A stretch of DNA of 64,000 nt from Kineosporia sp. NBRC 101731 (GTDB lineage: Bacteria > Actinomycetota > Actinomycetes > Actinomycetales > Kineosporiaceae), in the NCBI RefSeq assembly GCF_030269305.1, contig NZ_BSTC01000014.1, forward strand, positions 1 to 64,000, read 5' to 3'. Below are positions 1 to 64,000 of this stretch, piece by piece (the first letter of the stretch is position 1; the number at the start of each line of letters is the position of its first letter). The notes under the pieces were generated by a model that saw only the letters and a program-made list of their open reading frames with translations, did no database searches and was not told where the DNA came from. The position numbers were made by a program, and so were the translations under genes.

Positions 1-154
1 GCTTGATTCTCTCGGCGGCAGCCACGGAACCCAGAAGAAACGTCTCCGAACCGTTCGAACAGGAACAATTTTCAACAGCCTGAAGCAGCTCAAGAGCAGA
101 CATGGCCGCCAGATCGACATCCGGCCACGCCGACAGCAGAACACCCACTCCCAT
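1..154 (-). CDS. DUF222 / HNH endonuclease-like protein, N-terminal fragment (runs off window)
   Basis: Reverse-strand reading from an ATG at 154 gives about 51 residues before the window edge. The leucine/alanine-rich stretch with LAAMSALELLQAVE, followed by LLGSVAAAERIK, resembles the opening of the DUF222 domain of actinobacterial 13E12-type HNH endonuclease proteins. The HNH part would lie outside the window, so the assignment rests on a short stretch only. A LexA-like sequence lies just upstream of the start. Members of this family in mycobacteria are known to be SOS-regulated, which agrees with that site. An unrelated helical protein cannot be excluded. Confidence 0.5.
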   Translation of the reverse strand, partial: MGVGVLLSAWPDVDLAAMSALELLQAVENCSCSNGSETFLLGSVAAAERIK

Positions 155-177
155 GACCGCGCCCCCGCACTCGTGGT

Positions 178-193
178 TCGAACAGGTGTCCCT
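178..193 (-). promoter_or_regulatory. LexA (SOS)-box-like sequence
   Basis: Read on the minus strand the site is AGGGACACCTGTTCGA. One half (GTTCGA) matches the actinobacterial SOS consensus TCGAAC-N4-GTTCGA perfectly; the other half matches 3 of 6 positions. It lies 24 bp upstream of the DUF222-like ATG. A possible minus-strand promoter is farther upstream: TTGACC at 302-297 and CATTAT at 277-272, with a long 19-bp spacer. Weak but placed where one would expect it. Confidence 0.3.
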
Positions 194-435
194 AGTCTAC
201 GCCACTTTTGCGTAGGCAGGACCCACCACAACCCGAGTGAAGCATGGGAAACCGGTAATCCGTGAAGCCTAATAATGCTTTCTCGTAAACCTTTTTGGTC
301 AATGCTGAGTGAGTGGTTAGATCTTCTCGGGTCTGATCCTGAGAGACCGCCAGCAGCGCGCCTCCACCTACGGAGCATCCGCCAAAACCGAACCCCCCCC
401 GACAACGACAATGAAACCCTTTACCGGAAGGGCGG

Positions 436-1135
436 TCAGGAGAAGCACAGGACGGTCTTGCCGATGGCACTCGCCTCGGCCTGGGCATGGGCGCGGACCG
501 CTTCGGCCTGGGGGAAGACGTGCTCAACCCGGATCTGCAGTCGGGCGCTGTCGACCAGCGCCGCCAACTCGGCGAGCCCGTGTCCGTCCGGTTCGACCAA
601 GGGTTCCGGTGCCACCCGTACCGACGCGGCCCGAGCACGTTCAGCGAATCCCGGGGACCGGCCGGGGCGACCCCGACGATGAGACCACCGGGGCACAGCA
701 CCTCCAGGGACCGTAAAGCTTTTTCCGGATGGACCGTTCCGACAAGATCGAGGACGACGTCGATGTCTTTCGCGGCCCGTTCGAAGGCCGTCGTGCGGTG
801 GTCGTTGAGTTCATCGGCCCGGAGTCCGCGCCGCCAGTCGTGCTTGGCTGTGCCGGTCGTTCCGATGACATACGCACCGAGGTGTTTCGCGATCTGGAGG
901 GCCCGGTGACCGACCCTCCCCCGGCCGCGTGAATGAGAATACGCTGTCCAGGAAGGACTTCGACGATGTCGGGCAGGACCTGCCAGGCGGTCGGCCCGGC
1001 CGGCGGCAGACCGGTGGCCCGGCCGTGGTCGATCATGGCCGGTTTCCGGGCGAACTGGCGCGAGAGCGCGGTGACGTACCCGGCGTAGGCGCCGGCCGGA
1101 CGGGGCAGCCACAGGAGGCCGAACACCCTCGTCAC
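436..1135 (-). pseudogene. NADP-dependent alcohol dehydrogenase / quinone oxidoreductase, frameshifted remnant
   Basis: Three reverse frames must be joined to follow one zinc-type (MDR superfamily) oxidoreductase. The segment from 1135 to about 913 carries GAYAGYVTALSRQFARKPA and GQRILIHAAGGG. The segment from about 910 to 660 carries ALQIAKHLGAYVIGTTG (Rossmann strand and helix) and DIDVVLDLVGTV. The segment from about 650 to 436 carries LVEPDGHGLAELAALVD and IGKTVLCFS at the C-terminus. There are therefore at least two frameshifts. The N-terminal GroES-like part of roughly 85 residues is also missing. The order and spacing match the family exactly, so this is a dead gene and not a chance ORF. 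Confidence 0.85.
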
Positions 1136-1190
1136 CCGGGGTGAAGAGGAACTGCGCGGGACCGGAATCGTCCGGCCGCCTCACGGAGGA

Positions 1191-1314
1191 ACGCCCGATC
1201 CACCAGTTACGCCCGGCCCATCGGTAACGCCCAGCCCATCGGTAACGCCCGGCCCACCGTTTACGCCCTGTCTCCGGTCACGCCCGATCCACCACTTACG
1301 CCCGGCCCCTCTCC
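1191..1314. repeat. 18-bp tandem repeat, about seven units
   Basis: Seven imperfect head-to-tail units of ACGCCCGGCCCATCGGTA run from 1191 to about 1314; the fifth unit is 17 bp. The first three bases and the CCC are nearly invariant. The array begins inside the last codons of the SDR gene (stop at 1298-1296) and extends downstream of it. Read on the minus strand it would encode a GV-T/N-DGP-like hexapeptide repeat, but that frame has no independent support. Confidence 0.85.
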
Positions 1315-2168
1315 ACGTCCTCGGACGAACGGAACACATTGCCCTCGCTCTCCGGGCTCGGCTTACGGGCCAGGGCCAGGAGGTTGAACAGCGGGCCGAC
1401 CAGCACGTCGTACACCCACGGTACGGCCGTGAAACCGACACGCATGAGCGGGTTCAGCGGGCCCACGGCGCCACCGCGGCGCTGCTTGTCCACCGTGCGC
1501 AGCACCTTGCGGGCGACGGCCTCGGGGCTGAGCACCGGCGGGGGCGGGGAGCCGGCCCGGCCGACGTAGGTGGCGGCCATCCGGTAGATACGGGTGTCGA
1601 TGCCGCCGGGCGAGACCAGCGCCACGTGCACGCCGGGGGTCCGCCGGGCCTCCTGCTGCAGGGTGCGGGCCAGGCCGTGCACCGCCCACTTCGAGGTGGC
1701 GTACGCACCCATCCGTGGCGCCGTGATCTGCCCTAGCACCGAGCCGATGATCACCAGACTGCCGTGCCCGGCGGGCTCGAACACCCGCAGACTCTCGCGG
1801 GCGACGTTCGCCGTGCCCCGCACCCCCACGTCCACCACGCGGTCCCACACCTGCTCCGGGACCTGTGACAGTCGTCCGTAAGCAACGACCGCAGCCGTGT
1901 GCACCACCACGTCGAGGCCCCCGAACTCCCGCACCGCCGCGTCGATCGCATCGCGCACCGCGGCCGCGTCGCTGACATCGGTGATGCGGGTGACGGCCTG
2001 ACCGCCGGCCTGCTCGCAGGCCTTCGCCAGCTCCTCGAGCTTGCCGGCCGAGCGGGCGGTGAGCACGAGCCGGGCGCCGCGCCCGGCATAGGCCAGCGCG
2101 ACCGCGCCACCGATACCGCCGCTGGCCCCGGTGATCAGGACGACGGGAGCTGTCTGGGGGGAGTTCAC
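1296..2168 (-). CDS. SDR family NAD(P)-dependent oxidoreductase
   Basis: Classical short-chain dehydrogenase of about 290 residues. The cofactor motif TGASGGIG lies about 11 residues from the proposed GTG start at 2168. The NAAG-equivalent is degenerate here (HTAAV). A catalytic Ser precedes the YATSK motif (Tyr and Lys), and a PG motif follows at SPGGIDT. The long C-terminus ending RSSEDVERGRA is typical of membrane-associated actinobacterial SDRs. The in-frame ATG at 2261 would add 31 poorly conserved residues and collide with the divergent gene at 2260, so I prefer GTG 2168. Substrate unknown. It is divergent from a second SDR gene. Confidence 0.88.
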   Translation of the reverse strand: MNSPQTAPVVLITGASGGIGGAVALAYAGRGARLVLTARSAGKLEELAKACEQAGGQAVTRITDVSDAAAVRDAIDAAVREFGGLDVVVHTAAVVAYGRLSQVPEQVWDRVVDVGVRGTANVARESLRVFEPAGHGSLVIIGSVLGQITAPRMGAYATSKWAVHGLARTLQQEARRTPGVHVALVSPGGIDTRIYRMAATYVGRAGSPPPPVLSPEAVARKVLRTVDKQRRGGAVGPLNPLMRVGFTAVPWVYDVLVGPLFNLLALARKPSPESEGNVFRSSEDVERGRA

Positions 2169-2259
2169 CAGGTCAGGGTGACAAGGAACGCCGAGGACGG
2201 CGATTCGACCCAACCCCCTCGAGTTGCAGACGCGCCGGGTGGCTGTCTGACTGATCTTC

Positions 2260-3345
2260 ATGTCAGCCGAAACGTCACCCGAAATGTCAGCCGAGGCAGG
2301 TCAAGTAGTCGTCATTACCGGAGCCAGCGCAGGAATCGGCCGGGCCACCGCGGTGGCCTTCGCCGAGCGCGGGGCCAAGGTGGCGTTGCTGGCCCGGGGA
2401 CAGGCCGGGCTGGACGGGGCCGCCGCCGAGGTGCGTGCGGCCGGCGGGCAGGCCCTGACGATCAGCGTCGACGTGGCCGACGCCGAAGCCGTGCAGCGCG
2501 CCGCCGACCGGGCGCAGGCCGAGCTCGGGCCCATCGACATCTGGGTGAACTCGGCGTTCTCGTCGGTGTTCGCGCCGTTCAGCGAGATCAGCGCCGACGA
2601 GTTCCGGCGCATCACCGAGGTCTCCTATCTGGGCTTCGTCTACGGCACCCAGGCAGCCCTGCGGCTCATGCGCCCGCGCGACCGGGGCACGGTCATCCAG
2701 ATCGGCTCGGCCCTGGCCTACCGCGGAATCCCCCTGCAGAGCGCCTATTGCGGCGCCAAGCACGCCATCCAGGGCTTCCACGAGTCGTTGCGCATCGAGC
2801 TCATGCACGAGGGCAGCGGTATCAACACCACGATGGTGCAGATGCCCGCCGTGAACACCCCGCAGTTCTCCTGGGTGCTGTCGCGACTGCCGAAGCAGGC
2901 CCAGCCGGTGGCCCCGATCTACCAGCCGGAGGTCGCCGCGCGCGCCGTGCTGTACGCCGCCGACCACCCCCAGCGCCGTGAGTACTGGGTCGGAACCGGC
3001 TCCGCGAAAACCATTCTCGGCAACGCCGTGATCCCCGCCGTGCTCGACCGTTACCTGGCCCGCACCGGGTTCTCGTCGCAGCAGACCAGCGACCCGCGTC
3101 CGCCCGACCAGCCCTCGAACCTGTGGGAGCCCGCCGACGGCGAGGGCGGCAAAGACTTCGGTTCGCACGGCATCTTCGACGACCAGGCCCGGACCTTCAG
3201 CAAGCAGCAGTGGGTGGCCCACCGGGTCGGCCCGGTCACCTCGAAGCTCGGCCCGGCCGTCAGCGGGCTTGGAGCCAGCCTGATCGGCTACGGCGACAGC
3301 CTGTCCAAGAAGGCCGGCGCCCTGGTCAGCAAGGCCCGCTCGTGA
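2260..3345 (+). CDS. SDR family oxidoreductase with C-terminal extension
   Basis: SDR of 361 residues. The GASAGIGRAT nucleotide-binding motif, the Ser in QIGSALAY and the catalytic YCGAKHA (Tyr-x-x-x-Lys) are all present. After the Rossmann domain (about residues 10-250) there is an extension of about 100 residues with a KTILGNAVIPAVLDRYLA segment. This extension occurs in actinobacterial SDRs annotated as membrane-anchored dehydrogenases of unknown substrate. The in-frame ATG at 2284 is an alternative start. The stop overlaps the next GTG (GTGA), so the following small membrane protein is translationally coupled. Confidence 0.92.
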   Translation: MSAETSPEMSAEAGQVVVITGASAGIGRATAVAFAERGAKVALLARGQAGLDGAAAEVRAAGGQALTISVDVADAEAVQRAADRAQAELGPIDIWVNSAFSSVFAPFSEISADEFRRITEVSYLGFVYGTQAALRLMRPRDRGTVIQIGSALAYRGIPLQSAYCGAKHAIQGFHESLRIELMHEGSGINTTMVQMPAVNTPQFSWVLSRLPKQAQPVAPIYQPEVAARAVLYAADHPQRREYWVGTGSAKTILGNAVIPAVLDRYLARTGFSSQQTSDPRPPDQPSNLWEPADGEGGKDFGSHGIFDDQARTFSKQQWVAHRVGPVTSKLGPAVSGLGASLIGYGDSLSKKAGALVSKARS

Positions 3346-3692
3346 GAACCCAGGCTCTGCTGGGCGCCGGGTTCGGCGCAGCGCTGATGTGCACGCCGCA
3401 GACCGTGCTGCGTGGCGTCGGCGCCGACCCGGCCCTGCCCGGCCTGGTGCTCACCGCCCGGGTGCTCGGCGCCCGCCACCTGGTGCAGGCGGCCGCCCTC
3501 GGGCTGGCTCCCGCCCGGGTGGCGCCCTGGGCCGCGCGGGTCGACGGCCTGCACGCCGCCAGCATGCTCGCCCTGGCCGGCCTGCCCGGCCTGGCCCCCG
3601 GCTACCGGCGGGCCGCGCTCGCCAGCGCCGGGGTCGCCACCGCCCTGGGCACCGGGACGCTCAACGGACAGGTCCGCAACATTCTTGACTGA
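3342..3692 (+). CDS. small alanine/leucine-rich membrane protein, function unknown
   Basis: A 116-residue protein starting at GTG 3342, which overlaps the SDR stop codon. It is made of three or four short hydrophobic Ala/Leu/Gly segments (LLGAGFGAALMC, GLVLTARVLGARHLVQAAAL, SMLALAGLPGLAPG, AALASAGVATALG) separated by Arg/Pro-containing loops, which fits a small integral membrane protein. No family is recognised. The overlap with the SDR gene suggests a partner role. Its stop codon lies inside the palindrome proposed as the operator of the downstream TetR gene. Confidence 0.72.
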   Translation: MRTQALLGAGFGAALMCTPQTVLRGVGADPALPGLVLTARVLGARHLVQAAALGLAPARVAPWAARVDGLHAASMLALAGLPGLAPGYRRAALASAGVATALGTGTLNGQVRNILD

Positions 3693-3703
3693 CCGTTCAA
3701 TCA
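3686..3703 (+). promoter_or_regulatory. candidate TetR operator
   Basis: TGACTGA-CCGT-TCAATCA is an interrupted palindrome with 6 of 7 paired positions. It lies 17 bp upstream of the TetR-type start codon at 3720 and overlaps the stop of the preceding gene. The position suits autoregulation; the binding protein is inferred. Confidence 0.4.
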
Positions 3704-3719
3704 TGAATATCGTGGAGGC

Positions 3720-4103
3720 ATGGCCGGAGTACCGAAGTTCGATCGCGCACAGGCCCTGCACCAGGCCGCCGGTGAGTTCGCCGACCGGGGCTATCAGGGC
3801 ACGTCCGTCACCCACCTCGTGGCGGCGACCGGTCTGCTGCGCGGAAGCCTGTACGGCGCCTTCGACAGCAAGTCCGAGCTCTTCCGGGCCAGTTTCGAAG
3901 AGGCACTGAACAACGCCTCCGACACCGGCCTGCTCATCGACCTGCTCGTGGTGGCCCTGCGCGAACGGGCCGCGGACGATCCCCGGGTGGCCGCGCTCGC
4001 GAACCGGGCGATCGATCACCTGAAGGCGTCGGGGCGGCCGGTGGCCGCCCAGGTCTACGGGCGCCTGGTCGAACGGGCCGGCATCTCTCCCGAAACTGCC
4101 TGA
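3720..4103 (+). CDS. short TetR/AcrR family transcriptional regulator
   Basis: A 127-residue protein with a typical TetR N-terminal helix-turn-helix: ALHQAAGEFADRGYQGTSV, then HLVAATGLLRGSLYGAFDSK, ending at SELFRASFEEAL. The start has a good ribosome site (GGAGG at 3714). The protein is much shorter than the usual 190-200 residues. The ligand-binding part keeps LIDLLVVALRERAADDPRVAAL and the C-terminal GRPVAAQVYGRLVERAGI, so an internal deletion rather than a lost tail seems to explain the length. It probably controls itself and the adjacent SDR operon; ligand unknown. Confidence 0.88.
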   Translation: MAGVPKFDRAQALHQAAGEFADRGYQGTSVTHLVAATGLLRGSLYGAFDSKSELFRASFEEALNNASDTGLLIDLLVVALRERAADDPRVAALANRAIDHLKASGRPVAAQVYGRLVERAGISPETA

Positions 4104-4114
4104 AGGAGCCTGAC

Positions 4115-4507
4115 ATGGCACTGATCAGCATCGAGAATGATTGTCTCGTGGTCACTCTACGCGGCATCCGGAAGCTGGCGACGTTCCGCGGCCGCCTCAC
4201 CTACTCCCTGGCCGACGTCCGCGGGGCCACCCTGGACCCGGACATGTCCACCGGCTGGAGCGGTCTGCGCAAGACCCACGAGTGGCCGGGGCGCCGGGTG
4301 GTCGGCACCAACTTCTACGGCCGCTACCTCGGGGGCACGTTCCGTCAGGGCGGCGAGCGCGTGTTCTGGGACGTCGCCAAGGCGGAGAAGGCCGTCGTCA
4401 TCTCCCTGTCCGGTCAGTACTTCCGCCGGCTGATCGTCGAGGTCGACGACCCGGAACAGGCCGTGCGACTGATCGAGGGGGCACTCAACAGCCGCCCCCA
4501 AGGCTGA
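4115..4507 (+). CDS. conserved hypothetical protein, PH-like fold suspected
   Basis: A 130-residue soluble protein with a strong ribosome site (GAAGGAG before ATG 4115), 11 bp after the TetR gene. It is rich in alternating beta-strand-like segments: CLVVTLRGIRKLATFRGRL, RRVVGTNFYGRYLGGTFR, AVVISLSGQYFRRLIVEVDD. The end is a helix (PEQAVRLIEGALN). This pattern resembles bacterial PH-like domain proteins, but I cannot name a family. It is convergent with the GH51 gene with a 3-bp gap and no visible terminator between them. Confidence 0.75.
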   Translation: MALISIENDCLVVTLRGIRKLATFRGRLTYSLADVRGATLDPDMSTGWSGLRKTHEWPGRRVVGTNFYGRYLGGTFRQGGERVFWDVAKAEKAVVISLSGQYFRRLIVEVDDPEQAVRLIEGALNSRPQG

Positions 4508-4510
4508 GAT

Positions 4511-6034
4511 TCACGCCCCCAGGGTCAGCGACACCGTCACGTACGAGTGGGCCGGCAGGTCGACGAGCAGGCCGCGGGGGTGCGGGGTGAGCGCTTCGTG
4601 AGGACGCGGTCGCACGGCTTCCGGGGTCTCGGGACTGTTGTGCGACTGCAGGGTGGGGGCGGTCAGGATGCGGGCGCGGTGTTCCCGCATCTCGCGGCCG
4701 CGCAGGTCGAGCACGACCGAACGGGCCTGCCCGGCATCCAGATTCGACAGGCTCACCAGAGCGGTGTCGCCGGTGGTGGACGCGGACGCGGACAGCAGGG
4801 GCACCGTCAGGCCGTCGCTGTCGCGGGTCTGGTCGTCGAGGACGTGGGCGGTCAGGGCGGCGGCGTCGTGGTGGCCGGTGTTCATCTCGAACACGTGGTA
4901 GGTCGGGGTGAGGACGAGGGCGCCGGTGTCCGGGTCGGTGAGGATCATCGCCTGGAGCACGTTGACCGTCTGCGCGATGTTCGCCATCACCAGCCGGTCG
5001 GCGTGGCGGTGGAACGCGTCGAAGTGCAGGCTCGCGACCAGGGCATCGCGTAACGTGTTCTGCTGGTAAAGGAAGCCGGGGTTCGTGCCCTCCTCGACGT
5101 TCCACCACGTGCCCCATTCGTCGAGGACGAGCCCGATGCGGCGGTGCGGGTCCCGGCGGTCCATCACCGTGCTGTGCCGGGTGAGCAGTTCCTCGACCCG
5201 GTGGGCCTGGGCGATGGTGCGGTAGTACTCGTCCTCGGTGAAGCTCGTGGCCTCGCCCTTGTCCTGCCAGTCGCCGCTCATCGTGTAGTAGTGGAACGAC
5301 ACGGCCTGGAACACCGGGGTGCTGGTCTTCTCCACCGGGCCGAGGGCTTTCATCAGCGACTCGGTCCAGGCGTAGTCGTCCGCGTTGGCGCCGGCCGCGA
5401 TCCGGTAGACCGTGTTGTCGCCGTGATCGCGCACATAGGTCGCGTACTGCCGGGCCAGGTCGGCGAAGGCGTCCCCGCGCAGGTTGCCACCGCAGCCCCA
5501 GCCCTCGTTGCCCAGGCCCCAGAACGGCACCGTCCAGGGCTCGTCGCGGCCGTTCCGGCGGCGCAGGCCGGCCATCGGGGAGTCGTCGCCGCGGGTCAGA
5601 TACTCGATCCACTCCGACATCTCGCGCACCGTGCCGGACCCCACGTTGCCGCTGACGTACGGCTGGGCGCCGAGCAGTTCGCACAGGGCCATGAACTCGT
5701 GGGTGCCGAAGGAGTTGTCCTCGATCACGTCGCCCCAGTGCGAGTTCACCATCCGGGGACGGGTCTCCCGGGGCCCGATGCCGTCGCGCCAGTGGTAGTC
5801 GTCGGCGAAACACCCGCCGGGCCAGCGCAGGTTGGGAATGTGCAGCGCCTTCAGGGCCTCCACCACGTCGCTGCGGATGCCGCCGGTGTTGGGCAGGGGC
5901 GAGTCCTCCCCCACCCACAGTCCGCCGTAGATGCACCGGCCCAGGTGCTCGGCGAAGTGGCCGTACAGGTGGCGGCTGATCGTCGGCCCGGGTAGATCCA
6001 GATTGATGACGACGCGCGCGGGTCCCGTACTCAT
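4511..6034 (-). CDS. alpha-L-arabinofuranosidase, GH51
   Basis: Intracellular-type GH51 enzyme of 507 residues that releases arabinose from arabino-oligosaccharides. The (beta/alpha)8 domain contains LRWPGGCFADDYHW, the acid/base Glu in PFWGLGNEGWG (about residue 177) and the nucleophile Glu in VLDEWGTWW (about residue 306). A C-terminal beta-sandwich follows (LVSLSNLDAGQARSVVLDL). There is no signal peptide. I chose ATG 6034 because a GAGG lies just upstream; an in-frame TTG at 6043 would add three residues. Together with the GH54 enzyme at 33.5-35.1 kb it indicates arabinan or arabinoxylan use. Confidence 0.95.
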   Translation of the reverse strand: MSTGPARVVINLDLPGPTISRHLYGHFAEHLGRCIYGGLWVGEDSPLPNTGGIRSDVVEALKALHIPNLRWPGGCFADDYHWRDGIGPRETRPRMVNSHWGDVIEDNSFGTHEFMALCELLGAQPYVSGNVGSGTVREMSEWIEYLTRGDDSPMAGLRRRNGRDEPWTVPFWGLGNEGWGCGGNLRGDAFADLARQYATYVRDHGDNTVYRIAAGANADDYAWTESLMKALGPVEKTSTPVFQAVSFHYYTMSGDWQDKGEATSFTEDEYYRTIAQAHRVEELLTRHSTVMDRRDPHRRIGLVLDEWGTWWNVEEGTNPGFLYQQNTLRDALVASLHFDAFHRHADRLVMANIAQTVNVLQAMILTDPDTGALVLTPTYHVFEMNTGHHDAAALTAHVLDDQTRDSDGLTVPLLSASASTTGDTALVSLSNLDAGQARSVVLDLRGREMREHRARILTAPTLQSHNSPETPEAVRPRPHEALTPHPRGLLVDLPAHSYVTVSLTLGA

Positions 6035-6097
6035 GGGCCTCAACGATCAACGGGCCGCCGGGCAATGTCAAGGAATGCCCGGTTCGTCCGTGCGGGT

Positions 6098-6889
6098 TCA
6101 GCTCAGGTTCTCCACCCACACGTCGTGACTCACCTTGACGATCAGGGCCAGGACCACGACCAGGAAAACGACCCGGATGAACTTGGTGCCGCTGGAGATG
6201 GCCATCCGGGCGCCCAGGTAGCTACCGCTCAGGTTCGCCACACCGAGCATCAGGCCCAGGCCCCAGACCACGGCACCGCTGGGCGCGAAGAACAACAGCG
6301 CACCGATGTTGGTGGCGAAGTTGACGATCTTGGCCTTGGCGCTGGCCTGCAGGAAGTCGTAGCCGATCAGGCTGACCATGGCCATCACCAGGAAGGTGCC
6401 GGTGCCCGGGCCGAGCACCCCGTCGTAGACGCCGATGGCCAGCCCGACCGCGACCGCAGCGCGGTAGTGGGCGTGCCCCGCATACCGCAGCGCGGTGGCC
6501 TGTCCCAGGGCCGGGCGGGCCAGGGTCAGTGCGGCCACCACGACCAGTGCCACCACGATGACGGGCTTGAAGACGGCCACGGGCAGCGACGAGGCGATGG
6601 ACGCCCCGGCGAAGCTGCCGACCAGGGCGACCGCGGCCATCGGCAGGGCGGTCCGCAGATCGGGGCGGGCGCGCCGGTAGTAGGTCAGCGCGCTGGTGGC
6701 GGTACCGAAGACCGACCCCAGCTTGTTCGTCGCCAGGACCTGCACCGGGGTCAGACCGGGCACCAGCAGCAGCGCCGGCAGCTGGAGCAGGCCGCCGCCC
6801 CCGACGACGGCATCGATCCAGCCCGCGGCGAACGCGGCAAGCAACAGGAGGGCCAGGGCGGGCAGCCCGAGCTCGGGAGGGAAGAACAC
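6098..6889 (-). CDS. TSUP (TauE/SafE) family anion/sulfur-compound permease
   Basis: A 263-residue polytopic membrane protein with about eight hydrophobic segments. It has the family hallmarks: an N-terminal AAGWIDAVVGGGGLLQLPAL, then LATNKLGSVFGTATSALTYY, and the internal repeat GVYDGVLGPGTGTFLVMAMV. TSUP proteins move sulfite, sulfoacetate, organosulfonates or related anions; the substrate cannot be told here. The gene starts 3 bp after the stop of the upstream HAD phosphatase, so the two form an operon. A decayed relative lies at 46.7-47.2 kb. Confidence 0.93.
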   Translation of the reverse strand: MFFPPELGLPALALLLLAAFAAGWIDAVVGGGGLLQLPALLLVPGLTPVQVLATNKLGSVFGTATSALTYYRRARPDLRTALPMAAVALVGSFAGASIASSLPVAVFKPVIVVALVVVAALTLARPALGQATALRYAGHAHYRAAVAVGLAIGVYDGVLGPGTGTFLVMAMVSLIGYDFLQASAKAKIVNFATNIGALLFFAPSGAVVWGLGLMLGVANLSGSYLGARMAISSGTKFIRVVFLVVVLALIVKVSHDVWVENLS

Positions 6890-6892
6890 CGG

Positions 6893-7786
6893 TCAGATCC
6901 GGCCGTCGGCCAGCAGCGAGCCCAGCGTGGTGAGCACGCCGTTCTCGGTGTTGGAGGGCGCCACGGCCGCGGCCCGGGCCAGCACCTCGGGGTGGGCGTT
7001 GGCCATCGCGAACGACCAGCGGGCGGCGTCGAGCATCTCCAGGTCGTTGAGGTAGTCCCCGAACACCACGGTCTGCTCGCGGGTCACCCCGAGCCGGTCC
7101 TGCAGGCGCCGGACCGCGTCACCCTTGTTGACGCCGGCGGCCATCACGTCGACCCAGTGCTCGTTCGACACCACGACCTGCTGGCTCTGGCGGAACCGCT
7201 CCAGCTGGGGCCCGGCCCCGGTCTCGGCGTCGCCGAAGTCGAAGACCGCGATCTTCAGCATCTGATCGTCCACGGCGAGAAGGTCGTCGACGATCTCCAG
7301 CGCGGCGTAGTACTTGCGCACCTCACCCACGAACGGCTCGTCGGTGCGCTCGACGTACGCCGAGCGCTTCCCGCACAGCACCACGCCCAGGTCCAGCTTC
7401 ACGTCCAGCTCACCGGCCACCAGGTCCCGCAGGAGCGAGACCGCGTCCTGCACGACCGCCGCGTCCAGGGTGGTCGAGGCGAGCTCGACGCCCTCCTGCA
7501 CCACGTACGTGCCGTTCTCGGCCACGAACGGCATGTCCGCCGGGGCCCGCTCGAAGAGGTGCGCCAGCGTCGCGTACTGGCGGCCGCTGGCGGGGACGAA
7601 GACGATGCCCCGCTCGTGCATCTGCTCCAGCAGTGGCCAGAAACCCGCCGGGATGCTCCCGGTGCCGTCCAGCAGCGTCCCGTCCATGTCCGCGACCACC
7701 AGCCGCAGGTCGAGGGCTTCCATCCCGGACCGGATGTCGGCCTCCAGGATCGGGGACGAGGGGACGGATCCGGCGGTGCTCGACAC
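6893..7786 (-). CDS. Cof-type HAD-superfamily hydrolase
   Basis: HAD phosphatase of the Cof/YbjI type, about 297 residues. Motif I is VVADMDGTLLDG (Asp nucleophile). The C2-type cap occupies the middle, and motif IV is VVFGDYLNDLEML followed by SFAMANAHPEV. I chose GTG 7786 because AAGGAG sits 4-5 bases before it; ATG 7723 is an alternative that starts nearer motif I. Likely substrates are sugar or nucleotide phosphates. First gene of a two-gene operon with the TSUP permease. Confidence 0.9.
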   Translation of the reverse strand: MSSTAGSVPSSPILEADIRSGMEALDLRLVVADMDGTLLDGTGSIPAGFWPLLEQMHERGIVFVPASGRQYATLAHLFERAPADMPFVAENGTYVVQEGVELASTTLDAAVVQDAVSLLRDLVAGELDVKLDLGVVLCGKRSAYVERTDEPFVGEVRKYYAALEIVDDLLAVDDQMLKIAVFDFGDAETGAGPQLERFRQSQQVVVSNEHWVDVMAAGVNKGDAVRRLQDRLGVTREQTVVFGDYLNDLEMLDAARWSFAMANAHPEVLARAAAVAPSNTENGVLTTLGSLLADGRI

Positions 7787-7985
7787 TTCACTCCTTGGTA
7801 CTGCTGGCCTGGGACTGGCATGGGGTACGACGGCAAAAGGCTGGACGACCCAAACTAGTTGCCCGGTGAACGTGTCCGGAGCCCTCCTCGCGGTGGTCCC
7901 GGACGTGAGTCCCGTCACCGCGCCGGCTGCGCCATCATGGCCGTTTCGTTCCTCCCGCCCAGAACACCGCCTGACCGGAGACCAC

Positions 7986-8018
7986 GTGAGTGGACAGTGA
8001 GTGGACAGTGAGTAGACA
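7986..8018 (+). repeat. three direct 11-bp repeats at the start of the ferredoxin-like gene
   Basis: GTGAGTGGACA occurs at 7986-7996 and 7997-8007, and with one change (GTGAGTAGACA) at 8008-8018. A partial fourth unit, TGAGTAGAAGT, runs into the coding sequence. The 11-bp period places each copy on the same helix face, as in some direct-repeat operators. The last copy ends on the A of the ATG at 8018. Confidence 0.7.
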
Positions 8019-8437
8019 TGAGTAGAAGTGCCCGCCGTGCCCGCACCACCCCCGAAAGATCAGACGATGCCGGGCGCTGCACGGTCACGATCTGCCGGGG
8101 CTGCTGTTGTGGCTCCCCCGCCAAGATTCCTCATCTGGACCATGAGGCGCAGTTCACCAGCCTGCACCGGGCGCTGCAGGGCGTCGCGCGCATCCGGCGC
8201 ACGTCCTGCCTGGATGCCTGTGACGAGGCCAACGTCATGGTCATCCAGCCGTCCGCCGAGGGTCGCCGGGCCGGTGGTCGCCCGGTCTGGCTCGGCCACG
8301 TCAACGATCCGGACGCGGCCGCCGACATCACCGCCTGGGTCGACAACGGGGGCCCCGGCCTGGCCGACCCTCCCGGCGTCATCGACCTGTACCTCTTCCA
8401 GCCCTCACGCCGCGTCCGGCACGAACTCGAGGGCTGA
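8018..8437 (+). CDS. thioredoxin-fold (2Fe-2S) ferredoxin-like protein
   Basis: A 139-residue protein. It carries a cysteine cluster CTVTICRGCCCG (from about residue 21) and, about 40 residues later, CLDACDEANVMVIQPS. This is the four-cysteine layout with a C-x3-C second pair seen in thioredoxin-like 2Fe-2S ferredoxins. A PVWLGHVNDPDAAADITAW segment and a C-terminal LYLFQPSRR follow, as in small actinobacterial ferredoxin-domain proteins. Its redox partner is not evident. The 11-bp repeats over the start suggest regulated expression. Confidence 0.75.
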   Translation: MSRSARRARTTPERSDDAGRCTVTICRGCCCGSPAKIPHLDHEAQFTSLHRALQGVARIRRTSCLDACDEANVMVIQPSAEGRRAGGRPVWLGHVNDPDAAADITAWVDNGGPGLADPPGVIDLYLFQPSRRVRHELEG

Positions 8438-8473
8438 GACAGTCCTGTCGGCACCGGGGTGAAGAATCTGCCC

Positions 8474-10330
8474 ATGAGTGACACCGCCGCGCCGTTCGTC
8501 ACCTTCACCGATGACGGTCACCCCGCCCGCTTCCACCACCCGGCGCTGCCCGAGCACCCGTTCGTGCTGCAGGAGGGCCGCGATCGCTGGCACACCGCCG
8601 AGCACCGCTGGGGCAGCGGGTTCGCGATCACCAGCGCGGGGTCCGGGCGGTGGCGGGGCAGCGGTGCGGTCACGAGCAGCCTGCGGGTGGACGTCGACCG
8701 GGTGGCGACGACGGAGAGCCTCACCGAGACGTATCGGTGGACGAACACGGGTGCGGTTTCCCTCGACGTCACCACCCTGGGCATCGTGGTGCCCCTGCGT
8801 GATGTGTACGAGTCCGCCACCGCCGCGCTCACCTCGGCCTGCCACGCGCACGTCTGGACGGGTGGGGAGTGGGCCTGGGTGCTGGCCCAGCCGATGTCGG
8901 GAGAGGGCCCGGTGCTGGGCCTGGTCGTGCGCACCGGTGCGCTGTGCGCCTACTCGGTGGAATCGCGCAACCACCTGACGTTCTCGAACATCCGTGGGCA
9001 CCTGGTGCTGCACCCCACCGACCACGGCCGCCATCCCGGCGCCTTCGGCGGGCAGCCCGTCATCCCCCTGGCGGCCGGGCAGAGCCACGAACTGTCGTGG
9101 GACGTACGCTTCTACGACGACGTGCCCGCCTTCCTGGCCGCGACCGACGCCCCGATCACCCTGGACCGTCTGGCGGCCGAGCAGGGGACGACGATCCTCC
9201 TCGACGGGGAACCGCTGGCTGGGCGCGGGGTCACCGAGGTGAACACCGGGACGGCCCGCACCACCGTGCTGTTCCACCGGCCGCGCCGGGAGATCGTCGA
9301 GCAGCGCGTCGCGTTCGTGCTGGAGCACCAGCGCGCCCGGGAGCGACCCGCCCCCGACTGCCACGCGCTCGTCCCGTTCGACAACGACACCGGGCTGACC
9401 CAGACCACCTCGGCCTGGGCCGACTGGTCCGACGGCGCCGAGCGCCTGGCCATGCCTTCCCTGCTCCAGCAGGCCCGGCTGCGCGGCTGGGGAGACGCAG
9501 ACACCCTGGACGCGGCCCTGCACGGCTGGGCCGCCTACGCCCGGGCCCGGCTCATCACCGCCGACCACGACGTGCTCTGGGGCAGCGACACCCCGCAGGA
9601 GAAGATCCGGCTCTACAACTTCCCCTGGATGGCAAGGTTTTTCGCTGACCAGTACGTGCTCTACCGGCAGCCCGAAGACCTGGAGCTGGCCGCCACCCTG
9701 ATCGAGCGCGTCTATCACCTCGGCGCCGACCAGCACCTGCTCATCGGGCACCCCGAGGCCGTGCTGCAGGTCGCGGACCTGCTGGACCGGCTGCCCGACC
9801 GCACCCGCGCGCAGGCCCTGCGCGAGAAACTGCGCCGGCACGCCCTGAACTTCGCCGGTCTGGGCACCGACCTGCCCGCGCACGAGGTCAACTACGAGCA
9901 GTCGATGGTCGCTCCCCTGGTCAGCCTGCTGGCCCTGGCCGCCCCCGAGAGCCCCGCCCTGCCCACGGCCCTGCGCTGGCTGCGCGCCTTCGGTGGCCCC
10001 CAGCCCCACGTGCGCCTGCACGACATCGGCATCCGGCACTGGGACGGCTACTGGTTCGGCCGGAACCGCCAGTGGGGCGACACCTTCCCGCACTACTGGA
10101 GCGTGCTGAGCGCCGTCGCGCTGCTGCAGAACCCGCACCGCACACCCGCCGACGAACAGGCCGCCGACGGCATCTTCCGCGCCAACACCATCGACTTCGC
10201 CGACGACGGCTCGGCCAGCTGCGGTTTCGTCATGCCCAGTTGCGTCGACGGCCGCCCTGCCCACACCGCCGACCCGCTGGCCAACGATCAGGACTGGGCG
10301 CTGGTGCTGTGGCTGCGCTCCGTTCCCTGA
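8474..10330 (+). CDS. six-hairpin-glycosidase-like protein, unassigned family
   Basis: A protein of about 618 residues with no signal peptide. The first 250 residues look like a beta-sandwich (YRWTNTGAVSLDVTTLGIVVPL, then VIPLAAGQSHELSWDVRFY). The rest is helical and Trp/His-rich, like an (alpha/alpha)6 barrel: NFPWMARFFADQYVLYRQPEDLELAATL, shown here in part as NFPWMARFFADQYVLYRQ, then HYWSVLSAVALLQNP. Conserved-looking acidic and aromatic motifs include HDIGIRHWDGYWFGRNRQ and GDTFPHYW. I suspect a carbohydrate-active enzyme related to uncharacterised GH-like families (DUF5695-like is one possibility). GTG 8459 is an alternative start. It is convergent with the next gene. Confidence 0.75.
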   Translation: MSDTAAPFVTFTDDGHPARFHHPALPEHPFVLQEGRDRWHTAEHRWGSGFAITSAGSGRWRGSGAVTSSLRVDVDRVATTESLTETYRWTNTGAVSLDVTTLGIVVPLRDVYESATAALTSACHAHVWTGGEWAWVLAQPMSGEGPVLGLVVRTGALCAYSVESRNHLTFSNIRGHLVLHPTDHGRHPGAFGGQPVIPLAAGQSHELSWDVRFYDDVPAFLAATDAPITLDRLAAEQGTTILLDGEPLAGRGVTEVNTGTARTTVLFHRPRREIVEQRVAFVLEHQRARERPAPDCHALVPFDNDTGLTQTTSAWADWSDGAERLAMPSLLQQARLRGWGDADTLDAALHGWAAYARARLITADHDVLWGSDTPQEKIRLYNFPWMARFFADQYVLYRQPEDLELAATLIERVYHLGADQHLLIGHPEAVLQVADLLDRLPDRTRAQALREKLRRHALNFAGLGTDLPAHEVNYEQSMVAPLVSLLALAAPESPALPTALRWLRAFGGPQPHVRLHDIGIRHWDGYWFGRNRQWGDTFPHYWSVLSAVALLQNPHRTPADEQAADGIFRANTIDFADDGSASCGFVMPSCVDGRPAHTADPLANDQDWALVLWLRSVP

Positions 10331-10334
10331 TCCG

Positions 10335-10706
10335 TCAGCGTCCGCCCCAGAACCGCAGCGTCTTCACCAGCAGGAGCACCACGCCTCCGATCGCCAGGAA
10401 GAGCAGCGGATTCACGAACCAGGGCACCAGGTTCTGCGTGGTGCCGTCCGCGTAGAGGCACTGCGTCACGATCGGGAAGCTGTGTTCCCGCAGCGGAGGG
10501 TCGGCCAGGGCCTTGCCAGGACACTGCGCGCTGACGCCCTTGAACCAGTTGCCGCTGGACGTGAACAGCAGCATGACCCACAGCACGTAGGTGCATCCGG
10601 CCGCGAAGAGCGTCACGAAGAAGAGGAACACACCGCGCAAGATCCCTATCTCCCAGTCACCGGAACGGACATCGGAACGATGTCTCACCTCCGGAACAGT
10701 AGGCAT
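10335..10706 (-). CDS. hypothetical membrane protein with two transmembrane segments
   Basis: About 123 residues from ATG 10706, with no clear ribosome site; an upstream ATG at 10733 is possible. The first hydrophobic helix is ILRGVFLFFVTLFAAGCTYV and continues to VMLLF. An external loop with two cysteines (AQCPGK and TQCLYADG) follows, then a second helix NPLLFLAIGGVVLLLVKTL. The loop cysteines could form a disulfide. No family recognised; the gene lies alone between convergent and divergent neighbours. Confidence 0.65.
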   Translation of the reverse strand: MPTVPEVRHRSDVRSGDWEIGILRGVFLFFVTLFAAGCTYVLWVMLLFTSSGNWFKGVSAQCPGKALADPPLREHSFPIVTQCLYADGTTQNLVPWFVNPLLFLAIGGVVLLLVKTLRFWGGR

Positions 10707-10750
10707 CCGCAAACTCACGCACATCGTCCTCAAGTACCGCTGAACGGCCC

Positions 10751-12355
10751 CTAGGTACCGGACTCCGGCAACCGATGCACCCGCAGTTGCAGCATCAGCG
10801 CGAACCTCTGCTCGGCGTCGGTCAGGTCGATCCCGCCCAGTTCGGTGACCCGCCGCAGGCGGTAGCGAAAGGTGTTCGGGTGCACGGGCACCGACGCCGC
10901 GGCGGCGATCACGTCGCCGAAGGCGTCCAGCCAGGCCCGCAGCGTGACGACCAGGAAGCTGCCGTGGGTCTGGTCGTACTCGGCGAGCCGCAGCAGCGCA
11001 CCGGACGGACGGTCACCGCGCGCGGCCACCTGGTCGCGTAGCTCCAGCAGCAGCGACTCGGCCTGCACCTCGTCCAGGCCGGCCACCCGGCGCCCGCGCG
11101 GGTTCTCCCGCAGCACCCGCAGGACACGGTCGGTGGCGGTGCGCGCACGCACCAGGCCCGCCAGGTCGGGCGCGACCGGGCCGACGGCCGCGACCGGACC
11201 CAGCCGCTCTCCCACCCGGTCGAGGAAGTCGCGGGCCAGGCGGGCGGCGCGCTCGTCGGCACCCGGCACCTGATCGGGCCGCATCGGCACCAGCCCGTAG
11301 GTCACCCCGCCGATCGTGGCCGCCACCGCGCGGGGGTGCACCGCGCTCAGGTGCATGGCGAAAGCATCGCCCAGGCGCTCCTGTTCGTCGTCCCCTACCA
11401 CCGCGAGCACCAACAGCGGTGACCCGGCCAGCCCGAGCCGGCCCAGTGCGTCCGTTGCCCCGGCTCCCCCGGTCAGCGCCGTACTGAGCAGGTCGGTACG
11501 CATCCGGCGCTGCCCGTCCGCCCCGGCCCGCACCCGCAACATGTGCAACGCAACAAGTTTCGCGGCCTCACCGAACGCCTGGATCCGGGCCTCACCGAGC
11601 GGGCCGGTCACCGTGGCCCAGATCGAGCCGAGCACCTCGTCACCGGCCCGCACCACGATCGCCAGCCGCGGCAGTTGCACGACCCCGGCGAACGTCACCG
11701 GGTCGACCAGCACCGGATCGTGCGAGCGGTGCAGGTCGCGGAAGACACCCCGGCGGGCCAGGAGCTCCCGCACCGGTTCGGGCACCTGCCGGCCCAGCAC
11801 CGTCTCCACCCGGGAGGCGTCCGCCTCGTTCTGCCGGCCGGAGAAGGCCAGCACCCGCGAGCTGCGATCCTCGATGGTGACCGGGGCGTCCATCAGCGCC
11901 GCGATCGCGTTGGCCACCGCGAACAGGTCACCGGCCGGCAGACCGCCCAGCGACTGCGGCCCGTCCGCCCCGACGTCGCCCTCGGCCAGCAGCGACCGCA
12001 GCAACGCGGCCAGGTGGGCCCAGGGCACCCCGCGGCTGAGCCCCAGCAGGCAGATCCCGGCCCGGTCGGCCGCCTCCCGCACCGCCGGGCCGGCCGGGAC
12101 CGGAGCGCGCACCACCAGGGCCAGCGCGCGCTCGCGGCCCAGCCGCCCGAGCAGGGCCACCACGTCGTCCTCCGTCTCCAGACCGACACCGAGCACCAGG
12201 GCGTGCGGCGGCAGCACCGGCTCGTCGAGCCGGTCGTGGATCACGACGCCGCCGATCTCCTGTGGTCGCTCCGCCACCGGGTGCACCAGATCGAGCAGCG
12301 TGGTGCCCAGGTCGTCCAGGACACGGGCGAGGCTGGCACGGGCACGGTCGGACAC
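10751..12355 (-). CDS. PucR family transcriptional regulator
   Basis: A 534-residue regulator. The N-terminal ligand-sensing domain (about residues 1-130) is followed by a GGDEF-like/CdaR middle. The C-terminal HTH_30 domain is recognisable from SVPVHPNTFRYRLRRVTELG and DLTDAEQRFALMLQLRVHRL. PucR/CdaR proteins regulate purine, sugar-acid and amino-acid catabolism. Here the gene starts 10 bp after the menC/NSAR stop, as the third gene of the GNAT-MenC-PucR operon, so it most likely senses the substrate or product of those enzymes. Confidence 0.93.
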   Translation of the reverse strand: MSDRARASLARVLDDLGTTLLDLVHPVAERPQEIGGVVIHDRLDEPVLPPHALVLGVGLETEDDVVALLGRLGRERALALVVRAPVPAGPAVREAADRAGICLLGLSRGVPWAHLAALLRSLLAEGDVGADGPQSLGGLPAGDLFAVANAIAALMDAPVTIEDRSSRVLAFSGRQNEADASRVETVLGRQVPEPVRELLARRGVFRDLHRSHDPVLVDPVTFAGVVQLPRLAIVVRAGDEVLGSIWATVTGPLGEARIQAFGEAAKLVALHMLRVRAGADGQRRMRTDLLSTALTGGAGATDALGRLGLAGSPLLVLAVVGDDEQERLGDAFAMHLSAVHPRAVAATIGGVTYGLVPMRPDQVPGADERAARLARDFLDRVGERLGPVAAVGPVAPDLAGLVRARTATDRVLRVLRENPRGRRVAGLDEVQAESLLLELRDQVAARGDRPSGALLRLAEYDQTHGSFLVVTLRAWLDAFGDVIAAAASVPVHPNTFRYRLRRVTELGGIDLTDAEQRFALMLQLRVHRLPESGT

Positions 12356-12365
12356 CTCGCAGACT

Positions 12366-13472
12366 CTAGAACGAGATCCACTCGGTGCTGGTGGTGACCT
12401 CCGCCAGCCGGTCGGGCAGGGGCGTCACGCCGATCCCGGGACCGTCCGGTACCGGCAGGTGCCCGTCCTGCAGCACGAACGGCTCGGTGATGTCGGCCTC
12501 GTAGTAGCGGCCGGACGACGACGTGTCGCCGGGCAGGGTGAATCCGGGCAGGGCGGCCAGGGCCACGTTCGCGGCCCGGCCGATCCCGGTCTCCAGCATC
12601 CCTCCGCACCAGACCGGCACGCCCGCGGCGGCGCACACGTCGTGGATCCGGCGGGCCTCCAGATAGCCGCCCACCCGGCCGGGCTTGATGTTGACGATCT
12701 GGCAGGCACCCAGCCGGATGGCCGCGGCCGCCGACTGCGCCGAGACGATCGATTCGTCCAGGCAGATCGGCGTGCTGATCCGGTGCTGCAGGTCGGCGTG
12801 CCCGAGGATGTCCTCCTCCGGCAGCGGCTGCTCGATCAGCAGCAGCCCGAACTCGTCCAGCCGGGCCAGTTCCCGCGCGTCGGACAGGGTGTAGGCGGCG
12901 TTCGCGTCGACCTGGAGCAGCAGGTCGTCGCCGAAGCGTTCCCGCACCGCACGCACCGGGGCGACGTCCCAGCCCGGCTCGATCTTCAGCTTGATCCGCA
13001 CGTACCCCTCGTCCACGTAGCCCTGCACCGCTTCGAGCAGGGCCGGGATGCTGTCCATGATCCCGACCGAGACCCCGCACGGCACCCGGTCGCGCACCGC
13101 ACCCAGCTCACGGGCGAAAGACCGCCCCTGCGCGCGCAGCTCCGCATCCAGCACGGCCGTCTCCAGGGCCGCCACCGCCATCCGGTGCCCGATGAACCGG
13201 GAGAGCACCGGGGCCACCTGGTGAGCCCCGGTGAGTTCGGTGTGCTGCAGCGCCGGGATCAGGAACCGGCGCAGCACATCGGCGGAGCCCTCGAGGTACT
13301 CGCTGGAGTACACCGGCTCGCTGAGCGTCACGCACTCGCCCCAGCCCTCCCCGACGTCGGTGACGGCCCGCAGCAGCAGGATGTCCCGGCTGGTCTGCGT
13401 CCCGAACGAGGTGCGGAACGGTGCCACCAGGGGCATCTCGATCCGGCGGAGCTCTACCCCGGTGAGTTTCAT
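12366..13472 (-). CDS. menC: N-succinylamino acid racemase / o-succinylbenzoate synthase family enzyme (enolase superfamily)
   Basis: A 368-residue MenC-type enolase-superfamily member. The second-half barrel has the catalytic pair KLK (K161, K163), metal ligands in VDANAAY (D189), IEQPL (E214) and CLDES (D239), and the second base K263 in NIKPGRVGGY. The start overlaps the stop of the upstream GNAT (ATGA), so the two are coupled. Menaquinone genes are absent. The GNAT neighbour matches the known arrangement in which NSAR and an N-succinyltransferase interconvert D- and L-amino acids through N-succinyl derivatives. I therefore prefer racemase over o-succinylbenzoate synthase, without proof. 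Confidence 0.88.
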   Translation of the reverse strand: MKLTGVELRRIEMPLVAPFRTSFGTQTSRDILLLRAVTDVGEGWGECVTLSEPVYSSEYLEGSADVLRRFLIPALQHTELTGAHQVAPVLSRFIGHRMAVAALETAVLDAELRAQGRSFARELGAVRDRVPCGVSVGIMDSIPALLEAVQGYVDEGYVRIKLKIEPGWDVAPVRAVRERFGDDLLLQVDANAAYTLSDARELARLDEFGLLLIEQPLPEEDILGHADLQHRISTPICLDESIVSAQSAAAAIRLGACQIVNIKPGRVGGYLEARRIHDVCAAAGVPVWCGGMLETGIGRAANVALAALPGFTLPGDTSSSGRYYEADITEPFVLQDGHLPVPDGPGIGVTPLPDRLAEVTTSTEWISF

Positions 13473-14281
13473 ACGTCGCTGCCTTCCCGCTCGAACTGCT
13501 CGTGCTGCCCGTGCTGCCCGTGCTGCCCGTGCTGCTCAGGCCGGGTCATCACATACCCGCCGTCGCGGTCGAACCCGGTGACCCGGGCCCCTTCGGCCAG
13601 CAGGCCGGTCATGGTTTCGCTGACCTGCGAGCGCCATTCGCGGGCCAGACCCGGGTCGGTGGCTCTCAGCAGGTGGACGTCGGTGGGCACCGCTATCAGT
13701 AACCGGTCACCATCGCGGGTGCCTGGCACAGGACGGCCCGTCGCATCGCGGCCCAGGGCGACCACGGCCCCGGCGGCCTTCTCAGCGGCCTCCGGTTCCC
13801 TCAGGTTCCAGCGCACGAGCAGCCGGTCGGAGGCGTCGGTGCCGTTGATGTCATCGCCCATCGGCCCGTAGAAGTCGGGCAGGTACTCCACCGCTCGGGC
13901 GCCCAGCTTGGCCAGGTTGAAGTAGGCGTTGCGGCCGATCAGCGGGTCGAAGGTCCAGGTGACCTCGGTGACGCCCCGCGCCAGGGCCCAGTCGCGCTGG
14001 TGCATCTTCAGCGCCTGCCCGACGCCGCGCCCGGCCGCGTCCGCCCGGACCCCGGCGATGTGGCTGTGCAGGGCGGCCTCGGCGGGCGCGTGGAAGAACC
14101 CGATGCAGGCACCGACCAGCGCCGTTCCATCGAACGCCCCGGCCACGTAGTTGCCGGCCTTGCTCAGGGCGCTCATCAGGTCGATGGTGGCGGGCGGGCG
14201 GGCGCCGCCCCAGATCGAGACGAACAGGTCGGCGACCTGCTGCATCTCGGGGAGGCCGGCGATCTCGCGCACAGTGCTCAT
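13469..14281 (-). CDS. GNAT family N-acyltransferase (candidate amino-acid N-succinyltransferase)
   Basis: A 270-residue protein. The acyl-CoA site is visible as VRADAAGRGVGQALKMHQRDWA (R/Q-x-x-G-x-G/A type), here quoted as AAGRGVGQALKMHQ. After it come VTEVTWTFDPLIGRNAYF and a long C-terminal part with LGARAVEYLPDFYG. This FDPL-x-x-x-N-A-x-F-N signature is typical of GNATs sitting next to NSAR enzymes, which N-succinylate D-amino acids. Near the C-terminus is a short QHG repeat (13504-13545). First gene of the operon; an M20 desuccinylase would be expected elsewhere. Confidence 0.85.
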   Translation of the reverse strand: MSTVREIAGLPEMQQVADLFVSIWGGARPPATIDLMSALSKAGNYVAGAFDGTALVGACIGFFHAPAEAALHSHIAGVRADAAGRGVGQALKMHQRDWALARGVTEVTWTFDPLIGRNAYFNLAKLGARAVEYLPDFYGPMGDDINGTDASDRLLVRWNLREPEAAEKAAGAVVALGRDATGRPVPGTRDGDRLLIAVPTDVHLLRATDPGLAREWRSQVSETMTGLLAEGARVTGFDRDGGYVMTRPEQHGQHGQHGQHEQFEREGSDV

Positions 14282-14296
14282 GGCCGAGAAGACTAG

Positions 14297-14674
14297 AAAG
14301 CGCGCCCTGCGTCCGGTTCGTGCGTCCGGACGAATCTGGCGGCGGGATTCGTCCGGGACGACAGAAGTGTCGCGACGGGTGCGGGTTGCCGCCGTGGAAC
14401 CACCGGCCCTCCGGCGGGCGCCCTCCGCCTGGAGCTCGACCTCTCCGGCTCCCCCTGGCTACAGGTCCATTCCGGCGACCAGGCCTGGCGCTGCGCCCTG
14501 ACCACCCGGCACACCGAGATCCTTCTGCTGCTGCACGCGGATGACCTGCCCGCCACCGGCCCGGAACTGACCGCCCTGCCTTTCTTCCAGCGGTCCATCA
14601 GCCCGGGGGGTGCGGGCGCTGGGCCTGGGCGGATGACGACGTCGGCCCGGACCGTACGGCAGCGGGGCCGGTGA
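14297..14674 (+). pseudogene. start-less ORF, probable remnant of an unknown gene
   Basis: A plus-strand frame open from the TAG at 14294 to a TGA at 14672-14674 has no ATG or GTG in its first half. It nevertheless reads like real protein in its second half: LRLELDLSGSPWLQVHSGD, then ALTTRHTEILLLLHADDLP and ELTALPFFQRS. Composition and third-position G+C fit coding DNA, and no other frame looks better. I take it as a truncated or 5'-degraded gene. No family recognised. Confidence 0.4.
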
Positions 14675-14807
14675 TCCCGGAAGCGTCCCGTAGGTCACAC
14701 TTTCGCACTATTCACAGTGTTCGCACAGATTGGGTGTGCGCGCCTGGCTAGGTTGACCTTCGTCATCCGCGACAGGAGGTCGCGGGATCGACGACACGGA
14801 GGTCTGT

Positions 14808-17138
14808 GTGCGAAGGGTTCTCACGAGCCTGGTGGTTGCTTCAGTGGTATCGGGGGCGGTGCTGGGACTTCCCGGCACCGCGCAAGCAGCCGCCGGGCCG
14901 GATCGCCGGCCCACGGGGTCGGACCATCTCACCAGCCCGATGCAGGAGAAGGCCACGGCCCTACGGGAGGAGGCGGTCAAGCAGGTCCTGGACGGGAAGG
15001 CGACCGTTCAGGAGCGCAACGGCAGCAAGGTGGTGAAACTGGCTGCCGCGGGCGACGACCGGTACGTCGAGCTGTCCCGGCAGCGCACCGACCGGGTCTT
15101 CGTGATTCTCGCGGAGTTCGGCAACCAGCGGCACGCGAGCTATCCGGACAAGAACACCGACAAGGCCACGCCGGGCCCGAAGAAGTTCGCCGGTCCGCTG
15201 CACAACCAGGTGGTCAAGCCGGGTAAGACCGACAACACCACGATCTGGCGGTCGAACTTCAGCCAGAAGTACTTCCAGGATCTGTACTTCGGCGTCGGCA
15301 AGGGCGTCGAGTCACTGAAGACGTACTACCAGACCCAGTCCTCGGGCCGTTACAGCATCGAGGGCAAGGTCACCGACTGGGTGAAGCTGCCCTACAACGA
15401 GGCCCGGTACGGCCGCTCGGACGGGTATCCGTGCGCCGCCAGCGTCTGCGGTAACACGTGGGCGATGGTCACGGACGCGGTCAAGGTGTGGGTCGCGGCC
15501 GAGAAGGCCAAGGGCCGTACCGATGCCCAGATCACGGCCGAACTGGCCACGTTCGACCAGTGGGACCGGTACGACCACGACGGCGACGGCGATTTCAACG
15601 AGCCGGACGGGTACATCGACCACTTCCAGATCCTGCACGCCGGCAGCGACCAGGCCTCCGGCGACGCCACGCAGGGTGAGGACGCGGTCTGGAGCCACCG
15701 CTGGTATGTCTCGGCGGCGGACGCCGGGGTCAAGGGCCCGGCCGGGAACCCGCTGGGAGGAACCCAGATCGGCAGCACCGGGATCTGGGTCGGCGACTAC
15801 ACCACCCAGGCCGAGAACAGTGGTCTGAGTACGATCGCGCACGAGTACGGTCACGACCTGGACCTGCCGGACGACTACGACGTCTCCGGCGGCGAGGGCG
15901 ACCCGGTGGAATTCTGGTCGCTGATGGCCCAGAGCCGGCTCAACGCCAAGGGAGAGGGCCTCGGTACGCGGCCCGGCGACCTCGGCGCCTGGAACAAGCT
16001 GATGCTGGGCTGGCTGGACTACACCGTGGTCAAGGCGGCCAAGGGCACGAACAAGACCGTGGCGCTGGGGCCTTCGGAGTACAACACGAAGCTGGCCCAG
16101 GCGGCTCTGGTGGTACTGCCCCAGAAACAGGTCAAGCAGTACCTGGTCGATCCGGTCTCGGGGAAGTACTCCTGGTGGGGCGGTACGGGGAACAACCTCG
16201 ACAACACCCTGACCCGCACCCTCACCCTGCCCACCGGCAGCCCGCGCCTGTCGTTCTCGGCGGCCTGGGACATCGAGGACTGCGGGACCGCGGCCTGCGA
16301 CTATGCCTTCGTCGAGGTCGACGACGGCAGCGGGTTCACGGCCGTTCCGGGCACGATCACCAGCCCGGACGAGGGCAACGGCATCGACGGCTTCAGCGAC
16401 TGGCGCACCGCCGGTTTCGACCTCTCGGCCTACGCCGGGCAGAAGGTGAAGCTGCGGTTGCGTTACACCACCGACGCCTCCGGCAACGGGGCGACCGGCT
16501 CCAAGCCGGCCGGCCTGTTCCTCGACCGGATCTCGCTGAAGGCCGGTAGCACCACGGTGTTCAGCGACGGTGCGGAGACGCTGGACAAGGCCTGGACCGC
16601 GAAGGGTTTCAAGCGCTCCACCGGCACCGAGAAGGTCGGGTACGAGCAGTACTACATCGCGGCCAACCGCACGTACGCCAGCTTCGACAAGTACCTCAAG
16701 ACCGGCCCGTACAACTTCGGCTGGTCGACGAAGCCCAACTACGTGGAGCACTTCGCCTACCGGCCGGGCCTGCTCGTCACCTACTGGGACACCTCGCAGA
16801 CCGACAACGACGTCAGTGTGCACCCCGGTCGCGGCCGCAACCTCACGGTCGACGCCCACCCCGCGACGCTCTACCGGGTGGACAAGAAGCCGTGGCGCTC
16901 GCGCGTCCAGCTCTACGACGCGGCCTTCGGACTCAAGAACACCGGCGCCCTGACCCTGCACCTGGACGGCAGGGTGTCGAAGATCAAGAGCCTGAAGGGG
17001 AACCCGCTGTTCGACGACACGAAGAACTACTACGACCCGGTGAAGCGTGACCACGGCGTGAAGGTCGCCGGATCCGGGGTGAAGATCAAGGTGCTGAAGC
17101 AGTCGGGTGTCTCGATGAACATTCGCGTCACCCGCTGA
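14808..17138 (+). CDS. secreted immune inhibitor A-type metalloprotease (peptidase family M6)
   Basis: A 776-residue secreted protease. The signal peptide is about residues 1-28 (RRVLTSLVVASVVSGAVLGL, then AQA). A propeptide region precedes the catalytic domain, which starts near DRVFVILAEFG. Zinc site: HEYGHDLDLPDDYD, with H345, E346 and H349. A calcium-binding-like DHDGDGDFNEPDGYIDHF precedes it. The C-terminal half has a MAM/jelly-roll-like part (SFSAAWDIEDCGTAACDYAF) and a final domain with the family-typical PGLLVTYWDTSQTDNDV and VHPGRG. GTG start with GGAGG at 14799. Expected to degrade extracellular proteins. A strong hairpin ends the transcript. Confidence 0.95.
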   Translation: MRRVLTSLVVASVVSGAVLGLPGTAQAAAGPDRRPTGSDHLTSPMQEKATALREEAVKQVLDGKATVQERNGSKVVKLAAAGDDRYVELSRQRTDRVFVILAEFGNQRHASYPDKNTDKATPGPKKFAGPLHNQVVKPGKTDNTTIWRSNFSQKYFQDLYFGVGKGVESLKTYYQTQSSGRYSIEGKVTDWVKLPYNEARYGRSDGYPCAASVCGNTWAMVTDAVKVWVAAEKAKGRTDAQITAELATFDQWDRYDHDGDGDFNEPDGYIDHFQILHAGSDQASGDATQGEDAVWSHRWYVSAADAGVKGPAGNPLGGTQIGSTGIWVGDYTTQAENSGLSTIAHEYGHDLDLPDDYDVSGGEGDPVEFWSLMAQSRLNAKGEGLGTRPGDLGAWNKLMLGWLDYTVVKAAKGTNKTVALGPSEYNTKLAQAALVVLPQKQVKQYLVDPVSGKYSWWGGTGNNLDNTLTRTLTLPTGSPRLSFSAAWDIEDCGTAACDYAFVEVDDGSGFTAVPGTITSPDEGNGIDGFSDWRTAGFDLSAYAGQKVKLRLRYTTDASGNGATGSKPAGLFLDRISLKAGSTTVFSDGAETLDKAWTAKGFKRSTGTEKVGYEQYYIAANRTYASFDKYLKTGPYNFGWSTKPNYVEHFAYRPGLLVTYWDTSQTDNDVSVHPGRGRNLTVDAHPATLYRVDKKPWRSRVQLYDAAFGLKNTGALTLHLDGRVSKIKSLKGNPLFDDTKNYYDPVKRDHGVKVAGSGVKIKVLKQSGVSMNIRVTR

Positions 17139-17144
17139 ACGACG

Positions 17145-17186
17145 ACGTGCCCGGGCTCCCTTGTCACCAGGGAGGTCCGGGCACGT
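17145..17186. terminator. bidirectional hairpin terminator
   Basis: ACGTGCCCGG at 17145-17154 pairs with CCGGGCACGT at 17177-17186. Inside, CTCCC (17156-17160) pairs with GGGAG (17170-17174). It lies between the convergent M6 protease and SpoOM genes. Two near-identical CTCAGACTGATTCAG-like copies follow at 17187-17221. Confidence 0.8.
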
Positions 17187-17217
17187 CTCAGACTGATTCA
17201 GATGGGCTCAGACTGGT

Positions 17218-18246
17218 TCAGTCCTCCTCGCCGCCGCCCTCGTCCTCACTGTCGCCCTCGAAGACCTCTTCCATGACCTCGTTGGCGACGTAACCGGCGG
17301 CCAGGCCCCCGGCCACACCCATCGCGACGCCGCCCAGGCCGCCGCCCATCCCGGAACCGCGGTGCTGGTCGTGGTGGCCGTACTGACCGTGGCCACCCCC
17401 GAACCCGGCGCCCTGCCCGTAGCCCGGGGACCCGTAGCCCCCGCCGAAACCGCCGTGGCCGGACATGCTCTGGCGGCCTTCGATCGCCTGGCGGATCCAG
17501 CCGTCGACCGTCTGCACCCAGTCCGTGGACCCGGCGTCGGCGTGCGAGACCGTGTAACGGCCGTAGCTGTCCTGGCCGCTGCGGAACATGCCGCCGCGCT
17601 TGTCCAGCTCCAGCACCACCTGCACGGCGTGCGGACCGGTGACGAAGGTCAGCTCGACCTCGTTGATCGCGTGCGCGTACTGCTGGGCCGGGAAGAACTC
17701 GATCTCCTGGTAGAACGGCAGCGTCTGCTGCGCGCCCATGATCTGCCCGTACTCCAGGTCGGCCGACTTGAACACGAAACCGAGCTTCAGGAAGGCATCC
17801 AGGATGCGCTCCTGAATGGGCAGCGCGTGCACCTGGACCGGGTCGAGGTCACCCTTGTCGACGGCGCGGGCGATGGCGACCTCGGTGCGCACACCCATCA
17901 CCATGCCGTGCAGCGACTGCCCGTAGACCGCCGTGATCGGGGTCTCCCAGGGCAGGACGATCTGGAAGGGCAGAGACAGGTTCTGGCCCTCGGCCAGGCG
18001 CATCGGGCCACTGACCGCCACCCGGTGGAACTCCCCGACCGCGTCACCGTCGCCGTGACCCGACTCGATCTCCATCCGCGTGATCAGGCCGAGGTTGATG
18101 TGCTCGATCTGCACGTCGGCGCTGCCGCCGACAAGGTTGACCTGCCCGGTCAGGGCGCCGCCGGGCTGGGCGCCCGGCTGGGACAGCACGGTGTCGACCT
18201 TCGGACCGCCGACCCCGAGAGCTCCCAACATTTTCTTGAAGACCAC
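17218..18246 (-). CDS. SpoOM (Spo0M)-family sporulation-control-like protein
   Basis: A 342-residue protein with an arrestin-like N-terminal two-thirds. It begins MVFKKMLGALGVGGPKVDTV and contains PGGALTGQVNLVGGSADVQI, LSLPFQIVLPWETPITAVYG and VDKGDLDPVQVHALPIQERI, all typical of Spo0M. The last ~90 residues are Gly/His/Gln-rich low complexity (GGFGGGYGSPGYG), then a GGGLGGVAMGVAGGLAAGYV hydrophobic patch and an acidic tail (EDEGGGEED). GTG start with GGAG 11 bases upstream. The role in actinomycetes is unclear; in Bacillus it modulates sporulation signalling. Confidence 0.9.
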   Translation of the reverse strand: MVFKKMLGALGVGGPKVDTVLSQPGAQPGGALTGQVNLVGGSADVQIEHINLGLITRMEIESGHGDGDAVGEFHRVAVSGPMRLAEGQNLSLPFQIVLPWETPITAVYGQSLHGMVMGVRTEVAIARAVDKGDLDPVQVHALPIQERILDAFLKLGFVFKSADLEYGQIMGAQQTLPFYQEIEFFPAQQYAHAINEVELTFVTGPHAVQVVLELDKRGGMFRSGQDSYGRYTVSHADAGSTDWVQTVDGWIRQAIEGRQSMSGHGGFGGGYGSPGYGQGAGFGGGHGQYGHHDQHRGSGMGGGLGGVAMGVAGGLAAGYVANEVMEEVFEGDSEDEGGGEED

Positions 18247-18364
18247 GTCATTGCTCCTGCGGTGAGAGGAGACGGTAGTAAATCATGATCGCCCTGGCTG
18301 CCAAGTGACACGATCTGCCATTCGCGCTCGCTCAATACTGGACCCACAGGGCATTTTCGCCCTC

Positions 18365-19423
18365 CTAAACGCCGTCCAGGACGGCACGGTGGGCCTCGGA
18401 CAAGGTGACGTCGAGGGCCCCCAGCGACTCCTCCAGCTGGGCGAGGGTGCGGGCACCGACCACCGGGATCATCGCGACCCGGCGGGCGGGCAGGGCGTCC
18501 AGCGCCGACACGTCGCTGCCCGCCGGCCGCTGCATCCGGCTGGTGGGCCCGGCCAGGTGCCACGCCAGGGCGATCTGACCCGCGGTGGCCCCCAGCTCGT
18601 GCGCGATCTCGTGCACCCGGCGCAGCCGCTCGAGACTTCCCGGGTGGTCGTAGGGCGGCCGCACCGACATCCACGGACGCACCAGCTGCCCCCGCTGATT
18701 GGGTGAGTAGGTCAGGACGGTCAGGTCGGGCTGATCGGCCGCGTAGTCGATCGCCTCGGTGTCCACCAGGGTCGTGGTCGGCAGCCCGGGCCGCGGCCAG
18801 TAGATCGAGTGCTCCTGCTGCCAGGCGCCGAAGGGTGCACCGCCGGTGCTACGACTGTGCTCGCGGGCGATCGCCAGCCGCCAGGTGGCCGTGTTCGACA
18901 ACCCCGGGATCGCGACCAGGCCCTCGTCGACGAGAGCGGAGAAGGTGTCCGCGATCTCGGTCGCACCGAGCCGGCGGTCGTCGACATGACCGTAGTAGAC
19001 GCCCACCCGCTCCAGACCCAGACGCTCCAGGCTGCCGGCCAGCTCCCGGCGCACCACCGCGGCGTCCAGCCCCTCGAAGTTGGTCGGCCCCTCCCCCGCG
19101 AGCGGACGGCCCGCCTCCCGCTTGCCCGCACCGCACTTGGTGGCGACGACCACCTCACCGGCCACCCCGCGGTCGGCCAGCCAGCTCCCGAGTAACCGCT
19201 CGCTGTCGCCCGCACGCGTCCCGAGACTCTCCTCGGTCCACGCGCCGTAATTGGCCGCGGTGTCGAAGAACCGGCCCCCGGCCTCGAAATAGCGGTCCAG
19301 CAGGGCGTACGAGTCGTCCTTGTCGACATCGACGCCGAGATTCATGATGCCGAAGCAGAGAGCGCTGACCTCAAGGGCCCGATCGCCGCTGCGCAGTGTC
19401 CTGGTTCTCATGACGGTGTTCAC
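18365..19423 (-). CDS. aldo/keto reductase
   Basis: A 352-residue AKR TIM-barrel protein. It has the N-terminal LEVSALCFGIMNLG, the catalytic region ALLDRYFEAGGRFFDTAANY (Asp and Tyr), Lys in VVVATKCGAG, His in YYGHVDD, and the NADPH-binding C-terminal PVVGARTLAQLEESLGALDV. GTG 19423 has AGGCGG before it; ATG 19411 is an alternative. It is divergent from a MocR-type regulator across about 65 bp that holds an inverted repeat, so co-regulation is likely. Some AKRs next to MocR regulators act on vitamin B6 vitamers, but nothing here proves that. Confidence 0.92.
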   Translation of the reverse strand: MNTVMRTRTLRSGDRALEVSALCFGIMNLGVDVDKDDSYALLDRYFEAGGRFFDTAANYGAWTEESLGTRAGDSERLLGSWLADRGVAGEVVVATKCGAGKREAGRPLAGEGPTNFEGLDAAVVRRELAGSLERLGLERVGVYYGHVDDRRLGATEIADTFSALVDEGLVAIPGLSNTATWRLAIAREHSRSTGGAPFGAWQQEHSIYWPRPGLPTTTLVDTEAIDYAADQPDLTVLTYSPNQRGQLVRPWMSVRPPYDHPGSLERLRRVHEIAHELGATAGQIALAWHLAGPTSRMQRPAGSDVSALDALPARRVAMIPVVGARTLAQLEESLGALDVTLSEAHRAVLDGV

Positions 19424-19443
19424 CCGCCTGACGCTAGGCCGGT

Positions 19444-19467
19444 ATTGGTCGGGAATCCCGAGCCAAT
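19444..19467. promoter_or_regulatory. inverted repeat in the AKR/MocR divergent promoter region
   Basis: ATTGGTCGGGA at 19444-19454 is matched by TCCCGAGCCAAT, overlapping at 19454-19467 (one unpaired base). The site lies between the two divergent starts. It is followed at 19476-19481 by TAGAAT, a good -10 element whose transcript would begin at or within about two bases of the MocR ATG at 19490. This makes a leaderless message likely. Confidence 0.5.
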
Positions 19468-19489
19468 CGCAGGCCTAGAATCCAGACCA

Positions 19490-20875
19490 ATGCTGATAGC
19501 CGTGGGTACCGCCGAACTCTCCCTGCCGACCGGAGGGGGCTCTCTGACCCGCCGGCTCACCACCACCCTGCGCGAGGCGGTGCAGACCGGCCGGCTGCCC
19601 GCCGGATCGCCCCTGCCACCCAGCCGGGCGCTCGCCGGGGAGATCGGCTGCTCGCGCTGGGTCGTGACCGAGGCCTACGGGCAGCTCGTCGCCGAGGGCT
19701 ACCTGATCGCCACCACCGGATCGGCCACCCGGGTGCGCGGTACCGCGACACCGGCCGTGATGTCGTCCGGGTACCAGCTCCCGCCGCCTCCCCGGCCCCG
19801 TTTCGACCTGGCTCCGGGACTGCCCGACCTGGCCTCCTTCCCCCGGTCGCGCTGGGCCGAGGCCTACCGGCGGGCCGTGCTCGACCTCCCGACCGATCTG
19901 CTGGCCGGTCGCGCCCTGGTCGCCACGACCGCCGCCCGCACCACCCTCACCGACTTCCTGCGCCGCACCCGGCAGGTACAGGAAGACCCCACCCAGCTGA
20001 GCCTCACCACCGGTTCCACCGCCGTGATGGGCTGGCTGACGGCCCTGCTCAGGCGCCTCGGCCACACCCGGATCGCCGTCGAGGACCCCTCCTGGCCCGG
20101 TCTGCGGGGCGTGGCCCGGCGCGGTGGACTGGAACCGGTCCCGGTCCGTGTCGACGAGCAGGGCCTCGTGGTCGGGGACCTGCGGGGCGTGCGACTGGTC
20201 CTCGTCACCCCGGCCCACCAGTTCCCCTCCGGTGTGGCCCTTTCGGCGGCCCGACGGCTGGAACTCATCGACTGGGCGCAGCGCGTCGACGGTCTGGTGA
20301 TCGAAGACGACTACGACGCCGACTTCCGCTACGACGCCAACCCGGTCGCCAGCCTCCAGGGCCTGGCCCCGGACCGGGTGATCCTGCTCGGGTCGCTGTC
20401 GAAGGCGCTGTCCCCCGCCATCGAACTGGGCTGGCTGATCATGCCGCAGCCCCTGATCATGGCTCTGCTCGGCCTGGATCTGGACCGGATCATCAGCCCG
20501 TCGCCCCTGACCGTCGAGGCGCTCGCCGTGATGATCGAACACGGCTGGTACGAACAGCACCTACGCACGCAGCGCCTGCGCTACCGGCGCCGCCGCGAGC
20601 AGCTCGTCACCGCCCTCGGCCGGCACCTTCCCGAGGCAGCGACGACCGGTCTGGCCGCCGGTCTGCACCTACCGCTGCGGCTCCCTCCCGGCACCGCCGC
20701 ACGCGACATTGTGCGCCGGGGCGCCCGCCTCGATCTGGGTCTGGTGAGCGCAGAGCGCTACCGCATCCGGCCCGGCGGTGATCCCTCTCTGGTACTGGGA
20801 TTCGGAAACCTTCGGGACAGCCGGGTGGACGAGGCCGCCCGGCGTCTGGCTCAGGCGGTCCGGGGTATGGACTGA
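19490..20875 (+). CDS. MocR-type PLP-dependent transcriptional regulator (GntR HTH + aminotransferase domain)
   Basis: A 461-residue protein. The N-terminal winged helix is GntR-like (TLREAVQTGRLPAGSPLPPS, then LAGEIGCSRWVVTEAYGQLV). The aminotransferase fold-type I domain has LVTPAHQFPSGVALSAARR, DDYDADFRYD and the Schiff-base Lys in LLGSLSKALSPAIELGW. The in-frame TTG at 19445 is less likely than ATG 19490, which sits 8 bases after a -10 element. Probably activates the divergent AKR and represses itself. Its 3' end overlaps the convergent reductase gene by 25 bp, with a 9-bp CTGACCAGG-type repeat in the overlap. Confidence 0.93.
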   Translation: MLIAVGTAELSLPTGGGSLTRRLTTTLREAVQTGRLPAGSPLPPSRALAGEIGCSRWVVTEAYGQLVAEGYLIATTGSATRVRGTATPAVMSSGYQLPPPPRPRFDLAPGLPDLASFPRSRWAEAYRRAVLDLPTDLLAGRALVATTAARTTLTDFLRRTRQVQEDPTQLSLTTGSTAVMGWLTALLRRLGHTRIAVEDPSWPGLRGVARRGGLEPVPVRVDEQGLVVGDLRGVRLVLVTPAHQFPSGVALSAARRLELIDWAQRVDGLVIEDDYDADFRYDANPVASLQGLAPDRVILLGSLSKALSPAIELGWLIMPQPLIMALLGLDLDRIISPSPLTVEALAVMIEHGWYEQHLRTQRLRYRRRREQLVTALGRHLPEAATTGLAAGLHLPLRLPPGTAARDIVRRGARLDLGLVSAERYRIRPGGDPSLVLGFGNLRDSRVDEAARRLAQAVRGMD

Positions 20876-22227
20876 CGAGGCTGACCAGGCTGACCAGGCC
20901 GGCCGGCCACCTCGGCCACCCTCTCGGTCAGGCAGGCCCGGAAATCCAGGTCGTCGCGCAGGTCCGGACCGAACACCTGGTCCAGTCCCAGCAGCGACTC
21001 CACCAGGTCGGCGGGACGGGCCACGGCCTCGCGCAGAGCCTGCGCGTGCGGGTCGTTCAGCGGCAGAACACCTTCCTCGCAAGCCTTCTCGACATAGACC
21101 ATCCAGGCCGCGACGCCGATCACCGCGCCCTGCGGCATCCGGCCCGCGGCGCGCGCATCGCGGATCGTCCCCAGCAGCCGGGGGCCGAGTTTCAGGCTCC
21201 CGTCCATCGCGACCTGCGTGGTCAGATGCGGCAGCGCGGGATTGGTGAACCGCTCCAGCACCGTGCGTCCGTAGTCGAGCACCTCCAGCCCGTCGGCCGC
21301 CAGGGTGGGGGCCACGTCCTGCTCGATCAGCCGCCACGCCGCCCGCGCCAGATCGTCGTCGGAGGCCGCCTGCGCGATCGTGCGGTAGCCCTTCAGGGCA
21401 CCGAGATAGGCCAACAGTGAATGGCTCCCGTTCAGCACCCGGAGTTTTCGGCGCTCATAGGGGGCGACGTCGGCCACCAGCTCGGCGCCGGCCTTCTCCC
21501 AGGCCGGGCGCCCGGCGGCGAAGTCGTCCTGGATCACCCACTGCCGGAACGGTTCCGCGACCACCAGCCCGGCATCCTGCGCGCCCAGCCGCTGCCCGGC
21601 CTCGGCCCGGTCGGCGTCCGTGGTCGCCGGAACGATCCGGTCGACCATCGAGCAGGGATAACGGACGTTGTGCTCCACCCAGTCGGCCAGGTCACCGGAA
21701 ACGTTCTCGCGCAACAGGTCACGCAGCACTTCACCGTTGCCGTTGAGATTGTCGCACGACAGTACGGTGAGCGGTCCGGCGTCTCGCTGCGAGCGCGCGC
21801 GCAGGCCTGCCGTCAACCGGTCGACGGCGCCGCCGGGACCGGTCCGATAACCCTTCTCGGTGATCGTCAGGGTCACCACGCGCACGGCCGGATCTGCGAG
21901 ACGGCCGATCAGTCGTTCAGTTTCGGTGTGCCCGTCGACGACGTCGCGAATCTGGCCGATGACGTCGAGCCGCGTCCGGGCGGGCCCGCGCTCCAGCACC
22001 GAGTACAGGCCTTCCTGCGGGCGCAACTGATCCACCACGGTCGCCGACCGCTGGGTGGCGCCGCAGATACCCCACTCGCCCGCCCCGTCCACCATCTGGG
22101 TGTAGACGGCCTGGTGAGCGCGGTGGAAGGCACCGATCCCCAGGTGCACGATCCCTACCGGGGCCTGCGGCCCGAACGGACGCCGCGGTGTGCCCGCCGG
22201 GGCCGTTTCCGGCGAAAGTCGTTTCAC
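20851..22227 (-). CDS. uxuB: fructuronate/tagaturonate reductase (mannitol dehydrogenase family)
   Basis: A 458-residue polyol-dehydrogenase-family enzyme. The Rossmann motif is VGIVHLGIGAFHRAHQAVYT. It has TLTITEKGY, LSCDNLNGNG, and the catalytic Lys region RRKLRVLNGSHSLLAYLGAL. This family reduces fructuronate to mannonate (UxuB) or tagaturonate to altronate (UxaB). Sequence features look UxuB-like, yet the coupled neighbour is an altronate dehydratase, so either specificity is possible. GTG start overlapping the upstream stop (GTGA). Third gene of the lacI-uxaA-uxuB operon. Confidence 0.88.
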   Translation of the reverse strand: MKRLSPETAPAGTPRRPFGPQAPVGIVHLGIGAFHRAHQAVYTQMVDGAGEWGICGATQRSATVVDQLRPQEGLYSVLERGPARTRLDVIGQIRDVVDGHTETERLIGRLADPAVRVVTLTITEKGYRTGPGGAVDRLTAGLRARSQRDAGPLTVLSCDNLNGNGEVLRDLLRENVSGDLADWVEHNVRYPCSMVDRIVPATTDADRAEAGQRLGAQDAGLVVAEPFRQWVIQDDFAAGRPAWEKAGAELVADVAPYERRKLRVLNGSHSLLAYLGALKGYRTIAQAASDDDLARAAWRLIEQDVAPTLAADGLEVLDYGRTVLERFTNPALPHLTTQVAMDGSLKLGPRLLGTIRDARAAGRMPQGAVIGVAAWMVYVEKACEEGVLPLNDPHAQALREAVARPADLVESLLGLDQVFGPDLRDDLDFRACLTERVAEVAGRPGQPGQPRQSIPRTA

Positions 22228-23741
22228 AGCACCGCTCCGATCTGCCAGGGCACGATCTCGTCCTGGCCCGCCCCGAGTTCCTCGCTGCGGGTGGGTTCCC
22301 CGGAGGCCACCGCGATCATCCGGTCGTAGATGCGCCGTCCCACCTCGGCGACGTCGGTGCCCTTCTCCACGATGTCCGAGCAGTCGATGTCGATGTCGTC
22401 GGCCATGGTGCGGGCCAGGTGCGCGTTGGTGGCGAGCTTCAGCGTCGGGGCCGGGCGGCTGCCGAGCACCGAGCCCCGACCGGTGGTGAAGCACAGCACG
22501 TTCGCTCCCCCGGCGATCATGCCGGTGACCGAGACCGGGTCGTAGCCGGGGGTGTCCATGAACACCAGGCCCGGGCGCGGCACCTGCTCGCCGTACCCGA
22601 CGACGGCCGACAGCGGGCTGTGCCCGGCCTTGGCCACCGCGCCGAGCGACTTCTCCAGGATCGTGGTGATGCCCCCCGCCTTGTTGCCCGGCGAGGGGTT
22701 GCCGTCCAGCGTCGTGCCGAGCGAGGCGGTGTACTCACGCCACCACTCGATGCGCCCGCGCAGGTCGCCGGACACCTCCTGGGTCACCGCGCGGCGCATG
22801 AGCAGCATCTCCGCCCCGTAGATCTCGGGTGTCTCCCCGAGGATGCTCGTGCCGCCGGCGGCCACCAGCAGGTCGCTGGCCACGCCGAGCGCCGGGTTCG
22901 CGGTCAGCCCCGACCAGCCGTCCGAACCGCCGCACTGCAGGCCCAGCACCAGGTGCTCGACCCCGGCCTCGCGCCGTTCCGCGAGCGCCAGCGCGCCGGC
23001 CATCTCCCGCACCACACCGACACCCTGGGCGACCGCCGCCTGGGTGCCCCCGGCGTCCTGAATCGTGAAGGAGACCAGGGGAACTTCCGGGGAGAGGTCG
23101 AGATCGGCCAGCACGCCCGTCATCTCGTTGATCTCGCAGCCCAGGCCGACCACCACCAGCCCGCCGATGTTGGCGTGGCGCGCGTACCCGGTCAGGGTGC
23201 GGCGCAGGATGTCCCAGCCCGGACCGCTGTTCGCCATCCCGCAGCCGGTGCCGTGGGTCAGGGCGACCACCCCGTCCACCCGCCCGCCGGTCAGTTCACG
23301 CACGTCGTCGTCGGTGCGGCGGGCGATCGCCTTCGCCACCCCGGCCGAGCAGTTCACCGTGGTCAGCACCGCGATGCTGTTGCGGGTGCCGACCCGGCCG
23401 TCGGCCCGGTGATAGCCGGCGAAAGTACGGCGCAGCCCGGCCGGCAGATCCGGCAGCGTGCCCTGGCCGATCACACCCGCCCGGGCGGCGCCGCCGTCGA
23501 CGAAGACCAGGTTGCCGGTGTGCAGGTGCGAGCCGGCCGGCACGGCGCGTGTGGTCACGCCGATCACCTGGCCGTACTTGTGCACCTCGGCCCCGGAGGG
23601 CAGGTCGCGCAGGGTGGTCTTGTGGCCGGCCGGGATCGGCTCGAACGCGGCCAGGTCAGGGCCCAGCCGGTCGCCCGGCGCCACGTCCTGGCGCACGATC
23701 GCCACGTCGTCGTCGGGGGCCAGTCGCAGCAGGAGGCTCAT
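22224..23741 (-). CDS. uxaA: UxaA family hydrolase, altronate dehydratase
   Basis: A 505-residue single-chain enzyme. The N-terminal SAF domain (about residues 1-95) has VAPGDRLGPDLAAFEPIPAG and EVHKYGQVIGVTTRAVPAGS. The C-terminal catalytic part has GYHRADGRVGTRNSIAVLTT, THGTGCGMANSGPG, GLGCEINEM, GLQCGGSDGWSGLTANPALG and FTTGRGSVLGSRPAPTLKLA, with the cysteines expected for the iron site. It dehydrates D-altronate to 2-keto-3-deoxygluconate. ATG 23741 overlaps the LacI stop (ATGA). Confidence 0.94.
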   Translation of the reverse strand: MSLLLRLAPDDDVAIVRQDVAPGDRLGPDLAAFEPIPAGHKTTLRDLPSGAEVHKYGQVIGVTTRAVPAGSHLHTGNLVFVDGGAARAGVIGQGTLPDLPAGLRRTFAGYHRADGRVGTRNSIAVLTTVNCSAGVAKAIARRTDDDVRELTGGRVDGVVALTHGTGCGMANSGPGWDILRRTLTGYARHANIGGLVVVGLGCEINEMTGVLADLDLSPEVPLVSFTIQDAGGTQAAVAQGVGVVREMAGALALAERREAGVEHLVLGLQCGGSDGWSGLTANPALGVASDLLVAAGGTSILGETPEIYGAEMLLMRRAVTQEVSGDLRGRIEWWREYTASLGTTLDGNPSPGNKAGGITTILEKSLGAVAKAGHSPLSAVVGYGEQVPRPGLVFMDTPGYDPVSVTGMIAGGANVLCFTTGRGSVLGSRPAPTLKLATNAHLARTMADDIDIDCSDIVEKGTDVAEVGRRIYDRMIAVASGEPTRSEELGAGQDEIVPWQIGAVL

Positions 23742-24739
23742 GTCGGTGTCCCATCGTCGGGTCGGGGTGCCCCGGTCGAGCCACGCACCTGGAGGGTGGT
23801 CGGTACCCGTTGCTGACGGGCGCGCGGCGCCGGGTCGGCCAGCTGGGCCAGGAGCAGGTCGACGGCCGCCCGGCCGGCCTCGCCCAGCGGCATGCCCACG
23901 GTGGTGAGCGAGGGGCGGATCATGCCGGCCATCGGGATGTCGTCGAAACCGGTGACGCTGAGCCGGCCGGGCACCGGCACCGACCGCTCGGCCAGGGCCT
24001 GGCACAGGCCGATCGCGACCAGGTCGTTGTAGGCGATCACGGCGGTCACCGGCGCCGCCAGGACACCGTCGGCGCAGGCCTGACCGCCCTCGTAGGTGGG
24101 TGGGACCGGACCGAGTTCGTGCAGCTCGACGCTCTCCTGGAGGCAGCCCACGCGCACACCCCGCAGGCGCTGTGCCCCGGACCAGCTACCGGCCGGGCCG
24201 CCGATGAAACCGATGCTGCGGTGGCCGAGCCCGGCCAGGTGGGTGACCAGGCGGATGGCGCCGTCCACGTCGGCGAAGGTGACCGACGAGGCCTTGGGCA
24301 GCGCCCGGTTCACCAGCACGGTCGGAACCAGGCCGATCGCCTCGCGCAGCGCGCCCGGGCGCATCCGGGGCGAGCACAGCAGCATGCCGTCGACCTGCTT
24401 GGCCAGCTGACGCACCAGCTCCGGCTCGGCCGCGGCGTTCTCGTCGGTGTCGACGACGAACAGCTGGTAGTCGGACTCCAGGGCGCGGGCCTGGATGCCC
24501 TTGACCAGGCCGGGGAAGAACGGGTTGGCCAGGTCGGGCACCAGCAGGCCGAGATTGCCCGTGCGCCCGGTGATCAGACCGCGGGCGGCACGATTGGGCC
24601 GGTAGCCGAGCTGGTCGGCCAGGGCCAGCACCCGCCGGCGGGTGTTCTCGTCCACCTTGCCCGGAACGGTCAGGGCCCGGGAGACCGTCGACGCCGAGAC
24701 CCCGGCCGCCCTGGCCACGTCGCGGATCGTCACCGCCAT
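23738..24739 (-). CDS. LacI family transcriptional regulator of uronate genes
   Basis: A 333-residue LacI/GalR regulator. The HTH is TIRDVARAAGVSASTVSRAL followed by the hinge TRRRVLALADQLGYRPN. The periplasmic-binding-like domain has GLLVPDLANPFFPGLVKGIQ, FIGGPAGSWSGAQRLRGVR and SVTGFDDIPMAGMIRPSLTT. GGAGG lies 6 bases before ATG 24739. It heads the uxaA-uxuB operon and is divergent from uxaC, with a near-perfect LacI-type palindrome between them. A uronate or pathway intermediate is the likely inducer. Confidence 0.94.
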   Translation of the reverse strand: MAVTIRDVARAAGVSASTVSRALTVPGKVDENTRRRVLALADQLGYRPNRAARGLITGRTGNLGLLVPDLANPFFPGLVKGIQARALESDYQLFVVDTDENAAAEPELVRQLAKQVDGMLLCSPRMRPGALREAIGLVPTVLVNRALPKASSVTFADVDGAIRLVTHLAGLGHRSIGFIGGPAGSWSGAQRLRGVRVGCLQESVELHELGPVPPTYEGGQACADGVLAAPVTAVIAYNDLVAIGLCQALAERSVPVPGRLSVTGFDDIPMAGMIRPSLTTVGMPLGEAGRAAVDLLLAQLADPAPRARQQRVPTTLQVRGSTGAPRPDDGTPT

Positions 24740-24835
24740 CGGACACCTCCTGCTCGATCCGGCCCTGATCCGGCCTCGATCCGGCATGGATCCGGTATCG
24801 GTCCAGCCCCGATCATGCCTCAGCCCCGCTCAAGC

Positions 24836-24849
24836 TGCAATCGTTTGCA
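24836..24849. promoter_or_regulatory. LacI-type operator O1
   Basis: TGCAATCGTTTGCA is a palindrome centred on CG with one mismatched pair, as expected for LacI/GalR proteins. It lies about 90 bp upstream of the lacI start and about 75 bp upstream of uxaC. Confidence 0.75.
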
Positions 24850-24889
24850 CGACCGGCGGCAGATAACCGGCCGATTCCGGAAACAACTC

Positions 24890-24922
24890 TTGACATCGGT
24901 CTTTCAGATGCAATCGTTGGCG
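24890..24922 (+). promoter_or_regulatory. uxaC promoter with second LacI-type operator O2
   Basis: TTGACA at 24890-24895 is a consensus -35. The -10 position about 17 bp downstream falls in CAATCG. TGCAATCGTTGGCG at 24909-24922 repeats the first 10 bases of operator O1 and covers the -10. Transcription would start at or next to the ATG at 24924, so the uxaC message may be leaderless and blocked directly by the bound regulator. Confidence 0.6.
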
Positions 24923-24923
24923 G

Positions 24924-26327
24924 ATGGCGACGACGCTGACCCTGCATCCCGACCGTGCTCTCCCCGCCGACCCGACCGTCCGGGACCTGGCCCGCACCAT
25001 CTACGCGCAGACCGCGTCCCTGCCCCTGGTCGGCATGCACGGGCATGTCGAGGCGCAGGCCCTGGCCGACGACGCACCGTTCGGCGACCCGGCCTCCCTG
25101 CTGGTCACGCCCGACCACTACGTCACCCGCATGCTGTACTCGCAGGGGGTGGCGCCGCACCGGCTCGGCGTGGGTGGGCCGCCGGCCGCACCTCGTGACA
25201 TCTGGCGCACGTTCTGCGAGCACTGGCACCTGTTCCGCGGCACCCCGTCGCGGTACTGGCTGGAGCACGAGCTGGTCGAGGTCTTCGGCGTCACCACCGT
25301 GCCCTCGGCCCGGACCGCCGACACCCTGTACGACCAGATCTCGGCGGTGCTGGACGATCCCGCCTTCCGCCCCCGGGCGCTGCTCGACCGCTTCAACATC
25401 GAGCTGATCGCCACCACCGATCCCGCCACCTCCCCGCTGGAGCACCACACGAAGCTGGCCGCCGACGGCTTCGGCGAGCGTGTCGTCCCCACGTTCCGCC
25501 CCGATGCCGTCACCCACCCGGCCCGATCGTCCTGGGCGGCCGACGTGGCCGAGCTGGGCCGGGTCAGCGGGGTCGACACCGGTGACTACCCCGGCTACCT
25601 GGAAGCCCTGCGCCGGCGCCGGGCCGCGTTCGTCGAGGCGGGTGCCCTGGCCACCGACCACGGGCACCTCAGCGCCGACACCACCCCGCTGAGCGCGGAC
25701 GAGGCAGCGCGCATCTACCGGGACGCGCTGAAGGGACCGACCGCCGGGGCCGACGCCTTCTCCGGGCACATGCTGCACGTGATGGCCGGGATGTCGGCGC
25801 AGGACGGGCTGGTGATGCAGCTGCACCCGGGGGTGCTGCGCGACCACCACAGCGCCTCGGCCGCCGCGTACGGGCCCGACCGGGGCTGGGACATCCCGGT
25901 GGGCACCGAGTTCACCCGCTCGCTGCGCCCCCTGCTGGAAGATTTCGGCATGCACCCGGGGTTGCGGCTGATCCTCTTCACGGTCGACGAGACCAGTTAC
26001 AGCCGCGAGCTCGCCCCCCTGGCCGGCGTCTACCCGAGCGTCCGGCTGGGCGCCCCCTGGTGGTTCCTCGACAGCCCGCACGCCATGCGCCGTTTCCGCG
26101 AGGCCGCGACCGAGACCGCGGGGTTCTACAACACCTCCGGGTTCGTCGACGACACCCGCGCCTACGCCTCGATCCCGGCCCGGCACGACCTGTCCCGGCG
26201 GGTCGATGCCGGTTACCTGGCCACGCTGGTGGCCGAGCACCGGCTCTCGCAGGAGGAGGCCGCGCAGACCGCGGTCGATCTGGCCTACCACCTGCCGAAG
26301 CTCGCCTACGCCCGCCGGCCCGCCTGA
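24924..26327 (+). CDS. uxaC: glucuronate isomerase
   Basis: A 467-residue UxaC-family uronate isomerase converting glucuronate to fructuronate or galacturonate to tagaturonate. Metal/substrate motifs: MHGHVEAQALADD, FRGTPSRYWLEHEL, IATTDPATSPLEHH, FRPDAVTHP and MQLHPGVLRDHH, then LGAPWWFLDSPHAMRRFRE near the end. No ribosome site; a leaderless start is plausible. It is divergent from lacI and starts a plus-strand operon with the Gfo/Idh/MocA oxidoreductase and the esterase. Confidence 0.95.
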   Translation: MATTLTLHPDRALPADPTVRDLARTIYAQTASLPLVGMHGHVEAQALADDAPFGDPASLLVTPDHYVTRMLYSQGVAPHRLGVGGPPAAPRDIWRTFCEHWHLFRGTPSRYWLEHELVEVFGVTTVPSARTADTLYDQISAVLDDPAFRPRALLDRFNIELIATTDPATSPLEHHTKLAADGFGERVVPTFRPDAVTHPARSSWAADVAELGRVSGVDTGDYPGYLEALRRRRAAFVEAGALATDHGHLSADTTPLSADEAARIYRDALKGPTAGADAFSGHMLHVMAGMSAQDGLVMQLHPGVLRDHHSASAAAYGPDRGWDIPVGTEFTRSLRPLLEDFGMHPGLRLILFTVDETSYSRELAPLAGVYPSVRLGAPWWFLDSPHAMRRFREAATETAGFYNTSGFVDDTRAYASIPARHDLSRRVDAGYLATLVAEHRLSQEEAAQTAVDLAYHLPKLAYARRPA

Positions 26328-26346
26328 AACCACCGGAAGAAGCCCC

Positions 26347-27768
26347 GTGTCTGTCGACCAGAACCCCACCGCGCCGCGACCGCCGTCCAGCCGCAGCACC
26401 ACGGCCTCGGCGAGCGTGATCCCGGACTTCGACCCGGTGCCGCCCGGGCGCCCACGCCGTCGGTACGCGGTCGTGGGCACCGGCCACCGCGCCGGTCTGT
26501 ACATCGAGGCGCTGCGCGGCGAGCACGCCGACGTCGGCGAGATCGTGGCCTGGTGCGACCCGAACCCCGGCCGCATCGATTACTACGACGAGCAGGCCGG
26601 GCTGCCCCGCTATCCGCCCGGCCGGCTCGAGGCGATGGTCACGCAATGCCGGGTCGACGTCGTCATCGTCACCACCCCCGACCTGCACCACGCCGAGATG
26701 GTCGACCGGGCCCTGCGGGCGGGGGCGGACGCGGTGGTCGAGAAACCGCTGACGACCGATGCGCCGGGGTGCCGTCGCATCACCCAGGCGGTGCGCGACA
26801 CCGGCCGGGACGTCGTGATGACGTTCAACTACCGCTACGCGCCGCGGAATTCGAGCCTGCGCGAGGTGATCGCCGCCGGGATCGTCGGTGAGGTGACCAG
26901 CGTCCACTTCGAATGGGCCCTCGACACCGTGCACGGCGCGGACTACTTCCGCCGCTGGCACCGTGACAAGGCCAACTCCGGCGGCTTGCTCGTGCACAAG
27001 TCCAGTCACCACTTCGACCTGGTCAACTGGTGGCTGGACGACGTCCCGGAACGGGTTTTCGCCCTGGGCGGCCTGCGGTTCTACGGTGACAAGGCAGCCG
27101 CTCAGCGAGGGCTGGGCGATCGGCCGGACCGCGGCACCGGCACGCCGGGCGACCCGTTCTCGCTCGACCTGCGCGACGACCCCCGGCTGAAGGCGCTGTA
27201 CCTGGACGCCGAGCGCCACGACGGCTACCGGCGCGACCTCGATCCGTTCGCCCCCGGGGTGAGCATCGAGGACAATCTGTCGCTGCTCGTCGAGTACGCC
27301 GGTGGCGCCACCCTGACGTACTCCCTCAACGCCCACTCCCCCTGGGAGGGCTACCGGGTGACCGTGAACGGCACCGCCGGCCGGGCCGAGCTCGAGGTGG
27401 TCGAGCGGAGTTTCGTCGAGCTGGACGTGAACGGCCGGGTGGTGCTGGATCCCTCGGCCACGCCCGGGGCCACGGACGACGACGGGCTGCGGCCGCAGCG
27501 AGACCGCCTGGTGGTGCAGCGTCACTGGGAACGGCCGCAGGAGTATGACATTCCCGACGGGATCGGCGGGCACGGCGGCGGCGACGCGATCCTGCTCAAA
27601 GATGTCTTCCGTCGTGACCTGCGCCGGGGTACCGACCCACTGGCCCGCGCCGCCGGCTACCTCGACGGGGTCCGGGCCGTGGCCGTCGGCATCGCCGCCA
27701 ACCGGTCCCTGCAGACCCGGCTGCCCGTCGACGTGACCGACCTGGAGCTCGGGGTGGAGCTCGCTTGA
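26347..27768 (+). CDS. Gfo/Idh/MocA family oxidoreductase
   Basis: A 473-residue NAD(P)-dependent sugar-derivative oxidoreductase. The Rossmann motif RRYAVVGTGHRAGLYIEAL begins at about residue 38. The EKP motif is AVVEKPLTTDAPGC, and the His/Asp active-site region is KSSHHFDLVNWWLDD. GTG 26347 follows GGAAGAAG. Nineteen bases separate it from uxaC, so they are co-transcribed. Its substrate is probably a sugar or uronate derivative released from plant polysaccharide, but no specific reaction can be read from sequence. Confidence 0.92.
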   Translation: MSVDQNPTAPRPPSSRSTTASASVIPDFDPVPPGRPRRRYAVVGTGHRAGLYIEALRGEHADVGEIVAWCDPNPGRIDYYDEQAGLPRYPPGRLEAMVTQCRVDVVIVTTPDLHHAEMVDRALRAGADAVVEKPLTTDAPGCRRITQAVRDTGRDVVMTFNYRYAPRNSSLREVIAAGIVGEVTSVHFEWALDTVHGADYFRRWHRDKANSGGLLVHKSSHHFDLVNWWLDDVPERVFALGGLRFYGDKAAAQRGLGDRPDRGTGTPGDPFSLDLRDDPRLKALYLDAERHDGYRRDLDPFAPGVSIEDNLSLLVEYAGGATLTYSLNAHSPWEGYRVTVNGTAGRAELEVVERSFVELDVNGRVVLDPSATPGATDDDGLRPQRDRLVVQRHWERPQEYDIPDGIGGHGGGDAILLKDVFRRDLRRGTDPLARAAGYLDGVRAVAVGIAANRSLQTRLPVDVTDLELGVELA

Positions 27769-28469
27769 ATCTGGACCTGGTACACGTGCCCACCGGGGAG
27801 CCCGGCCCGCGACCGGCCTTTCTGGTGCTGCCCGGGGGCGCCTACGGTCATCACGGCCCGCACGAGGGCGAACCGGTCGCCGCCTGGCTGGCCGGGATCG
27901 GCGTGCATGCCTTCGTGCTGCGGTACCGGGTGGCACCCCATCGCCACCCGGCGCCCCTGGACGACGCGACGCAGGCCCTGGCCCGGATCCGCCGGGAGGG
28001 ACCGGCACTGGGTGTCGATCCCGGACGGGTGGGCGTGCTCGGTTTCAGCGCCGGCGGGCACCTGGCCGCGACGCTGGCCAACCAGAGTGACCCGCCCGAC
28101 CTGAGTGTGCTCGCCTATCCGGTGATCTCGCTCGCGCACGAGCACCACGAGGGGTCGGTGCAGAACCTGCTGGGCGAGGGTGTCACCGCCGAACAGCGCC
28201 GGGAACACTCCGCCGACCAGCAGGTCTCGGTCCGCACTCCGCCCGCCTTCGTCTGGCACACGGCCGACGACGCGACGGTGCCGCTGAGCAACTCCCTGCG
28301 CTACGTCGCTGCGCTCACCGCCGTGGGTGTCCCCGTCGAACTGCACGTCTTTCCCAGCGGCCCGCACGGTCTGGGTCTGGCCGGGGACCGGCCGCACGTG
28401 GCCCGCTGGACCCGGTGGTGCCAGGAGTGGCTGCGCACCCACGGCTGGGTGGACCAGGAGCGGCCCTAG
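27765..28469 (+). CDS. alpha/beta hydrolase (BD-FAE / acetyl-xylan-esterase-like)
   Basis: A 234-residue hydrolase of the axe/BD-FAE group. It has PAFLVLPGGAYGHHGPHEGE (oxyanion-hole HGG-like), the nucleophile GFSAGGHLAAT, the acid in WHTADDATVPLSNSL and the His in FPSGPHGLGLAG. The TTG start overlaps the stop of the oxidoreductase (TTGA). Such esterases deacylate xylan or sugar esters, in keeping with the uronate operon. Its stop TAG shares the tetranucleotide CTAG with the stop of the convergent LRR gene. Confidence 0.9.
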   Translation: MNLDLVHVPTGEPGPRPAFLVLPGGAYGHHGPHEGEPVAAWLAGIGVHAFVLRYRVAPHRHPAPLDDATQALARIRREGPALGVDPGRVGVLGFSAGGHLAATLANQSDPPDLSVLAYPVISLAHEHHEGSVQNLLGEGVTAEQRREHSADQQVSVRTPPAFVWHTADDATVPLSNSLRYVAALTAVGVPVELHVFPSGPHGLGLAGDRPHVARWTRWCQEWLRTHGWVDQERP

Positions 28470-30022
28470 GCGAAACCGCCGACGTAGACGCCCTGGTCCC
28501 TGAGGTCGGCGAGTCCGGACAGGTTCGCCGGGTCGTTGCCCTCCAGGTCCAGTCCTTGCAGGGCGGGCAGGCGGGTCAGCGGGGTCAGGTCGCGCACCGG
28601 GTTCCCGCCGAGCCAGAGTTCGTCGATGCCCTTCAGGCCGGCCAGCCCGGACGCGGTGCGGATCCGGTTCCCGGAGATGTTCAGCATGTGCAGGTAGGGC
28701 AGCCCGGACAGGGGTTTCACGTCGCTGACCCGGTTGTCCCGCAGCGTCAGGCGGTACAGGCCGCTCATCCCGGCCAGGGGGTCGAGCGCGGTGATCCGGT
28801 TACGGCTCAGGTCGACCTCGGTCACGGCGGTCAGGCCCGTCAGAGGGGTCAGATCGGTGATCCGGTTACCGGACAGGCCCAGATCGGTGAGCCCTTTCAG
28901 CCCGGCGAGCGGGGTCAGGTCGGCGATCCGGTTGTTGGACAGACCCAGATTGCTCAGGCCGGTCAGCCCGGCCAGCGGGGTCAGATCACGCACGCGGTTG
29001 TTGGTCAGCGTCAGACTCCTCAGCGACGGCACGTACTCCAGGGAGGCCAGGTCGCTGATCTCGTTGGTGCGCAGGTCCAGCGAGCTGAGCTGCGGCAGGT
29101 GCTCGATGCCCTCCAGCCTCCGGATCCGGCCGGCGGTGTTGCGGTCACCGTTGCAGTCGAGGTCGAAGAGGTTCTCCAGGTCGTGTTCCGTGGTCGGGTC
29201 GTCCGCGTGCGACAGGCCGAGGCCCGTCGCCACACAACCGGCCAGGGCCGGGTCCTCGAACAGGTCCGTCACGATCACCCGTTCGCCGAACCGGTGGTAG
29301 GCCCAGACGCCGGCCCCGGCCACCAGGGCCAGGCTGATACCGGTGGACGCCAGACGCACCCCGAGCGACCGGCTCACCGGGTCGTCCGGTGCCCGGGTGG
29401 CCGGCGCCTGGGGTCCTCGCCGCACCGCAACGGCCACGAACAGCAGCGTCGCGCATCCCTCCAGCGCGGCCGCGGCCACCAGGTCCTTCTCGATCGCACC
29501 GCCGTAGTAGTGCAGGCTCCGGGCCGAATATCCCAGCAGGGCCAGGGCGAACGTCCCGGAGGAGAACGCGGTGACGACGACGGCCGCGACACCGATCACC
29601 CGTTCACCCGTGCTCTGGGCGGCACCGGCCAGCAACAACGCGAACCCGATGAGGACGACCCAGACCGGAGCCTTCAGCCCGGCGGCGTTCGTGACCTCCT
29701 GGTCGAGCGGGAAGTCGTACTGCAGCACACTCAGCACGTCCCAGCGCCAGGACAGGTACACGCCACCCGCGAACACGGCCAGTCCGACCGGGACAGCCGC
29801 CCGACCCCAGGCGTCCTGCGCCCGGCCGTCCGCCGCCCGGACCGCGGCGACGAGCGCCGGCGCGCAGCCGAAGGCCGCCATCACCACGATCATGACCAGG
29901 AAGAACTCCTGGAGGTGCCACAGGTACAGCGCCGTCAGCACCGAGGCCACGGCCGTCAGTGCCGCCGTGCTCGGCAGGCCGGACCATGACCGGAAAGGAC
30001 CGAAGGACCGGATGTTCGACAT
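28466..30022 (-). CDS. leucine-rich-repeat membrane protein
   Basis: A 518-residue protein. The first ~270 residues hold about six hydrophobic helices (such as LQEFFLVMIVVMAAFGCAP and VWVVLIGFALLLAGAAQ). A bridging segment with an EF-hand-like DLDCNGDRN follows, then about ten SDS22/internalin-type 22-residue LRRs (pattern LTPLAGLTGLSNLGLSNNRI). The LRRs lie after the last helix and so on one face of the membrane, probably outside. ATG 30022; the long frame upstream of it is not supported. No signalling partner is encoded next to it. Confidence 0.88.
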   Translation of the reverse strand: MSNIRSFGPFRSWSGLPSTAALTAVASVLTALYLWHLQEFFLVMIVVMAAFGCAPALVAAVRAADGRAQDAWGRAAVPVGLAVFAGGVYLSWRWDVLSVLQYDFPLDQEVTNAAGLKAPVWVVLIGFALLLAGAAQSTGERVIGVAAVVVTAFSSGTFALALLGYSARSLHYYGGAIEKDLVAAAALEGCATLLFVAVAVRRGPQAPATRAPDDPVSRSLGVRLASTGISLALVAGAGVWAYHRFGERVIVTDLFEDPALAGCVATGLGLSHADDPTTEHDLENLFDLDCNGDRNTAGRIRRLEGIEHLPQLSSLDLRTNEISDLASLEYVPSLRSLTLTNNRVRDLTPLAGLTGLSNLGLSNNRIADLTPLAGLKGLTDLGLSGNRITDLTPLTGLTAVTEVDLSRNRITALDPLAGMSGLYRLTLRDNRVSDVKPLSGLPYLHMLNISGNRIRTASGLAGLKGIDELWLGGNPVRDLTPLTRLPALQGLDLEGNDPANLSGLADLRDQGVYVGGFA

Positions 30023-30064
30023 GAGCGGCAGTCTGGCGCGCCGGCCGGGGGCGCCTGCCGCATA

Positions 30065-30095
30065 GGTGTGGAGATCCTGTGAAGATCTCCACACC
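30065..30095 (-). terminator. hairpin between nickel-binding-like gene and LRR gene
   Basis: GGTGTGGAGATC at 30065-30076 pairs perfectly with GATCTCCACACC at 30084-30095, with a 7-base loop. It lies downstream of the 83-residue gene and upstream of the LRR gene on the same strand. No U-tract, so an operator role is also possible. Confidence 0.65.
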
Positions 30096-30105
30096 CCCGA
30101 GAACG

Positions 30106-30357
30106 TCAGTCGACCTCGACCGGCAGTTCGTAGATCTGCGTGGTGGGGTGACCTGACCGCTCGTGGACCCGGGCCACCGCCTCCTTCGAGGGCCCGGTGG
30201 ACAGGCAGAAGACTTTTCCCGACTCCGGGTCCAGCCAGGCCTTCTCGAAGTGCACTCCCTCGGCCCCCTCGTTCTCCAGGTCCCGCCGGTGCGCCTCCTC
30301 GAGCTGTACCTGGGTGACACCGACGAACCCGTCGTGCACGTCCATGAACTTCGCCAT
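30106..30357 (-). CDS. SCO4226-type nickel-binding / DUF4242 protein
   Basis: An 83-residue protein from ATG 30357. It has MAKFMDVHDGFVGVTQ, then AHRRDLENEGAEGVHFEKAW, ESGKVFCLSTGPSKEAVARV and HPTTQIYELPVEVD. This matches the small DUF4242/SCO4226 dimeric alpha-beta barrel family, whose Streptomyces member binds nickel. The conserved His and Cys positions are kept (HEKAW-like HFEKAW, FCLS, H-E-R-S-G-H). A frame extending to 30435 is not needed. Confidence 0.85.
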   Translation of the reverse strand: MAKFMDVHDGFVGVTQVQLEEAHRRDLENEGAEGVHFEKAWLDPESGKVFCLSTGPSKEAVARVHERSGHPTTQIYELPVEVD

Positions 30358-30535
30358 TGCTCTTCTCCAGATGTGATCCGATGTGATCGGAGGTGCTGTG
30401 GCTCCAGGTTGCGCCGGTCCCCTCGTGCGGTTCATCGGTCGGGTGACCTATCCGGGCACGCTGCCCTTTCGGGACGTCCCTTTCGGGCTGGCCCATCATC
30501 TGACGCAGGACGCGGCGACGGAGGTAGGGGGTGCG

Positions 30536-33460
30536 GTGGCAGGCGTGGTGACGTCTCCGGTTCTGGTGGGGCGGGACGAGTTCCTCGCCCTGACCGGACG
30601 ACGACTCGTGCAAGCCGCCTCCGGCAGTGGCGAGCTGCTGCTGGTCGCCGGGGAGGCCGGGATCGGCAAGACCCGTTTCCTCGGGGCCGTGGCCCGCCAG
30701 GCCCGCTCCCTGGGGTTCACCGTGTCGACGGGGGCCGCGTTCCCCGGTGACAGTGCCTCGTCCGCCGGGCTGCTCCTGGATCTGGCCGCCGATCTCGGGG
30801 AACCGACCGGCCTGGGGCGGCGGCTGGCCGATCGGCTGGCCGCGATCACCGACGACCCGGCCCGGTCCGGCGACGCCCATCACCGGCGCCGGATGCTGGT
30901 GCAGGACCTGGTCGGCCTGCTGCTGGCGCTGCGGGAGGGTGGCCCCCGGCTGATCGTGCTGGAAGACCTGCACTGGGCCGATGCCGTCAGCCTCGACGTG
31001 ATCGGCCGGCTCGCTCCCCGACTGTCCTCCGGATCCCTGTTGATCGCGGCGGCCTACCGGAGCGACGAGCTCTACCCGAGCCGGCCCCTGCGCGAACTGC
31101 GGGCCCGCCTGGTCGTACAGCGCCTGGCCGAGGAGATCCGGCTGCCCCGTCTGAGTCTGCCGGAGGTCTCGGTCCTGACCGGCGCGGTGCTGGGCGGGCC
31201 GGTGCCCGGGCAGACCGTGCAGGCCCTGCACACCCGCAGCGACGGTATTCCGCTGCACGTGGAGGAACTGCTCGCCGCGGCCACCACTGCCGGCCCTCCG
31301 ATGTATGAGCTGCACGAGGTACAGGAGGTCGCCGTACCCGACACGCTCGCCGAAGCCGTCCTGAGCCGGGTCCGGCACCTGGCGCCGGTCACCCGCGAGG
31401 TGGTGCGGGCGGCGGCGGTCATCGGCCGCTCGTTCGACTTCGACCTGCTGGCCCTGATCACCGGCCTTCCCGACGACGAGGTGGCCGCCGCGCTGCGCGA
31501 ATTACGCGAGGCGTACCTGGTGCTGCCGGGCCCGGACGCCACCACGTTCGACTTCCGGCACGCCCTGATCCGCGACGCGCTCTACGCCGACACCGACCTG
31601 CCCGTGCGGCGCCGGCTGCACGAACAGGCGGCGCGGGCGGCGGCGGGCCGCGGCTATCGGGGTGCGGTGGTGTCAGCACATTTCGAGCACGCGGGACAGG
31701 CGGCCCCGGCCCACGCCCACGCCCTGGCCGCGGCCCGGGAGGCAACCGCCCTGTCCGCGCACCGCGAGGCTCTGGAGCTGTACCGCCGCGCCGCCCGTAA
31801 CGCCCCCGACGACCTCGATGTCACCGCCCGGGTCGCCCTGTTGTCCGCCCTCGGCGCCGAGGCCGCGGCCGTGGACGAGAACGCCGAGGCAGCGGCCGCC
31901 TACACCTCCGCACACGCCCTGGCCCTCGAGTCCGGCGACGTGCGCACGGCGGCCGCCCTGGTGCCGGGAATGGTCGCGGTCGGGCACCTGCTCGGGGAAC
32001 CGTTGCGCGAGCGTGTCTCCCGACTGCGCGCCGCCACGGATCTGCTCGACCGGGCCGGGATCGAGGCCACGACCGAGAGACGCGCCCTGCGATCGGCCAC
32101 CGCAGCCGCCTTCATGCTGGACCGGCGTCTGGACGAGGCGATCGACGAGGGCCGGGGCAGCGCGGGCTCCGGCCCTGACACCGGCTCTGACTCCAGCATT
32201 GACGCTGGCCCTGACTCCGATGACGATGTGGCGCTGAACACCAGCATCACGCTCGGCTCGGTGCTGGTGTTCGCCGGGCGCCCGGCGGAGGGTTGGTCGC
32301 TGCTCGAGAAAGGCGTCCGGCAGGCCCGATCTGCCCGCCGGGAGGCCGAGGCGGCCCGGGGCTACCGGATGCTGGCCACCACGGCGTCGGTGGTGGTCGA
32401 GTACGACCGCGCCGACCACTGGCTCGCCGAGGGCGTCACCTACGCGGGCACCGTCGATCTGTGGAACCACCGGCACTATCTCGCCGCGCACCAGGGTCAC
32501 GTCGGCTGGGCCACCGGCGACTGGGCCCGGGCCGAGGCGACGGCCCGCCAGGCACTGGCCGACGGCCGGGGTGGCATCACCACCCGGATCACGGCCCAGT
32601 ACGTGCTCGGGTACCTGGCCTTCGGCCGTGGCGAGGCCGGCACCGCCGATGCCCTGTTGCGCGAGGCTCTGGAGGCCGGGCGGGACATGGCCGAACTGCA
32701 GCGCTTCTCACCGCCGCTGTGGGGGCTGGCCGAGGCAGCCCGCTGCCGGGGGGACCACGATCAGGCCGCGCGCCTGTGCGAGGAGGGTTTTCATGCCTCG
32801 GCCGAGGTAACCGACGCCGCTTATCTCTTCCCGTTCCTGCTCACCGGGGTCCGGGCCCATCTGGCCACCGGCGACCTCGATGCGGCCGGCGATTTCGCCG
32901 CCCGGACCGGCGCGGTGCTGCGGTCGCGATCGATCCCCGGCACACTACCGGCCCTCGTTCACGCCGAAGGCCTCCTCCTGGCGGCACAGGCTACACAGAC
33001 CACACAGACCGCCCGGGCTGATCTGGCCGGTGCGCGGGCCCGGCTCGAAAAGGCCGTGCACGCCTGGTCGGATCGCCGACGGTTCTGGGAATCCTGCTGG
33101 GGCAAATTGGATCTCGCCGATGTCTGCTTCCGGATGCGCCGTCGGGCCGAGGCGAACCGGTACCTGGACGAGGTCCGCGCCCAGGCCGGTGCAGCGGGGG
33201 CCACGGTGCTGCTGACGGCGGCCGGCCGCCTGACCCCAGTCACCTCCCGAACTCCCTGGCACCCCCTGACCGCCAGGGAGTTCGAGGTGGCCCGGCTGAT
33301 CGCGGACGGGCTCACCAACCGGCAGATCGCCGAGCACCTGGTACTCGCCCCGAAGACCGTCTCGGCCCACGTCGAGCACATCCTGGCCAAGCTGGGAGCC
33401 GCCCGTCGCACCGAGATTGCCTCCTGGACGGCCGGAGTCAATCCCCGTCCCCGTTCGTGA
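30536..33460 (+). CDS. LAL-type LuxR family regulator (AAA ATPase + TPR + HTH)
   Basis: A large ATP-binding LuxR regulator of about 974 residues. The N-terminal ATPase has Walker A LLVAGEAGIGKTRFLGAVAR and Walker B-like LIVLEDLHWADAVSLDVIG. A long TPR-like helical middle follows, and the C-terminal LuxR HTH is LTAREFEVARLIADGLTNRQ then HLVLAPKTVSAHVEHILAKL. GTG 30536 has GGGGG before it; starts at 30545 or 30548 are possible. A short Asp/Ser/Gly linker near 32170-32230 is encoded by a 9-bp GGCCCTGAC-type repeat. LAL proteins often control sugar use or secondary metabolism; the target here is unknown. Confidence 0.93.
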   Translation: MAGVVTSPVLVGRDEFLALTGRRLVQAASGSGELLLVAGEAGIGKTRFLGAVARQARSLGFTVSTGAAFPGDSASSAGLLLDLAADLGEPTGLGRRLADRLAAITDDPARSGDAHHRRRMLVQDLVGLLLALREGGPRLIVLEDLHWADAVSLDVIGRLAPRLSSGSLLIAAAYRSDELYPSRPLRELRARLVVQRLAEEIRLPRLSLPEVSVLTGAVLGGPVPGQTVQALHTRSDGIPLHVEELLAAATTAGPPMYELHEVQEVAVPDTLAEAVLSRVRHLAPVTREVVRAAAVIGRSFDFDLLALITGLPDDEVAAALRELREAYLVLPGPDATTFDFRHALIRDALYADTDLPVRRRLHEQAARAAAGRGYRGAVVSAHFEHAGQAAPAHAHALAAAREATALSAHREALELYRRAARNAPDDLDVTARVALLSALGAEAAAVDENAEAAAAYTSAHALALESGDVRTAAALVPGMVAVGHLLGEPLRERVSRLRAATDLLDRAGIEATTERRALRSATAAAFMLDRRLDEAIDEGRGSAGSGPDTGSDSSIDAGPDSDDDVALNTSITLGSVLVFAGRPAEGWSLLEKGVRQARSARREAEAARGYRMLATTASVVVEYDRADHWLAEGVTYAGTVDLWNHRHYLAAHQGHVGWATGDWARAEATARQALADGRGGITTRITAQYVLGYLAFGRGEAGTADALLREALEAGRDMAELQRFSPPLWGLAEAARCRGDHDQAARLCEEGFHASAEVTDAAYLFPFLLTGVRAHLATGDLDAAGDFAARTGAVLRSRSIPGTLPALVHAEGLLLAAQATQTTQTARADLAGARARLEKAVHAWSDRRRFWESCWGKLDLADVCFRMRRRAEANRYLDEVRAQAGAAGATVLLTAAGRLTPVTSRTPWHPLTAREFEVARLIADGLTNRQIAEHLVLAPKTVSAHVEHILAKLGAARRTEIASWTAGVNPRPRS

Positions 33461-33523
33461 CCAGGCCGGCCCGGGAAGGCCCGGCCTGGTACAACCTGGC
33501 CTAGCCCGGCCTGGTCACGAACG
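33452..33523. terminator. long nested inverted repeat between convergent genes
   Basis: CGTTCGTGACCAGGCCGG (33452-33469) is the exact reverse complement of CCGGCCTGGTCACGAACG (33506-33523). A third copy of the inner arm (CCGGCCTGG at 33481-33489) allows an alternative hairpin. The left arm includes the stop codon of the LAL gene. Serves well as a bidirectional terminator with the GH54 gene. Confidence 0.75.
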
Positions 33524-33542
33524 AGGCGACCGAATCCGTGAC

Positions 33543-35096
33543 CTACGGAGCCAGTCCGGTGGCCACCACCCAGCTCACGTCGTCCGGCCACAGCGACGCG
33601 GCGTCGAAGGTGTGCACCCCGCCGTTGCTCGCCAGATAGACGTTGTAGTTGTAGTGGCGGATGTCGCGCGTGCGGTAGTTGAACGACCGGAACGTGGTGC
33701 CCTGGCCGTTCTTACCGGTCTGCTGGCAGAACGTCGCGTCCTGGGCGAAGAGCGCGCTGCCGTTGTTGGCAGCCAGACCCAGCTGGAAGTCCGAGTGCCG
33801 CAGATAGCTTCCCGCCGTGTCCCTGGACTCGAACGAGACGCACTCGCTGTTGGCCAGACCGGCCCGCACGGTCCAGGTGGCCTGACCCCGCGCGGCGGCG
33901 GCGCTGGAAGAACTCACCTGGGCGAGCGACACCGAGGCGCCTGCGTGCGAGAGGTAGCGGTCGGTGGCGCCGGAGGTGGTGGCCCGCAGCGATACTGCCG
34001 ATCCGACCGTGGGTTTCGGGCCGCTGGTGATTGCCGTGGTGGCGTAGCCGGCGGCCGCGATGTTGGCCTGCACCGCGTTCTCGGTCGCAGCCGTCGGATA
34101 ACCCGTCGTCATCACCCCCTCGTAGAAGGTGCCCTGGGCCGAGACGCTGTTGTCACCGCCGATCCCGAGGATGATCGCGCCCTCCTTGTGCATCGGGTTG
34201 TACCCGGCCGCGGTGGGCCGGGCGCCCTCGTAATAGGTGGACAGGGCGCCGGACTGGGCGTTGCCGCCCCGGATCGCCCACTGGTTCGCCTTGCCCTTGA
34301 CCACGGCCGTGACGAACCGGTGGGTGATGGTCGGGTCGCCGGCGTTGTTGCCCGCCGACTGGCCGGAGAACAGGCCGTTCTCGAGGTCGGCCATGATCCA
34401 GGGGCCGCTGCCGGCACCGGAACCCCAGCCGGTGCTGTTGCCGAAGTAGATGGCCTCCATGTGCCCGTTGCCGGTGTCCAGGCTGTTGGTCTCGGCATTG
34501 CCGTAGTCGAAGCAGCAGCCACCGTTGTAGTGGGTGCCGTCGATCACCGCGTACATGCCTTCGGCCGCATCACCGGTGGCGATACCGCTGGTGCTGTTGT
34601 TCCGGTAGCCCGTGCCCGGTGACACGAAGACGCCGTAGGCCTTCTGGCCCCCGACGGTCACCGGGGCCGCGTCGGCCCCGGCCAGGTTGTCGTACCCGTT
34701 GACGTCGGGGCCCTGGAACCCGCCCGGAGGCGCCTGGGTGAGGTGGTTACCGCGTCCGGACTGGTCGTAGATCTTCGTGATCAGGCAGGTGGTGCCCGCA
34801 CAGAAGGTGTCTTGAGAGGCGGCGTTCGCCACCCCGCCCGCGGCCAGCGGGGAGATGTCGCGAGTGGTGCCGTCGGAGGCCCGTTTCACCTGGTAGAGAG
34901 CACCGTTGTAGGCGCCGTAGAGAGCCCGGGTGGTGCTGTGCGCGGCGACGCAGGCGGTGCCGCCCGAGGCATAGAGGTCACACGGGCCGGTGCCGGCGGC
35001 CTGGGCCCCCGTCGTGGGCAGGGCCAGACCGGCCAGGGCCAGCAGGGCGGCGGAGGCCAGCAGGAGGGCAGGCCTCAAGACTGAGCGTGTTCGCAT
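33543..35096 (-). CDS. abfB: secreted alpha-L-arabinofuranosidase, GH54 with CBM42
   Basis: A 517-residue secreted enzyme. The signal peptide has LRPALLLASAALLALAGLAL and ends near AQA. The GH54 catalytic domain (about residues 35-360) has GPCDLYASGGTACVAAHSTT, YDQSGRGNHLTQAPPGG, GGCCFDYGNAETN and IILGIGGDNSVSAQGTFYEG. The C-terminal AbfB/CBM42 domain (about 380-517) has SLRATTSGATDRYLSHAG and FRSFNYRTRDIRHYNYNVYL. It removes arabinose side chains outside the cell, complementing intracellular GH51. ATG 35096 chosen over 35144, where a signal peptide would be preceded by a poor 16-residue extension. Confidence 0.95.
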   Translation of the reverse strand: MRTRSVLRPALLLASAALLALAGLALPTTGAQAAGTGPCDLYASGGTACVAAHSTTRALYGAYNGALYQVKRASDGTTRDISPLAAGGVANAASQDTFCAGTTCLITKIYDQSGRGNHLTQAPPGGFQGPDVNGYDNLAGADAAPVTVGGQKAYGVFVSPGTGYRNNSTSGIATGDAAEGMYAVIDGTHYNGGCCFDYGNAETNSLDTGNGHMEAIYFGNSTGWGSGAGSGPWIMADLENGLFSGQSAGNNAGDPTITHRFVTAVVKGKANQWAIRGGNAQSGALSTYYEGARPTAAGYNPMHKEGAIILGIGGDNSVSAQGTFYEGVMTTGYPTAATENAVQANIAAAGYATTAITSGPKPTVGSAVSLRATTSGATDRYLSHAGASVSLAQVSSSSAAAARGQATWTVRAGLANSECVSFESRDTAGSYLRHSDFQLGLAANNGSALFAQDATFCQQTGKNGQGTTFRSFNYRTRDIRHYNYNVYLASNGGVHTFDAASLWPDDVSWVVATGLAP

Positions 35097-35329
35097 GGGT
35101 ATCCATTCCTGTGCGGCGTTGCAGGGGAAGGACTGTGTGCGCACACAGGCAACCCGGCCCGGTCAGGGGTGGGCGGCCGGTCTAGAGTAACGCTCACATC
35201 GGACGCCGATAAGTCCGATATGACCCATGGCGACCAACGGTCGTGCTCTGCCGTTCCGCGTTCTCCTGCTTGCCAATTCGCCGAGAAATTCAGCGAGCGG
35301 ACCGTTCGGCTCCACGATGTTAACGTTCA

Positions 35330-35794
35330 CTATTCGAGCAGGTGCTCCATGCGGTACGGCAGTAGTTCGCGCAGAACGATGGACGTGGACGTGCGGCGGA
35401 TCCCCCGGCACCGCATGAGTTGCTGGGTGATCGAGTAGAGGTGGTCGGGGTCGCGCGCCGCGACCTGGATCATCAGGTCGGCCTCGCCGGAGATGCCCAG
35501 GCACTCGATCACCTCCGGAATCTTCGAGAGGTCGGCCAGCAGACCCTCGAACTCGCTCTGCTCGACCCCCGCCGTCACCATCGCCCGCATCGGCAGCCCT
35601 ACCCGGGCCGGCGCCACGCGTGTGGAGTTGGCCCGCAGCGCACCGCCGGCGGCGAGCCTGTCCAGACGGGTGTGCACGGTGCCCCGGGCCAGCCCCAGAT
35701 CCATGGCGAGCTTGGCCACGGTGGCCCGCTGATCCTGGTCCAGAGCGCGAAGAATGCGACGGTCCGTGTCGTCGAGAATGAACACATCGACCAC
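35330..35794 (-). CDS. Lrp/AsnC family transcriptional regulator
   Basis: About 154 residues. The HTH is LDDTDRRILRALDQDQRATV followed by LAMDLGLARGTVHTRLDRLA. The RAM/ligand domain has VTAGVEQSEFEGLLADLSK, ECLGISGEADLMIQVAARD and TSTSIVLRELLPYRMEHLLE. GTG 35794 or 35785 are both feasible starts. It is divergent from a 2-keto-acid decarboxylase with about 95 bp between them, a common arrangement in which an amino acid controls its own catabolism. Confidence 0.92.
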   Translation of the reverse strand: MVDVFILDDTDRRILRALDQDQRATVAKLAMDLGLARGTVHTRLDRLAAGGALRANSTRVAPARVGLPMRAMVTAGVEQSEFEGLLADLSKIPEVIECLGISGEADLMIQVAARDPDHLYSITQQLMRCRGIRRTSTSIVLRELLPYRMEHLLE

Positions 35795-35888
35795 TCTACG
35801 CAGGCGAAAGTCCCACCGATTGATCAGATCGACCGGTGCCGACGGCGTCACTTGCTCAAACCGACCGTGATGCCGTGTCATCACTGTC

Positions 35889-37568
35889 ATGACGTCCACG
35901 ACTGCACGGCCCAATGTCAGCGTCGGCGGCTATCTCGCCCGCCGCCTGGAACAGCTCGGGCTGGAGCACCTGTTCGGACTGCCCGGCGACTTCAACCTGG
36001 CCCTGCTCGACGAGATGCTCGCCACGACGAACCTGAACTGGGTGGGCTCGAGCAATGAGCTGAACGCCGGCTACGCCGCGGACGGCTACGCGCGCCTGCG
36101 CCGGGGCCCGGCCGCCTTCGTCACCACGTTCGGCGTCGGGGAACTGTCCGCCGTCAACGCCCTGGCCGGCAGTTACGCCGAGGACGTGCCGGTCGTGCAC
36201 ATCGTCGGACTGCCCTCGACCACGGTCATCAACAACGGCACGCTGGTGCACCACTCCCTGGCTGACGGCGACTTCGGGCACTTCGTGCGGATGGCCTCGG
36301 AGGTCACCGCCACCGCCGTCGTCGTGCGCACCCAAAACGCGGCCACCGCCATCGACCAGGCCCTGCTGACCGCCGTCGGCTCGTCCAAACCCGTCTACCT
36401 GGGTATCCCCGCCGATGTCGCGCTCGCCCCGGTCTCCGCCATGCCCCTGACCCGGCCCCTGCGCGTCCTGCGCAGCGACCCGGCGGCCGCCGAGGACTTC
36501 CGCGACGCGCTCACCGAGTTCCTCGGTGGCGCAGCCGAAGTCACCGTGCTGGCCGGCCCCCGCCTGTACCGGAGGCAGTTGGAGCAGCGCATCCGGGCGA
36601 TCGCCGCCCAGAACGGCGTGCGCATCGCCACCCAGTCGGCATCCAAAGCCCTTCTCGACGAATCACATCCGGCCAACCTCGGGGTCTATGCCGGCGCCTT
36701 CACCCACAACGCCGAGACCCGCCGGCGCATCGACGAGGCCTCTCCCCTGGTGCTCTCGGGCGTCGTCCTCACCGACTTCCTGACCGGATCGTTCACCCAC
36801 GGCTTCGACCCCGACCAGGCCGTCGACCTCCAGCTCGATCACGCACGCATCGCCGGGAACGCCTTCTACGGGCTGTATCTGGAAGAGTCGCTGCGCATCC
36901 TGGAAGAGGTGCTGGAAGCCCGCGACCCCCGCCCGGAACCCCTGCCGCGCCGCCCGGTGCCCGCGTCCTGCGCCCACAAAGCGGCCACCCCGCAGGGACA
37001 ACTCACCCACGCCGACCTGTGGCCCCTGCTGCAGGACCACCTGGCACCCGGCACCCTGCTGGTCGCCGAAGCCGGCACGTCCTTCTACGGCGCCCTGGAG
37101 ATGACCCTCCCCGACGGCTGCGACCTGCTCGGCCAGCCCGTCTGGTCGTCCATCGGCTACACCCTGCCCGCCACCGTCGGCGCGATGCTGGCCGAACCCG
37201 TCCGCGAGACCGTGCTGGTCATCGGTGACGGCTCGGCCCAGCTGACCATCCAGGAACTCGGCCGGCTGCTGGCCCTGGGCCTGAAACCGACCATCCTGCT
37301 GATCAACAACAACGGCTACACGGTCGAGCGCGCCATCCGCAGCCCCGAGGCCGCCTACCAGGACATCGTCGCGTGGAACTGGACCAGCCTGCCCGCCGCC
37401 CTGGGCGCCCCGACCACCCCGGTCTACCGGGTCGACACCCCGGCCGGCCTGGTCGAGGTGCTCGAGAAGGTGCGCGCCGACACCGATCAGGCCGCCCTGG
37501 TGGAGGTCATCCTCCCCCGCGACGACGCCCCGGAGTCGTTGCTGCACATCGCCCGCTCGGTGCGCTGA
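35889..37568 (+). CDS. ThDP-dependent 2-keto-acid decarboxylase (pyruvate/indolepyruvate decarboxylase type)
   Basis: A 559-residue PDC-family enzyme. It has GLPGDFNLALLDEM, the cofactor Glu in GSSNELNAGYAADGYAR (E57), the paired active-site histidines in LVHHSLADGDF (H121, H122), and the ThDP/Mg motif GDGSAQLTIQELGRLL through LLINNNGYTVERAI. The HH pair separates it from acetolactate synthases. With the Lrp regulator next to it, branched-chain or aromatic 2-keto acids are more likely substrates than pyruvate, giving aldehydes by an Ehrlich-type route. Gene symbol withheld because specificity is unknown. Confidence 0.92.
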   Translation: MTSTTARPNVSVGGYLARRLEQLGLEHLFGLPGDFNLALLDEMLATTNLNWVGSSNELNAGYAADGYARLRRGPAAFVTTFGVGELSAVNALAGSYAEDVPVVHIVGLPSTTVINNGTLVHHSLADGDFGHFVRMASEVTATAVVVRTQNAATAIDQALLTAVGSSKPVYLGIPADVALAPVSAMPLTRPLRVLRSDPAAAEDFRDALTEFLGGAAEVTVLAGPRLYRRQLEQRIRAIAAQNGVRIATQSASKALLDESHPANLGVYAGAFTHNAETRRRIDEASPLVLSGVVLTDFLTGSFTHGFDPDQAVDLQLDHARIAGNAFYGLYLEESLRILEEVLEARDPRPEPLPRRPVPASCAHKAATPQGQLTHADLWPLLQDHLAPGTLLVAEAGTSFYGALEMTLPDGCDLLGQPVWSSIGYTLPATVGAMLAEPVRETVLVIGDGSAQLTIQELGRLLALGLKPTILLINNNGYTVERAIRSPEAAYQDIVAWNWTSLPAALGAPTTPVYRVDTPAGLVEVLEKVRADTDQAALVEVILPRDDAPESLLHIARSVR

Positions 37569-37589
37569 GACGGATTCGCCGGGCGCCGA

Positions 37590-38174
37590 TCAGCCGCCGG
37601 CGCCGACGCTGTTGTCCGGGGCGTTGTCCCCGGTGATGTCTCCCCGCTCCACGATCTCGGGGTCGGGGTCGGGCGGCAGGATCGCGTCCAGCTCCTGCGC
37701 CCCCGCCGGGTGAGCGTCCTGCGCCGCCGACCGCACCACATCGGCGCTCGTCCCGCTCACCCGCACCAGCTCCTCGCCCCGGGTCAGCGCGTATTCCTGC
37801 CGGTCACCGGACTCCCGCCGCCAGCCGTCGCCGTCCTGCGTGCACGTCACTGTCGTGTCGGCCGACGTCGCGCCCGGGATCGGCAACGCCGCACAGGTGC
37901 TCGCGTCGATGGAGCCGTGCTCGACGGTGAGCCGCAGGTCGTCGCCCTGGGCCGAGGCATAGATGCCCTGGTACCCGGCGTCGCCGTAGACCCCGCTGCC
38001 CCCGGCCACGGCCTGGTAACCGTCCACCTCGGTCACGTACACCAGGTCGATGTCGAAACCAGCCGCCCGTGCCCGCTCTCGCTGTTCCTGGGACGGGGCA
38101 GCACCCTCCTCACCGCACCCGGCCAGGCCCAGAAGAAGCCCCACCACCACGAACACCGGCCACCGTTTCGTCAC
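37590..38174 (-). CDS. putative lipoprotein, function unknown
   Basis: 194 residues starting at GTG 38174 (an upstream GTG at 38183 is possible). The signal sequence TKRWPVFVVVGLLLGLAGCG ends in the lipobox LAGC. The mature part has VYVTEVDGYQAVAGGSGVYG, two cysteines (ASTCAALPI and TVTCTQDGDG) likely disulfide-bonded, and a proline/aspartate-rich end. No family recognised. It is convergent with the decarboxylase gene. Confidence 0.78.
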   Translation of the reverse strand: MTKRWPVFVVVGLLLGLAGCGEEGAAPSQEQRERARAAGFDIDLVYVTEVDGYQAVAGGSGVYGDAGYQGIYASAQGDDLRLTVEHGSIDASTCAALPIPGATSADTTVTCTQDGDGWRRESGDRQEYALTRGEELVRVSGTSADVVRSAAQDAHPAGAQELDAILPPDPDPEIVERGDITGDNAPDNSVGAGG

Positions 38175-38362
38175 GATATGCACCCTAGAGGCTCCGGGGT
38201 TCGTCACCTCCCTCCGGCGCGCCGCCGGCACCATCGCACCCGCCAGGACCGAGACCGGTCCCGCGTCCGCGCAGATCCGGCGGCGCCACGGTTCACCCGC
38301 TCGCGCGGCCGGACGCGCGAGCGGGCTGTGCCTGGTCATGATCGGCGTGGTGCCCCTGGGTG

Positions 38363-40165
38363 CTATTTCCTCCGGTCCAGCGAGAACGTTCCTTCCCCGA
38401 CGTCGGTGAGGGTGCGGGTGTACTGCCGCAGGTAGGTGTCCAGGAACGGCGACCGGTCGCCCTGGGTCGGGACATCGGTGCGGGGATCCTGCCGGGACAG
38501 GGCCAGTTTCGCCCCGGAGACCGCGATCGTGTTGCCGCTCGGGGTGTCCCGCCAGCTCCCGCTGCCGATGGTGCCGATCTGGACGCCCAGCTGGTGGCCC
38601 ACCTCGAAGGTCCAGTCGGTGGACTTCAGGTCGAACGCGACCCGGCCCTTCTTCTCGATCAGCGCGACGTTCTCGTCGAACATCACCGCGGTGCCGTCCG
38701 GGGCGACGTCCCACAGCCGCACCATCACGTTGCCGGCCGCACCGGCCTTCAGGGTGATGCTTGGCGTGGCCGTGAGCCGGACCCGGGACGTGACCGGCCT
38801 CGACCAGCTCAGGTAGCTGTTCGTCGTCGACACCGCCAGGCTCCGGGCCGCGGACGGAGCCGGGTCGGCGGCGTGTTCCATGTCCCACTGCTGATCCGCG
38901 GGAGCGACTTTCGCGGCCAGGGTCGAGGCCGCGCCGTCGTCGACGTACTGCCCGTCCGGCAGGGCGGCGCTCAGCTGCGACGCTGCCGCCGGCCAGGTGG
39001 ACTGGGCCCGCCAGGCGCCGGTGCTGTCCTCGATCGCGTACGCGGGGTCCTTCACCTGCGGCTGGACGCCCTTGAGGTAACGGTCGTAGAAGCGCATGAC
39101 CTCGTCGAAGAAGCCGGCGCGGCCCTGCAGCAGCTGCCCCTGCCCGTTCGTCTCGTTGCCCCGCACGTGCTCCCACTGGCCCAGCCAGCCCCGCTCGACG
39201 CCGCGGTGGTGGTCGAGGTAGAGCTCGATGTCCTCGGGCTTGGTGTTGTTCTCGATGAATCCCTGGGTGACGAACAGCGGCGTGCTCGTGCCGGCCGCCT
39301 TCGCCGCGAGATTGCGTGAGCGCCAGTACGCCGAGTCCGGGTCGGGCTCGTTGTTGTTCGTCAGGTTGTCGGCCAGGCACTCGGGGTGTGCCGTCTCGTA
39401 GGCCGCGTTGGCCCGGTACCGGGCGCTGTCGTCGGGCATCGCGGCCATCGTCGCAATCCCGTTGTAGGCGTTGGGCGTTCCGGTCACGTTGGGCCGGGGG
39501 ACGCCATTGCTGAACAGGTAGTCGTACATGTTCCAGACCGGCTCCTGGGCGACGACCGCCTTCAGGGCCGGCAGGCGCAGGTCGTTGCCGACCAGGCCGG
39601 TCGAGGCGTCGTACGACTTCCCGTACATGCCGACCTTGCCGGTCGACCACGACTGGCTCGCCGACCACTGGATCGCGGCCTTCACGTCGGCCTGCTCACC
39701 GGGCCCCACCCAGTCCAGGCAGCCGGTACTCCCGCCGAAACCCCGCAGGTCGACCATGACATAGGTGTATCCGCGGGCGAAGAGGTCGGTGCCACTGGTG
39801 AAGTCGGCGAACCGGGCGGACGGGCCGGTCTGCGTGAACCCCTCCGGGCCGGTCTGCCCGGCGTGACCGAAGTACGGGCCGACCGCGAGGATGACGGGTG
39901 TCTTCGCGCGGGCCGGCAGGTTCGCCGGCCGCAGCACATCGGCGTGGAGCTGGACCCCGCTGTGGTCGGAGGAGGGGAAGTAGACCTCGGTCCACACCGA
40001 ACCCTCCGGGACGCGGGGGTTCTGCTCATGGGTGACACCCTCAGGAGCTGATGCCGACGACGGGGTGGCTTGGGCTCGGGCCTGGGCCGTACCCCCGACC
40101 GCGAGATTCCCGACGACGATCAGCGCACCGACAACGGCGGCTGTCATCCCGTGGCGCAGGTTCAC
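38363..40165 (-). CDS. secreted CocE/NonD family hydrolase (Xaa-Pro dipeptidyl-peptidase-like)
   Basis: 600 residues from GTG 40165, which has GGGAGG four bases upstream. A signal peptide (MTAAVVGALIVVGNLAVGG, then AQA) precedes the S15-type alpha/beta hydrolase domain. The nucleophile elbow is GKVGMYGKSYDAST, with VMVDLRGFGGSTGCLDWVGP before it and FVTQGFIENNTKPEDIELYL (Asp/linker region) later. The C-terminal jelly-roll has PVTSRVRLTATPSITLKAGA and FEVGHQLGVQIGTIG. Secreted actinobacterial members act as Xaa-Pro or related peptidases, or esterases; substrate unproven. Confidence 0.9.
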   Translation of the reverse strand: MNLRHGMTAAVVGALIVVGNLAVGGTAQARAQATPSSASAPEGVTHEQNPRVPEGSVWTEVYFPSSDHSGVQLHADVLRPANLPARAKTPVILAVGPYFGHAGQTGPEGFTQTGPSARFADFTSGTDLFARGYTYVMVDLRGFGGSTGCLDWVGPGEQADVKAAIQWSASQSWSTGKVGMYGKSYDASTGLVGNDLRLPALKAVVAQEPVWNMYDYLFSNGVPRPNVTGTPNAYNGIATMAAMPDDSARYRANAAYETAHPECLADNLTNNNEPDPDSAYWRSRNLAAKAAGTSTPLFVTQGFIENNTKPEDIELYLDHHRGVERGWLGQWEHVRGNETNGQGQLLQGRAGFFDEVMRFYDRYLKGVQPQVKDPAYAIEDSTGAWRAQSTWPAAASQLSAALPDGQYVDDGAASTLAAKVAPADQQWDMEHAADPAPSAARSLAVSTTNSYLSWSRPVTSRVRLTATPSITLKAGAAGNVMVRLWDVAPDGTAVMFDENVALIEKKGRVAFDLKSTDWTFEVGHQLGVQIGTIGSGSWRDTPSGNTIAVSGAKLALSRQDPRTDVPTQGDRSPFLDTYLRQYTRTLTDVGEGTFSLDRRK

Positions 40166-40305
40166 AGGACCTCCCGGAACAAGGAAAGGGACATCTCTCG
40201 GAAGATGACACGCTAACCTGCAAACGTCCCTTTTGTCCCATTCCCCAGGGCTGGGCAGCTCCCGATCATCCGACTCCCCGGCGTGGGGCGCTCGCATTCA
40301 CCCGT

Positions 40306-40344
40306 CCAGCACGAGATCATCATCGGTTCCGATGATCATGCTGG
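40306..40344. promoter_or_regulatory. nested inverted repeat upstream of the AI-2E-type transporter
   Basis: ATCATCGG-TT-CCGATGAT (40319-40336) lies inside outer arms CCAGCA (40306-40311) and TGCTGG (40339-40344). It is 28 bp before the next start codon, too close to be its terminator, so an operator or leader structure is more likely. Confidence 0.45.
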
Positions 40345-40371
40345 CCGCGTTCAGGATGCGGGGCCCGCGCC

Positions 40372-41532
40372 ATGCCTGGAGACTCACCTGTGACGCAAAG
40401 AGCAATGAACCCCGAAAGGACCCAGTCCGCCCTGCGGACCGCGGCCTTGACCTCTGCCCAGTTACTGGTCGTGCTGCTCGCCCTCTGGGTCGGACTGAAA
40501 CTGCTGGGGTCCGCCTGGTCGATCATCTGGCCCCTGGTGCTCGCGCTGCTCTTCACCACGCTGACCGAGCCACTGGCCCGGTTCCTGCGCAACCACGGCT
40601 GGCCCGCCACGGTGGCGGCCGCCACCGTCACGGTCACCGCGCTGCTGGTCGTCGTCGGCGCCCTGGTGCTGATCGTGGTTCCGGTGGCCGCACAGTCCGA
40701 CCAGCTGGTCGACGGAGTGACCCAGGGAATCCAGCAGGCCCGCGACTGGGCCGACGGACCGCCGCTCAACATCGGTGACGACCAGGTGACCAAGGCCGTC
40801 GACTCAGCCGTGGGCAAGGTGCAGAGCAGCGTCAACGACATCATCACCGTCACCCTCTCCGGGGTGAGCACCATCGTGAACGGGCTTGTGACACTGGTTC
40901 TCGCGGTGTTCCTGATGTTCTTCTTCCTCAAGGACGGCACCCGGTTCCTGCCCTGGCTCTCGCAGCAGCTACCCGGCCGGCTCTCCCGCGACGTCCCGAT
41001 CGTGGCCCTGCGCAGCTGGACCATGCTCGGGTCGTTCGTGCGCTCGCAGGCGTTCGTCGGCATGCTCGACGCCGTCTTCATCGGCATCGGGCTGTGGCTG
41101 GTCAAGGTGCCCCTGGTGCTGCCGCTGTCGGTGCTGACGTTCGTGGCGGCGTTCGTGCCGATCGTCGGTGCGCTCTTCGCGGGCCTGGTGGCCGTGCTCA
41201 TCGCCCTGGTCTTCAACGGTTTCACCGCGGCCCTGATCGTGCTGGGCATCATCCTGCTGGTGCAGCAGCTCGAGGGAAACGTGTTCCAGCCGATGATCCA
41301 GAGCCGCGGCCTGGGACTGCACGCCGCGGTCGTCCTGCTGGCGGTGACCCTCGGCGGCACCCTGGCCGGAATCGTCGGCAGCCTGCTCGCGGTGCCGGTG
41401 GCCGGGGTGATCGCCGTGCTCTGGAACTACCTGCGTGAGGAACTCTCCGACCCGGTCGCCGAGCCCGAGATGACGGCGGAGCAGGTGGCCGAGGAGGACG
41501 ACGCGGACGGCGGCGAGACAGCTCCCGCCTGA
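40372..41532 (+). CDS. AI-2E (PerM-like) family transporter
   Basis: A 386-residue membrane protein. Eight or so helices are visible, with family motifs: SIIWPLVLALLFTTLTEPLA, LVTLVLAVFLMFFFLKDGTR, VPLVLPLSVLTFVAAFVPIV and QQLEGNVFQPMIQSRGLGLH (the hallmark of the family). The C-terminus is acidic (EEDDADGGETAPA). Starts at GTG 40390 or ATG 40405 are alternatives. Family members export signalling or other small molecules or act as Na+/H+ antiporters. Confidence 0.92.
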   Translation: MPGDSPVTQRAMNPERTQSALRTAALTSAQLLVVLLALWVGLKLLGSAWSIIWPLVLALLFTTLTEPLARFLRNHGWPATVAAATVTVTALLVVVGALVLIVVPVAAQSDQLVDGVTQGIQQARDWADGPPLNIGDDQVTKAVDSAVGKVQSSVNDIITVTLSGVSTIVNGLVTLVLAVFLMFFFLKDGTRFLPWLSQQLPGRLSRDVPIVALRSWTMLGSFVRSQAFVGMLDAVFIGIGLWLVKVPLVLPLSVLTFVAAFVPIVGALFAGLVAVLIALVFNGFTAALIVLGIILLVQQLEGNVFQPMIQSRGLGLHAAVVLLAVTLGGTLAGIVGSLLAVPVAGVIAVLWNYLREELSDPVAEPEMTAEQVAEEDDADGGETAPA

Positions 41533-41577
41533 GGAGCCCGTTCACTGCCGCTGGACGGCGAGTGCCGGTTCACGGTC

Positions 41578-41638
41578 TTGACACTCTTCTGCACACCATG
41601 AACTGTTCCGCTTAACACAACGTGGTGCGTAATACGCA
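41578..41638 (+). promoter_or_regulatory. candidate promoter and palindrome before the BCCT gene
   Basis: TTGACA (41578-41583) and a weak -10 AACTGT (41601-41606) with a 17-bp spacer. Just downstream, TGCGTAATACGCA (about 41627-41638) is a short palindrome. This would leave a leader of about 95 bases before the BCCT start. Confidence 0.4.
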
Positions 41639-41710
41639 ACGACGAGCGGCACGGTGGTGCGCTGAGGGAGCTGCCCGATGGGTGGCTCATGACCTGTGAG
41701 GAGTCGGTCG

Positions 41711-43459
41711 ATGGCCGATACGGCACGGAAGCATCAGGACGACGGGGTCGAACCACTCTACGAACCTGCGTCCCTGCACGAGGCGAACAAGGATCAGCAC
41801 CTGCCGACCGACCGGGTCGTGTTCGGTGTGGCAGCCGGGCTCATGGTCGCGTTCATCGCCTGGGGGGTGCTGGCCTCCGACAACCTGGGCGAGGTCGCCT
41901 CCACGGTGCTCGCGCACGTGATCGAGGGCGGTGGCTGGGCGTTCGTGCTGACGGCGAGCGGCTTCGTCGTCTTCGCCCTGTGGCTGGCCTTCAGCAGCTA
42001 CGGCAAGGTGCCCCTGGGGCAGGACGACGAGGCGCCGGAATTCAGCACCATCTCCTGGATCTCGATGATGTTCAGCGCGGGCATGGGCATCGGGCTGATG
42101 TTCTACGGGGTGGGTGAGCCACTGGCCCACTTCACCTCGCCGCCCCCGGCCACGGCGCAGGCCGGCACACCCGAGGCGTTCGACGTCGCGATGGCCACGA
42201 CCCTGTTCCACTGGACGCTGCACCCGTGGGCGATCTACGCGGTCGTGGGTCTGAGCATCGCCTACGGCACGTTCCGCAAGGGGCGGCCGCAGTTGATCAG
42301 CGCCGCGCTCATCCCCCTGTTCGGGCGCCGGCGCGCGGAGGGTGCCTTCGGCCGGGCCGTCGACATCCTGGCTATCTTCGCCACACTCTTCGGTTCGGCG
42401 GCATCGCTGGGCCTGGGCGCGCTGCAGATCGGTGGCGGTCTCACCGCCGGTGGATTCATGGACTCGGTCAGCACCTCGCTGCTCGTGGTCATCATCGTGG
42501 TGCTGACGATCGCGTTCATCGTCTCGGCGGTGTCCGGGGTGTCCAAGGGCATCCAGGCGCTCTCGAACATCAACATGGTGCTGGCCGGCGTGCTCGCCCT
42601 GGTGGTGTTCATCGGCGGCCCGACGATCCTGATCCTCGACCTGCTGCCGGCGATGATCGGTGACTACTTCGGCAACCTGTCGCAGATGGCGGCGCGCACC
42701 GCGGCCACCGGCGGCGACGCCACCGAGACCTGGCTGGCCGGCTGGACGGTCTTCTACTGGGCGTGGTGGATCTCCTGGACGCCCTTCGTCGGCATGTTCA
42801 TCGCCCGCATCAGCCGGGGCCGCACCATCCGCCAGTTCGTCGCCGGGGTCATCCTGATCCCGAGCACGGTGAGCTTGATGTGGTTCGCGGTCTTCGGTGG
42901 CGCGGCCATCAACGCCCAGCGGGGCGGCACCGATCTGGCGTCGCGACCGATCGAGGGCCAGCTGTTCGGGCTGCTCGACACCTTGCCGCTGGGCGCCGTG
43001 CTCGGTGTCATCGCCATGGTGCTCGTCGCGATCTTCTTCGTCTCCGGCGCCGACGCCGCGTCCATCGTGATGGGCACGCTCAGCCAGCGCGGCACCATCC
43101 ACCCCAGCCGGGGCGTCGTCATCTTCTGGGGAGCGGTGATGGGCGCGATCGCGGCCATCATGCTGCTCGTCGGTGGAGGGGGCAGCGACGCCCTGTCCGG
43201 CATCCAGAACATCACGATCATCATGGCCGTGCCGTTCCTGCTGGTCATGGTGCTGATGTGCGTGGCGCTGGTGAAGGACCTGCGGGAAGACCCGCTGGTG
43301 CGCCGCGACCGGCGGGCCACGGTGGCGCTGGAGCAGGCCGTCGACTTCGGCACCGAGAACTACGGTGACGACTTCTTCGTGACGGTCAAACCGCATCCGG
43401 TGGACGAGAAGGTCGCCTCTCCCGAGAACGACGAGAAGCAGGTTCCCCGGCAGGGGTGA
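41711..43459 (+). CDS. BCCT family betaine/choline/carnitine transporter
   Basis: A 582-residue secondary transporter, ATG 41711 preceded by GAGGAG. Twelve helices expected. Signatures: SWISMMFSAGMGIGLMFYGV then GEPLAHF (glycine motif in TM3), FHWTLHPWAIYAVVGLSIAYG, and the Trp-rich TM8 region WWISWTPFVGMFIARISRGR. The N- and C-terminal tails are charged. Imports compatible solutes such as glycine betaine by Na+ or H+ coupling. A 64-bp perfect palindrome lies 55 bp after the stop. Confidence 0.94.
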   Translation: MADTARKHQDDGVEPLYEPASLHEANKDQHLPTDRVVFGVAAGLMVAFIAWGVLASDNLGEVASTVLAHVIEGGGWAFVLTASGFVVFALWLAFSSYGKVPLGQDDEAPEFSTISWISMMFSAGMGIGLMFYGVGEPLAHFTSPPPATAQAGTPEAFDVAMATTLFHWTLHPWAIYAVVGLSIAYGTFRKGRPQLISAALIPLFGRRRAEGAFGRAVDILAIFATLFGSAASLGLGALQIGGGLTAGGFMDSVSTSLLVVIIVVLTIAFIVSAVSGVSKGIQALSNINMVLAGVLALVVFIGGPTILILDLLPAMIGDYFGNLSQMAARTAATGGDATETWLAGWTVFYWAWWISWTPFVGMFIARISRGRTIRQFVAGVILIPSTVSLMWFAVFGGAAINAQRGGTDLASRPIEGQLFGLLDTLPLGAVLGVIAMVLVAIFFVSGADAASIVMGTLSQRGTIHPSRGVVIFWGAVMGAIAAIMLLVGGGGSDALSGIQNITIIMAVPFLLVMVLMCVALVKDLREDPLVRRDRRATVALEQAVDFGTENYGDDFFVTVKPHPVDEKVASPENDEKQVPRQG

Positions 43460-43514
43460 TTCGGCGTTATTCCGGAGGCACGCTGACTTCCCGGAATCGG
43501 CGTGCAGACCGAGA

Positions 43515-43578
43515 CCTGCGCGTTGTGTACACATGGGACACTTGGTACCAAGTGTCCCATGTGTACACAACGCGCAGG
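43515..43578. repeat. 64-bp perfect palindrome
   Basis: Each 32-base arm is an exact reverse complement of the other with no loop. The left arm begins CCTGCGCGTTGTGTACACAT at 43515 and continues GGGACACTTGGT; the right arm begins ACCAAGTGTCCC at 43547 and ends at 43578. The centre is GGTACC. It contains a smaller internal palindrome, GTGTACAC, in each arm. It lies between the convergent BCCT and DUF4395 genes. Confidence 0.95.
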
Positions 43579-43601
43579 CGGTCCTGGCCGAGGTGGGCCT
43601 A

Positions 43602-43641
43602 CGGGCATCGCGGGCATCACGGGCATCACGGGCATCACGGG
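43602..43641. repeat. 9-bp tandem repeat at the DUF4395 3' end
   Basis: CGGGCATCA or CGGGCATCG is repeated four times and then degenerates (CGGGCCTA). The stop codon of the DUF4395 gene (43637-43635) lies inside it, so gain or loss of a unit would move the end of the reading frame only slightly. Confidence 0.85.
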
Positions 43642-44186
43642 CCTACGGACGTCACGGGGCGCACCCCGATGTTCGCGCACGCCTCGCAGGTGGCGGCGGG
43701 GATCAGGCCCAGCCGCATGAGAACCGCGAAGATCCGGCAGCCCACGCAGAACCCGAGGGCCGACTCCAGCCCGGCGAACACGATCATCATGCCGATCAGC
43801 ACCTGCGCGATGCCCGCCGCACCCGTGGCGGTGAGCACCACGGCGACCGTGGTCACCACCGCACCGATGCCCTGGGCGAACCGCTTGGGTGGCCCGGCCA
43901 CCAGCCGGGCCGGGCCCAGACGCGGCGCGATCATCCGGGTCGCGAGCTGCCCCAGAGGGCTGAACCGCGGACCGGCCAGCACCCGGGCGACGAAGCCGTA
44001 CGCCAGCAGCACGCTCAGCCACAGCCAGCCGGGGCCGGCGACCAGGCTGAGCCCGAGCGTCAGGGCGGACAGCACCACCACGCCGGCGGCCACCGAACGC
44101 GCGGCCAGCTCGTTCACCGGGTTCGGGAACGAGAACAGGCCCCGGGAGACCGAGACGGCGGGAACGGGGACGAACTGGCCGGTCAT
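43635..44186 (-). CDS. DUF4395 domain membrane protein
   Basis: 183 residues from ATG 44186 (AAGGG seven bases upstream). Four hydrophobic helices: VVVLSALTLGLSLVAGPGWL, SVLLAYGFVARVLAGP, GAVVTTVAVVLTATGAAGIA, and VLIGMMIVFAGLESALGFCV followed by GCRIFAVLMRLGLIP. It starts with the DUF4395-typical FPNPVNELAARS and has the paired cysteines CVGC and CEAC. These last motifs are shared with proteins near thiosulfate/sulfur metabolism, but no function is established here. Confidence 0.88.
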   Translation of the reverse strand: MTGQFVPVPAVSVSRGLFSFPNPVNELAARSVAAGVVVLSALTLGLSLVAGPGWLWLSVLLAYGFVARVLAGPRFSPLGQLATRMIAPRLGPARLVAGPPKRFAQGIGAVVTTVAVVLTATGAAGIAQVLIGMMIVFAGLESALGFCVGCRIFAVLMRLGLIPAATCEACANIGVRPVTSVGP

Positions 44187-44232
44187 CGTCGGACCCTTCG
44201 GTGGAGACGGAGGTGCACCCGAACCATCATGC

Positions 44233-46395
44233 CTACGCATCCGGTAGGAAAGAAAGAGATTCCTGTCCGGAGAGCCGTAGCTGACCCAGCTCCTGAGTAC
44301 ATCGGGTCAGCGCTACGTACAACCCGTTCCAGCCCCGGGGTTCCCGGGTGATGCCGTGCGGGTCGACCACCAGCGTCGCATCCCACTCCAGGCCCTTCGC
44401 ACCGGTCGCTGTCAGTACCGGCACGTCGTCGGCCGCGCCCGCCCGCAGGGCCTTCACCACCGGGACGACCCAGCGCTCCGGGGCCACCACCCCCACCGTA
44501 CCGCCGGCCCAACGCCCACTCATGGCTGCCACCGCCTGCACCACCGCGGCCGGCAACCCGGACTCGTCCACCATGGATTCCCACGGACGCACCCCGGACG
44601 AGCGCACCGCCCGCGGCGGGGTGTTGCCGCTGCCGGCCCCGGCGAGCACCGGGCCGGTGAGTTCCATGACCTCGCGCGGAGTGCGGTAGCAGATGGTGAG
44701 CTCGGCCGGGGTCCAGCGCTCGCCCAGGGTGGCCCGCACCGCCTCGTCCCAGCTGGTGTGCCGGTGGGCCGCCTCCGTCTGGTCGATGTCACCGACCGCG
44801 GTGACCGATCCGGTCGGGCAGCGCCGCAGCACCATGTGCCACTGCATCTCCGAGAGTTCCTGGGCCTCGTCGATCACCACGTGCCCGTAGACCCAGCCCC
44901 GGTCGGACCGGGCCCGGTCGGCCACGAACTCCTCGGTCCGGTCTTCTCTTTCGACAGCACTGCCGAGCTGGTCGGCCACCGCGTCGAGCAGGGGCACGTC
45001 ACTCGGCGCCCAGCCCGCCCTTTCACCGGTGACGAGGTCGATCTCGTCCTCGTTCAGGTGGGCCGGGCCCGCGTGACGGCGCAACCGCGCCTCGTCGTGG
45101 AGCAACTGCTCCAGCACGGCCTGCGGATCGAGGTCGGGCCACCACCCCCGCAGGAACGTGGCGATGTCGGCACTGGCCGCGATGTTCGCGCGCAGGTCGT
45201 CCACCTCGTCGTCCGACATCATCCCGTCGATGTCGGCGCCCACCGCCGTACCGGCCGGGGCGATCGTCTTCTTCGCACCGCGGTCGAAGACGGCCAGAAC
45301 GTCTTCCAGTCCTTCCTCGACCTCGGTGAGCATCGCCTCCCGGCGCTCCAGGACGGCTTCGGTGAGGATCTGGCGGAAGTGCTCGGTGAACACCCGCCGG
45401 GCCTGGTGGTACGGCCGGCCGGACACCGATCGCAGGGCCTGCCGCACGACGCTCCCGGGCACCGTGTACGACTCCCCCTCCCAGCGCACGGTCAGGTCCT
45501 GTGGCGGCGGACGCAGCGAGGCGACGTGGCTCTCGATCGCCGGCTGCCACCCGGCCCGGCCCTTGACCTCCGCGGCCCGGCGGCTCTCCGCCCGGGTCAC
45601 CGTGATCCCGGGGATCAGCGCGTCGAGCGTGCACGACACCACCGCGGTCTCCCCCAGCGCGGGCAGAACCTGGGCGATGTAGTCGAGGAACCGGGTGGAG
45701 GGCCCGAGCACCAGTACCGCCTGATCGGCCATCTGCCGATGGGTGAACAGCAGATAGGCCACCCGGTGCAGGGCCACCACCGTCTTGCCCGTACCAGGGC
45801 CGCCCTGAACGATCAGAGGGCTGTTCGCCGGGGCCCGGACGATGTCGTCCTGTTCGCGCTGCAGTGTCGCGATCGCGGTGGACATCTGCCCGGTGCGGCG
45901 CTGTCCCAGGGCCGCCAGCAGGGCGCCCTCACCGACGATCTCGCCGTTCGGTTCCGCGGCCTGTGCGTCGAGTGGCTCGTCGTTCACACCGACGACGGTG
46001 GTCGCCTCGACGCGCAGGTGCCGGCGCCGGGACTGACCCTGCGGTTCGAGCGGCGTGGCCGTGTAGAACGCCCGCGCCGCCTCGGCCCGCCAGTCCACGA
46101 CCAGCGGATCGGCGTCCTCGTCCTCCTCGCGCAGCCCGATCCGGCCGATCCGCCGCACCGTCCCGTCCTGCGCGTCCAGACGCCCGAAGACCAGTCCGTC
46201 GCGGGCCCGGCGCAGCTCCTCGTACCTCTGCCGCAGACCCCGGGCGCGCGCCTTCCCAGCGTGATCACTTTCAGCGCCTTTGATTTCGCTTTCCAGATGC
46301 GAGAGCACCTGATCGTGACGCGCCAGGGCCCGGTCGAGGAACTCCTGTTCCTGGGCGACAGCGAGCCGCTCGGGGCCGGACAGATCGCGGTACAT
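44233..46395 (-). CDS. HelD-family RNA-polymerase-associated helicase (HelR-like)
   Basis: A 720-residue SF1 (UvrD/Rep-like) ATPase of the HelD family. The N-terminal coiled coil (EQEFLDRALARHDQVLSHLE, then RARGLRQRYEELRRARDGLV) is the part that enters RNA polymerase in HelD. Walker A is LIVQGGPGTGKTVVALHRVA; Walker B is VVIDEAQELSEMQW; motif VI region is LTRCTQELGQLRLSG. ATG 46395 has GAGG six bases upstream; GTG 46410 is the alternative. HelR in Streptomyces displaces rifamycins and recycles stalled polymerase. I see no rifamycin-associated element upstream. Confidence 0.92.
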   Translation of the reverse strand: MYRDLSGPERLAVAQEQEFLDRALARHDQVLSHLESEIKGAESDHAGKARARGLRQRYEELRRARDGLVFGRLDAQDGTVRRIGRIGLREEDEDADPLVVDWRAEAARAFYTATPLEPQGQSRRRHLRVEATTVVGVNDEPLDAQAAEPNGEIVGEGALLAALGQRRTGQMSTAIATLQREQDDIVRAPANSPLIVQGGPGTGKTVVALHRVAYLLFTHRQMADQAVLVLGPSTRFLDYIAQVLPALGETAVVSCTLDALIPGITVTRAESRRAAEVKGRAGWQPAIESHVASLRPPPQDLTVRWEGESYTVPGSVVRQALRSVSGRPYHQARRVFTEHFRQILTEAVLERREAMLTEVEEGLEDVLAVFDRGAKKTIAPAGTAVGADIDGMMSDDEVDDLRANIAASADIATFLRGWWPDLDPQAVLEQLLHDEARLRRHAGPAHLNEDEIDLVTGERAGWAPSDVPLLDAVADQLGSAVEREDRTEEFVADRARSDRGWVYGHVVIDEAQELSEMQWHMVLRRCPTGSVTAVGDIDQTEAAHRHTSWDEAVRATLGERWTPAELTICYRTPREVMELTGPVLAGAGSGNTPPRAVRSSGVRPWESMVDESGLPAAVVQAVAAMSGRWAGGTVGVVAPERWVVPVVKALRAGAADDVPVLTATGAKGLEWDATLVVDPHGITREPRGWNGLYVALTRCTQELGQLRLSGQESLSFLPDA

Positions 46396-46410
46396 GAGAA
46401 ACCTCGTCAC

Positions 46411-46704
46411 CTGGGAGCGGATGCGCGGTCACATTAACGGCCCACCTGACCGCACCGCCAATCCAGAATCCGGCCAATTCTCTTGAGGAGAAAGATGTCT
46501 CAGATGCTTGCAGTGGCCCGGAGATCCATGTCCTCGAGATTCTTTTCCGCTTCGGGTCAGCCCTTGACAGCATCCTCCGCGCCTGATCATCGACCGAGCC
46601 CGGGATTCGGCGAGCAATCCCACCGCAGAGACGACGAACGCGAAAACCACGGTGCCCCGGCACAGTACGTTCGACGGTAGCTTTCGGGCCAGGCGCGCCC
46701 CGAC
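46411..46704. other. 294-bp stretch without a supportable gene
   Basis: Short frames on both strands lack family similarity and start signals. It separates the helicase gene from the TSUP pseudogene and is probably part of the same decayed zone. Confidence 0.6.
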
Positions 46705-47165
46705 TCAGCCGCCGAAGATGGTGCCGGGGATGAGGGCGGCGACAACGTTCTTCAGGGCACCGACCCGGCACAGCAACTCCTCCCGGAAGAGGGAGGCCAG
46801 GACGATCGCCTGCTCACCCATCACCGCGTCGGGACAGCCGCCGAAGATGCCGCACCCGAACACCGCCGGTTGCAGCCGGGCGCTGCCGCACCGGGCGCCC
46901 ACGACGATCGTGGGGACGATGCCCAGGACCTGCCGCTTCTGGCCGGCCAGATCGGGACAGCTCTGCCCGCGTCACTCGAGATGCCACTCGAGATGCCGCC
47001 CGAGATGCCGTTCGGGGCCACCGGGAGAGCGCTACCGACGCCGGCCGACGCCACCGGAACCCGGCACCGACACCGACCCCGACCCGCAGCACGAAGGCGA
47101 TCGACGATCCGCCGCCGGAGATCGCGTTCACGGCGCCGACCACCAGGCCGCCACCGAACCGGGCG
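46705..47165 (-). pseudogene. TSUP (TauE/SafE) permease, multiply frameshifted remnant
   Basis: Three reverse frames hold pieces of one TSUP permease. Near 47150 GGLVVGAVNAISGGGSSIAF matches the N-terminal glycine motif of the family. Near 46840 FGCGIFGGCPDAVMGEQAIV matches the middle FGA-type repeat. SLFREELLCRVGALKNVVAAL matches the D-L-QR-N-ALKN-V motif, quoted here as CRVGALKNVVAAL. Much of the protein between these is lost or out of frame. It differs from the intact TSUP gene at 6.1-6.9 kb and belongs to another subgroup. Confidence 0.75.
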
Positions 47166-47347
47166 GTGACTTCCCGGGGCCTCTTCAGAATTACCCCGGG
47201 GTTTCGCGGCTAACAGACGATAAAGGCCTCTTCAGCCACGCCGATGTTCGTGCGCAACGGTCCGAGTGCGGATCTACGTCAGATCCGGACGACCCGCCGG
47301 GGCGCGACACGGGAAATATTGGGGCAAAATGTCGGTCTGGCCAGGCA

Positions 47348-47412
47348 AAACACCAGGTGTTTCCCCCCGATGGGCCAATCTGACGCCATGTACCTGGTGG
47401 GTAACCCACCAG
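47348..47412 (+). promoter_or_regulatory. two palindromes in the cold-shock gene leader
   Basis: AAACACC-A-GGTGTTT (47348-47362) and CTGGTGGGT-A-ACCCACCAG (47394-47412) lie 80-145 bp before the cold-shock start. The two share GGTG/CACC cores and could also pair with one another, giving alternative structures. Either DNA sites or a temperature-sensitive leader; undecided. Confidence 0.5.
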
Positions 47413-47492
47413 AAAGGCCGAGAAGGCTCTATGCTGGTGCGAGCCCCGCTAAGGCAATAAGGCAAGAGCGGGCGTCTGGGTTTGGGAGAAAC

Positions 47493-47699
47493 ATGGCACA
47501 GGGCACCGTCAAGTGGTTCAACGCCGAAAAGGGATTCGGCTTCATCTCGGTCGACGAGGGCGGCGCCGACGTCTTCGTCCACTGGTCGGCCATCCAGATG
47601 GACGGCTACCGCTCGCTGGACGAAGGCCAGCGTGTGGAGTTCGAGGTCACGCAGGGCCAGAAGGGCCCGCAGGCCGAGGCCGTGCGGGCAGCTTCCTGA
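47493..47699 (+). CDS. cold-shock protein (CspA family)
   Basis: A 68-residue OB-fold protein. RNP1 is [17 protein letters not shown] and RNP2 is [14 protein letters not shown]; the end is [24 protein letters not shown] 47493 is preceded by GGGAG. Binds single-stranded RNA/DNA. It stands alone, with a long structured leader upstream and a strong hairpin about 190 bp downstream. Confidence 0.97.
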
Positions 47700-47888
47700 C
47701 CGCAGCCTTACTCAAGGCTTCGCGGCTCGGCCCTGCCGTAGCCGCAGCTCATAACAGTTCTCGCTTGGTGATGGCTCCACCACGCCAGGCATAGACCCTG
47801 CTCATTCAAGGGCTGACCTAGTCGCCCCGAGCAGACCAGACGTATCCCGGCGCGGAGTCTGACCAGGACTGTTGATGAGCAAACCGGG

Positions 47889-47918
47889 AGTGCGTCCGGC
47901 CTTCGGGCCGGGCGCACT
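47889..47918 (+). terminator. strong stem-loop downstream of the cold-shock gene
   Basis: GTGCG-T-CCGGCC-TTC-GGGCCGG-GCGCAC folds into a stem of about 11 pairs with one bulge, followed by TTCTACGTT. It lies about 190 bp after the stop codon. Likely terminator, but it could belong to an unannotated RNA. Confidence 0.55.
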
Positions 47919-48910
47919 TCTACGTTCCAGGTCCAGTTCCAGTTCGAGGTCCAGGCAGAGTCCGGAACGGCCAAGGGCTCCCGCCCTCAGGCACAACACG
48001 GCCCCGATCACGCGGTCAGGGTCAGCGCCATCGCGAACGGGCCGGTCGCAGTGTGTCCGCACCGCCAGCCACCAGCCCCAGCCGGTCTCGGCCGCACCCC
48101 GTGTTTGCCGGCTCTACCCCCGCGCCAGGCTGCCCCGCACGCCCTGAGCTGTTCGGCACCTCCCGGGCCGCTGGTACTCGCGACCCGCTCGACCCGCCCC
48201 CAGCTGGCTGGCACTCCCCAGCTGGCACTCCCAATTGCTGGCACTCCCTAACTGCTGGCACTTCCGACCTGCTCGGCATGCCCCAGCCGCCGGTCCTCCC
48301 GAGCTGCTGGTTACCCCGACCCGTTCGGCATGTTCCCAGCTGTTGGCACTCCTGCCCTGATCGGCACTTCAGGACCGTTCGGACTCCCCGGGACCGTCTT
48401 CTTCTCTCAATGCCCCCGGCCCGGACTGCGCAGTCACCTCGTGATCGGGCCGCATCGGCATCAGCTCACCACCGGCCCTGCATGCGCCCAGCACCAGCTC
48501 GGTACCGGTGGACATCAGGTCGGCGCCCGGTCGGCGCCCGCTGGGTGTACGTCGGGGCAGTATCCGAGAGTCATCCGGGCACTACTGCTCTGGATCGGGC
48601 CGCGAGGGGCCTTGGCCGGGGTCCTTTCGAGTCGCTGTCTTCCCCTGCTTACTTGTTCGCTGAAAGCCGAGGAGATGAGTCGCCGGAAATCCCGGTGCGG
48701 CATTGTTGATCAAGGCAATGCTTCTGCCCAGTTCCTTCACAGCCCCGAAATGATGCCGTCATTCACGGCGCTTCTTCTACGGCTGTAGGAGTCGCGACTC
48801 AAGTCCGGACCACGGCCAACGCCATTTCGCTGCCGGGCGCTCGGGGGGGGTGGGGCCGACCGCTTGCCGTTACCTACAGCGGGGTTGCGAAACCGTTACA
48901 CAACGGCGGA
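47919..48910. other. about 1 kb without a supportable gene; contains short degenerate repeats
   Basis: Frames on both strands are repetitive or lack similarity. At 47927-47956 a CCAGGT/CCAGTT hexamer recurs. At 48207-48265 four copies of GCTGGCACTCCC are spaced 14, 16 and 17 bp, and weaker copies continue to about 48375. At 48511-48533 a GTCGGCGCCCG unit is doubled. No RNA gene recognised. Confidence 0.6.
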
Positions 48911-49016
48911 GCGTTCGCCGAGCGGGGGTTCGGCCCGTGCTGGTGGTGCAGGACGGGAGTTTCGTCGGCGGGGTGGTCACGGTCACCGGATCAACCGGCG
49001 CATCCTGGCGGCGTGA
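48911..49016 (+). pseudogene. CBS-domain remnant
   Basis: RRAGVRPVLVVQDGSFVGGV followed by VTVT reads like the last strands of a CBS domain. One base shift later INRRILAA and a TGA (49014-49016) would complete it. No preceding domain is left. Likely the tail of a CBS-containing protein such as a site-2-protease homologue. Confidence 0.4.
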
Positions 49017-49214
49017 GTGATGTCGTGGGGTGATCCGGCACGCTGGGCCGGGCCACCGAGGCGAACGCGACCGGACTGATCAGCGCCGCATCGCCGGGGC
49101 AAGCCTGCGCGCTGCCTTCGGGGCCTTGACCGAGTCCGGCCCGGACGCCATTCCAAGACGTTCCTGCGCGAGTACCGGTCTCTGCGCGACCCGCGCAGAG
49201 ATCTTCCTCGGGCC

Positions 49215-49657
49215 GGGAAGCGACGCAGGAAGGCCGAGCCGATGCGGGCGTCGCGCTCGACCTGGATGTACACGGGTAGGAGCGTGAGAGTCATGAGCGC
49301 GGCGAAAACACCGAACCACAGCCACTGGTTGATGAGGAAGTTTCCCCATCACCCCATGACCAGTCCAGCCTGAACGACTGTCAGAGCACGCGCGGACCGC
49401 AGGGTCGTGGCCTTCAGGCGTAGCTCGACCAACTGTGATTCGGTGAGCTCCACGTCGTCAGGGCGCTGACGAGCCTGAAGCAGGGCGTCTTTCTGGGCCA
49501 GCCCTTACGGACGGTCCGGGGAAAGGCCTGCGGCCCGGCGCTTCTCGACCTGGTTGATCGAGTCGTGGTAGATCCGGACCACCGCGATCATCACCGCCGC
49601 CAGACCGCTGAAGACCAGCACCAGCCCGCTCCGGTCCAGGATCCCGATCCCGTCCAT
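49215..49657 (-). pseudogene. third copy of the three-helix membrane protein array, two in-frame stops
   Basis: Starting at ATG 49657, the same frame reads GILDRSGLVLVFSGLAAVM, then ELTESQLVELRLKATTLRSA, then LVMG-stop-WGNFLINQWLW and ERDARIGSAFLRRFP. These segments line up with the two intact paralogs at 49.7-50.7 kb. The frame is broken by a TAA at 49507-49505 and a TGA at 49351-49349. The TGA stands where copy 1 has Ser in LMGSWGSF, a one-base change from TCA. After FLRRFP the paralogous C-terminus is replaced by unrelated Arg-rich sequence, although the frame stays open to 48983. Confidence 0.8.
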
Positions 49658-49661
49658 CTCC

Positions 49662-50150
49662 TCAGACGAGCGGGCCGCGATCGCCCGTCGCTTCGTCCCC
49701 CATGGGCTCGGTTTCGGGATAGCGGCGCAGGAAAGTGTCCGCGGGACGGGCATTGCGCTCGGTCAGGACGATGAAGGCGATGGCGAACAGGGTGAACGCG
49801 ACGGCGAACGGGCCCCACCACCAGAAGGGCGCCTCGACCAGGAATCCCCACTGCCCGATGGTCATCCCCACACTCGTCAGCTCGAGCCACCGCTGAGATC
49901 GCAGCCATCGGGCGTAGGAACGCAACCGGATCATCTGCTCACGGGAGCCGGGGCCCTGTTCAAGAACCTCGAGAAGACGTTCTCTCTGCCGGAAGTGGCT
50001 GGGCATGCTCTCGGGCAGACCTGCTTCCCGGCGCAGCCTGCCCATCCGGACCGCGCTCAGGACACCCAGAACGCTGCCGATCACCGCCAGGGCGAAACCC
50101 ACGACGCTCAGGCCCAACGCCAGCCGGTCCAGATTGCCCCAATCGTCCAT
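49662..50150 (-). CDS. three-helix membrane protein, array copy 2
   Basis: About 162 residues (ATG 50150; GTG 50156 also possible). The first helix is LDRLALGLSVVGFALAVIGS. A basic cytoplasmic-like loop with a REQMIRLRSYARWLRSQRW segment follows, then two helices around VGMTIGQWGFLVEAPFWWWG and PFAVAFTLFAIAFIVLTERN. The C-terminus RPADTFLRRYPETEPMGDEA is nearly shared with copy 1. Function unknown. Encoded between copies 1 and 3, all on the minus strand, divergent from the S53 peptidase. Confidence 0.8.
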   Translation of the reverse strand: MDDWGNLDRLALGLSVVGFALAVIGSVLGVLSAVRMGRLRREAGLPESMPSHFRQRERLLEVLEQGPGSREQMIRLRSYARWLRSQRWLELTSVGMTIGQWGFLVEAPFWWWGPFAVAFTLFAIAFIVLTERNARPADTFLRRYPETEPMGDEATGDRGPLV

Positions 50151-50214
50151 GGGCACACTTCACCGCCCGATCAACCCGGTCGCAACCCGAGTGATCAAGG
50201 AAGCCCTTCCGGAC

Positions 50215-50700
50215 TCAGGCGACGGGACCCCGATCGCCCGTCGCCTCGTCCCCCATCGGCTCCCCCTCGGGATACCGACGCAGGAAGGTGTCGGCGACCC
50301 GGGCATTACGCTCGGAAAAGACGAGGAGGGGCAAGTAGATGACAGTCACCAGGCCGGCGACCGAAACCTGCCCGCCGCTGGGCGTCTGTAGAAAACTTCC
50401 CCAGGACCCCATCAGGACTCCGGTCTGGAGGAGCACCATCCACCGGCGGGACCGCAGGGCGGTGGCGTACAGCCGCAGTTCGGTCAGCCGTTCGGGAGCG
50501 GTTCCGGATCCCAGGGCCGCCAGCAAGGCCCTCCTCTGCCCGAGATCGTTGGGCACCTTCGAGACAAGAGCGGCCGCCTGGCGCTTCCGGGTCTGCCGAT
50601 CCACGCTCAGCAGCACTACGACCGACCCGAGGAAGACCAGCGAAATGCCGAGCAGGGTCAGGACGAACCCGGCGGGGTCCGCTATGCCTTTTTCGTGCAC
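50215..50700 (-). CDS. three-helix membrane protein, array copy 1
   Basis: 161 residues from GTG 50700 (AAGG upstream). Layout as in copy 2: helix 1 GFVLTLLGISLVFLGSVVVL, a loop with APERLTELRLYATALRSRRW, helix 2 LLQTGVLMGSWGSFLQTP, helix 3 VAGLVTVIYLPLLVFSERNA, and the tail RVADTFLRRYPEGEPMGDEA. No known family recognised. The start is 134 bp from the divergent S53 peptidase, so a shared promoter region is likely. Confidence 0.8.
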   Translation of the reverse strand: MHEKGIADPAGFVLTLLGISLVFLGSVVVLLSVDRQTRKRQAAALVSKVPNDLGQRRALLAALGSGTAPERLTELRLYATALRSRRWMVLLQTGVLMGSWGSFLQTPSGGQVSVAGLVTVIYLPLLVFSERNARVADTFLRRYPEGEPMGDEATGDRGPVA

Positions 50701-50833
50701 ACCACACCTTGATCGTTCGCCGGTCCCCCGCGCAACCTCCACCCGGACGGGTATCGCCAATCCGGTGGTTCGAACCCATTGTTCTGGGCAGAATGTCCGG
50801 CGTAGGGGGAAGATCCACGGAGGGGGAAGCACG

Positions 50834-52414
50834 ATGACCAAGGATGGACGCGTCGTACTGCCGGGCAGCGAAAGCCGCCGCTGGCTGCGGGAGACGCCAC
50901 TGGAGACAACTCCGGAGCCGGAGGGGCGCACCCGGATCACGTTGCTGCTGCGCCGCCGGGCCCCGCTGCCCGACCGCCTGGTACAGACCGCCGCGGTGGT
51001 GACCAACGAGCAGCTCAGTAAGCAGTTCGGCGCCGACCCGGCGGATGTCGCGTTGGTCTCGGAGATCGTTCAGCGGGCGGGCCTGCAGGTGGTGGAGGCC
51101 GACGCCGAGGCCCGCCTGGTCACGGTGGAGGGCACGCTGGCCGGGCTGACCAGCGTGTTCGGCACCGAGCTGGAACTCTTCGAGGGGGAAGACCCGTTCC
51201 GCCCCGACCCGGTGCGGTACCGGCGGCGGATCGGTGAGATGACTCTGCCCGCAGAGCTGGACGGCATCGTCCTGTCGGTGATCGGCCTGGGCACGCAGCC
51301 CATTGCCCGTCCCGAGTTCCACGTACCCGACAGCACTCCCCAGATCACCTACTCCCCAGTGGAACTCGGCCGACTCTACCGGTTCCCGCCGGAACTGGAC
51401 GGCACCGGGCGGCGACTGGCCGTGATCTCGCTGGGTGGGGCGTGCCGACCGCAGGATCTGGACGACTACTTCGCGGCGCTGGGTCTGAGCACCCCCGACA
51501 TCACGCACATCAGCATCGACGGTGCCCCGACCGCACCGGGCGACGGGCCGGCGACCCGGTTCGACCTCGAGGTCACGCTCGACCTGCAGATCGCCGGGGC
51601 CCTGGCCCCCGGCGCCACGATCCTCAACTACGTGACGCACAACAACGGCCAGGGCATCCTGCTGGCGCTGCGCGCGGCGATCCACGCCTCCCCGTCGCCG
51701 ACGGTCATCAGCCTGAGCTGGGGCTCGCCAGAGATCACCTACTCCGGTCAGCTCGCGCTGGCCATGCATGACCTGTTCGAAGACGCTGCGGCGCTGGGCA
51801 TCACGGTGTGCGCAGCCAGCGGTGACTCCGGCAGTTCCAGCGGCATGCCCGACGGTGGCTCCCACGTGAACTATCCCGCCTCCGATCCCTGCGTGCTGGC
51901 CTGCGGCGGCACCTCGCTGATCGCCGACCCGGCCACCGGCACCATCCACAGCGAGACGACCTGGAACACCGGGGCCTCCAGCGCGACCGGGGGTGGTGTC
52001 AGCGGCGTCTTCGACCTTCCCCCGTGGCAGGGAACGGCCGACGTGCCACCGCGTCCCGACGCACAGGAGCACGGACGCGGCGTGCCCGACGTGGCGGCGA
52101 ACGCCGACAACCAGACCGGCTACCGGATTCTTCTGGGCGGCAACGAGATCTGCGTGGGCGGCACCAGCGCCGCCACCCCGTTGTGGGCGGCGCTGGTGTG
52201 CCGGGCGGCGCAGTCGCTGGACCGGCCGCTGGGTCTGCTGCAGCCGCTGATCTACCAGGACCTGAAGGCCGACACGGTGACCCCGGGCTTTCGCGACGTG
52301 GTGCTCGGTGACAACGGCACGTACGCGGCCCGGCCAGGCTGGGACCCGAACACCGGCCTGGGATCGCCGCACGGCGAGGAACTGCTGGCAGTGCTACGGC
52401 AACGGTTCAGCTGA
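50834..52414 (+). CDS. S53 family serine-carboxyl peptidase (sedolisin/kumamolisin-like)
   Basis: A 526-residue proenzyme with no signal peptide. The pro-kumamolisin domain is about residues 30-165. The catalytic domain starts near ITYSPVELGRLYRFP. Catalytic Glu and Asp are in TRFDLEVTLDLQIAGA (E246, D250). Oxyanion Asp is in AASGDSGSSSG (D331), nucleophile Ser in CVGGTSAATPLWAAL (S445), and a calcium-site-like GDNGTYAARPGWDPNTGLGS is near the end. GGGGGAAG precedes ATG 50834. The lack of a leader suggests non-classical export or an intracellular role. Confidence 0.94.
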   Translation: MTKDGRVVLPGSESRRWLRETPLETTPEPEGRTRITLLLRRRAPLPDRLVQTAAVVTNEQLSKQFGADPADVALVSEIVQRAGLQVVEADAEARLVTVEGTLAGLTSVFGTELELFEGEDPFRPDPVRYRRRIGEMTLPAELDGIVLSVIGLGTQPIARPEFHVPDSTPQITYSPVELGRLYRFPPELDGTGRRLAVISLGGACRPQDLDDYFAALGLSTPDITHISIDGAPTAPGDGPATRFDLEVTLDLQIAGALAPGATILNYVTHNNGQGILLALRAAIHASPSPTVISLSWGSPEITYSGQLALAMHDLFEDAAALGITVCAASGDSGSSSGMPDGGSHVNYPASDPCVLACGGTSLIADPATGTIHSETTWNTGASSATGGGVSGVFDLPPWQGTADVPPRPDAQEHGRGVPDVAANADNQTGYRILLGGNEICVGGTSAATPLWAALVCRAAQSLDRPLGLLQPLIYQDLKADTVTPGFRDVVLGDNGTYAARPGWDPNTGLGSPHGEELLAVLRQRFS

Positions 52415-52601
52415 ACCGGGCCCGGTGAGCGGTCTCGCGGATCCGGGCGATCTGCTGCCGGTCGAGCCCGACGTCGGTTTCGGCTCGGGCATATTCGCCG
52501 GACAGGGTGATCGCCGACGCCCGTGGGTCGTCGGTGGCCAAGGCCACCGGCACCCCGGCGGCGAGCAGAGCGTGCACCGGGTGCTCCCGGTAACTGCTGG
52601 C
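52407..52601 (-). pseudogene. adenosine deaminase, C-terminal remnant
   Basis: About 64 residues, EHPVHALLAAGVPVALATDD followed by SAITLSGEYARAETDVGL and IARIRETAHRARFS. They match the last part of adenosine deaminase (H-P-L-x-x-L-x-x-G-V, the SDDP-type motif, then the closing helices). No catalytic core remains. A second stretch with LAPREVRSAVVFGDHSFRQDF near 52850-52920 may be another piece. Its stop shares the palindrome GGTTCAGCTGAACC with the S53 gene stop. Confidence 0.7.
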
Positions 52602-52923
52602 CACACTGGACACCCCGGCCCGGCAGGCCGAGCACCTCGCCGACGTCGGGGTGAGTCGTAGCCGGCCAACCGGCGAGGCGGACCTGCGCACCCTCGAGGG
52701 TGGATCACAGCAGCGGCATGTGCGCTGCCACCCGTCGCAGATCGGGATGGGCAAAACGGGACAACAGGGCATCGAACAGCACGAAGAAACCTTCTGGCAG
52801 ACAAAGGACCACGACAGTGCAGCGAACGGGGGGTTCGCCTACTGGTAGAAGTCCTGCCGGAACGAGTGGTCGCCGAAGACGACAGCGCTGCGCACCTCAC
52901 GCGGGGCCAGCCTCCAGATCACG

Positions 52924-53299
52924 GCGCGATGCTAGCGCACCGCCGCGCCGCCCGGCACCCCCGATCAGGGACGACGGCCGAATCATCACGAAAACGGGCA
53001 TTCCCCCCATAGTTACTCTGATGTAGCATCGGGCTGGATCGATGGGGTAAGCGGTCGATCAGAACTGCCACGGGCCGACCGCCACGTGACAGTGGCAGTG
53101 TCGCGCGGAACCAGAACCTTCCGCCGCTGCCGAAAAATGGTGACTCACCATTCATTCCAGGGGGCCGTCAATGATGACGCACGACCGGACATTCACTTCC
53201 GCTCATCCGAGCTGAATTCCTCACTTAGCAAAGACCTCTCACGTTCGTCTGTCCGACAGCACTTTTCGCTGTCCGGAGACTTCGTCCTGCCTGCACGCC
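52924..53299. other. 376-bp region upstream of the biosynthetic cluster
   Basis: No gene. It holds two inverted repeats that could be operators: GATCGA (53037-53042) with TCGATC (53055-53060), and CTGCCAC (53065-53071) with GTGGCAG (53092-53098) flanking a CCACGTGA core. TAGCAT near 53023 could serve as a -10. No cluster-linked regulator gene is found on this side. Confidence 0.4.
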
Positions 53300-55075
53300 G
53301 TGAAAGATCTTCTTCGGGAAGGAATCCGACGGGTGCTCGAAACCTTCACCACCGCCGATTCACAGACAGCCGCCGAGCCGCTGCTGCGGTGGCTCACCCA
53401 GGCATCCGGCGACGTCGGCCTGCACGTGGCCGCCCCGACCGCCGGCTGGGACTACATCTCCTACCGCGACCTGGCCGTCCAGGTGAAGGTGTTCGCCGCG
53501 GGCCTACAGGCGCAGGAGCTGCACTACGGCGACGTGGTGACCCTCATGGTCAGCGAGTCGGAGCAGTTCATCGTCTCCTTCTTCGGCTGCCTGCTCGCCG
53601 GGGTCACTCCCTCGACCGTCATGCCCCGGGGACTGTTCCGCAAGGCCGACGGCTACATCTCGCACGTGTCCGGCATCCTCAACGCCGCCGACCCGGCCCT
53701 CGTGATGGCCGGTGAGGAATCGCACGAATATGCCCAGGAGGCTGTCAAGGCCTCCGGACTGCCCTCTCCTGTCGTTACTTTCACGGTCGTTCGGGAGACC
53801 GGGGCGAAGGGTCCACCGGTCCGGGTACCGGCCGACCGACCACCCGGGGGCACCGCGCTGCTGCAGTTCACCTCCGGCTCCAGCGGCGACCCCAAGGGGG
53901 TCCGGGTGAGCTGGGGCGCGCTCACCGCGAACGTCGCTGCCATCCGGGACTGGCTGGGCCTGACACCGCAGGACCGGTTCGCCGGATGGCTGCCGCTGTT
54001 CCACGACATGGGGCTGATCGGCCAGATGCTGACGAGCATCACCAACGGCGTGGACACCTGGATCCTCAGCCCCGAGCAGTTCATCCGCAATCCCGGGCGC
54101 TGGGTGGAATGCTTCGGGAAGTACGGCGCGACCATCACCACCTCACCGAGTTTCGGCTACTCCTACGCCGCCCGCCGGGTCTCCCCCGACGACCTGGCCG
54201 GCTACGACTTCTCCCGCTGGCGCATCGCGATTCTCGGTGCCGAGCGCATCGACCCGGTTGGGGTCAACGACTTCACCCGGCTAGCCGCGCCCTTCGGCTT
54301 CGACCCGCACGCGCTGGTGGGCGCCTACGGCCTGGCCGAGGCGACCCTGGCCGTCACCGGGGTCCACCCGGCCGACGGATCGCCCCTGGTGAAGGTGCCC
54401 AGCACCGTGGTCGCGCCCGGGTCCCCGGTCGGCGCGCGGCGCGACGGGCTGCTCGGACGTGACCGCGGGACCGGCGAGCATCTGGTGGGCTGCGGCCGCC
54501 CGCTCGCCGGCCTGGAGGTGCACGTGCTCGACGACGAAGGTGCGGAGGTTCCCGACGGAACCTTGGGCGAGATCTCCATCAGCGGGACCTCGCTGGCCGA
54601 CGGCTACGTGCTGGGCGACCGCCGGACCATCGACTTCGACCCCGCCGGTCATCTCACCGGCGACGCCGGTTTTCTGCTCGACGGCGAGCTTTTTGTGGTC
54701 GGCCGGATCGGCGACAGCATCAAGGTGCGCGGTGCGATGGTGTTCGCCGAAGACCTGGAGGCCGAACTGGAGCGGGTCTCGGGGGCCCGGCACGGACAGG
54801 TCGCGGTGCTGCTCGGCCGCTCCGGCGGCTGCGACCGGGCCGTGGTGCTGATCGAGAGCTCGTCCCCGGAACGCTGGAACGACCGGATCGGCACGATCAT
54901 CTCCACCGTGCGCGCCCGCACCAGCCCGGAGTTCGACTGCCCGGTCTACGCGGGCCGTTCCGGGGCCATTGCCCGCACCTCGAGCGGAAAACCGCGTCGG
55001 CGCGTGCTGTGGCGTGACTATCTGGCCGGTGACCTCACCGACTGGCAGCTCGCGACCCAGGAAGGCCGGTCATGA
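53300..55075 (+). CDS. fatty-acyl-AMP ligase (FAAL, ANL superfamily)
   Basis: 591 residues. The phosphate loop is LLQFTSGSSGDPKGVRVSWG (about 190-201). FAAL-type motifs include FAGWLPLFHDMGLIGQML, GAYGLAEATL, TGDAGFLLDGELFVVGRIGD and the C-terminal catalytic Lys in ARTSSGKPRRR. FAALs adenylate fatty acids and pass them to a carrier protein, here most likely the ACP at 56.1 kb. GTG 53300 lacks a ribosome site; GTG 53333 (AAGGA upstream) is an alternative. The stop overlaps the next start (ATGA). First gene of the cluster. Confidence 0.92.
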   Translation: MKDLLREGIRRVLETFTTADSQTAAEPLLRWLTQASGDVGLHVAAPTAGWDYISYRDLAVQVKVFAAGLQAQELHYGDVVTLMVSESEQFIVSFFGCLLAGVTPSTVMPRGLFRKADGYISHVSGILNAADPALVMAGEESHEYAQEAVKASGLPSPVVTFTVVRETGAKGPPVRVPADRPPGGTALLQFTSGSSGDPKGVRVSWGALTANVAAIRDWLGLTPQDRFAGWLPLFHDMGLIGQMLTSITNGVDTWILSPEQFIRNPGRWVECFGKYGATITTSPSFGYSYAARRVSPDDLAGYDFSRWRIAILGAERIDPVGVNDFTRLAAPFGFDPHALVGAYGLAEATLAVTGVHPADGSPLVKVPSTVVAPGSPVGARRDGLLGRDRGTGEHLVGCGRPLAGLEVHVLDDEGAEVPDGTLGEISISGTSLADGYVLGDRRTIDFDPAGHLTGDAGFLLDGELFVVGRIGDSIKVRGAMVFAEDLEAELERVSGARHGQVAVLLGRSGGCDRAVVLIESSSPERWNDRIGTIISTVRARTSPEFDCPVYAGRSGAIARTSSGKPRRRVLWRDYLAGDLTDWQLATQEGRS

Positions 55076-56061
55076 CCGCTACGAACGAGACGACGACGAA
55101 CGAGACGGCGCCCGTCGTCGGTCTGCTCGACGTCGAGGACACACCCGGGGCCCGGGACAGTCGGCTACCACCGCCCCGCGCCCTGTACAACCAGTGGGAG
55201 AAGCAGCAGTGGGCGATCGCCCAGGTGAACGTGGGGCGCGATCGGGAGCAGTGGGAGACGCTGCGGCCGTTCGCGCGTCAGGAACTGCTGGGTGCGCTCA
55301 ACGAGCTGGAGACCGGTGAGGTCTTCGTCAGCCGCACCCTCAGCACCCTGGTCGGTTTCGCTCCCTCCGACCCCGACCGCCTGTTCCTCAGCACCCAGGT
55401 CGCCGACGAGGCCCGGCACGCCCAGTTCTTCCAGGACTACCGGCTGGACGCCGTCGGCCTGGAAGACGCTGCAGACGAGGACGACTCGGCCTACGCCCAG
55501 CTGTTCGAGCCGACGCTGCGATCGAGCCTGGAGCAGGTGGCAGCCACCGGTGGGGACGTGGGCTGGTGGCACACGGCGGTGGTGGAGTACCACCTCGTCA
55601 CCGAGGGCATCCTGGCCGCCGCCGCACTGCACCTGACCCGGCGCATCGCCCGGCGGTTCCAGCTGCCCGCGTTGGAAGAAGGCCTGGGCAATGTGATTCG
55701 CGACGAGTCAAGGCATTTCACCTACGGTCTGGCCGCCACCCGGCAGGCCGTCGAGGGCCCGCTGCGGGACCGGATCGCGCAGGTCTACCTGAACGGAGTC
55801 GAGGCCTCGGCCCGGATCATGGTGAACCCGCAGCGCAAGAGCGCGGCCCCGGTGCTGCGCCCGGCCCTGCTGCAGCGGGCCGCCCTGCTCAGTACCCAGT
55901 GGGATCTCACCCGTACCCGGGCGCTGCGCCAGTTGCGCCTGATGGGTCTTCCAGAACTGCGGGACGACACCGAGAAGATCTGGGACCGCACCTTGGAGAC
56001 CGCCCTGTCGGAGTACGCGGACGTCTGGGGTACACCGCACCCGGTCGCCGCCGCCCGCTGA
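55072..56061 (+). CDS. R2-like / ferritin-like diiron oxygenase or oxidase
   Basis: A 329-residue four-helix-bundle protein. Metal ligands are visible as E83, E113 and H116 in ADEARHAQFF, E178 in VVEYHLVTEG, and E212 and H215 in RDESRHFTYG. The spacing matches ribonucleotide-reductase R2-like proteins, but nearby RNR genes are absent. Its place between the FAAL and the first ACP suggests it oxidises or desaturates the acyl chain on that ACP. Start overlaps the FAAL stop. Confidence 0.88.
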   Translation: MTATNETTTNETAPVVGLLDVEDTPGARDSRLPPPRALYNQWEKQQWAIAQVNVGRDREQWETLRPFARQELLGALNELETGEVFVSRTLSTLVGFAPSDPDRLFLSTQVADEARHAQFFQDYRLDAVGLEDAADEDDSAYAQLFEPTLRSSLEQVAATGGDVGWWHTAVVEYHLVTEGILAAAALHLTRRIARRFQLPALEEGLGNVIRDESRHFTYGLAATRQAVEGPLRDRIAQVYLNGVEASARIMVNPQRKSAAPVLRPALLQRAALLSTQWDLTRTRALRQLRLMGLPELRDDTEKIWDRTLETALSEYADVWGTPHPVAAAR

Positions 56062-56086
56062 ACGACCCTACCCACAGGAGACAGAC

Positions 56087-56395
56087 ATGGCTCAGAACAC
56101 CGAGATCGGCGAGAACACCACATCGTCCACCTCTTCCCCGGACATCGGCGCCCGGGTGCGGGATGTCGTGGGCAGTCTGGTGCCCGGAGGCCGCCGGGAG
56201 GTCGAGACCGGCGACCAGCTGACCGACCTGGGTTTCGACTCGCTCGGCACACTTGAACTGGCGATGGCGCTGGAGACCGAGTTCGACCTGGGCGAGGTGC
56301 CGGAGGGGCAGGCCGTGGAGATGGCCACGGTCGGTGACATCGAGAAGCTGGTCAGCTCGCTGATCGGCCCGACGGCAGCGCCGGGCCCACAGTGA
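56087..56395 (+). CDS. acyl carrier protein 1
   Basis: 102 residues with an unusually long N-terminal tail rich in Thr/Ser. The phosphopantetheine site is LTDLGFDSLGTLELAMALE (Ser52). The C-terminal helices include EVPEGQAVEMATVGDIEKLV. CAGGAGAC precedes ATG 56087. It is probably loaded by the FAAL. The stop overlaps the next GTG (GTGA). Confidence 0.93.
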   Translation: MAQNTEIGENTTSSTSSPDIGARVRDVVGSLVPGGRREVETGDQLTDLGFDSLGTLELAMALETEFDLGEVPEGQAVEMATVGDIEKLVSSLIGPTAAPGPQ

Positions 56396-57366
56396 CGGCT
56401 GAACGTGAGGCCTGGCTCAACGCTCTCTCCCGGCTCTACCCGGTACCCGCCGGCTACCGGGTGCCACTGCTGGACGAGGACGAGGCCCAGGATGTTTTAC
56501 GCTGTGGTCCGGATATTTTCGCCGACCTGGTCGCCGCCGGGCTGCCCCACGACGGGGGCCGGTTCGACCGTAACGACCTCACCAACCTCGCCCTCGACGC
56601 CGGGACCGGGCAGTCCCGTCCCGAGCGGGCCGTGCGTTACGCCCTGCGCTGGATGCGGGAGGATCCCCGTACCTGGGAAACCCCGATGCGGTGGTCGTTC
56701 TCGATCGAGATGTCGGTACCGGACGACGCGGCCGGCCGGTGGTCGCACACCCGGTTCCTGCCCGAGCTGAACGGCGGACTCCTGGAGAACTGGGAGAGCT
56801 CGGCGGCGGTGCGGATGACGCCCACGCACTTCGAATTCGACGGGCCCGGCCCGGTGACGTTCTCGGGCAGCATCAGCACGGCGGGCAAGGTGCAGGGTCT
56901 GGTCTCCCCGGCGCTGCGCAAGATCACCGAGGAGTTCCTCGACCGCGGGTACCGCTGGGTCCGGCTGCCGGAGGACTGCCAGCACGACTACGCACCGATC
57001 CTGGACGCGGGGGTCGCCCCGTGCGTCGCGGCGTCCACTTACCTGCAGAAAGAGTTCCAGGCGGCCGGTTACGAGGCCCGCACCCGGGGCGGGTGGATCC
57101 TCGGCATGCTCGACCTGGCGCACTCCTGGGTCGAGGTGGTGGACGACGACGGGGTCACCAAGCCCGTCGACGCGGTCTTCGAGCGACTGTCGGCCCTCGC
57201 CGAGCACCCGCATCCCGGTATCCCCGCAGCCTGCGTGGGTTCGCGCATCAACCGGATGCTGCCGGGCGCGATCGGTGCCGGGGCTCCCGAGTCACTGCAC
57301 CACACAGCCGGCGGCGCGCGCCCGGCGACCACCCGCACCGTGATCAGAAGGGTAGGAGCCAGATGA
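56392..57366 (+). CDS. transglutaminase-like protein, candidate amide-forming (condensing) enzyme
   Basis: 324 residues. The C-terminal half has the Cys-His-Asp layout of the transglutaminase superfamily: APCVAASTYLQKEFQAAGYE (C211), LAHSWVEVVDDDG (H244) and KPVDAVFERL (D260). The N-terminal ~180 residues are novel to me (QSRPERAVRYALRWMREDP; FSIEMSVPDDAAGRWSHT). In andrimid biosynthesis a transglutaminase homologue (AdmF) joins carrier-bound acyl groups to an amine. Here the enzyme sits between the two carrier-protein genes, so I infer a like role. GTG start overlaps the ACP stop; its stop overlaps the next ATG. Confidence 0.7.
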   Translation: MTAEREAWLNALSRLYPVPAGYRVPLLDEDEAQDVLRCGPDIFADLVAAGLPHDGGRFDRNDLTNLALDAGTGQSRPERAVRYALRWMREDPRTWETPMRWSFSIEMSVPDDAAGRWSHTRFLPELNGGLLENWESSAAVRMTPTHFEFDGPGPVTFSGSISTAGKVQGLVSPALRKITEEFLDRGYRWVRLPEDCQHDYAPILDAGVAPCVAASTYLQKEFQAAGYEARTRGGWILGMLDLAHSWVEVVDDDGVTKPVDAVFERLSALAEHPHPGIPAACVGSRINRMLPGAIGAGAPESLHHTAGGARPATTRTVIRRVGAR

Positions 57367-58292
57367 CCACCACCTACGCCAGCGTCCGGGAACGGCTCGA
57401 TCAGGACCCCGGGTTCCGCGACGTGCTCAAGCGCCTGGTGGACCTGTCGGAGCGGGACTACTACAACCCGTACCGCGAGTTCCGGTGGCCCGACAGCCTG
57501 CCGGAGCAGCGCTGGTGGATGACGCCGGAGATGATGGTCGAGCACGGCACAGCGATCGGCGCCACCCTGAGCGAGCAGCAGCTGCAGGTGATCTCGCGCT
57601 GGGAGAGCATCAATTTCTACAGCCTCAACGTGCACGGTATCCGCGAACTGCTGCACGAGATCATCGCGCGGATCCACACGGCCGATTTCGTGGTGCCCTC
57701 GGCGTACTTCCACCACATCATCGGCGAGGAGAACGAGCACATGTGGTTCTTCGCCGAGTTCTGCCTGCGGTACGGCGGCAAGATCTACCCCTCCCGCGCC
57801 ATGAGCCTGGCCGGGCCGGGCGTGGCCGAGGCCGACCACTTCCTGGTCTTCTCCCGGCTGCTGATCTTCGAGGAGCTGGTGGACGTGTTCAACCAGCGGA
57901 TGGGCCAGGACGAGCGCCTCGACCCGACGATCCGCAAGGTCAACGAGGTGCACCACCGGGACGAGTCGCGACACATCGCGTTCGGCCGGCAGATCGTCGC
58001 CATGCTCTGGTCGGACCTGCGCGACCGCATCGACCAGACCCAGCAGGCCGTGCTGGAGGCGTACATCAAGCGGTACATGATCGCCTCGATCGACAGCCTG
58101 GTCGACCCCCTGATCTACAAGGACGCGGGAATACCCGACCCCTACGAGGTGCGCCGTCAGGTGCTGGCCGACCCGTCCCACCCGGCCTACGTGGAACGGA
58201 TCCTCAAACGCAGCATCTCGTTCATGACCAGCACCGGCGTGTTCACCTCGCCGCTGTTCGAGGAACCGCGCCGGGCCGGGGCGGCCTCGTGA
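57363..58292 (+). CDS. AurF-like diiron oxygenase (amine N-oxygenase type)
   Basis: A 309-residue AurF/CmlI-type diiron protein. Ligands: E95 or E99 in GIRELLHEIIAR, E123 and H126 in IIGEENEHMWFF, E170 in RLLIFEELVDVF, and H197, E201, H204 in NEVHHRDESRHIAFG. AurF-type enzymes turn arylamines or aminoacyl groups into hydroxylamines, oximes or nitro groups; CmlI acts on a carrier-bound substrate. The gene is directly followed by the second ACP (GTGA overlap), which suggests it works on a group on that carrier. Confidence 0.9.
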   Translation: MTTTYASVRERLDQDPGFRDVLKRLVDLSERDYYNPYREFRWPDSLPEQRWWMTPEMMVEHGTAIGATLSEQQLQVISRWESINFYSLNVHGIRELLHEIIARIHTADFVVPSAYFHHIIGEENEHMWFFAEFCLRYGGKIYPSRAMSLAGPGVAEADHFLVFSRLLIFEELVDVFNQRMGQDERLDPTIRKVNEVHHRDESRHIAFGRQIVAMLWSDLRDRIDQTQQAVLEAYIKRYMIASIDSLVDPLIYKDAGIPDPYEVRRQVLADPSHPAYVERILKRSISFMTSTGVFTSPLFEEPRRAGAAS

Positions 58293-58537
58293 GCAACGGT
58301 TTCGACGTCGTCGCGCAGAACCTGCGCACGCGCTACCAGAAGGTGCAGGGCAGCGGCGAGCAGATCCCGCCGGGTTACGACCTGATCGAGAACCGGGTGC
58401 TCGACTCGCTCGGGTTTGTCGAGTTCATCCTGCTGCTCGAGGAGCACTCGGGCCGGGAGATCTCGATCGACTCGGTGAGCAGGGAGGACTTCCGGACCGT
58501 CGAGTCGATCAGGAAGAGGTTCTTCGATGACGTCTGA
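58289..58537 (+). CDS. acyl carrier protein 2 (aminoacyl carrier candidate)
   Basis: 82 residues from GTG 58289. The site NRVLDSLGFVEFILLLEE holds Ser40; the final part is EISIDSVSREDFRTVESIRK. It differs clearly from ACP 1. It overlaps the next gene by 11 bases, the usual arrangement for the SerRS-like ligase and its carrier protein. Confidence 0.9.
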   Translation: MSNGFDVVAQNLRTRYQKVQGSGEQIPPGYDLIENRVLDSLGFVEFILLLEEHSGREISIDSVSREDFRTVESIRKRFFDDV

Positions 58538-59390
58538 GACCGTGCTGACGGGCACCGACGTCACCGGTGACGGCCGGGCCACCCTGGGTCCCGCCGCGAT
58601 CGGGCTGCTGGGCCGCCTGGACCGGACCTTCGCCGGGTGGGGCCTGGAGGCGGGCGCGCAGGAGTACCGATTCCCACCTCTGCTCACCGTCGGGGACCTG
58701 GCGAAGATGGACTACTTCGACAACTTCCCGCACCTGGCCTCACCCGTCTCCGCACTGAACCGCACGCTGATGAGTGACGCGGGGCTCGCCGAGGGCACGG
58801 TCGCGGACGGCGCGGTGGTGGCGTCGGCGCTGGTCGATGCCGAGTACGTGCTCCCCTCGGCCGCCTGCTACGGCGCCTACTTCGACCTGGCAGGCTCCCC
58901 GGTCGAGGGTGGAAATCGCGTGATCACCACGGTGGCAACGTGTTTCCGTCGGGAGGACCATTACGAGGGCCTGCGACGGCTGTTCGGCTTCACCATGCGG
59001 GAGGTCATCCTCGTCGGTGACCGCGACACCGTGCTGGAGCACCTGGGCACGTTCAAGGCGCGGATCGCGGCATTCCTGGAACAGCTGGGCCTGCCGCACC
59101 ACGTCGACGTGGCCACCGACCCGTTCTTCGACCCGAACGGCGCCAAGAGCAAGATGCAGAAGCTCTTCCCGACCAAGGAGGAGTTCCTGTACGACGGCAC
59201 ACTGGCCATCGCATCGGTGAACTTCCACCGTAACTTCTTCGGCGACCGGTACCGGATCCGGCTGCCCGACGGCTCGCCGGCTTTCACCGGTTGTGTGGCC
59301 TTCGGCCTGGAGCGCTGGATCAGTGCCCTGGGCCGGCAGTATCCCGCCCTCGCCTCCGTCGACCAGCTACTCACGACTTCTGGAGCGTAA
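58527..59390 (+). CDS. amino acid:[carrier protein] ligase (truncated SerRS-like, class II)
   Basis: 287 residues. It corresponds to the catalytic core of seryl-tRNA synthetase without the tRNA-binding arm. Motif 2 is VATCFRREDHYEGLRRLFGF; motif 3 is TGCVAFGLERWISALG. Probable zinc ligands are C114 (AACYGAY), E159 (MREV) and C256. Members studied in Bradyrhizobium load Gly or Ala onto a small carrier protein and not onto tRNA. Here ACP 2 is the natural partner. The amino acid chosen cannot be read from sequence. Confidence 0.9.
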   Translation: MTSETVLTGTDVTGDGRATLGPAAIGLLGRLDRTFAGWGLEAGAQEYRFPPLLTVGDLAKMDYFDNFPHLASPVSALNRTLMSDAGLAEGTVADGAVVASALVDAEYVLPSAACYGAYFDLAGSPVEGGNRVITTVATCFRREDHYEGLRRLFGFTMREVILVGDRDTVLEHLGTFKARIAAFLEQLGLPHHVDVATDPFFDPNGAKSKMQKLFPTKEEFLYDGTLAIASVNFHRNFFGDRYRIRLPDGSPAFTGCVAFGLERWISALGRQYPALASVDQLLTTSGA

Positions 59391-59392
59391 GC

Positions 59393-60217
59393 ATGACGTC
59401 TTCGACACAACCGGAACCGGGCTGGGTGGTGGAGGGTGCGGACCTGTCCCGTCCCAGCATCGCGCGGATGTACGACTACCTGATGGGCGGTGACCGCCAC
59501 GTCGAGGAAGACCGCGACGTGGCGCACGCCGCCCGCAACGCCGCCCCGATGATCCGGCTGACCATCTGGGAGAACCGCAAACTCATCAAACGAGTGGTGC
59601 GCGAGTTGGTCGCGGGCGGGGTAACGCAGATCCTCGACATCGGCTCCGGCATCCCGGCCCGGGCGTCCGTGCACGAGGTGGCCCACGCCATCAACCCGGA
59701 CGTGAAGGTGGTCTACGTCGACATCGACCCGGTGGCGGCGGCCCGGGGCCGCGAGCTGCTCGCAGACCTGCCGCACTGCGGCTCGTTCCAGGGCGACCTG
59801 ACCAAACCGCAGGAGATTCTCCAGCACCCGGACGTGATCTCCCGGCTGGATCTCTCGCAACCGGTGGCGCTGTTCTTCTTCAACGTGCTGCACTTCCTCG
59901 ACCGGGACGAGGTGGCCGCCGCGCTGGAGGTCTACCGGGATGCGCTGGCCCCCGGCAGTCACCTGGCCATCAGCCACGGTACCGGCGAGCTGGACGGTCG
60001 GGGGCAGGCGATCGGGGAGGTCTACGCCGGCGCCTACGGCCATCTGGACTACCGCACGAAAGACCAGCTGGCCCTGCTGTTCGGCGATTTCGGGCTGCTG
60101 GAGCCCGGGATCGTGCTGTTGCCCGACTGGCGGCCGGAGCCCTCACCGCTGAGCAGCCGGCTGGGTGCCCGGGGTGCCCCGGTGAACTGTTACGCGGGGG
60201 TCGCGGTCAAGCCCTGA
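59393..60217 (+). CDS. SAM-dependent methyltransferase (DUF574 / Methyltransf_19)
   Basis: 274 residues, ATG 59393 with GGAG upstream, 2 bp after the ligase. The family start SRPSIARMYDYLMGGDRHVE, the SAM loop ILDIGSGIPARASVHEVAHA and VVYVDIDPVAAARGRELLAD are typical. The YDYLMGG and NYAVDR-type openings mark this actinobacterial family. Probably methylates the O or N of the product (for example a hydroxylamine). The last plus-strand gene of the cluster. Confidence 0.92.
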   Translation: MTSSTQPEPGWVVEGADLSRPSIARMYDYLMGGDRHVEEDRDVAHAARNAAPMIRLTIWENRKLIKRVVRELVAGGVTQILDIGSGIPARASVHEVAHAINPDVKVVYVDIDPVAAARGRELLADLPHCGSFQGDLTKPQEILQHPDVISRLDLSQPVALFFFNVLHFLDRDEVAAALEVYRDALAPGSHLAISHGTGELDGRGQAIGEVYAGAYGHLDYRTKDQLALLFGDFGLLEPGIVLLPDWRPEPSPLSSRLGARGAPVNCYAGVAVKP

Positions 60218-60288
60218 AACGGTGCCTGCGCGGTCCGGCGCTCCGGCCGGACCGCGCAGGTGTTTCAGCTCAGTTCTGCTCGCTTCTT

Positions 60289-60948
60289 TCAGTTCTGCTC
60301 GCTCAGCCGAACCACCGTCGCGGACGCGACGACCGCGTGGCCCCGGGTGGTGAGGTGCTGGAAGTCGCTGGCGTACACGTCGTCCTGAGCCGCGGCCGGG
60401 TGGGTTCCGAAGTCGATGTGAAGCGTGCCGTTGCGTTCGGCGACGCCGCCCACGATCGCGTACAGCTCGTCGAGCTGGGCCTTCAGCGGCGGCTTGAACT
60501 CGTCGGGCAGTAGCCCGGAGCGGGTGATGTCGAACAGGCCCATGGTGACCACGGTCGCGCCGCTCTCACGCAGCGGCCGCACGATCTGGTCGAGCTCGGC
60601 GGCGACCCCGTCGAACGAACCGCGTAGCAAGTCGTTCCCGCCACACAGCACCACGGCCAGATCGGGCTCGAACTCCAGCGCCGGCTTCACCTGCCGGGCT
60701 CGCACCTCCCGGGCGAGAAGTCCCTTCTGGCCGAAGTTCTTGGCCCGTAGCCCGGGCTGCGACAACAGCAGACTCTCGCTCAGCCAGTCGAACCACGACT
60801 TGTCCGGGTACCCCTGGACCACTTCCCGGATACCCGCGGCGTGGCTGTCACCGAGCACCGCCAGACGCTTCCAGGGAGCCTTGGCGAGCAGGTCGCCGGC
60901 GCGGGTCAGGTCCTGGGTGTAGAGGTCCTGTGCGATGTTGTCGCTCAA
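60289..60948 (-). CDS. SGNH/GDSL hydrolase
   Basis: 219 residues starting at TTG 60948, which overlaps the exporter stop (TTGA). Block I is RLAVLGDSHAAGIREVVQGY (nucleophile Ser). Gly and Asn follow in ARNFGQ-like AKNFGQKGL and VVLCGGNDLLRG. Block V is YASDFQHLTTRGHAVV (Asp and His). No signal peptide. As the partner of the MFS exporter it may deacylate or detoxify the cluster product, or act in housekeeping. Confidence 0.9.
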   Translation of the reverse strand: MSDNIAQDLYTQDLTRAGDLLAKAPWKRLAVLGDSHAAGIREVVQGYPDKSWFDWLSESLLLSQPGLRAKNFGQKGLLAREVRARQVKPALEFEPDLAVVLCGGNDLLRGSFDGVAAELDQIVRPLRESGATVVTMGLFDITRSGLLPDEFKPPLKAQLDELYAIVGGVAERNGTLHIDFGTHPAAAQDDVYASDFQHLTTRGHAVVASATVVRLSEQN

Positions 60949-62402
60949 CGGACGGTCCCTTCGGTGGCTGGCGTCGCCTCGCTGCGAGGCGCCGGTGCGG
61001 GCACGTACTTCGGGAAGTGGAATCCGGCGCTGGCCGCGGCCGCCGCGAGCGCGCACAGGCCGCAGACCAGGTAGACGAGCTGGTAGCCGGACAGGCCCGG
61101 CCGGGCGGCGATGATGGCCGTCATGGCGGCGATGCCGAGGGCACCGCCGACCTGGCGGCAGGCGATGTTCATGCCGGTGGCGCTGGCGAACTTGACCGGG
61201 CTGGCCGACATCACCGCGGCGACCGAGAGGCTCCACGACATCAGGCCGATACCGAAGCCGATGACGAAGCTCAACGGCAGCCAGAAGGCCGTGAAGTGCG
61301 GGTTCTCGGGCAGGAAGATCCAGCAGAACACCCCGACCGCGAAGATCGTCAGCGAGCCGACGACCGAGATGACGCGGGGTCCGACCCGTTCCCCGACCCG
61401 CGAGGCGATGATCGCGGTCACCGACGCCACCAGAGCCCCTGGGCTCATCGCCAGACCGGCCTTCAGCGTGGAGTAGTGCCACTGCTCGGTCAGGACCAGC
61501 ACACCGACCAGCAGCCAGGTGAACAGGGCCGCGCCGTAGACCATCGCGGCGAGGTTGGCGCGCAGGAAGGTGCGGTTGCGCCACAGCGTGGTCTCGACCA
61601 CAGGGACGGCGTGCCGGGTGGAGCGCAGCAGCACGAAGGCAACCAGGACCGGGCCGAACCCCAGCGCCAGGAGGGTGGAGAGGTTGCTCCAGCCCCATTC
61701 CTCGCCCTTGGTGGCGCCCAGCACGGTCAGGCCCACCCCGAACACCAGGATCACCGTGCCGATCGGGTCGGGCACCCGCCCGCCGCGCAGGCCGGTGCCG
61801 ATCAGGCGCCGGCCGGCGACGAACAGGACGATGCCGATCGGCACGTTGATGAGGAAGAGCGAGCGCCAGCCCACCCATTCGACCAGGACGCCGCCCAGAC
61901 CCGGGCCGATGGCCGCGGCCAGGGCGCCGGCGGCGCTCCACAGGCCGATGGTCTTCGTGCGCTGGGAGGAAGGGGTGTCGGTGAGCACCACGGCGAGTGA
62001 GGCCGGCACCATCGCGGCCGCGCCGATGGCCTGTAGGCCCCGGCCCACGACCAGCACGTCGAGGTTCGGCGCGAGGGCGCACAACAGCGACATCACGGTG
62101 AATACCGCTACACCGGAACAGAACAAGGCCCGCCGACCGATCACGTCGGAGAAGCGGCCGGCCGGTGCGAGCAGGGCGGCGAACACGATGGCGTACAGCG
62201 TGATCACCCAGGAAATGCCGCTCAGGGTGCCGGCGGGGGTGTCGCCGGGAAAGTCACCGGCGAGCGAGGGGACGGCGAGGTTGGCGACCGTCGAGTCGAG
62301 CATGGCCAGGAAGGTGGCACCGGCGGCGAGAACGCCCGTGGTGCGGGAGCCTGTTGTTCGGGAGCCCGCCGTTCGGAAACCTGCTGTGGACACGAATCGC
62401 AC
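60945..62402 (-). CDS. MFS transporter, DHA2 (14-helix drug exporter) type
   Basis: 485 residues. Antiporter motif C region: LGGVLVEWVGWRSLFLINVP. N-terminal motifs MLDSTVANLAVPSLAGDF and GRFSDVIGRRALFCSGVAVF. A short TTGSRTTG repeat near the N-terminus comes from a repeated GGAGCC-type stretch (62345-62385). GTG 62402 or 62393 can start; GGGGGAAG lies directly upstream. The promoter holds a 19-bp operator shared with the TetR gene. Likely export of the cluster product. Confidence 0.93.
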   Translation of the reverse strand: MRFVSTAGFRTAGSRTTGSRTTGVLAAGATFLAMLDSTVANLAVPSLAGDFPGDTPAGTLSGISWVITLYAIVFAALLAPAGRFSDVIGRRALFCSGVAVFTVMSLLCALAPNLDVLVVGRGLQAIGAAAMVPASLAVVLTDTPSSQRTKTIGLWSAAGALAAAIGPGLGGVLVEWVGWRSLFLINVPIGIVLFVAGRRLIGTGLRGGRVPDPIGTVILVFGVGLTVLGATKGEEWGWSNLSTLLALGFGPVLVAFVLLRSTRHAVPVVETTLWRNRTFLRANLAAMVYGAALFTWLLVGVLVLTEQWHYSTLKAGLAMSPGALVASVTAIIASRVGERVGPRVISVVGSLTIFAVGVFCWIFLPENPHFTAFWLPLSFVIGFGIGLMSWSLSVAAVMSASPVKFASATGMNIACRQVGGALGIAAMTAIIAARPGLSGYQLVYLVCGLCALAAAAASAGFHFPKYVPAPAPRSEATPATEGTVR

Positions 62403-62415
62403 CTTCCCCCGGAAA

Positions 62416-62434
62416 TAGCGAACGATCGTTTGCC
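62416..62434. promoter_or_regulatory. TetR operator site A (exporter promoter)
   Basis: TAGCGAACGATCGTTTGCC, with the perfect core AACGATCGTT, lies 14 bp upstream of the exporter start. It differs from site B at only two positions. Confidence 0.85.
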
Positions 62435-62487
62435 AACCCGAACTTATCCGCGCACCACCCGCGCGTCAACGAATCGGGCGAAACCGC

Positions 62488-63084
62488 TCACAGACCCGCA
62501 GTCTCGCGCAGCAGCCGGACCGTGCGGTCGCGGGTGTCGGCGTCGCCGAGCTGCACGGCCTGGTTCAGGGACAGGCCCAGGGCGATCAGCAGGGCGGCCG
62601 TGTCGGGCACGTCGCGGGGCAGCCGGTGGCCCGCCGCCACCGCCTCGGCCAACTGGGCCCGCAGGAAGTGACGCCACTGCCGGGCCGCCTCGACCATGTG
62701 GTCACGCAAGGGCCCGGACTGCCCGTCCAGCTCGAAAGATGCGCTGGTGAGCAGACATCCGCCACGGAACGGACTGTTGACCAGGTAGTCGGTCCAACCC
62801 TCGACGATCACCCGCAGCCGCCGCTCCCCCGGGCCCAGGTGCAGGGCCAGGGCCGGGTCGACGACCCGCTCGCGCAGCGCGGCCACCCCGAGGTCGAACG
62901 CGGCCAGCAGCAGGGCCTCGCGGGTGCGGAAGGGCCCGACGACGCCCGCCTTGCTCATGTTCAGGGTGGTGGCGATACCCCCCAGGGAGATACCACCGGC
63001 ACCGTGCACGGACATCTGCTGCACGGTCTCGGCGAGGATCGCACGGCGGGTCTGCTCGGCTCCGGCCACTGAACTACGGGACAT
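62488..63084 (-). CDS. TetR/AcrR family regulator of the exporter
   Basis: 198 residues from ATG 63084 (ATG 63093 is an alternative). HTH: RRAILAETVQQMSVHGAGGI then GIATTLNMSKAGVVGPFRTR. The C-terminal domain has GWTDYLVNSPFRGGCLLTSA, typical of the TetR_C_6/YcdC-like group. Its own start is 12 bp from operator B, and operator A lies before the MFS gene, so it represses both. Ligand may be the cluster product. Confidence 0.93.
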   Translation of the reverse strand: MSRSSVAGAEQTRRAILAETVQQMSVHGAGGISLGGIATTLNMSKAGVVGPFRTREALLLAAFDLGVAALRERVVDPALALHLGPGERRLRVIVEGWTDYLVNSPFRGGCLLTSASFELDGQSGPLRDHMVEAARQWRHFLRAQLAEAVAAGHRLPRDVPDTAALLIALGLSLNQAVQLGDADTRDRTVRLLRETAGL

Positions 63085-63095
63085 GGCAACCATCT

Positions 63096-63114
63096 TAGCG
63101 ACCGATCGTTCGCC
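63096..63114. promoter_or_regulatory. TetR operator site B (autoregulation)
   Basis: TAGCGACCGATCGTTCGCC. Same length and core as site A, placed directly upstream of the tetR start. Confidence 0.85.
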
Positions 63115-63167
63115 CAGAGGCGAAGGTCAGGCCAATTGCGCCAGATGCCGACATGGTCCACGATCAA

Positions 63168-63190
63168 ATTGTTGACAATGTTGTCGACGA
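63168..63190 (+). promoter_or_regulatory. two adjacent GntR/FadR-like half-palindromic sites
   Basis: ATTGTTGACAAT (63168-63179, perfect palindrome) and TTGTCGACGA (63181-63190) sit side by side before GGAGG and the ATG at 63205. TTGT-N2-ACAA-type sites are usual for FCD/GntR regulators. No such regulator is in the window. Confidence 0.5.
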
Positions 63191-63204
63191 TCTCTGGAGG
63201 CTTC

Positions 63205-64000
63205 ATGCCTGGAACTCATCATCCGCCACCCGGCTCACGGGCCCGTGAACTCGTCACCGGCGCCTACGACACCCATGTCCACGTCGCGCCCGACGTCATG
63301 GCGCGGCGGATCGACGACATCTCCCTGGCCCTGCGCTTCCGCGACGCCGGGCTGGCCGGTTTCGTGCTCAAGTCGCACTACCTGCCCACGGCCGAGCGGG
63401 CCCAGGTGGTGCGGGCGGTCGTTCCCGGTGTCGACGTGCTGGGCGCCCTGACGCTGAACGCCTCGGTGGGAGGGCTGAATCCGGTGGCGGTCGAGCTGGC
63501 CGGGCGCAGCGGTGCCCGCATCGTCTGGATGCCGACGGTGGACAGCCGCAACCAGCGCGAGAGCCAGACCCGGGCTCCGCAGGGCGCCACTCCCCCGATG
63601 TGGGCGCAGGTGCAGGCCGAGCTTGCCGAGCAGGGCATCATGGCGCCGCCCGTCGACGTCGTGGACCCCGACGGCGAGCCGGTGACGGCGCTGCGCCAGG
63701 TGCTCACGCTGATCGCGAAACACGACATGGTGCTGGCCACCGGGCACCTGTCCGGGGCGGAGATCCTGACCACGGTGCGGGCCGCGCACGAGGCCGGGGT
63801 GCGGCGGATCGTGGTGACGCACCCGGAGTTCACCTCCCAGCAACTGTCCGTCGCGGCCCAGCGCGAGCTCACCGCCTACGGAGCCCTGATGGAGCGCTGC
63901 TTCACCACGCCGCACAGCGGGAAGATCACCTGGGACCTGCTGTACGAGCACATCCGGGAGGTCGGGCCGGAGCACTCGATCCTGTCGAGCGACCTCGGGC
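63205..64000 (+). CDS. DUF6282 / amidohydrolase-like metal-dependent protein (3' end beyond window)
   Basis: 265 residues are visible. The metal-site HxH is GAYDTHVHVAPDVMARRIDD. Others: AGFVLKSHYLPTAERAQVVR, LGALTLNASVGGLNPVAVEL, IVWMPTVDSRNQ, MVLATGHLSGAEILTTVRAA, RRIVVTHPEF and SILSSDLG at the edge. This matches the DUF6282 amidohydrolase-like family. GGAGG lies 8 bases before ATG 63205. No sequence shows its substrate; it does not appear linked to the biosynthetic cluster. Confidence 0.85.
   Translation, partial: MPGTHHPPPGSRARELVTGAYDTHVHVAPDVMARRIDDISLALRFRDAGLAGFVLKSHYLPTAERAQVVRAVVPGVDVLGALTLNASVGGLNPVAVELAGRSGARIVWMPTVDSRNQRESQTRAPQGATPPMWAQVQAELAEQGIMAPPVDVVDPDGEPVTALRQVLTLIAKHDMVLATGHLSGAEILTTVRAAHEAGVRRIVVTHPEFTSQQLSVAAQRELTAYGALMERCFTTPHSGKITWDLLYEHIREVGPEHSILSSDLG

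Follow-up and report, generated by a model that had tools for sequence, protein, structure and literature searches.

A composite two-carrier gene cluster in Kineosporia with a transglutaminase-like protein as its probable coupling enzyme

The window (the whole stretch of DNA analyzed, 64,000 nucleotides) comes from Kineosporia, and its host is a soil bacterium. Eight co-directional genes were located on the + strand at 53300-60217, in the order FAAL, DI1, ACP1, TG, DI2, ACP2, ARS and MT. The opposite strand, up to 63069, carried an SGNH hydrolase, an MFS exporter and a TetR-family regulator, which form the rest of a cluster of 11 genes; an earlier note on this DNA had ended the cluster at 60217, and that boundary was too narrow. 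The features were as follows.

53300..55075, + strand: FAAL, fatty acyl-AMP ligase, 591 aa (PF00501, 3e-55), start codon GTG
55072..56061, + strand: DI1, R2lox-like diiron (or Mn/Fe) enzyme, 329 aa (PF00268, 8.9e-9; R2lox structures 7qbk and 3ee4); 4-bp overlap with FAAL (ATGA)
56087..56395, + strand: ACP1, acyl carrier protein, 102 aa (PF00550, 1.5e-6, above cut-off; DSL motif); 25-bp gap after DI1
56392..57366, + strand: TG, transglutaminase-like protein, 324 aa (PF01841, E 0.027, below cut-off; no NCBIfam match); 4-bp overlap with ACP1 (GTGA)
57363..58292, + strand: DI2, AurF-type diiron N-oxygenase resembling those of glycine-nitronate cassettes, 309 aa (PF11583, 2.4e-32); 4-bp overlap with TG (ATGA)
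58289..58537, + strand: ACP2, stand-alone amino-acid carrier, 82 aa (PF00550, E 0.017, below cut-off; DSL motif); 4-bp overlap with DI2 (GTGA)
58527..59390, + strand: ARS, SerRS-like amino-acid:[carrier protein] ligase, 287 aa (PF00587, 1.8e-5, below cut-off; 3mey (Bll0957), 3e-31); 11-bp overlap with ACP2
59393..60217, + strand: MT, SAM methyltransferase, 274 aa (PF04672, 5.5e-68); 2-bp gap after ARS
60225..60260, no strand: strong inverted repeat in the gap where MT and SGNH converge
60289..60948, - strand: SGNH/GDSL hydrolase, 219 aa (PF13472, 7.4e-19)
60945..62303, - strand: MFS exporter (PF07690, 1.1e-49); start maybe further upstream, to 62402
62488..63069, - strand: TetR-family regulator (PF16925, 6.5e-24), conserved in K. 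mesophila

Third-position GC across the eight + strand genes was 0.86-0.95, a high-GC coding signal. With the overlaps and short gaps, and with conservation in Kineosporia mesophila, this confirmed the eight-gene set as real; the enzyme assignments proposed for it were also right (Pfam, NCBIfam and structure matches, with TG assigned by fold and triad). In K. mesophila the gene order was preserved, the proteins were 92-98% identical to those of the window, and all 11 genes gave dN/dS values of 0.05-0.22, computed for FAAL, MT and TetR over 578, 263 and 164 aligned residues, respectively. Seven other genomes carried the complete gene set and one more carried it minus FAAL, and the set recurred in families besides that of Kineosporia. 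Because of this recurrence, together with the order, identity and dN/dS in K. mesophila, the gene set was not attributed to chance. The proposition that the cluster is better conserved than its surroundings was rejected, as the ligase-like gene on the right was 93.6% identical against 92.5% for the cluster; the left flank alone was less similar (about 81-84% in longer pieces). The inverted repeat (fold -46.5 kcal/mol over 90 nt) is a possible bidirectional terminator, and was not reported by a terminator scan that needs a T run.

The best solved relative of FAAL was the fatty acyl-adenylate ligase 3pbk (9.5e-65), and NCBIfam FAAL models matched it, every one under its cut-off. An alternative internal start is possible at 53333. 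DI1 resembled R2lox in sequence and metal ligands: E83, E113, H116, E178, E212 and H215 were invariant in 8/8 aligned sequences (window included), a Val stood four residues ahead of E212 in the same alignment, and V86 and Y173 lined up with a Val and a Tyr of R2lox, which would be the pair forming its ether cross-link. DI1 differs from R2lox in its association with FAAL and ACP genes, and it scored below the NCBIfam R2lox cut-offs. To our knowledge the physiological substrate of R2lox is unsettled. Plasmid relatives of DI1 had an AMP-binding neighbor in one case and gave no clear function.

The fatty-acyl half was compared with L157, a locus matching the characterized lipothrenin (lit) cluster of Streptomyces aureus LU18118. 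In PMC10616846 the lit genes had the gene order of L157 and mostly matching lengths (lit/L157: litD 573/572, litE 326/325, litF 88/87, litG 228/227, litH 539/539, litJ 421/420, litN 311/310). Identities to the L157 proteins were 45% for FAAL (versus 32 and 33% to the FAALs of two other TG clusters), 44% for DI1 (LitE position), 39% for the ACP, 34% for SGNH and 44% for MFS (LitC position). The lipothrenin-type module of FAAL, R2-like enzyme, ACP and GDSL hydrolase was thus present, with the order FAAL-R2-ACP kept and SGNH here on the opposite strand; an SGNH homologue was found in 9/9 DI1-type loci. Both clusters also have MFS, TetR and an AurF-like N-oxygenase, and lipothrenin, a C16-dioic acyl-threonine hydroxamate, is a lipo-amino acid hydroxamate like the product preferred here; unlike this cluster, the lit gene table shows no ARS, no TG and one clear carrier, and the amino acid is threonine. 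The same paper further reports that deletion of litD or litG lowers yield and that deletion of litE (the counterpart of DI1) or litH has minor effects only. The role given to DI1 here is accordingly tentative. It presents LitL, tentatively, as the essential candidate amide former, links the ThiF protein LitM to epimerization, and favors oxidation after amide formation. LitL was considered as a TG homologue and rejected, since the LitL-position protein of L157 gave no TG-profile match. The set of LitL, LitM and a LitN-type oxygenase was not that of this cluster, and no ThiF match (LitM type) occurred among the cluster genes.

The second half was assigned to an amino acid. Invariant residues of DI2 included E81, E123, H126, E170, E171, H197, E201 and H204; the putative metal ligands among them were assigned by motif, and the residues fit the six ligands plus extra His of FDO N-oxygenases. 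In 83/83 relatives examined, a His preceded the E201xxH204 pair by four residues, and such a His has been called characteristic of FDO N-oxygenases (PMC12154687). As first suggested, this AurF-like enzyme is likely to oxygenate the nitrogen of an amino acid bound to a carrier. ARS had a SerRS-like catalytic core and matched NCBIfam NF005479 at 8e-40, below the curated cut-off; C114, E159 and C256, presumably zinc ligands, were invariant in 11/11. The adjacent ACP2 scored best with AmcB and DltC carrier models, under their cut-offs. In the Bll0957-type amino-acid:[carrier protein] ligases (Mocibob 2010, as described in PMC2922099) a SerRS-like homologue likewise adjoins a stand-alone carrier; unlike these, ARS is embedded with an N-oxygenase and TG. 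A carrier adjoined DI2 or ARS in most of 80 neighborhoods, and an ARS homologue was present in 81/83 DI2 loci tallied (13/13 with TG, 68/70 without).

A glycine-derived nitronate cassette, that of enteromycin carboxamide, was reportedly described by He and Ryan in 2021. As in such cassettes, a ferritin-like diiron N-oxygenase stands here with a loading enzyme and a carrier. Glycine-nitronate cassettes share a diiron oxygenase, carrier and methyltransferase with this cluster, and the matching locus L053 of Micromonospora qiuiae has an ARS homologue. In the usual cassette the order is DI2-ARS-(ACPS)-ACP, accompanied by a methyltransferase of the TIGR00027/LCM type and by NRPS, PKS or KASIII-like partners, whereas this cluster has DI2-ACP2-ARS, a PF04672 MT, a FAAL half and TG. 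The gene order of L053 was largely that published for akazaoxime/A-76356, for which, in PMC9967187, labeling suggested glycine and the counterpart of the L053 cassette enzyme was assigned nitronate/oxime formation. DI2 was 53% identical to that L053 enzyme and 27% to the LitN-position protein of L157, so the nitrogen may go to nitronate. Neither a TIGR00027/LCM-type nitronate O-methyltransferase nor a nitronate monooxygenase was found among the cluster genes. MT, which is not of the family beside the usual cassette, matched the MTs of L044, L045 and L155 at 345, 256 and 231 bits (best own-genome paralogue 187 bits). A FAAL loading beta-alanine toward enteromycin itself was considered, and rejected after the FAAL half had matched lipothrenin-type genes.

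Judged from these comparisons, the cluster is a composite of a lipothrenin-like half and a nitronate-cassette half, both known kinds of sub-pathway. The earlier note had not recognized the set as a described cluster. Among the papers listed by full-text searches of the open-access literature there was no cluster with the whole set and no published account of the combination, but both halves resemble published clusters (PMC10616846, PMC9967187).

Searching solved sequences with DI2 and TG profiles yielded no useful match. As TG fell below the Pfam cut-off and had no NCBIfam match, fold and triad were used for its assignment. C211, H244 and D260 were invariant in 11/11 aligned sequences (window included), the AF2 model had a pLDDT of 91, and the best Foldseek matches were 3isr (a putative cysteine protease, top match) and TgpA; the alignment gives a Cys-His-Asp triad and the model a transglutaminase-like fold. 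The arylamine N-acyltransferase (NAT)/GdmF fold matched weakly, at E 0.017 or more and a TM of about 0.2, and unrelated axoneme proteins ranked between these matches. Andrimid AdmF, in work by Fortin et al. in 2007, is said to be a transglutaminase homologue that condenses two carrier-bound substrates in a PKS/NRPS setting; TG is compared with it by mechanism alone, and would share the condensing role between carrier-bound substrates. The loci L024, L028 and L039 had the order FAAL-ACP-TG-ACP-AMP ligase (carriers of L024 and L028 recognized by eye), and L038 had an ACP and an adenylation protein with a PCP near TG. In L024, L028 and L039 the second AMP ligase scored best with acyl-CoA ligase models rather than amino-acid ones, and among the AMP ligases of other TG clusters NCBIfam indicated amino-acid specificity in L038 only. 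TG, a putative acyltransferase, probably joins the two carrier-bound halves, and it would represent an uncharacterized family of condensing enzymes. Two-carrier logic without PKS or NRPS modules, and TG as probable coupling enzyme, had both been anticipated correctly.

A natural-product operon in which TG joins two carrier-bound halves with no NRPS or PKS module is, by a little, the likelier case. As to direction, a tentative preference, short of an even chance, is given to fatty acyl-ACP1 as donor and glycyl or N-hydroxyglycyl on ACP2 as acceptor. FAAL would activate a long-chain fatty acid and load it onto ACP1; DI1 would oxidize the ACP1-bound chain, perhaps at the distal end, as the dioic acid of lipothrenin would suggest; and SGNH, LitG-like, would help supply or release the acyl unit. 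ARS would adenylate an amino acid, by analogy most likely glycine, and transfer it to ACP2, where DI2 would oxidize its nitrogen, either before or after TG acts. TG would pass the acyl group from its carrier to Cys211 and on to the nitrogen nucleophile. The product would be an N-acyl-N-hydroxyglycine lipid (hydroxamate), which MT, as a tailoring enzyme, would methylate and MFS export, under TetR regulation. What the analysis shows is which genes are present, how they are conserved, their likely catalytic residues, the fold class of TG and the kinship of each half with published clusters; the substrates, the direction of TG, the order of steps, the oxidation state and the methylation site are inferred.

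Counted for this scheme were the identity of the fatty-acyl half to L157, the effects of litD and litG deletion, the desaturase gene of L155, the ligand residues of DI2 with its extra His, the cassette kinship of DI2 and ARS, the TG triad and fold, the two carrier/ligase pairs beside TG elsewhere, and the constraint on all 11 genes seen in dN/dS. Counted against it were the DI2-L053 kinship, nitronate monooxygenase in L021 and L037, aminotransferases at related loci, the minor litE effect, LitL as lit amide former, the acyl-CoA-like second ligases, the position of TG in L155 and the weak NAT/GdmF matches. A nitronate has no nucleophilic nitrogen, which, given the kinship of DI2 with nitronate cassettes, weighs against the preferred direction. 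Nitronate monooxygenase occurred in 2/13 TG loci (L021 and L037, where full oxidation is therefore implied) and in 2/70 without TG. Once part of a nitro or nitronate group, a nitrogen can no longer serve as the acylated amide nitrogen; the proposed 'N-oxygenated acyl amino-acid amide' thus holds only if oxidation goes no further than hydroxylamine/hydroxamate or another source provides the amide nitrogen. The earlier interpretation is partly supported: the enzymes, the two-carrier logic and TG as probable coupling enzyme stand, the extent and the product are to be amended, and the likeness of both halves to published clusters and the family of MT are to be added.

Joining in the reverse direction is unlikely, with an appreciable chance nonetheless. 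DI2 would here oxidize glycyl-ACP2 all the way to a nitronate (nitroacetyl) thioester as the acyl donor, and TG would join it to an amine on the ACP1 chain, which DI1, an alcohol oxidase and an aminotransferase would have turned into an omega-amino fatty acyl. The product, a nitroacetamide or an O-methyl nitronate lipid, would be a lipid counterpart of enteromycin. The nearest kin of DI2 and ARS is the enteromycin-class cassette (for DI2 also by tree), and NAT and GdmF, the weak fold matches of TG, take amine acceptors. A class III aminotransferase, present in 7/9 DI1-type loci, suggests that an amine acceptor is made on the fatty chain; ADH or GMC occurred in 6/9, and the aminotransferase of L052 (the one tested) scored best with putrescine-aminotransferase models, under cut-offs. 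Both Kineosporia loci, however, lack the aminotransferase and alcohol oxidase, and an own-genome aminotransferase was rejected as a substitute (best homologue 47%, among arginine-biosynthesis-like genes by eye). The LCM-type (TIGR00027/LCM) methyltransferase, at 63/70 DI2 loci without TG versus 0/13 with TG, likewise argues against this direction.

It is improbable that TG is a hydrolase or editing thioesterase, with the halves making separate products or being joined by SGNH or a host enzyme. The cysteine protease 3isr as top structural match, SGNH alongside DI1 at all nine loci, and L155, where TG heads the operon ahead of SGNH and FAAL, would suit such a role. Against it, TG was present in 9/9 loci having both DI1 and DI2, L155 being the one where it did not lie between the halves; 0/70 DI2 loci without TG had DI1 or FAAL above threshold; and TG clusters without DI2 again place TG with two carriers and ligases. 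It is very improbable that this is an ordinary enteromycin-type cluster for an O-methyl nitronate, with the PF04672 MT standing in for the usual methyltransferase and a small non-fatty acid coming from the FAAL half: the cassette homology and the MT directly 3' of ARS agree with it, but the FAAL half is 34-45% identical to lipothrenin-type fatty-acyl genes, DI1 resembles R2lox, and a PF04672 MT was present in only 5/9 DI1-type loci.

Returning to coupling by TG, it is conceivable, and rather doubtful, that TG is the first member of a family of free-standing, transglutaminase-like synthetases coupling two carrier-bound units without NRPS condensation domains and making a glycine-derived hydroxamate or nitronate lipid, a product class not found described in the open-access literature. 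In the boldest form, carrier-bound nitroacetate would be a carbon nucleophile and TG would form a carbon-carbon bond like a ketosynthase. If coupling by TG is true, two carrier-bound units are joined without an NRPS in a small family that its gene order makes easy to search for. Lipothrenin and enteromycin-class pathways would then be interchangeable modules, so that products of other composite clusters would be easier to predict. Since the R2lox-like enzyme lies beside a FAAL and an ACP, its substrate is testable with a few small proteins. Among related loci, L044 fuses SGNH with a PF04672 MT in a single gene, and L155, where the gene set is complete, carries an acyl-ACP desaturase gene in addition.

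The eight genes at 53300-60217 called in the earlier note were real, ran in one direction and were closely packed, in the + strand order FAAL, DI1 (R2lox-like), ACP1, TG (the transglutaminase-like protein), DI2 (AurF-type), ACP2, ARS and MT. The last two of these and the neighboring minus-strand genes were:

Between ACP2 and MT, + strand, SerRS-like amino-acid:carrier ligase (ARS)
Last of the eight, + strand, PF04672 methyltransferase (MT)
60289-60948, minus strand, SGNH hydrolase
60945-62303, minus strand, MFS
62488-63069, minus strand, TetR

The convergent MT and SGNH genes were separated by an inverted repeat of 36 bases, which was absent from the output of the terminator scan, as this demands a T run. 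The gene calls and two-carrier logic of that note were good; its claim of novelty narrows to the gene combination and TG, the two sub-pathways being of published kinds. The cluster is conserved and constrained, and links two published kinds of sub-pathway, an acyl half (FAAL, DI1, ACP1) and a glycine half (DI2, ACP2, ARS), through an uncharacterised enzyme family (TG).

TG was searched in 58 relatives and matched twice, in the window's own genome (8.26 Mb) and in Kineosporia mesophila JCM 16902 (contig 34). Within the genus, TG was found in two of the six genomes searched, and across the class in 13 of 394, mostly distant. Identity to K. mesophila was 92.5% over 52727-63112, with dN/dS of 0.05-0.22 across all 11 cluster genes. 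This similarity was attributed to constraint and not to transfer, because the adjoining ligase-like gene was as similar between both Kineosporia (93.6% identity) as the cluster. An adenosine deaminase C-terminal remnant (67 aa, 52410-52610, minus strand) was 81% identical to its counterpart in K. mesophila, where the adenosine deaminase is a 306-aa reading frame (L043 4441-5361).

DI2 relatives were collected from genome_contigs (84,980 species) by means of nine aligned DI2 sequences and two peptide patterns, so that the scan covers relatives having those patterns; 226 were found, the best 80 were taken, and their neighborhoods were called with a simple custom gene finder. TG accompanied DI2 in 10 of these best 80 of 226 neighborhoods, and 70 were without TG. 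Across the best 80 of 226 plus 14 further loci, 13 held TG and DI2 and 10 held TG without DI2; the 13 included FAAL (>100 bits) in 6, DI1 in 7, SGNH in 7, a class III aminotransferase in 6 and ARS in 13. Locus L026 is absent from the TG tally, its TG (77 bits in an earlier search) having escaped the gene finder. The full set, defined as FAAL, DI1, ACP1, TG, DI2, ACP2 and ARS, was found outside the window in K. mesophila, Actinomadura fibrosa, Actinomadura rudentiformis, Solihabitans fulvus and Actinocorallia sp., and further in Lentzea californiensis and a Streptomyces (L155), which carries TG at the operon head, ahead of SGNH and FAAL, and adds an acyl-ACP desaturase. An uncultured Corynebacteriales MAG had the same set minus FAAL. 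Among the nine loci having DI1, TG and DI2 (window included), SGNH was present in all nine, a class III aminotransferase in seven (both Kineosporia being without it), ADH or GMC in six, and PF04672 MT in five. MOSC-like genes (by eye), TetR and MFS adjoin the cluster in two Actinomadura species (L044 304-3978; L046 17392-20118), perhaps for resistance against N-hydroxylated products.

For the acyl half, V86 and Y173 of DI1 aligned with an R2lox Val and Tyr, presumably the R2lox cross-link positions. DI1 was searched in 392 presumed Streptomyces genomes, giving five matches (E up to 1e-30), and four loci were opened, one of them being L155 with its complete TG-type set. Two of these (L156, L157), from genomes other than that of the lipothrenin producer, read regulator, KASIII, MFS, FAAL, R2-like, ACP and GDSL, followed by GMC, a protein of 123 aa, acyl-CoA dehydrogenase, one of 310-315 aa, ThiF, an AurF-like protein, a small protein and a hydrolase. 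They shared the order of the lipothrenin lit cluster, with lengths mostly within one residue; litA, litB and litC, and in part also litH, litL, litM, litO and litP, differed more, some from start choice, and a litK counterpart was not called by the gene finder. Identities of the window proteins to L157 were 45% (FAAL), 44% (DI1), 39% (ACP1), 34% (SGNH) and 44% (MFS). A further locus (L154) had FAAL and DI1 in a single frame, then ACP1, with SGNH nearby; TG and DI2 were both absent from the 20 kb examined. Lipothrenins are described as hexadecanedioic acid threonine amides, some with a hydroxamate; deletion of litD or litG lowered yield, deletion of litE or litH had minor effects, litL was essential, and N-hydroxylation required litN and is placed by the authors after amide formation (PMC10616846).

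For the glycine half, ARS matched Bll0957, and DI2 residues fit the six metal ligands and extra histidine given as typical of this N-oxygenase group (PMC12154687); the extra histidine was in place in 83 of 83 DI2 relatives scoring >150 bits. A DI2 tree (88 rows) placed 12 of the 14 sequences from TG loci in a single clade (support 100/99) and 68 without TG in a second (100/95), the sister relation of the two clades being weakly supported (80/32); the other two (L021, L037) branched apart, where the tree tool flagged long branches. A Micromonospora qiuiae locus (L053) had the order A-PCP and PKS (by eye), hydrolase, DI2, ARS, ACPS-like, ACP2 and TIGR00027-type MT. The akazaoxime/A-76356 cluster is reported with _56660 (A PCP), _56670 (KS AT KR ACP), _56710 (ACP), _56720 (nitronate O-methyltransferase) and a diiron oxygenase; labelling pointed to glycine, leucine and propionate, glycine is assigned in that account to NRPS _56660 and not to an ARS, and He and Ryan 2021 are credited for the chemistry (Komaki et al., 2023, PMC9967187). 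The match is close and not exact, because four L053 genes stand where the published tags _56670 to _56710 leave three, and M. humidisoli was compared by published table only. L111 and loci of like gene-length pattern had a DI2-ARS-ACP cassette with two methyltransferases and, by eye, SAM synthetase-, sugar kinase- and methionine synthase-like genes, suggestive of SAM recycling within the cluster. On an Agrobacterium vitis F2/5 plasmid (L042 9708-13629), ACP2-like, DI2-like, nitronate monooxygenase and ARS homologue genes were consecutive, followed by one hypothetical gene and a phosphopantetheinyl transferase.

In TG, C211, H244 and D260 were invariant (11/11 aligned sequences). The TG model was confident (pLDDT 91), and Foldseek against the PDB gave five matches with E up to 0.001: 3isr, a putative cysteine protease of the transglutaminase-like class, accounted for three (separate chains, TM 0.41-0.47) and TgpA for two. 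Next came axoneme proteins, at E of 0.004 and 0.011; arylamine N-acyltransferases and geldanamycin amide synthase ranked below these, with E from 0.017 and TM ~0.2, and are a hint only. By analogy to AdmF, the transglutaminase homologue of andrimid biosynthesis and reportedly a precedent, TG may have a condensing role. Where DI2 was missing, the order FAAL-ACP-TG-ACP-AMP ligase was seen in L024, L028 and L039 (carriers by eye in L024 and L028), and in L038 TG had an ACP nearby, as well as an amino-acid adenylation protein with PCP. The amino-acceptor view of TG is not helped by the first three, as their second ligases scored best with acyl-CoA ligase models. The TG cluster L039 (20812-22608) lies on a plasmid of Streptomyces sp. 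NBC_00536 and includes a gene resembling nitrosuccinate lyase (604 bits against a cut-off of 650), a hint of nitrite-based chemistry. L038 (10642-17994), on a Mycobacterium intracellulare subsp. chimaera plasmid, has the TG-like gene with ACP, SDR and hydrolase, and on the opposite strand acyl-CoA dehydrogenase, adenylation protein, PCP and chlorinating enzyme.

In the TG step, acyl-ACP1 may be the donor. This direction is preferred because the minimal Kineosporia cluster then needs no additional amine, because lipothrenin is an amino acid fatty acyl amide, and because TG clusters with a ketosynthase (annotated in L034, by eye in L050 and L051, by similar gene lengths in L048) supply an ACP-bound chain. 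That a nitroacetyl group is the donor instead is rather unlikely; kinship of DI2, the aminotransferase in seven of the nine loci with DI1, and, in L021 and L037, a nitronate monooxygenase, which would take away the glycine nitrogen, speak for it. LCM-type MT was found in 0 of 13 TG loci vs. 63 of 70 DI2 loci without TG (best 80 of 226 plus 14 loci), so TG clusters depart from the usual O-methylation route; this absence fits acyl-ACP1 and nitroacetyl donors alike. TG-DI2-ACP2-ARS adjoins the ketosynthase genes in L034, L050 and L051, and L034 adds pabB and a class IV aminotransferase, a gene content that suggests a chain started from PABA and carrying a unit of N-oxidised glycine.
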